Virus record (IMG/VR): IMGVR_UViG_3300017962_001464
Span: 1 to 24,561 of that record
Direction: 5' to 3' (one strand)
From: a virus
DNA: 24,561 nt
This document shows, one piece after another, positions 1 through 24,561 of this stretch. The notes under the pieces were generated by a model. It did not search any database. It had not been told where the DNA came from and saw only the letters and a list, made by a program, of their open reading frames with translations. Every line of letters begins with the position of its first letter. Within the stretch, counting starts at the first letter, position 1. The translations under genes and the position numbers were made by a program.

Positions 1-752
1 TCGGCTCCTCCAGCGAATGCCTTAGCCACATCACCTGGTGTAGTACATCCTCCATCAGCAATGATATGTCCACCGAGACCGTGAGCAGCATCAGCACACT
101 CAATAACAGCACTAAGCTGAGGATAACCAACGCCAGTTTGAATACGAGTTGTGCAAACGCTCCCAGGACCGATGCCCACTTTAACAATATCTGCTCCACT
201 GAGTATTAACTCCTCTGTCATCTCTCCGGTTACAACGTTACCCGCTATGATGACTATATGCGGATAAAGTCTTCTAAATTCAGCAACAAAGTCTCTAAAT
301 CTGTTACTGTATCCATTTGCTACATCAATACAAACATACTTTAAATTACCATCTGCTTGTTCATACACTTCACGAAACTTCATATGGTCTCGATCAGTAA
401 TGCCAATGCTCATAGCAACATAGTTAGTACGGTTGTAATCGTCTGTATCAAAAAAACTTACTAACTGCTGTACACTATATGTCTTAACCAAACAGGTAAA
501 CATTCCTTGTTTAGCTAGTGCGTCTGCCATTTCAAATGTGCCAACGCCATCCATGTTAGCAGCCATAATAGGAACACCACGCCAGTGTCTAGTTTCTGGA
601 CGTATTTGTTCCATACTCATAACTTCGGGTTGCCAATTACGCCAAGTATATCCTCTTTCAAGATCTACTTCTTTGCGGCTACCTAGTGTGCTACGCTTTG
701 GACGAATAAGCACATCTTTGTAGTCTAGTTTGATGTCTTCTTCAAGACGCAT
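1..752 (-). CDS. guaC: GMP reductase, 3' end cut by window edge
   Basis: NADPH-dependent reductive deamination of GMP to IMP in purine salvage. The first 250 residues are visible; the family is about 345 residues, so roughly the last quarter lies outside the window. The N-terminus ([20 protein letters not shown]), CIDVANGYS at about 141, and the loop [13 protein letters not shown] with the catalytic Cys at about 200 follow E. coli GuaC closely, and there is no CBS domain insertion. IMP dehydrogenase shares the Cys loop, but the GNVVTGEM and [11 protein letters not shown] segments and the N-terminus fit GuaC. The ATG lies 4 nt after the bS21 stop, with a GAGG SD sequence inside the end of that gene, so the two are probably cotranscribed from the promoter at 1100-1129. 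A likely role is converting host guanine nucleotides for phage DNA synthesis (inference). Confidence 0.93.
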
Positions 753-756
753 GTTG

Positions 757-1038
757 TTACCTCAAACGCTTACGGTAGTTGTTGTCATCAGGAATAATTC
801 CGTCAGCTTTCATTTTGTTTACTTTTTTAAGCCAACGAGCTCTGCCTGCCGCTTTTGCCTTAGCACGTTTTTCGCTAGGCTTTGTATAAAATTCACGTTC
901 TCTTAATTCTTGAAAAAGTCCATCATCCTGTAGTTTCTTTTTCAATTTACGCAGTGCTTTGTTAACGTCATTATTATATACGTCAACTGAGAGGCCTTTA
1001 AATTGTGGTTCGCCTCTGTTATAGTTATTCCGTCTCAA
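757..1038 (-). CDS. rpsU: Ribosomal protein bS21 (phage-encoded)
   Basis: 93-residue homologue of small-subunit protein bS21, which sits near the 3' end of 16S rRNA and affects initiation. The core ([14 protein letters not shown], then [21 protein letters not shown]) matches the bacterial family, including the REFYxKP motif. It is longer than the 71-residue E. coli protein at both ends and very basic. The start is TTG, not ATG: a perfect AGGAGG lies 5 nt upstream, inside the preceding gene, which it overlaps by 14 nt. A sigma70-like promoter at 1100-1129, inside that preceding gene, could drive it together with guaC. bS21 is a known ribosomal protein in marine phages; exchange with the host copy to favour phage mRNAs is an attractive but unproven role. 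Confidence 0.93.
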
Positions 1039-1408
1039 CAGTTCCTCCTGAATGTTTGTTTATAAAAGATAAGTCATATATCCTATTCATACAAATGTTA
1101 TTATATACTCTTTTCTCGTTTGTTGTCAAGTAATAAGTTTTGTTAAACCCTAAAAGATATCCAATAATCCACTCATTTTGGACAACATTATCAGCATCTA
1201 ATATTATAGTATCTACTATATTAGCAACATCAACTAACCATTGTACATCAAGTTCGTTTTCTTCCCAATAGTAAAGGTTGATATCTTGATCCATACCCTT
1301 TACAACGTCATTGAAGTCTTGTTTGATGCGATCTGATGGTGCTACTAATAGATAGCTAGGATTACGATTGAGTAACTTATCTGGTGGGGTAATAAGATTG
1401 ACTTTCAT
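1025..1408 (-). CDS. Hypothetical protein, 127 aa
   Basis: I do not recognise the family with confidence. It is a soluble mixed alpha/beta sequence with no signal peptide. The stretch DTIILDADNVVQNEWIIGYL at about 66-85, then LGFNKTYYL, vaguely resembles the E-x-G-x-A-x-x-x-GK end of nucleoside deoxyribosyltransferase-like folds, but the match is too weak for a call. It starts 8 nt after the stop of the membrane coiled-coil gene, without a clear SD sequence, and its last 14 nt overlap bS21. Its C-terminal third contains both the promoter (1100-1129) and the SD of the bS21 gene, so this coding sequence carries the control region of its neighbour. Confidence 0.75.
   Translation of the reverse strand: MKVNLITPPDKLLNRNPSYLLVAPSDRIKQDFNDVVKGMDQDINLYYWEENELDVQWLVDVANIVDTIILDADNVVQNEWIIGYLLGFNKTYYLTTNEKRVYNNICMNRIYDLSFINKHSGGTVETE
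1100..1129 (-). promoter_or_regulatory. sigma70-type promoter for bS21-guaC, inside a gene
   Basis: Reading the minus strand, a perfect -35 TTGACA (1129-1124) is followed after 18 nt by TATAAT (1105-1100), or after 16 nt by TATATA. It lies about 60 nt upstream of the bS21 TTG start, within the reading frame of the preceding hypothetical gene. Confidence 0.7.
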
Positions 1409-1416
1409 AATAATAG

Positions 1417-3057
1417 TTATTCTTTATCACGCTGTATGCGGTTCCATATTGAGTTTTCATCTTGTTCTTCGTTTTGTTTATACTTACGAACTTGATTGCC
1501 AAACTCATCTTTGGTCACATACGTTGTGGTATCGTCTAACTCGTCCGGATAAAAAATCTTATTTTTAGTATCCGGTATTACTACTTCAGGTTTGCTTTCT
1601 TTTGGGGCTTCTACTACTGGTTCAGGCTCAGGCTCAGGCTCTGGTTCAGGTTGTGGTTCAGGTTGTGGTTCTAGCTCTGCGTATGATTGTACAATTTCTT
1701 CTTGTGGTGTTACTGACTCTTCTTGTTGTTCAGGTTCTTGCACATCTTCTTTGATCGGCTCAGAAGGCTCTTCAAATGAATCATCATTGCTTGAAGGCTC
1801 AGGATCGCCAACTGTAAATCCAGGATTGTCAACTATACGTTGTGCTCTTGCTCTTTCGTATTCGTCTCTCTCGAGCCGAAGACGGTCACCGCTGTCATCT
1901 TTGCGATGGAACGCAAAGGTATATTGGCTTGCTATTAGCAATAGAACTGCTAGTGGGTCAAATACAAATATAATTACAATAATGACCCAACGAACTGCTT
2001 CTTCAAGCATATTTGTATCTGCTTGATCTCCGTAGATAAATTCAGCAATATATTTGATAGGACCTACTTCTGCTTCTAGTTTGCGATACTCGCCCTCTAG
2101 TGCATACTTTTCTTCTGTAAGTTTATCAATTTCTGCATTAGCATTTTTAATTCTTAAAGTTTGTTCGTCTACTTCTGCATCAATATCAGCGGCTTTGTCA
2201 GTATTACCTAACTGTTCACGCAGTCTATTGATAAGTCTGTTAGACTCTGCAATTTGTGTTTCTGCTGTTGTGCGTAGACGACGAATTTCATCTGCGGCTC
2301 TACGAGCTTGTGGATTATTACTTGCTTGTTCAATTTTAGTTATTAGATCTGCACGTTCTGTTTGTTTAACTGCTTGCCATTCGCCAATCTTTTCCGCAGT
2401 ATTTTTACCAAAGATACCATCAGCACTTGCACCAATCATTTGTTGTGCTTTTTTAGTTTCTCCGTTGTCAATATAACCTTGCAGTGTTGCTATATCTGCA
2501 TCAATCCTAGCAAGTTCATCTTTGTATAGTTTTCCTTGACTGTCAATTATTGCTTGCTGTTCATCAATAGCAGGTTGTATTCGAGCATAGGCATTGTCAA
2601 TACGTTCTTGCTCTTTGTCAATTTGTGATTGAATATTGGCATCATTGCCTGTGCCACTTGTTTCTAACTTTGTTATTTGTTCTTCTGCACGTTTGATAAT
2701 ATCATTTTGTCTATTGATTTCTGCTGTCAAACGTTCTACTTGTGCAACACTTTCTTGTCCTGCACTAGTTTGTTCAATGTGTGCTTTTGATAGGAAACCA
2801 AAAATACCCATGCTTGTAATAAACATGAGAACAATCACGGCTGTTGCTAGATAAGTTCTAAGCCACCATGTTGCTTGTTTCCAATAACGATGTAGCCAGA
2901 CTGCTGTTACAAGTTTGCCAACTTCTAGTACACCGCCCATAACCATAATAGGCAGTGCTGCCGCGGCAAAAATTGCTACGAGTCCTGCTACAGAGTAATA
3001 AATTGCTACCGCCGATATACTTAAGGCGGTTAATAATACTAATATACCTAATGCCAT
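1417..3057 (-). CDS. Large membrane coiled-coil protein with Glu-Pro tail
   Basis: 546 residues, of a type I recognise from T4-like marine phages but whose function is unknown. Hydrophobic segments lie at about 2-24, 25-46 and 66-90. A long heptad-rich coiled coil follows from about 95 to 335, another membrane segment (VIIVIIFVFDPLAVLLLIAS) at about 358-377, and a charged tail with nine Glu-Pro or Gln-Pro dipeptides at about 461-480. The coiled coil contains IGASADGIFGKNT (about 208-220) followed by EWQ, resembling the DGxFGxxTxxAVxxFQ signature of peptidoglycan-binding domain 1. The coiled coil is therefore probably periplasmic and the tail cytoplasmic (inference). An octamer GATAAATA precedes the start by 17 nt, with an AGGA-type SD between them. 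The two lipoprotein genes lie just upstream. It may be an envelope-remodelling or spanin-like factor. Confidence 0.85.
   Translation of the reverse strand: MALGILVLLTALSISAVAIYYSVAGLVAIFAAAALPIMVMGGVLEVGKLVTAVWLHRYWKQATWWLRTYLATAVIVLMFITSMGIFGFLSKAHIEQTSAGQESVAQVERLTAEINRQNDIIKRAEEQITKLETSGTGNDANIQSQIDKEQERIDNAYARIQPAIDEQQAIIDSQGKLYKDELARIDADIATLQGYIDNGETKKAQQMIGASADGIFGKNTAEKIGEWQAVKQTERADLITKIEQASNNPQARRAADEIRRLRTTAETQIAESNRLINRLREQLGNTDKAADIDAEVDEQTLRIKNANAEIDKLTEEKYALEGEYRKLEAEVGPIKYIAEFIYGDQADTNMLEEAVRWVIIVIIFVFDPLAVLLLIASQYTFAFHRKDDSGDRLRLERDEYERARAQRIVDNPGFTVGDPEPSSNDDSFEEPSEPIKEDVQEPEQQEESVTPQEEIVQSYAELEPQPEPQPEPEPEPEPEPVVEAPKESKPEVVIPDTKNKIFYPDELDDTTTYVTKDEFGNQVRKYKQNEEQDENSIWNRIQRDKE
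1619..1672. repeat. Nine hexamer units encoding a Glu/Gln-Pro run
   Basis: Nine tandem 6-nt units (ggttca, ggctca, ggctct and ggttgt variants on the plus strand) encode alternating Glu-Pro and Gln-Pro on the minus strand in the membrane coiled-coil protein. Synonymous variation between units suggests the repeat is maintained for its protein product, although slippage can change its copy number. Confidence 0.8.
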
Positions 3058-3074
3058 ATTCTATTCCTGTAGTA

Positions 3075-3082
3075 TATTTATC
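3075..3082 (-). promoter_or_regulatory. Late-type promoter octamer GATAAATA
   Basis: The octamer resembles the T4 late consensus TATAAATA. It lies 17 nt before the start of the membrane coiled-coil gene, in the 44-nt gap after the small lipoprotein gene. It would give a leader of about 10-12 nt carrying the SD. Confidence 0.45.
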
Positions 3083-3101
3083 GAGACTTATATAAGGACT
3101 T

Positions 3102-3431
3102 TTAGTATAGTTTTATATAAGAGCCCGTTTTAAAGCCGCCATTGGCATCACTACAGTTGAAAATCATTTCCTCACCTGATTTATTTTGATGAATGACAGT
3201 TCTATATTTAACATCGCACTGTCGAGCAAGTAGGTCTTGTGCTTGTTTAGAAAGCTCGTAATGTGTGCAATCAGACCTTGTAAGACTTGCTACAAGTAAG
3301 TCATTGTCTACAGTAGACATAGTTGTAATTCGACAGTCCTGTCTTGCTATTGGTTTATAAGCAGGTTCAGGTGTCGAACTACATCCTATAAGACTAATTG
3401 CTAGAAAGCTGAGTAGTATTAACTTCGGCAT
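3102..3431 (-). CDS. Small lipoprotein, 109 aa
   Basis: The N-terminus is a lipoprotein signal: a Lys at position 3, a hydrophobic run and the lipobox SLIGC with the acylated Cys at 17. The mature part is about 93 residues with four further Cys residues that could form disulfides, compatible with an exported protein. I do not recognise the family. A strong GGAGG SD lies 6 nt before the ATG, inside the end of the upstream lipoprotein gene, which overlaps by 38 nt in another frame. The overlapping arrangement and the membrane coiled-coil gene directly downstream recall spanin gene pairs (an outer-membrane lipoprotein plus an inner-membrane coiled coil), but this is only an analogy. Confidence 0.8.
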   Translation of the reverse strand: MPKLILLSFLAISLIGCSSTPEPAYKPIARQDCRITTMSTVDNDLLVASLTRSDCTHYELSKQAQDLLARQCDVKYRTVIHQNKSGEEMIFNCSDANGGFKTGSYIKLY

Positions 3432-3909
3432 TCTTTGCCTCCTGAATCAAACGATCAAACACATCAAGTGGCATTTTAATTCGTACATAAGTGTGTACTC
3501 GGCCAGTTGATGACAATTCATATGACATACGTTTAACTTCAAGGTGCTCTCGAATAACAGTATCCTTCACACTGTGTTCAACAATAGTTCTGTCGTATCT
3601 TGCATTACCATTAATGTCTACAGTTGTACTACTGTTTACAGTACCGTTAATACGTTCTGCGAAACCTTTGACTGCAAATGCATAAGCCTGTGCTTCACTT
3701 GCTTGCTCATACATACTTTCGCCCATGCCACACGCATAAGCATAGTCTGTTTTCCAAAATAAGAAACCTTCTGAGCCAATTTGCTCACAGTCGTTATACC
3801 ATTTTGGATTTGCTTTGGTTTCTCGTACTTCAATTGTTTCCATAGTAGAACATGCACCCAAAGTGAGTAACAATGCTCCTGCGGTTAACAATTTAAATGT
3901 GCCTTTCAT
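3394..3909 (-). CDS. LPP20-like lipoprotein
   Basis: 171 residues. The frame also has an ATG 12 nt upstream at 3921, but the only SD (GGAGG) overlaps that codon and sits 5 nt before the ATG at 3909, which fixes the start. The signal has the lipobox TLGAC with Cys at 20. The mature part has NPKWYND, then YACGMGES, then an Ala-rich helix (EQASEAQAYAFAVKGFAERI) and a beta-rich C-terminal half with a TYVRIKM strand. That layout is typical of LPP20/FlgT-like outer-membrane lipoproteins; the family call is by pattern only. A near-perfect sigma70 promoter lies 30 nt upstream. With the next gene it forms a lipoprotein pair that is probably early-expressed. Confidence 0.82.
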   Translation of the reverse strand: MKGTFKLLTAGALLLTLGACSTMETIEVRETKANPKWYNDCEQIGSEGFLFWKTDYAYACGMGESMYEQASEAQAYAFAVKGFAERINGTVNSSTTVDINGNARYDRTIVEHSVKDTVIREHLEVKRMSYELSSTGRVHTYVRIKMPLDVFDRLIQEAKNAEVNTTQLSSN

Positions 3910-3938
3910 ATTTGCCTCCATAAGACGTTAATAGTTAC

Positions 3939-3966
3939 ATTATACATATTTTAGATTAATAGTCAA
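3939..3966 (-). promoter_or_regulatory. sigma70-type promoter for the lipoprotein operon
   Basis: Minus strand: TTGACT (3966-3961), 16-nt spacer, perfect TATAAT (3944-3939), about 30 nt upstream of the LPP20-like gene and just after the stop of the wall hydrolase gene. Confidence 0.75.
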
Positions 3967-3980
3967 TTGTTTTTGGCAAA

Positions 3981-4505
3981 CTACCTTGCCCAACGATAAA
4001 AAATGTGTTCTCCAATAGTTCCTACCAACTGCATATCATCAATCCAATTAGGTTTAACATAATCTGCATGATAGTGAGTTGCACCTTCTGTTAAACCTCT
4101 GTATTGACCGTGATAGATCATAGCATAAGCAATCGTTTGAGCTCGTACCCATGCGTCTTTATTTCTTGGATAATCGCTTCTGCCATCACACCACCAACTG
4201 AATTGACATTGGTTGCGAACAGGTACAAGTACATTTTGATCTTTCCAACTTCTCATATACTTGCCTTGGTGTACTACTTTACAAACCGTATTTGGATAGC
4301 GAGTATCTTCTACACGATTAAGAACAACGTCCGCAACGGCTACTTGATCTGCATAAGAACTGCCCCTGCTTTCAAAATAAATGTTTTGTGCTAAACACCA
4401 AGCCTCAGGCTTGTCCTCGGGTGTAAACAACACACTCATACCGGTTGATGCTTGTGCTGGAGAGAGTGAAAGTACAAGCATGAATGCCAAAATAAATTTT
4501 TTCAT
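3981..4505 (-). CDS. Exported SleB-type cell wall hydrolase
   Basis: Peptidoglycan hydrolase of the SleB/CwlJ (Hydrolase_2) family. The frame is open upstream to 4658, but the start at 4505 is preferred: it follows an AAAGGGA SD, opens a Sec signal (MKKFILAFMLVLSLSPAQA, predicted cleavage after AQA at 19), and begins 16 nt after the upstream stop. The mature domain shows the family signature LAQNIYFESRGSS with the conserved Glu at 45, then QVAVADVVLNRV, a Cys pair around 75-100 and CQFSWWCDG at 100-108. At 174 residues it is a single catalytic domain with no separate binding domain. With its own signal it could reach the periplasm without a holin. It may serve lysis or local wall opening; the family also occurs in tails, but the signal argues against a virion role. 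Confidence 0.88.
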   Translation of the reverse strand: MKKFILAFMLVLSLSPAQASTGMSVLFTPEDKPEAWCLAQNIYFESRGSSYADQVAVADVVLNRVEDTRYPNTVCKVVHQGKYMRSWKDQNVLVPVRNQCQFSWWCDGRSDYPRNKDAWVRAQTIAYAMIYHGQYRGLTEGATHYHADYVKPNWIDDMQLVGTIGEHIFYRWAR

Positions 4506-4521
4506 TTGATTCCCTTTTTGA

Positions 4522-4956
4522 TTAGTTTCGACGCATCTGCGATACTTCAATCGCCTGCTGTCTATTAGTAATTGGCACCAGATTGCTTTTGTGCATAGTT
4601 GCGATGCCTGTGATATAGTCCCCAGTATATTTAGTAGGTTCTTTCTTAGGAGCCACACCTGCTATACCATCACTTAAACTAGGAATATATGGGGTTTCGC
4701 GTACATGACTGTAATCAGGTTTGTAAGGTTTAAACTCTTGATTAGTCTTTTTAGGTTTATGTTCGCCGCGAAGATACGAAAGATACAGTTCGAACGTCTC
4801 GAACTGTGCCGAATGGCAGTTTGCTTTACGCATACGCTTGTTGTATGCTCTCCATTCTGCTTCTAATTTAACTTTTTGATTGTTAGTAAGTTTTTTCTGC
4901 TTACGCTTCTTGTAGTTAGTAGTAGTTAGATACGGTCCTACTAGGTGCATAGTCAT
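4522..4956 (-). CDS. Conserved phage hypothetical, 144 aa
   Basis: Basic soluble protein with a C-terminal block KYTGDYITGIATMHKSNLVP at about 114-133, followed by EVSQMRRN. From memory this block is a hallmark of a widespread small protein of unknown function in marine and other tailed phages. The N-terminus (MHLVGPYLTTT) is also typical. A GCAGGG SD sits 8 nt before the first ATG; a second ATG two codons later is possible. It has its own sigma70-like promoter (4992-5020). A perfect 12-bp inverted repeat has one arm in the promoter spacer and the other over the SD, which suggests control by a repressor or RNA fold. Confidence 0.82.
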   Translation of the reverse strand: MTMHLVGPYLTTTNYKKRKQKKLTNNQKVKLEAEWRAYNKRMRKANCHSAQFETFELYLSYLRGEHKPKKTNQEFKPYKPDYSHVRETPYIPSLSDGIAGVAPKKEPTKYTGDYITGIATMHKSNLVPITNRQQAIEVSQMRRN

Positions 4957-4957
4957 A

Positions 4958-5009
4958 ATAAAACCCTGCCTTTCTTAGTTAATATACTAATACTATAGCA
5001 GGGTTTTAT
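4958..5009. repeat. Perfect 12-bp inverted repeat spanning promoter and SD
   Basis: Arms at 4958-4969 and 4998-5009 are exact reverse complements (ataaaaccctgc and gcagggttttat), separated by 28 bp. On the minus strand one arm fills most of the spacer between -35 and -10 of the promoter for 4522-4956, and the other contains that gene's SD. In read-through RNA from upstream genes the arms could pair and hide the SD or act as a terminator; in DNA they could be two operator half-sites. Confidence 0.75.
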
Positions 5010-5020
5010 CTGTTAGTCAA
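4992..5020 (-). promoter_or_regulatory. sigma70-type promoter for 4522-4956
   Basis: Minus strand: TTGACT (5020-5015), 17-nt spacer, TATAGT (4997-4992), with the start codon 36 nt downstream. The spacer coincides with one arm of the 12-bp inverted repeat. Confidence 0.7.
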
Positions 5021-5034
5021 CTATTTTGGTAAAA

Positions 5035-5304
5035 TTATGCTAAAGCTCTTCTTTTCATAATTTTATATTGTGCGACTGGTCTGCCTGCTCCGAAGTCATT
5101 CGATACAGCATCTACCACTCTCACATCAAAACCAGCTTCTTTAAGATCAAATAGTCTAGCACCTGGTGATGCAATGTCTAAATTGTCTCTTAAATCTTCT
5201 GTTGTAAATGTTTTACCATTACCCCAGTATTTTTGTAAGATCTGTTGGTTTTGAGTTCCTTCTTTAAAGAACTTAGTTCCTACTGCTTTTGTTGCTTTTG
5301 GCAT
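5035..5304 (-). CDS. Small winged-helix DNA-binding-like protein
   Basis: 89 residues. The frame extends to 5343, but the start at 5304 is chosen because AAGGAG lies 7 nt upstream. The middle (LRDNLDIASPGARLFDLKEAGFDV) matches the pattern of phage helix-turn-helix domains in which a recognition helix ASPxARxxDLKxxG is followed by a beta wing. The wing here would be VRVVDAVS and AQYKIMKR. Basic residues at both ends fit nucleic acid binding. It is transcribed from its own sigma70-like promoter (5353-5380), suggesting early expression, and could be a small regulator, possibly of the adjacent inverted-repeat promoter (inference only). Confidence 0.78.
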   Translation of the reverse strand: MPKATKAVGTKFFKEGTQNQQILQKYWGNGKTFTTEDLRDNLDIASPGARLFDLKEAGFDVRVVDAVSNDFGAGRPVAQYKIMKRRALA

Positions 5305-5352
5305 AGTTATACTCCTTATTTTTGTTATTATTAAGTTTAACATATTAACAAC

Positions 5353-5380
5353 AATATAGCATCTTACTATTAAAAGTCAA
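5353..5380 (-). promoter_or_regulatory. sigma70-type promoter for the winged-helix gene
   Basis: Minus strand: TTGACT (5380-5375), 16-nt spacer, TATATT (5358-5353), about 50 nt upstream of the start at 5304 and just after the thermonuclease gene. Confidence 0.65.
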
Positions 5381-5393
5381 GGATTTTGGCTAA

Positions 5394-5876
5394 CTATTTG
5401 TTTTCTTTAGATTCTTTAAGAACTGCGGCATCGTACTCTGCTTGATCTACAACACCTTCACGTAGCAGTTTCTGTCTGTTAGCTTGATGTTTAATTTGAA
5501 TTTCTTCTTTAGATCCGCCAAAATATGCTACACAATGTCCTTCTTCAATAAGAATATCAGTAACTAGTCTGCCGTCTGGAACACGAAAATCTCCTAGGAT
5601 ACGTCCAAACTTGCCCTTCATATCCTCGCCTTTAGCATCTTCAGTAGTAATAAGTTTACCACCTTCATGTAATAATTCTTTTAATCTTTTCTTTGCAGCT
5701 AAACCAAATAGTTTTTCTACATCGTCTGATGTACGGCTTTCTGGTGTGTCAATACCCATAATACGAACACGTTCTTCTTTTAACCATACGCCAAACCCTA
5801 AGTTGATATCTACATCAACTGTATCGCCGTCTACACATTTCAATAGAACAACGTCATATTCATTCTGATGACTCAT
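5394..5876 (-). CDS. Thermonuclease (staphylococcal nuclease family)
   Basis: Ca2+-dependent phosphodiesterase fold of the SNase family, 160 residues. Visible motifs: CVDGDTVDVDI at 14-24 (Asp 18 in the metal site), RVRIMGIDTPES at 36-47 (catalytic Arg 38 and Glu 46, metal-binding Asp 43 and Thr 44), and GKFGRILGDF at 88-97 (second catalytic Arg 92). All catalytic residues of the family are present. There is no signal peptide, so it acts in the cytoplasm, perhaps in host DNA or RNA degradation for nucleotide recycling (inference), in line with guaC and the reductase genes. The SD is GAGAGAGGG just upstream; the gene follows the 47-aa basic peptide gene by 34 nt. Confidence 0.92.
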   Translation of the reverse strand: MSHQNEYDVVLLKCVDGDTVDVDINLGFGVWLKEERVRIMGIDTPESRTSDDVEKLFGLAAKKRLKELLHEGGKLITTEDAKGEDMKGKFGRILGDFRVPDGRLVTDILIEEGHCVAYFGGSKEEIQIKHQANRQKLLREGVVDQAEYDAAVLKESKENK

Positions 5877-5910
5877 AATGCCCTCTCTCCCTCTTATGAA
5901 TTATTTTAAA

Positions 5911-6054
5911 TTATCTACCTTGCCCGCGGTATTTTTTAAAGTTTGCTTTCTTATGTTTGTTCATTGAGGAAAACTTAATCATACTTACTTTTCCGCTTGA
6001 ACTTGTCTTTTTTCTAACAGGTTCATGAATATGAACATGTACTGTTTTTGCCAT
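5911..6054 (-). CDS. Small basic peptide, 47 aa
   Basis: A short gene with a perfect AGGAGG (6065-6060) 5 nt before ATG. The product starts MAKTVHVHIHEPVRKKTSS and ends KKANFKKYRGQGR; about one third of it is Lys, Arg or His. The ending KKYRGQGR recurs, from memory, in a small conserved protein of T4-like marine phages, so this is very likely a real gene. It is probably a nucleic-acid-binding peptide. A late-type octamer AATAAATA (6092-6085) lies between it and the terminator upstream, so this peptide and the thermonuclease may form one late unit. Confidence 0.8.
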   Translation of the reverse strand: MAKTVHVHIHEPVRKKTSSSGKVSMIKFSSMNKHKKANFKKYRGQGR

Positions 6055-6084
6055 AACAACCTCCTACCAATCATGTTATATGTG

Positions 6085-6092
6085 TATTTATT
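6085..6092 (-). promoter_or_regulatory. Late-type promoter octamer AATAAATA
   Basis: The octamer is in the gap between the terminator at 6105-6128 and the 47-aa peptide gene, 30 nt before its start codon and upstream of its AGGAGG. Confidence 0.45.
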
Positions 6093-6104
6093 GATTTGTG
6101 GTCA

Positions 6105-6128
6105 TAAAAAAAGGCCCATAAGGGCCTA
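6105..6128 (-). terminator. Rho-independent terminator after the beta-barrel gene
   Basis: Minus strand: 6-bp G+C-rich stem AGGCCC/GGGCCT with a 4-nt loop, followed by seven T residues. It lies 25 nt past the stop codon of the beta-barrel gene. Confidence 0.9.
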
Positions 6129-6152
6129 GTTTTACAATCTATAAGTTATAGA

Positions 6153-6752
6153 TTAAAACTTAACTGCAAATGCAACTTGTGCTTCGCGGTCGGTTTTGTT
6201 AAAGTCTGTGTCCATCTTCTGTAACATACCAACTGTTAGAGTTGTGTTTGCTGTCATTGGAACACGTACACCTGCTTTAGCATAACTATCTGCTCTGTTA
6301 AAGTTTAGATAATCGCCTGCAACTGATTTCCAGTCATAACCTAATTCTGCAAAAGGTGTAACACCTGCACCAGTTAGTTCCGCACCAGCGTATGGACTTA
6401 GTCTTAACTCATTTTTAGCAAATGAATCACCCATGTCATAGTGTGCTTCTGCAACACCGTATAGGTTAATATTGCCGAGTGCATAGTCTTCACGTTTAGA
6501 TACGTTAATACGATAATCAACTACATCACCATTTTCAATATATTGAAAACCAGCATTAACTGGGTGTGAAGTAGTGTAAATACCTAATGCTCTAGCATTG
6601 TCTGCAAAGTCACGAGTAGCACCTGTTGAAAGTGATAGTCCAAACTTTTCGCCTTCTGCTGTAATAGAAGCACCAGTTTTATTAAAATCTTCTGCATAAG
6701 CAGAAGTTGAAAGGCCTAATACTAGGGCCATTGTTGCTATTAGCTTTTTCAT
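6153..6752 (-). CDS. Outer-membrane-type beta-barrel protein
   Basis: 199 residues. The frame is open to 6854, but that extension runs through the tmRNA terminator; the start at 6752 follows AAGGA and opens a clear Sec signal (MKKLIATMALVLGLSTSAYA, cleavage before EDF). The mature part of about 180 residues is Gly/Tyr/Asp rich and shows alternating polar/hydrophobic stretches (INLYGVAEAHYDM, RLSPYAGAELTGAGVTPFAEL, SYAKAGVRVPM, TTLTVGMLQ). It ends in Phe (EAQVAFAVKF), the C-terminal signature read by the BAM machinery. It is therefore probably a small outer-membrane barrel. It is bounded by terminators on both sides and follows the tmRNA unit, like a moron gene. Roles could be receptor masking, superinfection exclusion or permeability change (inference). 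Confidence 0.83.
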   Translation of the reverse strand: MKKLIATMALVLGLSTSAYAEDFNKTGASITAEGEKFGLSLSTGATRDFADNARALGIYTTSHPVNAGFQYIENGDVVDYRINVSKREDYALGNINLYGVAEAHYDMGDSFAKNELRLSPYAGAELTGAGVTPFAELGYDWKSVAGDYLNFNRADSYAKAGVRVPMTANTTLTVGMLQKMDTDFNKTDREAQVAFAVKF

Positions 6753-6799
6753 TAAAGTTTCCTTATTATTATTGTTCTCATCGGAACAGCATTTACTTA

Positions 6800-6829
6800 T
6801 AAAAGAAATGCACCCTAAGGTGCATTTCT
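6800..6829 (-). terminator. Rho-independent terminator of the tmRNA unit
   Basis: Minus strand: perfect 11-bp stem AGAAATGCACC/GGTGCATTTCT with a 4-nt loop, followed by TTTTAT. It closes the tmRNA transcript about 40 nt after the tag stop codon and precedes the beta-barrel gene by about 50 nt. Confidence 0.85.
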
Positions 6830-6867
6830 GGCTATTGGGTAACAAGGTGGCCAACCCCGTAGAGCCC

Positions 6868-6897
6868 TTAGGCTGCTAGTGCAAAGTTTTCGTTTGC
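6868..6897 (-). other. tmRNA tag reading frame, ANENFALAA
   Basis: The nine codons run from GCA (6897-6895) to GCC followed by TAA (6870-6868), giving ANENFALAA. The ending (F/Y)ALAA is the ClpXP/ClpAP degradation signal, and ANEN/ANDEN is the SspB-type region in E. coli. The upstream TAAAC just before GCA replaces the E. coli TAGTC. Confidence 0.92.
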
Positions 6898-6982
6898 GTT
6901 TAGTTTGTTTGCTTGATTTACGGTCATCGCCTACCGGTAACTCCACGTTCTCTATTGCATCAGTCGATCCTGGTTCGGCCCC

Positions 6983-7048
6983 ATCATAAACACACTCCTA
7001 GTTTATCAGTCTAGTGCAAGTTGCTATGCTCCTTGCAGAATGTGTTTA
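6983..7048 (-). other. tmRNA intervening segment removed on maturation
   Basis: 66 nt between the encoded CCA of the acceptor half and the 5' GGGG of the coding half. The ends pair as TAAACACA with TGTGTTTA, extending the acceptor helix. Two inner hairpins are visible (TGCAAG/CTTGCA and CTAG/CTAG). In host two-piece tmRNAs such a segment is removed by RNase P and 3' processing nucleases. Confidence 0.8.
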
Positions 7049-7116
7049 TGGTGGAGCCGCCGGGTACTGCCCCCGGGTCCTGTCTACCGTTGATTAGCTT
7101 CAACGTTACGAGTATA

Positions 7117-7145
7117 TTTATAACACCTTTACGAAAAGATGTCAA
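7117..7145 (-). promoter_or_regulatory. Near-consensus sigma70 promoter of the tmRNA
   Basis: Minus strand: perfect TTGACA (7145-7140), 17-nt spacer, TATAAA (7122-7117). The -10 also reads as the late octamer TATAAATA (7122-7115), so the gene might be served by both host-type and late transcription. The expected start is near 7110. Confidence 0.85.
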
Positions 7146-7155
7146 GTTCTTTTTG

Positions 7156-8289
7156 TTATATGTGTTTAAAATACTTGTGATTCTCTATAAAATTTTTATA
7201 ACCTATATTTGACCCGGTTTTAAATTGATTCCATCTATGATCATCAGGCAAGTAAGCCGATAGTTGTTTTACAATGCTAGGCATATATTCATCAAAATAT
7301 ATTAGACTTTTAAGACGTCTTAGATTATGTTTTAATTTTGGTTCTAATATTTTTTTTATTTCATTATAATCTAAATTTAAATTTTGTATTCTAGTGAGTT
7401 CGTTTGCTAGTGCTTCAGCCCTCTCGTTATAGGTAGGTAACGTGTCAAAAGTATAATCAAATAGTTCATCATATAGAACGAATCCAAATTTTTGCAAGTT
7501 TGTCGATGCATATCTAGGTCCGTATATAACAAAAGGTTTTTCAAAAATAATAGGCTGTACTGTTTTTTCTGTATAAAAATCTACAATATTAGATTCTGCT
7601 ACAACATCTATAAAACAGTTTTCATAACCGTTTGGCTGTTTACTCCCAACATGCTCATTCCAAAGGAACCATCGCCGTAATAATATACTATTGCCATCAA
7701 AGTATTTAAAGTTATATGCACTTCTATGGTTATTTGGATCTATAAATGATACTAGATTATTAGTTAATAAGCAACACCTAGAAAACTCATCAATAAGTTT
7801 ACATCTATGTTCCCACGCATGATTAATTTTACAACAAAACAATTTATTCAATGTAGATCTAAAAGGTAATTTGTTATCTCTCATAAAAGACATCGACTGT
7901 CTGTCCCAAACTAAAAAAAATGTAGGCCATGTGTAATAAAAATCTATTACGCTGCCAAACGTATCTAACCAATAGTCAGATGAATTTATTTCTCTATTTT
8001 GTTTTTTGTCTGAAGATCTGCCTGTTATAACACTTACAATGTTATTATTTTTAGCATTATGATTTTTTAATTTAGATAAAATTTCTGTTACTCTATTGGG
8101 ATCTTCGTCGAGCGGTGGATGAGCATGTCCTTCCCATTCAGGCGAACCATCCAAAACTAAGTGTAAATTTTTAGATTTAAATAAAATATCAATCCAGTGT
8201 GCAGCATGAAAGGAGTTGATAGGTTGAGATGATTGATCCCAAATACCGATTATTAAAACATCGTGTGAGCCTATTCTATAAGTATCCAT
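7156..8289 (-). CDS. Putative glycosyltransferase-like protein, 377 aa
   Basis: Soluble alpha/beta protein. The most telling region is CFIDVVAESNIVDFYTEKTV at about 225-244, followed by QPIIFEKPFVIYGPRYASTNLQ. It resembles the C-terminal half of GT10-type fucosyltransferases and related nucleotide-sugar enzymes, where a TEK motif precedes a conserved small/polar turn. Related proteins with TEKTxKPIxxxxPF occur in marine phages, from memory. The N-terminal half is unfamiliar. Composition is clearly more A+T-rich than the neighbours, with many Asn, Lys and Ile codons, suggesting a separate origin. The start overlaps the preceding stop as TAATG with no good SD, so translation is likely coupled. 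The stop lies 11 nt before the tmRNA -35. A role in sugar modification of host surface or phage DNA is inference. Confidence 0.65.
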   Translation of the reverse strand: MDTYRIGSHDVLIIGIWDQSSQPINSFHAAHWIDILFKSKNLHLVLDGSPEWEGHAHPPLDEDPNRVTEILSKLKNHNAKNNNIVSVITGRSSDKKQNREINSSDYWLDTFGSVIDFYYTWPTFFLVWDRQSMSFMRDNKLPFRSTLNKLFCCKINHAWEHRCKLIDEFSRCCLLTNNLVSFIDPNNHRSAYNFKYFDGNSILLRRWFLWNEHVGSKQPNGYENCFIDVVAESNIVDFYTEKTVQPIIFEKPFVIYGPRYASTNLQKFGFVLYDELFDYTFDTLPTYNERAEALANELTRIQNLNLDYNEIKKILEPKLKHNLRRLKSLIYFDEYMPSIVKQLSAYLPDDHRWNQFKTGSNIGYKNFIENHKYFKHI

Positions 8290-8591
8290 TACACAGTGTC
8301 AAGATCTAATTCTTCTTCTTTTGAAAATTTTTCTTGCTTAGGACGAATTGGTTCTAGCCAACTGTCTGCAATGTATGCTCGAGGACTTGGGCCTAATCCT
8401 ATAGTTAGGTCTTCTGCTTCAATCCACCAATAGTGATCTGAAACAGGAGCCATGCACTTCATTCCTCTAAATTGAAATTGTTCACGCTCACTAAACTGTC
8501 CAATGTATTCTGCTACACTTACATAGCGTCCTACGTTTTTATGGTTTAACGAAAACTTAATAACTGCTGTGTCACCTTGTTTACATTTCAT
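8289..8591 (-). CDS. Small SH3-like conserved phage protein, 100 aa
   Basis: It begins MKCKQGDTAVIKFSLNHKNVGRYVSVAEYIG and ends with WWIEAEDL and ADSWLEPIR. That start (GDxAVI...NxGxxVxV) and the D/S-WLxPI ending are, as I recall, the signature of a small beta-barrel protein common in phages of alphaproteobacteria; the function is unknown. Its last residues are acidic. It overlaps the hydrolase gene upstream by ATGA and the glycosyltransferase-like gene downstream by one base, so the three form a coupled operon. Confidence 0.75.
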   Translation of the reverse strand: MKCKQGDTAVIKFSLNHKNVGRYVSVAEYIGQFSEREQFQFRGMKCMAPVSDHYWWIEAEDLTIGLGPSPRAYIADSWLEPIRPKQEKFSKEEELDLDTV

Positions 8592-9163
8592 TTATTGATT
8601 CTCTTTTTAATAATATCAACTACACGTTTACTTAGTACTATCTCATAATGGTTTCTATCAAGTTCGATGTACTCAACATCGTCACGGCAAGTCATGCTCG
8701 AATGAGTTACTATTCCATCATTGCGTCCGTTGATCCACGGAACATCACCTACAGTTGTGACAACTTGTAACCAAGGTACTTTAATTTCTATCTTTCGACT
8801 GTTTCGAATGAAATCGCTAGATGTTGTAATATCTTGAAATAACTGATAACTAGGATTGAGCATTGCTCCCCACATTGCTATTTCACTACCGTTGAACGGA
8901 GTGGCAAGACTAATTACTCCTTTTATGTTAGAGTATTCTTCTTGCAAGTAGGTCGCATATACTCCACCCAAACTATGTGCAATTACGTACAAAGGTTCAT
9001 CAACTTGTTTTAATAATTCTATCTTCATTACAGATAGGTTATCTTTTGCTGTAGTATTCTTTTCGTAATTTAAATAGATTGGATTCTTGGCTCTGAGTGA
9101 CTTTTGTATAAAGGCAAAACTACGCTCACTGGCGGTTGCCCCGTGAATGTAAACTATTTTCAT
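8588..9163 (-). CDS. Alpha/beta hydrolase (lipase/esterase-like)
   Basis: 191-residue single-domain alpha/beta hydrolase. The nucleophile elbow AHSLGG has Ser at 64. The early strand IVYIHGATAS provides the oxyanion region. Asp 149 (GRNDGIV) and His 172 (RNHYEIV) complete a plausible triad. LATPFNGS after the elbow recalls PGAP1/lipase-type enzymes. No signal peptide, so a cytoplasmic or virion-associated esterase; the substrate is unknown. The start is unusual: no SD is present, and a late octamer TATAAATA ends just 4 nt before the ATG, so the mRNA would be leaderless. It lies after a hairpin that probably ends the previous unit. Confidence 0.85.
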   Translation of the reverse strand: MKIVYIHGATASERSFAFIQKSLRAKNPIYLNYEKNTTAKDNLSVMKIELLKQVDEPLYVIAHSLGGVYATYLQEEYSNIKGVISLATPFNGSEIAMWGAMLNPSYQLFQDITTSSDFIRNSRKIEIKVPWLQVVTTVGDVPWINGRNDGIVTHSSMTCRDDVEYIELDRNHYEIVLSKRVVDIIKKRINK

Positions 9164-9167
9164 ACAT

Positions 9168-9175
9168 TATTTATA
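9168..9175 (-). promoter_or_regulatory. Late promoter octamer TATAAATA, 4 nt from the start codon
   Basis: An exact match to the T4 late consensus. With T4 spacing (octamer at -13 to -6), transcription would begin at about the A of the hydrolase ATG (9163), giving a leaderless message. Confidence 0.55.
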
Positions 9176-9180
9176 GAAGA

Positions 9181-9205
9181 TGATAGGACTGTTAAAGTCC
9201 TATCA
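9181..9205 (-). terminator. Hairpin terminator at the end of the small membrane gene
   Basis: Perfect 10-bp stem (9181-9190 with 9196-9205) with a 5-nt loop that contains part of the stop codon of 9192-9362. The following minus-strand sequence is TCTTCTAT, only moderately T-rich, so termination may be partial. Confidence 0.5.
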
Positions 9206-9362
9206 ATCTCCAACCGTGATTTGCTATTGCGTTTAGGATAATAGCAATGCAAGTAAGAATGTGGAGCACCACCCAAGCACTACGAATGATTGCAACTCTG
9301 TCAGCTTTATCATCGTCGTCATAGGCTTTTGTGCCAATTGCTTTACACCAGTACTCCCACAT
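9192..9362 (-). CDS. Small membrane protein, 56 aa
   Basis: Starts MWEYWCKAIGTKAYDDDDKAD, then a hydrophobic helix (SAWVVLHILTCIAIILNAIA at about 28-47) and a short polar tail. The WxYWCKAxGTKAYDDD start followed by one membrane segment matches a small protein that I remember from T4-like marine phages; the function is unknown. It begins 3 nt after the histone-like gene's stop and shares the strong promoter at 9570-9598. A longer competing reading frame across this region (9233-9424) overlaps both small genes and is rejected. Could be an inner-membrane accessory in lysis or exclusion (inference). Confidence 0.75.
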   Translation of the reverse strand: MWEYWCKAIGTKAYDDDDKADRVAIIRSAWVVLHILTCIAIILNAIANHGWRLIGL

Positions 9363-9365
9363 AAT

Positions 9366-9542
9366 TTACATGTCATTCTTTTTCTCTTGGATTTCTTTTC
9401 TACGGTCTTTAGTAAGTTTACCAAGATCGCCTAGTGCTTTACGAGCTCTAGCCGCTGCTGCTTTGACACCTTTTTCTTCAAATGTACCGTGTTCCTGTAC
9501 ATAAGTTTGGAAGGCATGCAAAATTTGCTCATGTAATGTCAT
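9366..9542 (-). CDS. Histone-like basic peptide, 58 aa
   Basis: The product has an acidic/neutral helix (MTLHEQILHAFQTYVQEHG) and then EEKGVKAAAARARKALGDLG and KLTKDRRKEIQEKKN. This matches the pattern of short Hc1/histone-H1-like phage proteins (KAAxxRxRKAxxxLxKLxKxxRxEIQEKK). It is probably a small DNA-binding or nucleoid-condensing factor; the family call is from pattern memory. The start is fixed by TAGGAG 8 nt upstream. A perfect sigma70 promoter (TTGACA-17-TATAAT) drives it and the small membrane gene behind it, so strong early expression is expected. Confidence 0.8.
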   Translation of the reverse strand: MTLHEQILHAFQTYVQEHGTFEEKGVKAAAARARKALGDLGKLTKDRRKEIQEKKNDM

Positions 9543-9569
9543 GATGTTTTCTCCTATAAATGTTTGTAT

Positions 9570-9598
9570 ATTATATGTGATTTTTTGTTTGTTGTCAA
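9570..9598 (-). promoter_or_regulatory. Perfect sigma70 promoter for the histone-like gene
   Basis: Minus strand: TTGACA (9598-9593), 17-nt spacer, TATAAT (9575-9570), both hexamers exact. It starts just after the PAAR gene and drives 9366-9542 and 9192-9362. Confidence 0.88.
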
Positions 9599-9604
9599 GT
9601 CTTT

Positions 9605-9916
9605 TTATTCGCCATTAGCGTAAACTTTACTTTGAGTGACAGTTTTAACAAATGCACCGCAATCATAAGGGTCGTCTTTTCTAGCGACTGCTAGGTTATT
9701 TGCAAATACATTAGGGCTTGCTGAACTTATTTTTGTACTGTAAACAGGCGGACAATGTGTATGCGGAGTGTTTGTATCAGTTAATCTATGTATTGGCTCA
9801 TTGTGTACAAATACATTGTCGCTACCACTTAGTGTTGCAATATCAGCAGGGACTACGCAAACAGCATGACCTGTGTTTACTACGTCTACTCCATTACCTC
9901 TTGCAACTAGTGGCAT
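9605..9916 (-). CDS. PAAR-repeat spike-tip protein
   Basis: 103 residues forming the sharp zinc-binding cone at the end of the contractile-tail spike (the role of gp5.4 in T4). Visible features: MPLVARGNGVDVVNTGHA, paired repeats SDNVFVHNEPIHRLTD and SPNVFANNLAVARKDD, His/Cys ligands around THCPP and DCGAF, and a final QSKVYANGE repeat. The length is normal for a stand-alone PAAR protein. It shares one base with the Sm-like gene upstream and sits at the end of the nrdB-glutaredoxin operon, so its late structural product seems to be cotranscribed with early metabolic genes unless an unseen late promoter exists. Confidence 0.9.
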   Translation of the reverse strand: MPLVARGNGVDVVNTGHAVCVVPADIATLSGSDNVFVHNEPIHRLTDTNTPHTHCPPVYSTKISSASPNVFANNLAVARKDDPYDCGAFVKTVTQSKVYANGE

Positions 9917-10200
9917 TAAGTTACTATTCCTGTTGTTTGTTTAACGTATTGTTTTGCTAATTCATCTTCTGTCTTAGCTACACAAACTATTACATTAGTA
10001 TTTATTTTGAATTTATCTCCAGAAACACTAAACATAAAGGGTGCAAGTCCAAGACCTTGTTGTCCTGCAACAAGCACCATAGGTTTATGTATAGTGACCT
10101 GTGTATCTTTTTCTTCTTCTAGCCTTGCTACAAGTTCTTCGCCTGAAGTAAGTTTTAGAGAGATGGTGTCGCCTGTTTTATAAGTTGTTTCAAGTAGCAT
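9916..10200 (-). CDS. Sm-like small conserved phage protein, 94 aa
   Basis: The sequence TGDTISLKLTSGEELVARLE followed by VTIHKPMVLV and APFMFSV is a strand pattern like an Sm/LSm barrel (GDxxxLxLxSGEExxAxL). The end INTNVIVCVAKTEDELAKQY recurs, from memory, in a conserved protein of T4-like cyanophages next to nrd genes. The function is unknown; RNA binding is possible but not shown. It is joined by single-base overlaps to both the glutaredoxin and PAAR genes. Confidence 0.78.
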   Translation of the reverse strand: MLLETTYKTGDTISLKLTSGEELVARLEEEKDTQVTIHKPMVLVAGQQGLGLAPFMFSVSGDKFKINTNVIVCVAKTEDELAKQYVKQTTGIVT

Positions 10201-10451
10201 TATAATGTGTGTCCTGTTCCGTTATAGCCTGTTTCTTCTATATACGGGCCTAATTTATCATAACCACCAATGTTGTGTCCGTTAATACGAATCTGTGGAA
10301 CTGTTCGAGCACCTGGGAAGTTTTCTAATAGTTCTTCCTTTGTGTAGTCAGTGCCAAGCGATTTGTATACATAATCTAATCCGTGACTTTCGCAAAACTG
10401 CTTTGCTCTATCACAAAACGGACACATTGGCTTTCCGTAAATTTCAATCAT
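10200..10451 (-). CDS. Glutaredoxin
   Basis: 83-residue thioredoxin-fold protein with the dithiol active site CPFC at 10-13, the cis-Pro loop TVPQI at about 50-54, and the GSH-binding INGHNIGGYD. It would reduce the C-terminal cysteines of the phage ribonucleotide reductase, the role of NrdC in T4. The start overlaps the nrdB stop as ATGA, a sign of coupled translation within the nrd operon. Confidence 0.94.
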   Translation of the reverse strand: MIEIYGKPMCPFCDRAKQFCESHGLDYVYKSLGTDYTKEELLENFPGARTVPQIRINGHNIGGYDKLGPYIEETGYNGTGHTL

Positions 10452-11551
10452 AAACTGAATCCTTTAAGTGAGTCTTTGTCAACATCTTGTTTGATACCAC
10501 CAATGATATAGGATTCTACTTCTGTTTCCTGTGGTGCAACCTGCAATCCTGATGAACTCAGCCAATGCTGTGTCCAAGGTAGAGGGTTAGTGTTTACAGG
10601 CTGACTGAAGATTGAATTCATACCCAATGCTTTCAAACGTCTGTTAGCAATATATTCTACATACTGATGCAACAGTGTTGTGTTTAGACCAATCATCGAT
10701 CCGTCTTTAAACAAATACTCTGCCCAGTCCTTTTCTTCTTGCACACAATTACGCCACAAGTCGTAAACTTCTTCTTCGCACTCTTTAGCAATCTTAGCCA
10801 TTTCTGGATCGTCTTTGCCTTGTGCCCAAAGTTTAAGAATGTGTGTGCTTAGTGCAAGGTGTTGTGCTTCATCTCTAGCAATAAGACTAATAATCTTAGC
10901 ACTACCTTCCATTAGCTTTAGTTCCCCAAAGCCAAATGTACACGCAAAACTTACGTAGAAACGCAAGCCTTCTAAGATGTTAACAGTCTGCATCGCAAGA
11001 TACAGTTTCTTTTTAACATCACGCATGTTGCCTTCGCCACGATGCTGGAATGCATCAGCGGCATCATTAAATGCGTCATAGTGTTTGGTAACACTAATTG
11101 CACGTTCAATAATTTTTTCATCATCTAAGATTGTATCAAATACTTCACTTGGGTCTGCATACACGTTCTTCATGATGTGTGTATAAGAACGTGAGTGAAT
11201 AGTTTCAAAGAAGTCCCAAGTTACAATACAACCTTCTAGTTCAGGTAGACTTACATGAGGTAAGAATGCCAAACATGGTCCACGACCCTGTACACTGTCT
11301 AACAGTGTTTGATATTTTAGATTTGCTGTAAAGATATGCTTCTGCTCTGGACGAAAGTTTTGATAGTCTGCACGATCTTTTTGCAAACTAACTTCTTCCG
11401 GTCTCCAAAAGTAACCAAGCATTGTTTGATTGAGCTTGTCGAACACAGGAAACTTAAATGTATCGTAACGCTGTGTGTTTTGATCTGCTCCAAAAAACAT
11501 ATTTTGTTTGGTGAAGTCTACCTTTTCTCTATTGAATACTGTTTTTGCCAT
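10448..11551 (-). CDS. nrdB: Ribonucleotide reductase class Ia, beta subunit
   Basis: 367 residues; diiron-tyrosyl radical subunit. All seven key residues are present in order: Asp 85, Glu 116 and His 119 (ETIHSRSY), radical Tyr 123, Glu 194, Glu 228 and His 231 (ARDEAQH), numbering within one of E. coli through Tyr 123. It is intact with no intron or homing insertion, unlike some T4-like nrdB genes. It has its own consensus-like promoter, whose -35 directly follows the nrdA stop codon, so beta can be made independently of alpha. The ATG is preceded by GAAGG. Confidence 0.96.
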   Translation of the reverse strand: MAKTVFNREKVDFTKQNMFFGADQNTQRYDTFKFPVFDKLNQTMLGYFWRPEEVSLQKDRADYQNFRPEQKHIFTANLKYQTLLDSVQGRGPCLAFLPHVSLPELEGCIVTWDFFETIHSRSYTHIMKNVYADPSEVFDTILDDEKIIERAISVTKHYDAFNDAADAFQHRGEGNMRDVKKKLYLAMQTVNILEGLRFYVSFACTFGFGELKLMEGSAKIISLIARDEAQHLALSTHILKLWAQGKDDPEMAKIAKECEEEVYDLWRNCVQEEKDWAEYLFKDGSMIGLNTTLLHQYVEYIANRRLKALGMNSIFSQPVNTNPLPWTQHWLSSSGLQVAPQETEVESYIIGGIKQDVDKDSLKGFSL

Positions 11552-11577
11552 TTATAAACCTTCCATTACTACAAACA

Positions 11578-11606
11578 ACTATAACGTCATTTGTTCCATT
11601 TGTCAA
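11578..11606 (-). promoter_or_regulatory. sigma70-type promoter for nrdB operon
   Basis: Minus strand: TTGACA (11606-11601), 17-nt spacer, TATAGT (11583-11578). The -35 abuts the TAG stop of nrdA and the start codon of nrdB is 27 nt downstream. Confidence 0.8.
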
Positions 11607-13916
11607 CTAGATTGCACATGCTTCGCACATTTCATCTTCCTGTGGTTTGTCAAAACCATTTAATTCTGTTTGAGCAGCAGGCTTCTCTTCTTCTATTTCG
11701 CTTGGATCAGTTTTATAATCATATGTATTCTGATAGTAAGAAGTTTTCCATCCATACTTGTATGTGTTCAACAAGTCTTGTAACATTACACTCATTGGAA
11801 CTTCATTGTTCTCAAAGTGTGTTGGGTTGTATGACCAGTTGCCACTAATTGCTTGATCAAAGAACTTTTGCATTACTGCGACAACGTTAATGTAGCCTTC
11901 ATTGCTTGGCATGTCCCATAACAATGTGTAGTGGTTCTTTAGTGTTTGGTACTGTGGAACAATCTGCTTAAGAGGCCCTTTCTTGGACTTCTTAACGGAC
12001 AAGTAGCCACGTGGTGGTTCAATTCCGTTTGTTGCGTTCGACACAACGGAACTGCTCTCCGAAGGCATTTGTGCGGACAAAGTGCTGTGCCTGAGCCCGT
12101 ATTCCTTAATATCGTTGCGTAAAGATTCCCAATCATAGTTTAACTTGTTCTCAACAACAGTATCTACATCCTTCTTGTATGTATCAATAGGAAGAATGCC
12201 GTCGCTGTATTTAGTACGGTCAAAGTAGTCACAAGCACCACGCTCTTTAGCAAGTTCATTTGATGCTTTGAGCAAGTAGTATTGGAATGCTTCTGTTAGA
12301 TCGTGTACAAGTTTCCATGCTTGTGGATCATTGTAAGAAACTTTGTTTTTGGCAAGATAGTGTGCTAGGCCAATATATCCAACACCTAAACTACGTCTTG
12401 CTTTTGTACTAATTTCTGCTGCTTTGATTGGGTAACGCTGGTAATCAATAATTTCTTCTAATGCTCTAACTGCAAGATCACAAATTTCTTCTAAGTCAGT
12501 TAGTTCTTTAATCACGCCAACATTAATTGCACTTAAAATACATAGTGCAATCTCGCCATTCTCATCATCAATGTGTTGTAGTGGTTTAGTAGGCAGTGTA
12601 ATCTCTTGACATAGGTTACTCATAAACACTGTGTCTTTAAATGAACTGTGGGTGTTGCAATGATCAACGTTCATAATATAGATACGACCTGTTTCAGCAC
12701 GTTCTTTGATCAATGCTGAGAACAATTCCATTGCATCAATCTTTTTCTTTTTGATGCTTGTTTTACGCTCATACATTTCGTACATTTCTTTGAACTTGTC
12801 AGCATCACCAAAGTATGCTTCGTATAGTCCTGAGACGTCATGTGGTGAGAAAAGAGTAATTTCTCCACCGGACAACAATCTTTCATACATTGTTTTGTTT
12901 AACTGAATGCTGTAGTCTAACTTACGCACACGATTGTCTTCTGTGCCTTTGTTATTCTTTAGCACAAGAATGTCTTCAATTTCTTGATGCCAAAACGGGA
13001 AATGTGTTGTGGCACTACCACCACGCACTCCATTTTGTGTGCAACATCTTACAGTTGCTTCAAACTTTTTAAGGAACGGAATGATACCTGTGTGTGCTAC
13101 TTCTCCGCCTCTGATCTTTGAGTTGACTCCACGGATACGTCCTGCGTTAATACCAATGCCAGCTCTTTGAGCTGTGTATCTACCAATGGACATGTCTGAC
13201 GCAAAGATTGAATCAAGTGTGTCGTCGCTATCAACGAGAACGCAACTGGCAAACTGGCGAACTGGAGTACGCACTCCGGCCATGACTGGGGTTGGAATGT
13301 TGAGTTTAAAAAGCGAGGTCGCATCGTAGTATCTCCTTACATAATATAGTCTATCTTCTTTAGAATAGTTAGCAAACAATGTTGCCGCAATCATCATATA
13401 CATATGCTGTGGAGATTCAAAAATTTCTCCGCTTGAACGATCTTGACACAAATATTTGTCAACTACCTGACGTAGACCTGCATATGTAAAGTGTTCGTCT
13501 CGACTGTGATAGATGTAAGAATCAAGTTTTTCAATTTCTTCATCAGAATATTTTTCTAGGATTTCTGCATCATAAACACCGCGATCAATATTTTTTTGAA
13601 TCATTTCACGCAACGGCAAAGCCTTGTACTGTCCAAACACTTGTTTATATGTTCCGTATAGTAACAATCTTGCTGCTGCAAATTGATAGTTAGGATTTTC
13701 TAATGAGATAAGATCATTTGCTGAACGAATCATAATGTCCTGGATTTCTGATGTACTCATTCCATCATAAAATTGTATGTTTGCATTCATTTCAATTTGA
13801 CTGCTACTTACCCCCGCTAAACCTTTACATGCTTCTTCTACTACGAAGTGAATTTTATCAATGTTTAACGGAACCTGTGAACCGTCTCGCTTTATGATGT
13901 GAATGCCGTTGGACAT
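11607..13916 (-). CDS. nrdA: Ribonucleotide reductase class Ia, alpha subunit
   Basis: 769 residues, full length (E. coli 761). The N-terminal ATP-cone covers about 5-95 (IHIIKRDGSQVP to QVF), so dATP feedback inhibition may be retained. Catalytic Cys 225 (FASCVLVDS) matches E. coli numbering; the NLCQE loop gives Asn 434, Cys 436 and Glu 438; the second redox Cys is 459 (GEIALC). Radical-transfer tyrosines 727-728 lie in SYYQNTY. The C-terminal shuttle pair is Cys 764/767 (CEAC). No intron or split. SD is AGGAG. It begins a nucleotide block with nrdB and glutaredoxin. The upstream control is unclear: a TACAAT -10 without a good -35, and a late-like octamer. Confidence 0.97.
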   Translation of the reverse strand: MSNGIHIIKRDGSQVPLNIDKIHFVVEEACKGLAGVSSSQIEMNANIQFYDGMSTSEIQDIMIRSANDLISLENPNYQFAAARLLLYGTYKQVFGQYKALPLREMIQKNIDRGVYDAEILEKYSDEEIEKLDSYIYHSRDEHFTYAGLRQVVDKYLCQDRSSGEIFESPQHMYMMIAATLFANYSKEDRLYYVRRYYDATSLFKLNIPTPVMAGVRTPVRQFASCVLVDSDDTLDSIFASDMSIGRYTAQRAGIGINAGRIRGVNSKIRGGEVAHTGIIPFLKKFEATVRCCTQNGVRGGSATTHFPFWHQEIEDILVLKNNKGTEDNRVRKLDYSIQLNKTMYERLLSGGEITLFSPHDVSGLYEAYFGDADKFKEMYEMYERKTSIKKKKIDAMELFSALIKERAETGRIYIMNVDHCNTHSSFKDTVFMSNLCQEITLPTKPLQHIDDENGEIALCILSAINVGVIKELTDLEEICDLAVRALEEIIDYQRYPIKAAEISTKARRSLGVGYIGLAHYLAKNKVSYNDPQAWKLVHDLTEAFQYYLLKASNELAKERGACDYFDRTKYSDGILPIDTYKKDVDTVVENKLNYDWESLRNDIKEYGLRHSTLSAQMPSESSSVVSNATNGIEPPRGYLSVKKSKKGPLKQIVPQYQTLKNHYTLLWDMPSNEGYINVVAVMQKFFDQAISGNWSYNPTHFENNEVPMSVMLQDLLNTYKYGWKTSYYQNTYDYKTDPSEIEEEKPAAQTELNGFDKPQEDEMCEACAI

Positions 13917-13931
13917 ATTGTTCTCCTATAT

Positions 13932-13965
13932 ATTGTATCTAATTTCGTTGTCTTCATTATTTATT
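13932..13965 (-). promoter_or_regulatory. Possible weak promoter of nrdA
   Basis: TACAAT at 13937-13932 on the minus strand is a fair -10, but no -35 is visible at the right spacing. A late-like AATAAATA (13965-13958) overlaps the stop of the upstream gene. Either element, a phage middle promoter or read-through could serve nrdA. Confidence 0.25.
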
Positions 13966-14389
13966 GTATTGGTGGCATGGCATAGGTCTGCTGTGGTTCT
14001 AAAGTTTCTGGTAGTTGATCTTTAGTCACAGTTTCATACCTGTCATACCCTAATACATGCTCGTCATCTATGATTAATAGGTACAACAGATCGCTGTTTG
14101 CCCTATCTATACAGATATGTATCTCAAATTTTGAGTGTTTAAAACGTTCGGTTAACTGTAAAGAATAGCACATTCCTAGTACGATACAGAAGTCACAATA
14201 CTTGTTCTCCTCTATCAACTCCCAAGGGTCTGGCCACATGCTAGGAGTCCATGGATCTGTGTATATACTTACTAAGGGTGACTTGTTGTAGAGCTCTCGT
14301 ACAAGCCGAAAAGGATCCTCTGCTTCCTCAAGCTCTTGTCTGAAGTTGGCCCAGAAAACTAGGCGGTCTTCGTATTTTTTATCAAACAT
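13961..14389 (-). CDS. Conserved phage hypothetical, 142 aa
   Basis: Acidic soluble protein with a recognisable pattern: FWANFRQELEEAEDPFRLV, then SIYTDPWTPSMWPDPWELI, YCDFCIVLGMCYSLQLT and FEIHICID. The WPxPWELI and YxLQLT segments recur, from memory, in a conserved protein of T4-like marine phages located close to tail-fibre or structural genes; the function is unknown. It follows the tail fibre gene by 15 nt with no separate promoter visible, so it is probably cotranscribed with it. Confidence 0.8.
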   Translation of the reverse strand: MFDKKYEDRLVFWANFRQELEEAEDPFRLVRELYNKSPLVSIYTDPWTPSMWPDPWELIEENKYCDFCIVLGMCYSLQLTERFKHSKFEIHICIDRANSDLLYLLIIDDEHVLGYDRYETVTKDQLPETLEPQQTYAMPPIQ

Positions 14390-14404
14390 TAAATTACCGT
14401 GTTG

Positions 14405-16297
14405 TTAAGATCGAACATGTGATTTCATAGTATAATACATGATTCCGATGTCATTTACAATGGAATTTGAGTAAGTAACATTAATTGCGTCGGTGATGTT
14501 GTCCAAAGGAGCAAAATCTAATAGATCCGCTGCAAAACTCAATGCTTCTTGATACTGTGAATCGCCCTGATAATCGTATTCAAAACTGACTTCTACGGTG
14601 TTTGGTGTTACTTCCATGTTAAGATTAACGTTGATTCTTCCTTTATATGTTGCATTAACAACAGTGCTTGAATAGAAGAAGTCGATCTCATATGAAGCAG
14701 TTTGTCTACCTGGAAGTCTAAATGCAACGCCATCTAAGATAGCTCCCTCAACTTTTGCTTGCATTGGGTAATTGTACTCTGTAACACCCGATGAAGAAAC
14801 TTCTGGTAGATAATTTGTGTAAGAATATGTTAAAGGTAATACGGTATTGTTAGACACGTTAGTTGCTAGATTTTTGTCTAGTGTTATAATGTCGCCGTTA
14901 GTAGTGTTACCTTGTGCATATGCTGTAATTGTATATGTTGTAGAAGTAATACCGTCAGTTAGAATAAACTGTCGACCAACCATATTTGATTCTTCTTCTA
15001 AAACATGAATAATGTTAATTGTGTTGTTACCAACAATTTGACTAACACGTACACGAACAGTAACAATATTTTCTGTGTTACCAAGTGTAACTCGTCTGTC
15101 AAAGTAATCGCTTTTACTTGTGCCGCCGTCACTAAACTTTAGTACATTTGTAATTGTATTGTTTTCACCAGCACCGTTTGTACCAACTTTTGAGTAACGG
15201 TTGCCACTGCTCATAATACCAAAGCCATCTTCTTGTAGAATAGCTTCTTTAGCAATAGTATCAAATACATTGTTTTGTACAACAATGTTTCTTGGGCCTA
15301 CACGCTCTCCAGGAATAGTACCACTTGTGCCGCGGCCATAAATCATACCATAGCCGCAAGTCTTAAAACAACTTTCGCTAAAGGTAATATCTGTAATGTC
15401 ATACTTAGATGCTACTGCTGTTGACCAATTTGAAATACACATGTCTGTAAAGTGTATGTTTTGGCAGTAGATGCTGTTTGAAAAACAAGTAAACTCAATG
15501 CCGTAAGTTAAAACATAACTTGGATCATCAAGGTCTTGTATGCTTGCTAAGTTCCAAGGACCAATAATATCAATGTCTGCAAATGTACTGTCTCTTGTAC
15601 TGTTTAATTCAAAACCATGAATGCCTGAAGTAGCAGTACAATCAAATGTTATACCTTCAATGTGAATATTTGCAGGAGCAATATCGTATGTTAGATCTCC
15701 TACGTCACTTTGATTAATTCTATATGTGCCTGGCACACTTGAACCGTTAACAGTTCTTAGGATAAAGTCATTTGTTGTTTGTTTAATAAATGTTTTTTGT
15801 TTGCCTGCACCGCATATTTTAGCGTTTGGAGGAATATACAAAGCAGATGAAATTTTATAAACACCAGGCTTCATGTGTAAAACTACACGACTAGATTCAC
15901 TACCTTGTGTTGTTGAATTAATGTATGTTTGATCAATAGCACGTTGTAGTGCAACAGTGTCGTCAACAATGCCATCTCCAACAACACCAAAAGAATCTAC
16001 ATAAACAATGTCGTCTAGTCTATCTTGTAGTGTACGTCTTGTAGCACCTGTATCAATAAGTCCAGTGCCTTCTTTATACTCATAACTTTCAGTTAGTGTA
16101 AAAAGGTTATCGTGCTCGGTTAGTATCTTAGAGTTACCTACATACGGAGCACCTTCAGCCACAGAACCATTACCAATAAACAATTCTTGTGTGTCAACTG
16201 CCCAACCTAGCTCACCAGAAGATAGCTGAGGTATACCTGTACCTTCGTTTTTGCGACCTCTTCTGTGTTGGATCTTACTGATTTGTACAACAGCCAT
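14405..16297 (-). CDS. Tail fibre/spike with pectate-lyase-type beta helix
   Basis: 630 residues. The N-terminal 40 residues (VQISKIQHRRGRKNEG...LSSGELGWAVDTQELFIGNG) match the Mtd-N-like module that starts many phage fibres and forms attachment trimers. Then DSFGVVGDGIVDDTVALQRAID at about 97-118 is the classic start of a pectate-lyase-3 beta helix, followed by repeated short strands with turn Asn/Gly residues (GVYKISSALYIPPNAKICGAG and onward) to about 370. The last 250 residues are beta-rich and unrecognised, probably the receptor-binding tip or trimer domain. Probably binds or cleaves surface polysaccharide; catalytic residues are not obvious. SD AGGAGAA; a late octamer CATAAATA lies about 27 nt upstream, inside the preceding endonuclease gene. 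Confidence 0.88.
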   Translation of the reverse strand: MAVVQISKIQHRRGRKNEGTGIPQLSSGELGWAVDTQELFIGNGSVAEGAPYVGNSKILTEHDNLFTLTESYEYKEGTGLIDTGATRRTLQDRLDDIVYVDSFGVVGDGIVDDTVALQRAIDQTYINSTTQGSESSRVVLHMKPGVYKISSALYIPPNAKICGAGKQKTFIKQTTNDFILRTVNGSSVPGTYRINQSDVGDLTYDIAPANIHIEGITFDCTATSGIHGFELNSTRDSTFADIDIIGPWNLASIQDLDDPSYVLTYGIEFTCFSNSIYCQNIHFTDMCISNWSTAVASKYDITDITFSESCFKTCGYGMIYGRGTSGTIPGERVGPRNIVVQNNVFDTIAKEAILQEDGFGIMSSGNRYSKVGTNGAGENNTITNVLKFSDGGTSKSDYFDRRVTLGNTENIVTVRVRVSQIVGNNTINIIHVLEEESNMVGRQFILTDGITSTTYTITAYAQGNTTNGDIITLDKNLATNVSNNTVLPLTYSYTNYLPEVSSSGVTEYNYPMQAKVEGAILDGVAFRLPGRQTASYEIDFFYSSTVVNATYKGRINVNLNMEVTPNTVEVSFEYDYQGDSQYQEALSFAADLLDFAPLDNITDAINVTYSNSIVNDIGIMYYTMKSHVRS

Positions 16298-16306
16298 TCT
16301 GTTCTC

Positions 16307-16912
16307 CTACGCTTTTATTATTGTATTTATGCTCTGTTTCGCTTTCCAGCTGGTCCAAGATTCATACTTACGTTTATAATTCCCTTTTGCACTAGGAGGC
16401 ATGCTGCGTTTGTATTCTTGCCAAGCATCAAAGTGTTCTTTTGCTTTAGTTTCGTCAGTTTTTAGATAATATCTTGCTAACATACGATGTCTATTGCCTA
16501 CTTTATGCTCTGCATGTCGTTCTGCATTACGTATCTTATCTACACGTTTTCGTATACTAGGATCGTCATACTGTCCTACAAGCATTCCGTCTTTGTAATT
16601 AGGATTACTTTCGCCTGACAGTCTTACAGTACCCATAGGATCACCTACAATAATATTGTAGTAGTTGCTCCAGGTTCCTCTTTTGGATCGTTGATCTTGA
16701 AACTTAAACTCTGCTTTTAAGGCTTGTTCGTATGTGTCAAATTCAAATACAACTTTGCGTTTAAGTGTATCTTTGCGTTCAGCAATAATTTGTTTAAACT
16801 CTTTGTTTTGACTGCTACAAAAATAGTCTTTGTACTTGCCGTTTGAAACACCTATATAAGATTTCTTGTTTATAGGATCACGGATTATATAAACATTAGG
16901 CTTGTTGTTCAT
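16307..16912 (-). CDS. GIY-YIG endonuclease (homing or Seg-like)
   Basis: 201 residues from the ATG at 16912; the frame is open to 17071 but the extension lies inside the upstream nuclease gene and is not domain-like. The catalytic domain begins NVYIIRDPINKKSYIGVSNG (a VYII...YIG variant of GIY-YIG), with an Arg/Glu-containing helix region (FEFDTYEQALKAEFKFQDQR). SGESNPNYKDG at about 120-130 looks like a NUMOD3 DNA-binding motif, followed by a very basic tail. It overlaps the end of the nuclease gene by 17 nt and lacks a good SD. It is free-standing with no interrupted host gene visible, and is a likely selfish insertion beside the tail fibre. Confidence 0.83.
   Translation of the reverse strand: MNNKPNVYIIRDPINKKSYIGVSNGKYKDYFCSSQNKEFKQIIAERKDTLKRKVVFEFDTYEQALKAEFKFQDQRSKRGTWSNYYNIIVGDPMGTVRLSGESNPNYKDGMLVGQYDDPSIRKRVDKIRNAERHAEHKVGNRHRMLARYYLKTDETKAKEHFDAWQEYKRSMPPSAKGNYKRKYESWTSWKAKQSINTIIKA
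16324..16331 (-). promoter_or_regulatory. Late-type octamer CATAAATA before the tail fibre gene
   Basis: Located in the last codons of the GIY-YIG gene, 26 nt upstream of the fibre ATG; leaves room for a short leader carrying AGGAGAA. Confidence 0.5.
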
Positions 16913-17576
16913 AGTATTGATATACTCTGTTGTACCATTCTTGTCGCCACTCTTCGTATTCGTGTGGCCATATATCAAACTGTTGATATTGCAAGTCTCT
17001 ACTGCACATAAAAACATGTCCTTCACGTATGTTAGTACCATAAATTTCATTATGTGCTTCTGCATACGCAACTAACTGTAGGAAATAATCCTGCACCCAT
17101 TCAACTTTTTTAGGCTTGTTAGTTTGTTTAAAGTCCATGATAGAGGGTTGGCCTTTGTACTGTCCTACAAGGTCAGTAGTACCTGCATACATCTGCGGCA
17201 TATACAGATTTACTTCGCTGCCCCATATTTCGTCTACATCAGTAAGAGCATTTGCTTTAATTTGCTCTGCCATACTGTGTGCTTGCTGTGCATAAGGATT
17301 AGATCCAGGCGTAGGCCATTCACCAAACTCAATATAATCCTCTAGATACTTGTGCATCCTTGTACCTACACCAGCGGCTTCAGTTACAATTTCTTTTGCT
17401 TTCTGTTCGCCTACACGTTTCTTCCAAGCAATAAGATGTGTCTTATCTTTGGTTGCGTCTAGTATCGTAGTAACACTTGCAACTGCATTGCCGTCAGGTG
17501 TTTTGTAAAGTCTTTTGCCGTTTACTTGTTCTCTATTAATAGGTTGGTAATCATAGCGATTTGTTATCAGTGTCAT
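16896..17576 (-). CDS. PD-(D/E)XK exonuclease (RecB/Cas4-like fold)
   Basis: 226 residues. Motifs in order: SVTTILDATKDK, GVGTRMHKYLED (His 75), SEVNLY (Glu 121), AGTTDLVG (Asp 135), IMDFKQT (Asp 148, Lys 150), and QLVAYAEA (Q-x-x-x-Y motif at 167-171). This is the RecB/Cas4/AddB-type nuclease core in full. Only one Cys (MCSRD) is present, so unlike Cas4 it lacks Fe-S ligands. Such stand-alone exonucleases are common in T4-like marine phages and probably act in DNA recombination or processing. It overlaps the NifU-like gene upstream by 26 nt and the GIY-YIG gene downstream by 17 nt. Confidence 0.9.
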   Translation of the reverse strand: MTLITNRYDYQPINREQVNGKRLYKTPDGNAVASVTTILDATKDKTHLIAWKKRVGEQKAKEIVTEAAGVGTRMHKYLEDYIEFGEWPTPGSNPYAQQAHSMAEQIKANALTDVDEIWGSEVNLYMPQMYAGTTDLVGQYKGQPSIMDFKQTNKPKKVEWVQDYFLQLVAYAEAHNEIYGTNIREGHVFMCSRDLQYQQFDIWPHEYEEWRQEWYNRVYQYYEQQA

Positions 17577-17880
17577 CCAGGTTTATCTCTTCTAATATTT
17601 CCCTATCAGTATAATAAGGATTTGTAATAGCATCATCTTCTGCTTCTATTGCAAGTATTTCCGGGATGAAATGTTTCATCATGTTTTCAATACCATACTT
17701 TAATGTTGCTGTAGATCCTGCACATCCTGCACATGATCCGCTCATTTGTAGTTTGAGTATACCATCTTTGTAGTCTACGAAGTTTACAATACCTCCGTGA
17801 CTGGCAACAGCTGGTGCAACTCTACTCTCAAGTAGCTCATGAATCTGTGCAACAATGTCTTCATTGCTTCTATCAGTCAT
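17551..17880 (-). CDS. NifU-like Fe-S scaffold domain protein
   Basis: 109 residues, equal to one NifU C-terminal (Nfu) domain. Key parts: IHELLESRVAPAVASHGG, FVDYKDGILKLQMSGSCAGC, with the cluster Cys pair at 50 and 53 (CxxC) followed by STATLKYGIE. A 35-residue acidic tail follows. The protein would carry a [4Fe-4S] cluster at a dimer interface and deliver it to target proteins. It has a strong-looking promoter and GGAG SD, hence probable early expression. It overlaps the exonuclease gene, but that enzyme has no Fe-S cysteines, so the client is elsewhere: host enzymes or another phage protein outside the window. Confidence 0.92.
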   Translation of the reverse strand: MTDRSNEDIVAQIHELLESRVAPAVASHGGIVNFVDYKDGILKLQMSGSCAGCAGSTATLKYGIENMMKHFIPEILAIEAEDDAITNPYYTDREILEEINLDDTDNKSL

Positions 17881-17904
17881 AGTTATATTCTCCAGTTAAA
17901 TGCT

Positions 17905-17933
17905 ATTGTAGCACCTAATAGTTTAAAAGTCAA
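17905..17933 (-). promoter_or_regulatory. sigma70-type promoter for the NifU-like gene
   Basis: Minus strand: TTGACT (17933-17928), 17-nt spacer, TACAAT (17910-17905), start codon 25 nt downstream. The -35 abuts the stop codon of the upstream gene. Confidence 0.7.
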
Positions 17934-18575
17934 CTATTTTATTTGAAAAACTTTCATATTATCAAAAGCACGATGCCATCCAAAGTAGTTTGCTTTATAA
18001 TCAGATTGATCGTCTGAACTAAGGTTCATCCATTCGTCTCTGCGTTGGTATAATTGCATTGCACCGTCATACCAATCTGTATTTTCTATAATGTTTTCTA
18101 GTTTAGATTTTGCTTTAGATGCTTCGTACAATGTATCAAAGTCTTGTTCTATATGTATAACTTCCATTACTAAGTCATGCGTTACATAATCAAGACTAAA
18201 GTCTATTCCCCACTTGGGTTTGATATTTAATAGTTTTTGTAGTATAGGTCTGTGTTTTGAAACTTCTACTATTTGTTCTCTTGCTTCACCACTAAACGCA
18301 TAACGTGTTAGTAACATGCAATGATCTAATACAAGTCCATGTTCGCTAGATTCTATGTCATGATACCATTCTTGCACAGGAGCAATATGGTATTGTATCT
18401 CTCTGTTGAGTTTAACACCGTTTGCTTCGTAGTGCAAGTGTTCTAAAGGAGTTGGAACTTCGTAACCATCCTTGTCAAAGTCTTTGAAAGGAAGTGTTTC
18501 TACTAGTGTTCGTTCAATTGGTTTTGTTAGATAAGGATTGTCGGTAAACTTTGGATGCAAGTTCACTAGCTGCAT
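17934..18575 (-). CDS. Hypothetical phage protein, 213 aa
   Basis: Acidic soluble protein without a family I can name. It contains PTPLEHLHYEANGVKLNREI, a Tyr/His/Trp-rich middle and a C-terminal helix pair (YEASKAKSKLENIIENTDWY...). No metal-binding or nucleotide-binding motif is evident. Its ATG overlaps the stop of the upstream late gene as TAATG, so it belongs to that transcript, while the next gene downstream starts a new promoter. It is probably a late or virion-associated protein by position only. Confidence 0.7.
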   Translation of the reverse strand: MQLVNLHPKFTDNPYLTKPIERTLVETLPFKDFDKDGYEVPTPLEHLHYEANGVKLNREIQYHIAPVQEWYHDIESSEHGLVLDHCMLLTRYAFSGEAREQIVEVSKHRPILQKLLNIKPKWGIDFSLDYVTHDLVMEVIHIEQDFDTLYEASKAKSKLENIIENTDWYDGAMQLYQRRDEWMNLSSDDQSDYKANYFGWHRAFDNMKVFQIK

Positions 18576-18868
18576 TATAAATCAGAACCTAAACCTCTTT
18601 TGGCTGCACGTTTTGCTGCGGCTGTTACGTTTGCTTCGCCGCCATCTTGATCAGCAGGTGCTTCGTCGCCGCCTTCAGATGTTGCAATAGTAATACCATC
18701 TTCGTTAAAATCTTTTACAAGTTCTTTGAGTGCTGGAGTTGCATCATACATTTGTTTAAACCCTTCGTATGAAAAACTTTCGCCTCCTACGTTTTGCATT
18801 ATACGATCCAATGCACTAAACGAAAGAAAGGCAGGCTGTCCTTTAGAATCAGCTCTGCCTTTCAGCAT
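18575..18868 (-). CDS. Conserved late protein, probably with upstream N-terminus
   Basis: 97 residues from the first ATG. The block SKGQPAFLSFSALDRIMQNV followed by GGESFSYEGFKQMYD is, from memory, a conserved protein following the scaffold-like gene in T4-like marine phages. The tail is acidic and then Ala/Lys/Arg-rich. The frame stays open and protein-like upstream of this ATG: 16 more codons read LISEASDPNKVIQLLR, back through GTC into the A9 run in the end of the preceding gene. No ATG, GTG or TTG start exists in that extension and no SD precedes the internal ATG. The product may therefore be made as a -1 frameshift fusion with the upstream protein, or the A run may contain a sequence error. 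Confidence 0.7.
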   Translation of the reverse strand: MLKGRADSKGQPAFLSFSALDRIMQNVGGESFSYEGFKQMYDATPALKELVKDFNEDGITIATSEGGDEAPADQDGGEANVTAAAKRAAKRGLGSDL

Positions 18869-18912
18869 TCTTAATAGTTGTATAACTTTATTCGGATCTG
18901 ATGCCTCTGAGA

Positions 18913-19707
18913 TTAAGACTTTTTTTTTGAAAGCATTTCTGCTAGTTTGCGTGAACGTTGTGCAAGTTCAGCTAACTTTTTTTTTGAATACTGTTTAGAT
19001 TCTCTTTTTTCTCTGCCTGCTTCTGCTTCACCGCCTGTAGCTGCTGGGGCTGCTGCGAAATCGTCTCCTGTATCAGTAACGGGTTCCATTGCTGGCTCTT
19101 CGCCGCCTTCGCCTTCTGGTGGCATTGGTTCTGCACCCATGTCCGGAGCAGGTGCTTCTGCTTCACCAGTTAGTTGTCCTACGCCTTGTGTTAATGAGCC
19201 TCTGGTTGATTCAAGTGCTGTGTAAAGAGATTCAAGTGCTGGCTTAACAGTAGCAACAAAGGATTCGCTTGCTTCGCTGCCTACTTCATCACGGATAGCA
19301 TCTGCTAGTTGTAGCATTGAGTCTGCTTGCATTTCCGCGGTGTCTTCCATCCAACTAGTAACACGGTCAACCATATCTTTAGCTGCCATTACTAGTTCTG
19401 CTTTATCTTCTTCGCCTTCGGTAATTTTAGTTTCAACAACCTTACCAGTGTTTTCCTCACGCTCTGCTAAAGCTGCATGTATTGTGTCTATAAAAAGTTT
19501 GTTCTTTTGATAGTTAGTGTTCTTGTGTAGGCTATCAAATGGAAGCTCTTGCTCCATAGCAAACACTTTGGTACGTAGTTTGTTACGTACATCTTCTAGC
19601 TGCTCTGTTGTAAAAGCATCTAGATTAATCTTTTGGCCAAAGGTCTTAGCTAATGACTCGTTTAGAGCCTTTGACGTAATTGGTTTTGCGAATTCTCTTA
19701 TGTTCAT
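18913..19707 (-). CDS. Scaffold/core-like late protein, 264 aa
   Basis: The frame is open to a GTG at 19725, but the ATG at 19707 is preferred because AGGAAGAG sits just before it. The N-terminal half (FTTEQLEDVRNKLRTKV, then AELVMAAKDMVDRVTSWMED and EMQADSMLQLADAIRDE) is helical and matches a conserved late protein of T4-like cyanophages, probably of the prohead/core. A Pro/Glu/Gly/Ala-rich linker covers about 185-240. The last 25 residues are basic with two Ser-Lys-Lys-Lys motifs, both encoded by TCA followed by A8G. A stop comes directly after the second. A late octamer lies 37 nt upstream. The low-complexity tail fits a scaffold-like protein; function is inferred from neighbourhood. Confidence 0.78.
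   Translation of the reverse strand: MNIREFAKPITSKALNESLAKTFGQKINLDAFTTEQLEDVRNKLRTKVFAMEQELPFDSLHKNTNYQKNKLFIDTIHAALAEREENTGKVVETKITEGEEDKAELVMAAKDMVDRVTSWMEDTAEMQADSMLQLADAIRDEVGSEASESFVATVKPALESLYTALESTRGSLTQGVGQLTGEAEAPAPDMGAEPMPPEGEGGEEPAMEPVTDTGDDFAAAPAATGGEAEAGREKRESKQYSKKKLAELAQRSRKLAEMLSKKKS
18916..18930 (-). promoter_or_regulatory. Candidate -1 frameshift site (A9G run)
   Basis: Minus strand: TC followed by nine A and a G, read in the scaffold frame as TCA AAA AAA AAG TCT TAA. This places an A AAA AAG heptamer, the dnaX-type slippery sequence, one codon before the stop. A -1 slip continues as GTC TTA ATC TCA directly into the open frame of 18575-18868. No clear stimulatory hairpin or internal SD was found. 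Confidence 0.5.
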
Positions 19708-19744
19708 TGTTCTCTTCCTAAACACCTGTTTTGTTTATTATATT

Positions 19745-19752
19745 TATTTATC
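19745..19752 (-). promoter_or_regulatory. Late-type octamer GATAAATA before scaffold-like gene
   Basis: Located in the 46-nt gap between 19754-20206 and the scaffold-like gene, overlapping a second AATAAATA register (19748-19741); start codon about 37 nt downstream with AGGAAG SD between. Confidence 0.5.
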
Positions 19753-19753
19753 C

Positions 19754-20206
19754 TTAGTGCCATTTTGCGAGGTCAGAAACTTGAGTAATATGATCCTCTA
19801 TCTTGTATTTAGATATTTCTAACCTATTTTCTGCCACTGCGTATTTAATATCATCCTTGGTTGATGTCATAGTATGCATATAAAACACGCTGTCGTTGTA
19901 GTGTTTTTCAATATTTCTGTCATGATCTAGTATATTATCAACTTTTAGATTGTTTATTAAATTCTTTACTACAGCAAAAGCACTCTTTTTATAAAAACAA
20001 TTGGCTATAAGCTCATCTGCTTTATAAACTAGATAAACATGCTTACCTTTGCATACAATACGATAACCTTGTATATAGACTGTATTTCCTTTCTTATAGG
20101 GAATATACTCGATTTCTCTAGAGAGAAAGCTGTCTAACAGTTTAGCTACTTTTTCAGTGCTAAACTTGGGTTGTTTTGTTTTTTGTGACACTGTAGCTAT
20201 TTCCAT
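19754..20206 (-). CDS. Hypothetical protein, 150 aa
   Basis: Basic N-terminal half (KQPKFSTEKVAKLLDSFLSR, then EYIPYKKGNTVYIQGYRIVC) and a mixed C-terminal half; many Lys, Tyr and Ile. No family recognised and no signal peptide. The ATG overlaps the end of the preceding gene by 47 nt in another frame and has no SD; a GTG five codons later is an alternative but also lacks a strong site. The reading frame is long and well balanced, so it is likely real, though the exact start is uncertain. Confidence 0.65.
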   Translation of the reverse strand: MEIATVSQKTKQPKFSTEKVAKLLDSFLSREIEYIPYKKGNTVYIQGYRIVCKGKHVYLVYKADELIANCFYKKSAFAVVKNLINNLKVDNILDHDRNIEKHYNDSVFYMHTMTSTKDDIKYAVAENRLEISKYKIEDHITQVSDLAKWH

Positions 20207-20372
20207 CTTTTATTTTAGTTACTAAACTCTTGCGAATCAAGTTCTCTAAAATGAACTTTTCACGCTCAGAAAATTCGTCTAAGGCTCTAGGCCCATTAAG
20301 TTTATCCAGCAATGTCTTTTCTTCATTGCTGACATGAATAACAAAGTTTTCTAGTACGTCTTGTATCTTCAT
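20160..20372 (-). CDS. Small conserved late protein, 70 aa
   Basis: MKIQDVLENFVIHVSNEEKTLLDKLNGPRALDEFSEREKFILENLIRKSLVTKI plus a polar tail: a three-helix pattern with a short wing, like small winged-helix proteins. The arrangement SNEEKxxLDK...FSEREKxIxENLxRKSL is, from memory, conserved in T4-like cyanophages within late gene clusters; the function is unknown. Coupled to the upstream gene by an ATGA overlap. Confidence 0.75.
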   Translation of the reverse strand: MKIQDVLENFVIHVSNEEKTLLDKLNGPRALDEFSEREKFILENLIRKSLVTKIKDGNSYSVTKNKTTQV

Positions 20373-20695
20373 GTGATTTGTGATAACCTTTTACGAAGCA
20401 GTGCTAGTTCCTCATTGGCTAGTTTTTCTGCTTCTTTAGCTGCTTGAATTTCTTCTTGTGCTGCTTTAGCACGTTCGCGTGACTGAGTTATTTCATCAGT
20501 TTTAGCTTTGATTTGATCATTTACTTCCTGTCTTTGTTGTGCAGGAGTAGTGTCACCCATATCTGTGTTTGGTTGTGTTGCTTGTGCTTGTCCGACAGTT
20601 GAGCCATTGTTAGGAGTTTCTGTATCAGGTGAAGGTTGTGTACCGGGTGCTACTGTGCCCTGTGTGCCCTGTGTTGTTACTTCATTTACCTTCAT
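20369..20695 (-). CDS. Low-complexity linker plus coiled-coil protein, 108 aa
   Basis: The first 55 residues are Thr/Gln/Pro/Gly-rich and probably disordered (TQGTQGTVAPGTQPSPDTET). The rest is a continuous charged coiled coil (QQRQEVNDQIKAKTDEITQS to EELALLRKRLS). No known domain. Overlaps both neighbours by ATGA, with GGAAAACATC upstream. By position in the late cluster it may be a small structural or assembly factor. Confidence 0.7.
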   Translation of the reverse strand: MKVNEVTTQGTQGTVAPGTQPSPDTETPNNGSTVGQAQATQPNTDMGDTTPAQQRQEVNDQIKAKTDEITQSRERAKAAQEEIQAAKEAEKLANEELALLRKRLSQIT

Positions 20696-20994
20696 GATGT
20701 TTTCCTTTTAGTTGTTCTCGGTCTAATACGTTGAACCCCACTTAATCTCTTTGACCCAGGACTATATGCCTTTGTCTTACTTGCTTTTACTTTCATTTGT
20801 GTTGCACCTTTACGTTTTGTAATTTTAAGTCTTTGACTTGCCTTTACGTTTATTGGTGCATTGCACGTTGCAGGATTAGCAACTACCCTGCCATCTCTTG
20901 CTCCACTAGTGCAGCGGTACTTGCGAACAATCTTGTTGCCCTGTCTACTATATGTCTGAGTGTACGACTCAGGTATAATATCTTCGTATCGCAT
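20692..20994 (-). CDS. Basic Cys protein, paralogue A
   Basis: 100 residues. The core GNKIVRKYRCTSGARDGRVV, ANPATCNAPINVKA and a basic tail align with the next gene upstream: RQGNKxVRKxRCxxGxRxGRxVxxPAxC. The rest is Lys/Arg/Ser/Thr-rich. From memory, this is a small protein widely conserved in T4-like cyanophages near prohead genes. The two Cys could form a metal site with two more from a partner, or a disulfide. It likely binds DNA or another acidic partner in the head (inference). Start overlaps the upstream stop as TAATG. Confidence 0.8.
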   Translation of the reverse strand: MRYEDIIPESYTQTYSRQGNKIVRKYRCTSGARDGRVVANPATCNAPINVKASQRLKITKRKGATQMKVKASKTKAYSPGSKRLSGVQRIRPRTTKRKTS

Positions 20995-21278
20995 TAGGTC
21001 TTTGCTGCCTTATTCATAGCCTGTACTCTTTTGCTTGCTGCATTGACTCTTTTGGTCTTTTTAGCTTTGCGTAGCATACGAGCACCTAGTCTAGCCTTCG
21101 TTCTTCTAAGTGTTAAACGGGCTTTCATATTTACTGCCGCGTGGCACTGTGCAGGCTTACTTACGATACGACCGTGTCGCTTTCCGCCAATGCAACGAAA
21201 CTTTCTAACTACTTTATTACCGGACCTCGCCCAAATTTGCTTTTCGGAGAGAAGGTCCTCGACTTCACTAATTTGCAT
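20994..21278 (-). CDS. Basic Cys protein, paralogue B
   Basis: 94 residues, closer to the cyanophage family form than paralogue A: SGNKVVRKFRCIGGKRHGRI, SKPAQCHAAVNMKARLTLRR, LGARMLRKAKKTKRVNAASK, ending RVQAMNK. About 30% of residues are Lys or Arg. Tandem duplication with 20692-20994. There is no SD: CATAAATA lies only 5 nt before ATG, so a leaderless late transcript is suggested. Possible role in DNA packaging or head assembly. Confidence 0.82.
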   Translation of the reverse strand: MQISEVEDLLSEKQIWARSGNKVVRKFRCIGGKRHGRIVSKPAQCHAAVNMKARLTLRRTKARLGARMLRKAKKTKRVNAASKRVQAMNKAAKT

Positions 21279-21283
21279 AAATG

Positions 21284-21291
21284 TATTTATG
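21284..21291 (-). promoter_or_regulatory. Late octamer CATAAATA, 5 nt from start codon
   Basis: Spacing to the ATG at 21278 puts the predicted T4-style start site on the A of ATG. The segment also forms a small palindrome GCATAAAT/ATTTATGC that includes the ATG. Confidence 0.5.
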
Positions 21292-21300
21292 CTTTTATTA

Positions 21301-21528
21301 TTAGTTAAGTAAAATTACGACGATTGTGGAAAGTAGTCCTGCAACTATGGTGCCAGCTGCACCTATTAGGACTTTGGTCATTGATTGTTGGCCAGCTTGT
21401 ATATCTTTGTGCATGTCGTCTACCTTCTGCTCAATCTTGGTTAGGCGGCCTTCTAACACCTCGTACCTTTGGGCACATAGATCAACGTGGGCTTCTAAAT
21501 TTTCTTTTTCTAAAGATGTGGTAGACAC
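21301..21528 (-). CDS. XhlA/holin-like coiled-coil membrane peptide, 75 aa
   Basis: An N-terminal coiled coil (LEKENLEAHVDLCAQRYEVL to DDMHKDIQAG) is followed by one membrane segment at about 52-74 (TKVLIGAAGTIVAGLLSTIVVILL). The architecture matches haemolysin XhlA/holin-like accessories and is common in marine phages. The start is GTG at 21528, preceded by GGAG at a 6-nt spacing; an overlapping ATG two bases upstream hits a stop after six codons. The late octamer at 21623-21630 is the nearest promoter. Candidate lysis or envelope factor. Confidence 0.78.
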   Translation of the reverse strand: MSTTSLEKENLEAHVDLCAQRYEVLEGRLTKIEQKVDDMHKDIQAGQQSMTKVLIGAAGTIVAGLLSTIVVILLN

Positions 21529-21540
21529 ATTTTTCTCCGT

Positions 21541-21681
21541 TTAATATTCCCGCTCAGGGATGTTAATAAAGTAAACTCTAAGTTGGCCTTTAATGGGATA
21601 TTCTAATGTGCCTTTGTAAATGTATTTATACAAATTCAAAGGAAATGTTCTTGTATTTCTTATCTTTTGTATGGAATACAT
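21541..21681 (-). CDS. Possible small ORF, 46 aa, overlapping the next gene's end
   Basis: It begins inside the last 56 nt of 21626-22012 in the +1 frame and runs past that gene's stop. Its non-overlapping part reads KYIYKGTLEYPIKGQLRVYF and ends INIPEREY, which is protein-like. There is no SD at the ATG. It could be a real small gene, a frameshifted extension of the 128-aa protein, or chance. Confidence 0.3.
   Translation of the reverse strand: MYSIQKIRNTRTFPLNLYKYIYKGTLEYPIKGQLRVYFINIPEREY
21623..21630 (-). promoter_or_regulatory. Late octamer TATAAATA upstream of the XhlA-like gene
   Basis: An exact T4 late consensus overlapping the TAA stop of 21626-22012, about 95 nt before the GTG start of the membrane peptide gene. 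Confidence 0.5.
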
Positions 21682-22012
21682 TTTTATTTATCTTAACAGT
21701 TTCATTTAAGTCTGTTGTTACAGGTACTAAATCAAACAGTTCTAATAGGTCGTTATGATCAATACCTGCTTCATATTCTACGTTAAGAGTAATCGTCCAA
21801 ACATTGTGTTCGCCTTTGATGTTTGACCCAAACTCATCTGTTAGTTCAAGGCTTTCTAACTGTGGTGGAGAATCATAGTAAGAATTAACCTTTATTCCTA
21901 CTGTTTGTATTAGTGTGTTTAAGTTTGATTGCTGCTTGTATTCTACGGAACCATCGTTTCTGTTACGATTGGTTTCTGTAATATCCACAACTGTTTTAAT
22001 TTGTATCTGCAT
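21626..22012 (-). CDS. Hypothetical late protein, 128 aa
   Basis: Beta-rich soluble protein (MQIQIKTVVDITETNRNRND; NVWTITLNVEYEAGIDHNDL). No family recognised. The start ATG has no SD, and TGTAAATA ends 6 nt upstream, directly after the terminator of the previous unit, so this is another apparently leaderless late gene. Size and position suggest a small virion or assembly protein. Confidence 0.72.
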   Translation of the reverse strand: MQIQIKTVVDITETNRNRNDGSVEYKQQSNLNTLIQTVGIKVNSYYDSPPQLESLELTDEFGSNIKGEHNVWTITLNVEYEAGIDHNDLLELFDLVPVTTDLNETVKINKNVFHTKDKKYKNISFEFV

Positions 22013-22018
22013 TGTGTA

Positions 22019-22026
22019 TATTTACA
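22019..22026 (-). promoter_or_regulatory. Late-like octamer TGTAAATA, 6 nt from start codon
   Basis: Lies between the terminator at 22032-22064 and the ATG at 22012; one mismatch from TATAAATA. With T4 spacing the transcript would start at or next to the ATG. Confidence 0.4.
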
Positions 22027-22031
22027 GCCAT

Positions 22032-22064
22032 AAAAAAAGAGCCACTTAAAAAGTGGCTCTTTAG
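22032..22064 (-). terminator. Strong Rho-independent terminator
   Basis: A perfect 12-bp stem (22036-22047 with 22051-22062) with a 3-nt loop and a run of seven T on the minus strand. It closes the single-gene unit 22102-22344. The plus-strand reading also ends in T residues, so it may act both ways. Confidence 0.93.
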
Positions 22065-22101
22065 TGTGCCTAAGCACGGTCCCTAAGGTAGTTAGGAATT
22101 A

Positions 22102-22344
22102 TTAGTCTACAAATGTTGCAACTAGAGTACAGTCAGTAATTGCTGGAGTACCTGTGCCTTGTAGTGCAAAGTGATCACCGTTTGCTATACCTTCAACTGC
22201 TGCTACTGTGAAGCCTTCTTGCTGTGCTTCAGCTAGAGCTACTGCTGCTGATGTTGTTGCCACATCATCAAAAGTTAAGATGTGTGTTTTGCCGCCTAGG
22301 CCGTTACCTGCAACTACTGTTGCTGCGTTTGTTAATGAAGCCAT
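22102..22344 (-). CDS. Small Ala/Gly-rich late protein, 80 aa
   Basis: MASLTNAATVVAGNGLGGKT, then ILTFDDVATTSAAVALAEAQ and a C-terminal half of short strands with Gly turns. Rich in Ala, Thr, Val and Gly, with no charge clusters; the composition is like small capsid or tail decoration proteins. No family recognised. It is a single-gene unit with a CTAAATA late promoter 62 nt upstream, an AAGGAG SD and a very strong terminator, an arrangement expected for an abundant virion protein. Confidence 0.75.
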   Translation of the reverse strand: MASLTNAATVVAGNGLGGKTHILTFDDVATTSAAVALAEAQQEGFTVAAVEGIANGDHFALQGTGTPAITDCTLVATFVD

Positions 22345-22405
22345 TGTATTTCTCCTTATATTATCTTAATACATTCTCACGCTCAGTGAGTGCTTTCTGC
22401 AATAG

Positions 22406-22412
22406 TATTTAG
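22406..22412 (-). promoter_or_regulatory. Late-type promoter CTAAATA
   Basis: CTAAATA is the form of the late element I associate with T4-like cyanophages. It lies 62 nt before the start of the 80-aa gene and just after the 291-aa gene in the map order. Confidence 0.55.
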
Positions 22413-22434
22413 CAAATTAAGAAAAAAAGTGCTG

Positions 22435-23310
22435 TTATGGCTTGTTTTTGGCTCGTTTATGAGCAATCTTCACCATTTGTGTGTACTGTGGTCCTGCTTT
22501 TACTATATCATCTAGTATTTTAATAGCGGGAGCATAGGCTTTTACTAAGTGTGATGGTATAGTTTCGCCGTTTCTTGCACGTTCTAAAAACTGTTTGATC
22601 AAAGGAATATTAACTCTTTGGTCAGCAAACAAATATTTGTACATGATAAGTCTATTAGCTTCGTCTTTGTCAGACTTGCTTGCAGTGGGTTCGTTATCTT
22701 GTACACCAAAGAGTGTTTCTAAATTTGTATCGGATACAAACTTTTCAAACATAGGATGTAGATCGCTGTTGCGTAGTTTTGCACGTGACGCAAATACTAG
22801 ACGTGTTGTTGCTGCTTTAGCATCAAACGAGCTGAGCTTTTCCCAATTCATAATATCTCTGCGTATTTTACTGTATTCTGAATTGTTTACATGCAGTACA
22901 GATTCCATACTAAGTAAAAAAGATCTATCAGCACTATCCATTGCTCTGCCATATGACATAGCAGTTAAGTATCTGTTAAGTTTAAGTATAGGAATTGCTC
23001 TTCCTTGTCTTAGTAACCAAGCTGCACCCGGATTCTTTAGTCTATCCATTGCTTCTTTATCACCATCAACAAAATAGATGAAGTTGTATAAATCTGTTGC
23101 TGATGGTCTAAAGTATCTATAGTTAGGCCATTGAGTTGTAGCTTTTGCATATCTTATTACATCAGCTTTGTGTGCAGGACTTTTATACATAAGTTCGAGA
23201 ATACAAAGACTTAAAAACAAACGCTCACAAACGTCAGTATATGTAAGCTCTCGTTGATCGTTAGATCCACGAGTCATTCTTGCTTCGTATATCTCTTTAA
23301 TAAAATCCAT
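22435..23310 (-). CDS. Conserved marine-phage late protein, 291 aa
   Basis: Helical soluble protein. ELTYTDVCERLFLSLCILEL at about 21-40, YRYFRPSATDLYNFIYFVDG and LKNPGAAWLLRQ are blocks I recognise from a conserved late protein of T4-like cyanophages and pelagiphages; the function is not known to me. No catalytic motif is evident; the C-terminus is basic (KIAHKRAKNKP). Its start overlaps the stop of the Cys-rich acidic gene as TAATG, so the two are coupled. It belongs to the late operon that enters the window from the right. Confidence 0.78.
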   Translation of the reverse strand: MDFIKEIYEARMTRGSNDQRELTYTDVCERLFLSLCILELMYKSPAHKADVIRYAKATTQWPNYRYFRPSATDLYNFIYFVDGDKEAMDRLKNPGAAWLLRQGRAIPILKLNRYLTAMSYGRAMDSADRSFLLSMESVLHVNNSEYSKIRRDIMNWEKLSSFDAKAATTRLVFASRAKLRNSDLHPMFEKFVSDTNLETLFGVQDNEPTASKSDKDEANRLIMYKYLFADQRVNIPLIKQFLERARNGETIPSHLVKAYAPAIKILDDIVKAGPQYTQMVKIAHKRAKNKP

Positions 23311-23864
23311 TAGCCTAAGTATCTCTTAACAAATAAATGTGTCATTTCGTGATAGTCTTTGATATCTAAAAAGTCTATTAGTCCATGACTAGTCTGCATG
23401 TCTTTGATAAACTGTGTACGCACCATTGGCTTAACTTTATCAGTAGTCATTAGCATACGCATAATGCGAGCTTGTTCTGCTGTTACATTATGTGTTTTAC
23501 CATCATCAGTAGTAACTGTGTTTACTGGATTAGGGTTGCCTTGACTGTCAAGTACTTTGCCAAGTTGCTCGTACATTGATGGTTGCTTAAAGCCCGGACC
23601 TTCGCCATCATCATCTCTATCTAGTTCACTGCCGTGACCGCCTAGGCCGTAGTCATCTTCGTCATCGTAGTCTGCTTCTTTAGTTACAGAATCAACTAGT
23701 TTAATTTCATTGCCACAACATTTACATGTTTGGCCAACTTCTTCTGCGGTATGACCGCCTTTGCAATGAGAACATGTATCCTCATTACAGCCGCAAGATG
23801 CTACTCCTTTTGCGGGTTCTTCGAATAGTCTGTCGACTGATTCTATTAGTTTACGCATTGTCAT
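23310..23864 (-). CDS. Cys-rich acidic late protein, 184 aa
   Basis: The frame is open to 23927, but GGAGAG sits 8-9 nt before the ATG at 23864, which lies one base past the stop of the upstream gene; that fixes the start (MTMRKLIESVDRLFEE). Two zinc-ribbon-like Cys groups follow (SCGCNEDTCSHC and CKCCGNE), then an Asp/Glu-rich linker (DYDDEDDYGL...DRDDDGEG) and a helical C-terminal domain (TAEQARIMRMLMTTDKVKPM to VKRYLG). Probably a metal-binding structural or assembly factor; no family name known to me. Confidence 0.77.
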   Translation of the reverse strand: MTMRKLIESVDRLFEEPAKGVASCGCNEDTCSHCKGGHTAEEVGQTCKCCGNEIKLVDSVTKEADYDDEDDYGLGGHGSELDRDDDGEGPGFKQPSMYEQLGKVLDSQGNPNPVNTVTTDDGKTHNVTAEQARIMRMLMTTDKVKPMVRTQFIKDMQTSHGLIDFLDIKDYHEMTHLFVKRYLG

Positions 23865-23865
23865 T

Positions 23866-24561
23866 TTATCTCTCCACTGCTCTGTTTGCTTTTGTAAAAA
23901 ACTCTCTAGGAACAAGTTTAATGTCACCTTCGGGGTGTGCTAGTACATAGCCTTCGCCGCCTTGTCCGTGTGCGTCTGCACTTACTGGACCGTGTGATCC
24001 AATCTCTTGTTTAACTACAGCATCATGAGCGTCAAACTGACGAATAACATCATCTTTAACTCTCATTAAAATTGATACTGTTTGCCAAAGAGCTGACCAT
24101 GCTGTCATATGCTCTTTGATATACTCTAATATTTTTCCTTTTTTACGATCACTAATTTGTGGTTTTGCTTCTAACCACTTTGCAAAGTCTCCGCCTAAGT
24201 TAGTTAAACCTGTATCAACTTTGCTGTTTGTATAGTTATATAATATGTCTGCAAAGTTTGACAGTTGCATTTGTGCTAGTGTTTCTTTGTTTAGTAATTC
24301 GTCAATGCCTTGTGCATTTTGCCTAATAACATTTTCTAATTGATTTAACTGTGTATCGTCTACATTTGCAGGCTGTTCTACAGTAATAGGTGGAAATACT
24401 AATACTTCATTGCCACGGAATATATCTCCGTTTTGTAAAGGTCCTTCTGCACCTGTAGCATCTACTTCTCTGTGTATAACAATACCTGTTTTGCTTTGGC
24501 CTATCTTTTTACCTAGGTCACTGTTTGCATCTACAGAATATGTTACAATGTTTGGAGTGAA
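23866..24561 (-). CDS. Phage protein with ligase-like C-terminus, 5' end outside window
   Basis: The frame stays open to the window edge, so the first visible residues (FTPNIVTYSVDANSDLGKKI) are internal; 231 residues are present. The middle is helical (QLENVIRQNAQ; KILEYIKEHMTAWSALWQTV). The C-terminus GPVSADAHGQGGEGYVLAHP, then IKLVPREFFTKANR, resembles motifs IV (EGxV) and V (K) of the ATP-grasp-independent nucleotidyltransferase/ligase superfamily, as seen in a conserved T4-like marine phage protein. The nucleotide-binding KxDG motif would be upstream, outside the window, so the assignment is provisional. It is followed after one base by the Cys-rich gene. Confidence 0.75.
   Translation of the reverse strand, partial: FTPNIVTYSVDANSDLGKKIGQSKTGIVIHREVDATGAEGPLQNGDIFRGNEVLVFPPITVEQPANVDDTQLNQLENVIRQNAQGIDELLNKETLAQMQLSNFADILYNYTNSKVDTGLTNLGGDFAKWLEAKPQISDRKKGKILEYIKEHMTAWSALWQTVSILMRVKDDVIRQFDAHDAVVKQEIGSHGPVSADAHGQGGEGYVLAHPEGDIKLVPREFFTKANRAVER

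Follow-up and report, generated by a model that had tools for sequence, protein, structure and literature searches.

Phage tmRNAs pose the question of why a virus should bring its own ribosome-rescue RNA. We addressed it for one locus in a 24.6-kb virus contig of 37.8% G+C (IMG/VR record IMGVR_UViG_3300017962_001464, analysed over all of its 24,561 nucleotides and referred to below as the window), in which an earlier note, made from the letters alone, had described a two-piece tmRNA. On the evidence of sequence comparison, it is very probable that this is a complete two-piece tmRNA gene, resident in the genome of a tailed marine phage, with an alpha-type core and an exchangeable intervening segment, and that its RNA would be processed by the host and be active in ribosome rescue.

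Structure and expression signals of the tmRNA gene

Direct reading, Rfam and ARAGORN all identify the minus strand from 7145 to 6801 as a complete circularly permuted (two-piece) tmRNA gene, arranged 5' to 3' as promoter, acceptor piece, intervening segment, coding piece, pseudoknot region and terminator (Table 1). The acceptor half lies 5' of the coding half and the acceptor stem is built from both, GGGGCCG (6982-6976) pairing with CGGCTCC (7059-7053) at all seven positions, the third pair being the G-U that constitutes the G3-U70 alanine identity pair. Every feature named in the earlier note (acceptor half, encoded CCA, a segment with paired ends, coding half and G-U pair) is present on this strand, and ARAGORN, which calls a permuted tmRNA (tmRNA*) at 7145-6777, returns the identical tag ANENFALAA with a stop codon.

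Table 1. Features of the permuted tmRNA gene in the window, with the evidence for each.
Feature	Positions	Strand	Description and evidence
Promoter	7115..7145	-	TTGACA 7145-7140, 17-nt spacer, TATAAATA 7122-7115; direct reading and conservation in relatives
Acceptor piece	7049..7109 (5' end ~7109)	-	RF04321 match, covariation
Acceptor-piece hairpin	7105-7088	-	
T-arm	7076-7060	-	CCGGG-GGCAGTA-CCCGG
Acceptor 3' strand	7059-7053	-	CGGCTCC
ACCA end	7052-7049 (CCA 7051-7049)	-	Encoded in the DNA
Intervening segment, 66 nt	6983..7048	-	Stem covariation in 14 sequences, fold energy; without open frame
Coding piece	6830..6982 (3' end ~6830)	-	RF04321 and RF01850 alignments, covariation
Acceptor 5' strand	6982-6976	-	GGGGCCG; P2 and hairpin strands also in the coding piece
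Tag frame and stop	6868..6897	-	ANENFALAA, TAA; ARAGORN, frame also in relatives
Terminal pseudoknot region	6867-6830	-	
Rho-independent terminator	6801..6828	-	GAAATGCACC-TTAG-GGTGCATTTC-TTTT; fold, also present in relative L052

A cmscan of the window matched RF04321 (tmRNA_permuted; PMC11915505) over the full model (1-213/213) at 116.6 bits against a gathering threshold of 47 (E 1.7e-22), with no essential difference between the window and this family, whose base pairs span only the tRNA-like domain. The alphaproteobacterial model RF01849 (alpha_tmRNA), which the earlier note had named as a check, scored 99.5 bits, above its cut-off of 50, and RF01850 (beta_tmRNA) scored 94.2 bits, narrowly above its gathering threshold of 84. 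A chance match is excluded by the E-values together with the covariation described below, and at the level of sequence the window is confirmed to carry a genuine permuted tmRNA gene.

That the unit has a promoter and a terminator of its own, as previously proposed, is supported by TTGAC-type and TATAAATA-type boxes lying upstream at 16-18 nt spacing in 21 of 24 phage relatives, and by a terminator stem (6828-6805) that folds at -17.1 kcal/mol with a z-score of -5.9. A generic promoter and terminator scan of the window listed neither the tmRNA promoter nor its terminator; the scan misses this promoter because it accepts only -10 boxes whose sixth base is T. The description of the promoter as host-type holds only in part: the TTGACA-17-TATAAA boxes are present, but the -10 element TATAAATA doubles as a perfect T4-type late-promoter octamer, a suggestion that the promoter may be used late in the manner of T4. 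Occurrences of NATAAATA in the window are divided 12 to 0 between the strands, but these 12 are to be read against 6.4 expected from shuffling. The conserved promoter provides a handle on the timing of tmRNA synthesis.

Phage context, selection and lineage

The window is phage sequence and not a host flank. Consistent with the claim that the tmRNA is phage-borne, the record is a virus record and includes genes for a tail spike, virion proteins, an exonuclease and a ribonucleotide reductase that is 72% identical to the enzyme of T4-like cyanophages. The proteins at 7156-8289 and 22435-23310, used as queries, found no relatives among viral contigs, and relatives were therefore gathered by tmRNA patterns, a T-arm pattern scan returning 45 viral contigs and a tag pattern scan 27. 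The nearest relative, contig L052, clusters with the window with a support of 1.0 in the tmRNA tree, and its tmRNA sits between homologues of window genes 8289-8591 and 6153-6767, with the tmRNA promoter at the end of the upstream gene. Because L052 carries the tmRNA at the same spot, we infer that the gene belongs to this phage locus and was not captured recently; it is a resident phage gene. The window differs from L052 in an extra 377-aa gene (7156-8289, minus strand), which separates the tmRNA promoter from the upstream neighbour and is absent from that place in L052, as if it had been inserted just ahead of that promoter; a second promoter-like TTGACA occurs at 8302, at the junction. The 377-aa product has no Pfam, PHROG or PDB match, and by eye it resembles a viral glycosyltransferase.

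Two-piece tmRNAs in phages are not as rare as the earlier note supposed. Among the 133 unique structures of phage tmRNAs reported by Buchholz et al. (2022; PMC9004378), 53 were two-piece, with a marine or aquatic origin for 50, and a single pattern scan here gave the 45 viral contigs mentioned above; the window adds one more example. The tmRNA of phage Melnitz was described in the same study with alpha affinity. This phage of Methylophilales (OM43; MZ577095-98) and other marine phages share with the window a permuted tmRNA with T-loop GGCAGTA and a tag ending in ALAA, and the Melnitz type also has a TTGACA promoter box followed by TATAAA and no phage SmpB that could be found. Melnitz differs in its longer tag ANDNYVPVDYALAA and 142-nt intervening segment, against the short tag and structured 66-nt segment of the window, and in a glutamine riboswitch (RF01739) match behind its tmRNA, whereas none was found beside the window tmRNA at E-values up to 5. 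In phages DSS3_MAL1 and DSS3P8 the tmRNA is preceded by a GOLLD RNA (RF02032; L004:2393-2856 and L006:1343-1776). Three viral contigs (L056, L063 and L076) carry a one-piece tmRNA with the identical tag ANENFALAA, adjoining tRNA-like sequences. The pattern scan of cellular genome contigs returned loci from other phyla, which were one-piece wherever ARAGORN called them.

An alignment of 17 distinct marine-phage homologues revealed strong conservation of pairing. In the tRNA-like domain 95.5% of cells were paired, with two-sided changes at 17 of 32 pairs compared with a shuffle mean of 9.5, and the acceptor and T stems were 100% paired, with G3-U70 in every homologue (17/17); in controls with slid partners pairing fell to 27-45%. 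In 14 sequences, pairing in the stem closing the intervening segment reached 97%, and 7 of its 12 pairs had changed on both sides. Pairing kept through two-sided changes indicates that selection maintains the tmRNA in phages, and thus that marine phages keep this RNA by selection and not by accidental carriage. Relatives of the window were retrieved by tag pattern, which makes tag identity among them partly circular; loci retrieved by the T-arm alone, and not by tag, nonetheless mostly encode complete ANDN...AA tags, and the intact tag is therefore not a selection artefact.

The proposal that the gene was captured from an alphaproteobacterial host is borne out for its core only. Rfam typing is nearly tied (alpha 99.5 against beta 94.2 bits) and was rejected as an indicator of lineage by itself; the scores are nearly equal because the motifs are mixed, an alpha-type T-loop and GGATCGAC being combined with a beta-type terminal loop. 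As in the alphaproteobacterial two-piece tmRNA (RF01849), the window has the T-arm CCGGG-GGCRGTA-CCCGG, the permuted order and the encoded CCA, and it has GGATCGAC in common with three of five cellular alpha references (L126-L130; copies on plasmid records of Paracoccus, Bosea, Sinorhizobium, Methylobacterium and Pseudorhodobacter). Its T-loop GGCAGTA is of alpha type, all five references having GGCGGTA, yet its RF01849 score is far below the 259-310 bits of four of the five, and its terminal loop is CCTTGTTACC where most of them have CCTGGCAACAGAA. This loop is the same as the terminal pseudoknot loop of the betaproteobacterial two-piece tmRNA (RF01850), the consensus of which carries GGUUCGAUUCC (T-loop) and GGUUUCGAC in place of the alpha-type T-loop and GGATCGAC of the window. 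Sister phages L053-L058 carry the alpha form of the terminal loop, CCTGGCAACAGAA. The gene thus looks like a mosaic of an alpha-type core and a beta-type terminal loop, although convergence may also account for a loop of ten bases. Besides the terminal loop, the presence of the tmRNA at the same locus in L052 speaks against capture as originally described, and the tmRNA tree, which is well supported near the window and weak deeper, supports no ultimate donor. Among close relatives (L053-L058, L066, L071 and L072) the T-arms alternate between alpha-type (GGCRGTA) and canonical-like loops (TTCAATT, TGCGATT).

Proposed ribosome rescue and competing explanations

The sequence predicts a single precursor, begun at the promoter of the gene itself and ended at its terminator. 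As in other members of the family, host RNase P and host 3'-processing enzymes would excise the 66-nt intervening segment, leaving an acceptor piece (~7109-7049) and a coding piece (6982 to ~6830) that, judging from covariation, would be held together by the acceptor and P2 helices. Host AlaRS would charge the RNA via G3-U70, host SmpB would bring it to stalled ribosomes, and ANENFALAA would be added to nascent chains, leading to their degradation and to release of the ribosomes. A search with an SmpB model of 17 viral records, 15 of which have a confirmed tmRNA of this kind, and of five complete phage genomes with such tmRNAs gave no match, the controls being positive. The phage would therefore depend on host SmpB, except if it encodes its own beyond the ends of the 24.6-kb fragment; this agrees with the reliance on host processing suggested in the earlier note. 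We posit that the likeliest benefit to the phage would be continued rescue while infection breaks host mRNAs or halts host ssrA transcription, and rescue capacity during host mRNA destruction appears to be the most economical reading.

The record is a metagenomic contig, and misassembly or host derivation of the window was a caveat raised from the start. It is scarcely credible given the independent contig L052, in which the tmRNA lies between homologous genes, a further contig (L136) with the same neighbourhood, and flanks consisting of phage genes. Mobile elements integrate at tmRNA genes, and the core motifs of the window are host-like, both of which would suit a copy of a host tmRNA gained by imprecise recombination and functionless in the phage; such a passenger is nevertheless very unlikely in view of the extensive compensatory change across phages, the conserved phage-specific promoter, the same locus in L052 and the occurrence in many related phage contigs.

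Two further alternatives assign the RNA another role. In one, the short phage tag might shift the choice of proteins for degradation, or its rate, to the advantage of the phage: ANENFALAA is common to many related phages, the cellular alpha references examined have other tags, and tags vary between phage groups. However, the LAA end is a common degradation signal, many bacteria have the very similar tags ANENYALAA and ANENFALAA in one-piece tmRNAs, so that no special routing is indicated, and the sharing of the tag arises in part from the retrieval of relatives by tag, leaving re-targeting as an improbable explanation. Somewhat less probable still is that the RNA is made and charged but mainly blocks or titrates host SmpB, AlaRS and RNase P. 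Mycobacteriophage DS6A sets a precedent with a tag-less tmRNA-like RNA that was proposed to block or titrate host rescue (PMC4131195), and the phages have no SmpB of their own in the records searched, but a titrating decoy needs no tag, whereas the tag frame here is intact with a typical ALAA end and loci found by T-arm alone have mostly complete tags.

The intervening segment and genes nested within it

We compared 76 distinct tmRNAs of viral contigs and phages, a few of the contigs being possibly host-derived. Their intervening segments measure between 16 and 264 nt, and 26 of the 76 enclose, from start to stop, an open frame of 29 codons or more. The clearest example is a gene for a 62-aa protein, which lies wholly within the segment in 19 fetched contigs (L131-L144, L147, L156, L158, L161 and L163; 15 distinct sequences). 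It has a likely ribosome-binding site, TAAGGA, right after the CCA, its stop TGA, part of TTTATGAT, comes immediately ahead of the coding piece and the predicted RNase P site, and its two ends pair as the closing stem of the segment. With a pN/pS of 0.25, the nested copies are, as far as sequence comparison indicates, under purifying selection. The nested copy was the sole match for the 62-aa protein in each of 11 records searched, and the enclosing tmRNAs score 82.8-113.9 bits with RF04321. The protein family extends to 90 viral contigs; the Melnitz homologue (67% identity) is encoded just upstream of the tmRNA and is not nested, and further contigs have the gene upstream of the tmRNA or have no tmRNA detected nearby. 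One of the enclosing tmRNAs, in L136, has the tag ANENFALAA and falls in the 15-member tmRNA clade of the window (support 0.954), and this contig is syntenic with the window, having neighbouring genes in common. A second, unrelated frame of 54 aa in the segment recurs in nine contigs, and one of 77 aa occurs once.

The 66-nt segment of the window itself contains no open frame. With its flanks it folds at -26.8 kcal/mol (z -5.2) into a 12-bp closing stem that includes the final A of the CCA and two hairpins, the second of which (CTGATAAACT) recurs in L038, L061 and L069. An SD-ATGATG near the end of the segment (frame MMGPNQDRLMQ*) was rejected as coding, as it is not conserved in relatives.

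We are inclined to view the segment of marine-phage permuted tmRNAs as an evolvable cargo slot, in which many relatives, among them L136, hold a whole gene, with its likely ribosome-binding site after the CCA and its end before the predicted RNase P site, and the window a structured RNA. The precursor would then double as mRNA and tmRNA, serving as message before processing, and once the tmRNA is cut out, the message of the nested gene would be either set free or lost. The open-licence PMC literature yielded no paper describing a gene nested within the intervening segment of a tmRNA, and the arrangement is probably undescribed. The nested genes matter more than the tmRNA itself, in that they would be protein genes lodged in the discarded part of a stable-RNA gene, and they allow a direct test of whether one transcript is both message and tmRNA precursor.

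Other unrelated frames of 37-77 aa lie fully inside the segment in L018, L020-L022, L030, L043, L046, L047 and L049, in L014, in L029 and in L159. In L052 (4995-5300), L068 and Melnitz (L002), frames begin in the segment behind an SD-like site and continue in frame into the coding piece, a case weaker than that of the 62-aa gene; the L052 frame, which occurs in one contig only and has no match among phage records, has Cys/His pairs resembling a small zinc ribbon. Just downstream of the tmRNA in L136, a frame at 3454-5580 encodes 708 aa that by eye resemble a catalase-peroxidase (KatG-like).

Follow-up and report, generated by a model that had tools for sequence, protein, structure and literature searches.

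A run of nine adenines followed by a guanine (A9G) at the 3' end of a gene for a virion-structural-type protein, here called P, is probably a site of programmed -1 recoding, by which the -1-frame segment immediately behind it, here called D, would be joined to a minor share of P as a 377-aa P-D fusion. The junction lies in a 24,561-base virus fragment from IMG/VR, the whole of which is referred to as the window, with P, the slip run and D all on its minus strand. We assign a probability of roughly 0.7 to this reading, in which ribosomal slippage is the most likely route and polymerase slippage may add to it. That recoding of one kind or the other takes place at the junction is in our judgment highly probable, and that the ribosome has the main role in it is judged probable. 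Programmed recoding was among the readings offered in an earlier note on this DNA, and comparison with relatives now lends it support.

In the proposed mechanism, the majority of ribosomes would stop at the TAA codon to give P, and some would move back one base on A_AAA_AAG, so that the peptide ending in SKKK would continue as VLISEA and on through D. The minor 377-aa product would then be a virion protein bearing a winged-helix-like domain at its end. Slippage would be promoted by the stop codon next to the site, in many relatives also by a stem-loop a short way downstream, and RNA polymerase slipping on A9 may contribute. In a minority of relatives, in which the signal is missing, D would be made separately from its own ATG.

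The junction of P and D in the window

Gene P (18913-19707, minus strand) runs from the ATG at 19707, which is preceded by AGGAAGAG, to the TAA at 18913-18915 and encodes an acidic, helical protein of 264 aa, the 0-frame product. P matched phrog_14154 (virion structural protein) with an E-value of 3.3e-13 and no capsid family, and its AF2 model, with a mean pLDDT of 66, consists for the most part of long helices. Three of six larger records of relatives (330, 357, and 262 kb) have a major capsid gene, of the gp23 type, elsewhere. The term "scaffold-like", which the earlier note had used for P, is loosely right at best, as P matches a virion-structural family and its homologue in phage CBB was found in finished particles. 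A search of the phage collection with the P of the window returned one record, and a search with the DNA of the window returned no match.

The 3' end of P reads TCA AAA AAA AAG TCT TAA. The A9G run occupies 18919-18928 and is kept in relatives; the slippery heptamer A_AAA_AAG is in the 0 frame at 18919-18925, ahead of the 0-frame stop, and the TCT codon and TAA (18913-18918) stand right behind the slip site. P therefore ends one codon past the run, and the heptamer is correctly phased for -1 slippage, both as previously described. In the -1 frame the sequence continues as KKK-VLISEASDPNKVIQLLR and runs on into a 97-aa open reading frame (18575-18868), and neither ATG, GTG nor TTG was found in this frame between the slip site and 18868, which bears out the further claim that the frame is open here without a start codon. 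The start-less part of D amounts to 17 codons (18869-18919) and contains the first half of predicted helix 1. The whole of D (18575-18919) has 114 aa plus a stop codon, and the predicted fusion has 263 + 114 = 377 aa.

The core of D was predicted by AlphaFold as helix-strand-helix-helix-helix-strand-strand, with a mean pLDDT of 71 and values of about 80-90 for residues 11-80. The best solved matches in fold searches were mostly winged-helix domains and were weak (Z up to 6.1; best Foldseek E-value 0.77). Because scores this weak may stem from a common arrangement, we use "winged-helix-like" as a description of the fold and not of a function. Neither the D of the window nor that of a relative matched anything in the phage collection, no Pfam family was found for D across 70 members, no PHROG matched more than 4 of the 70, and PDB sequence searches returned nothing credible. 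The earliest ATG in the D frame past the slip site (18866-18868) is residue 18 of D and sits in predicted helix 1 (residues 9-26). Since initiation there would cut the predicted domain, this ATG was rejected as the start of D and is unlikely to be the true one.

A second A9G run lies within P at 18976-18985, where many relatives have their sole slip run. The earlier note was right about its existence and about the quick TGA, as -1 slippage at this run reads V S stop, with TGA after two codons, but the run begins 57 nt upstream of the used run and not 54 nt. The run-containing 12-mer has two copies in the window, against 0.02 expected from shuffles. An extra upstream A9G run is present in 7 of 121 run loci, the window among them, and slippage at it would give a shorter P.

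Several neighbouring genes of the window, all on the minus strand, may be mentioned here. A NifU-like domain protein, found here in a phage, is encoded at 17551-17880 (Pfam NifU, E-value 4.8e-22); a GIY-YIG or homing-endonuclease-like open reading frame at 16307-17071 overlaps, at its listed start, the end of the gene for the exonuclease (16896-17576); a tail-spike-like protein containing Mtd_N and pectate-lyase-like domains is encoded at 14405-16297; and a cell wall hydrolase domain (Pfam Hydrolase_2, E-value 1.3e-24) is encoded at 3981-4658, the product of which is possibly a lysis or entry enzyme.

Run and start codon among the relatives

Relatives were collected by one scan with D, which gave 6 loci, and by four scans with P, from each of which the best 80 of 507-577 relatives were taken. 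The resulting 316 loci (window included) comprised 313 with a stop codon of P, which formed 139 distinct clusters by shared 14-mers, a sample picked by similarity to the four P queries together with the 6 loci of the D scan. The three loci dropped were those in which P runs off the contig end, and L001 (the window) and L088 (Phosso) were omitted from the count. D was located using a profile built from 20 D sequences.

D lies directly behind P in all 139 distinct loci (window included), and P and D form a single in-frame open reading frame in none of them, which disposes of the hidden longer gene that had been considered earlier. P terminates on an in-frame A_AAA_AAN heptamer in 121 of the 139, ending in AAG in 104, AAA in 14, and AAC in 3. 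The runs at these 121 junctions are A9G (99), A10T (10), A8G (6), A9C (3), and A6G (3). Taking about nine or more A or T as the length of a slippage-prone homopolymer, the window has nine A, and 9-10 A are found in 112 of the 121 (112 of all 139 junctions), eight in six, and six in three, with 7 A in none. The 0-frame stop follows the heptamer at once in 77 loci and after one, two, three, and four codons in 29, 13, 1, and 1 of the 121. Away from the junction, a run of at least nine A was seen a single time in 845,216 nt of same-strand sequence from the relatives, so that about 0.005 would be expected in 139 windows of 30 nt.

The relatives fall into a run class (n = 120; L102, with a short run plus an ATG, is omitted) and a no-run class (n = 18). 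All 120 loci of the run class have D in the -1 frame, with an ATG ahead of it in one (L152), while in the no-run class the frame of D is 0, +1, and -1 in 8, 6, and 4 loci, respectively, and an ATG stands ahead of D in all 18. AGGA, GGAG, or GAGG near the stop of P was found in 13 of the 18 no-run loci and in 20 of the 120 run loci. Run and ATG thus exclude each other (Fisher p = 1e-21, uncorrected for kinship). In locus L156, SKKK is retained but spelled TCA AAG AAG AAG, and an ATG is available for D.

The start-less segment itself bears a coding signature. Of 990 differences in nearest-neighbour comparisons over 65 loci with a usable neighbour, in which mutual neighbours are counted twice, the third codon position of the -1 frame accounts for 481, the first for 317, and the second for 192, and this excess at third positions indicates that the -1 frame is translated. 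A -1-frame coding sequence without a start of its own is conserved across the relatives, as is characteristic of -1 frameshifting.

Ribosome, polymerase, and other explanations

Ribosomal and polymerase slippage would yield an identical peptide, and the evidence that bears on the choice between them comes from the composition and length of the run and from its surroundings. Two relatives, L214 and L240, have only six A (A6G) and still retain the heptamer, the -1 frame, and the lack of a start codon, which favours the ribosome. The preference for AAG over AAA at the end of the heptamer (104 to 14), though AAA makes up 66% of the lysine codons in P, favours it as well, and in Escherichia coli A_AA.A_AA.G is reported to rank in the top three motifs for efficiency when stimulators are present (PMC4066793).

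Structure downstream of the run also bears on this choice, as stems there are unable to form until the polymerase is past the run. In 60-nt sliding windows over 120 run loci, the mean z was -1.61 for windows at the end of the heptamer and -1.41 for those at +30, compared with +0.23 to -0.64 in farther windows (-420 to -90 and +60 to +450); the no-run loci are also somewhat structured (mean z -1.23, n = 18), so that stem-loops are not strictly confined to the run class. Uninterrupted stems of at least 9 bp beginning within 17 nt were found in 36 of 121 loci versus 1-11 of 121 at ten control offsets. L070 has a 15-bp stem with one bulge that begins 4 nt past the run (z -4.45 over 70 nt). In a clade of 19 loci (alignment A2), two stems have 87.3% of their cells paired; shuffles gave 83.2%, with none of 500 reaching the observed value, and sliding the stems lowered the figure to 35-53%. 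Compensatory cells number 22, versus 9.9.

Three observations are less comfortable for the ribosome. The first 60 nt past the slip site of the window contain no significant stem (z -0.24), and its stable stem-loop within D (18826-18863; z -4.07, with 0 of 200 shuffles folding as well) begins 55 nt past the heptamer, outside the usual stimulator spacing of 5-9 nt after the heptamer given in PMC5009743, which counts against our preferred reading; a structural stimulator on the 3' side is common at sites of this class, though not obligatory. The three loci with A9C, which are expected to slip less on the ribosome, count against it too. No Shine-Dalgarno-like stimulator was found upstream of the heptamer in 112 of the 121 loci; this feature is optional (as in dnaX), and membership in the class of -1 frameshift sites is compatible with its absence. 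As a separate observation, a perfect hairpin about 50-59 nt past the heptamer is found in L070, L010, L012, L023, L027, and others, in the D codons for K-A-A-G-V-A-A-L; it occurs in several compensated stem spellings, is followed by CTTTAT, and is terminator- or attenuator-like.

Transcriptional slippage alone, in which the polymerase would add an A at A9 and standard translation would then give the same P-D fusion, is the strongest competitor, albeit an unlikely one. Highly efficient slippage of bacterial RNA polymerase on stretches of nine A or T is reported (PMC5009743), and 118 of the 121 runs have 8-10 A, with 99 being exactly A9G. Among 110 TCN serine codons directly ahead of the run, 101 are TCA, versus 66% elsewhere. 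This excess, together with the lack of 7-A runs, suggests that length is selected beyond the need of the heptamer, which suits polymerase slippage, as does the existence of the A9C loci. The two A6G loci, the G favoured after the run, and the timing of the downstream stems speak against the polymerase as the only agent; we infer that the ribosome does most of the slipping.

Separate translation of D by internal or rare-codon initiation, with the run as an incidental feature, appears very improbable. The earlier note had held that homologues starting with an ATG right at the LISEA segment would tell against recoding; this applies in part, D or its positional counterpart beginning with an ATG of its own near that segment in 18 of the 139 loci and in all seven distant cultured phages considered below, but the run is missing there. 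Within the run class, ATG, GTG, or TTG ahead of D was found in 10 of 120 loci, five of which have a GTG overlapping the stop of P. The median distance from the slip site to the first ATG, GTG, or TTG in the -1 frame is 24 codons, the first such ATG of the window would cut predicted helix 1, and the run is retained wherever the start is absent. The five loci with the overlapping GTG (L003, L126, L132, L149, and L171) have A9G followed at once by TGA, and they are possibly intermediates able to use slippage or coupled initiation.

That the A-run is kept for the sake of the protein or the DNA, as a lysine tail or through codon bias, and has no role in recoding is hardly credible. The end of P is lysine-rich in most loci, but the terminal KKK is spelled AAA AAA AAG/AAA in 115 of 117 loci, compared with 7 of 86 for KKK elsewhere in P, and the run-less loci have a start for D; this explanation was rejected on the contrast in KKK spelling. 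Long homopolymers are prone to sequencing error, but an error of sequencing or assembly, raised earlier as a homopolymer error, or a decayed fused gene is refuted by the comparison with relatives, as the same kind of run, heptamer, and -1 frame recur in 120 of 139 distinct loci (L102 omitted), none has P and D fused, and both frames carry a coding signature.

Distant phages, known systems, and meaning of the junction

With the P of relative L002 as the tblastn query, Sinorhizobium phage Phosso (E-value 3e-5) and Agrobacterium phage Atu_ph07 (2e-4) were matched, and XaC1, GAP32, CBB, Kaldavass, and XbC2 were matched weakly (0.07-0.8). GAP32 and CBB share the gene order of the window, in which a structural gene of the 70-aa type is followed by a hypothetical gene and then by P, with a 111-aa gene at the place of D, an exonuclease next, and ribonucleotide reductase later; this order supports the matches of P. 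Judging from sequence similarity and gene order, P belongs to the jumbo-phage family GAP32_293/CBB_298/Atu_ph07 gp044. The gene at the position of D has its own ATG in seven of seven distant cultured phages. By hhalign, D showed marginal similarity to the GAP32-type gene (GAP32_294/CBB_299; E-value 0.0018, probability 15%, colinear over 80 columns) and none to the D-position gene of Phosso and Atu_ph07. In CBB virions, 10 unique peptides of CBB_298 and 2 of CBB_299 are listed in Table 4 of PMC5259590, CBB_298 being identified as the P homologue and CBB_299 as the D-position gene by RefSeq numbering. The GAP32_293/294 and CBB_298/299 pairs thus resemble the junction in their order between the 70-aa-type structural gene and the exonuclease, followed by ribonucleotide reductase, and in the sequence of P, and differ in that the gene at the position of D stands alone, with its own ATG and no A-run.

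In a tree built from P after removal of its C-terminal 22 residues, the run/no-run label requires 5 changes (6 once the outgroup is included), compared with about 22 in shuffles. In five independent contrasts on this tree, absence of the run is paired with presence of the ATG in all (sign test p = 0.0625). In the AU test (p = 0.199), the 19 rows that do not belong to the run class stay compatible with forming one clade, and the root falls on a branch of length 4.63. Because of this AU result and the very long outgroup branch, repeated switching and its direction are not established.

The junction shares features with several known systems. Like bacterial A_AAA_AAG frameshifting (E. coli dnaX and the IS3/IS911 family), it has an in-frame heptamer, one product in the -1 frame, and in many relatives a stem-loop behind the site, but it has no Shine-Dalgarno-like stimulator in most loci, a run of nine A, and a stop beside the site, and the window is without a near stem. 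The A9 run and its conserved length resemble Thermus thermophilus dnaX (described in PMC5009743) and other cases of transcriptional slippage at nine A or T, from which the junction is set apart by the two relatives with six A, the G favoured after the run, and the downstream stems. In T7/T3 gene 10, Lactobacillus phage A2, and Listeria phages, slippage at the gene end adds a C-terminal domain to a fraction of a virion protein, as described in PMC5009743; here P is distinct from the major capsid protein, the domain gained would be winged-helix-like and not Ig-like, and the phage groups with T4-type jumbo phages. The lambda G/G-T tail chaperone likewise depends on a -1 shift close to the end of a gene for structural assembly, with a minor fusion as the product (PMC5009743), but the gene and its place are others, and lambda G and GT are described in that source as absent from virions, while the P homologue and the D-position product of CBB are present in them.

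The kind of mechanism is already known; what appears new in the searchable literature is where the junction sits, how widely it is conserved, and its exchange with independent initiation, and no earlier report of this site was found in open-licence PubMed Central titles and abstracts. A bolder reading, less likely than not, is that a whole jumbo-phage lineage both doses the winged-helix domain and tethers it to the virion protein by means of a dual-mode A9G, tuned for slippage by ribosome and polymerase alike, with several switches between the fusion and a free D. If this is true, the lineage would offer a natural series of recoding gain and loss for one protein pair.

The predicted product being the fusion, phage annotation would miss D or truncate it at the internal ATG. 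More than 100 natural junctions, with A6, A8, A9, and A10 runs or none, are at hand to probe what drives bacterial slippage, and they make a clear case in which recoding and separate initiation substitute for each other in the same protein pair. As to the particle, we infer from the junction a minor component of jumbo-phage virions, probably present at a fixed ratio, which can be searched for directly.
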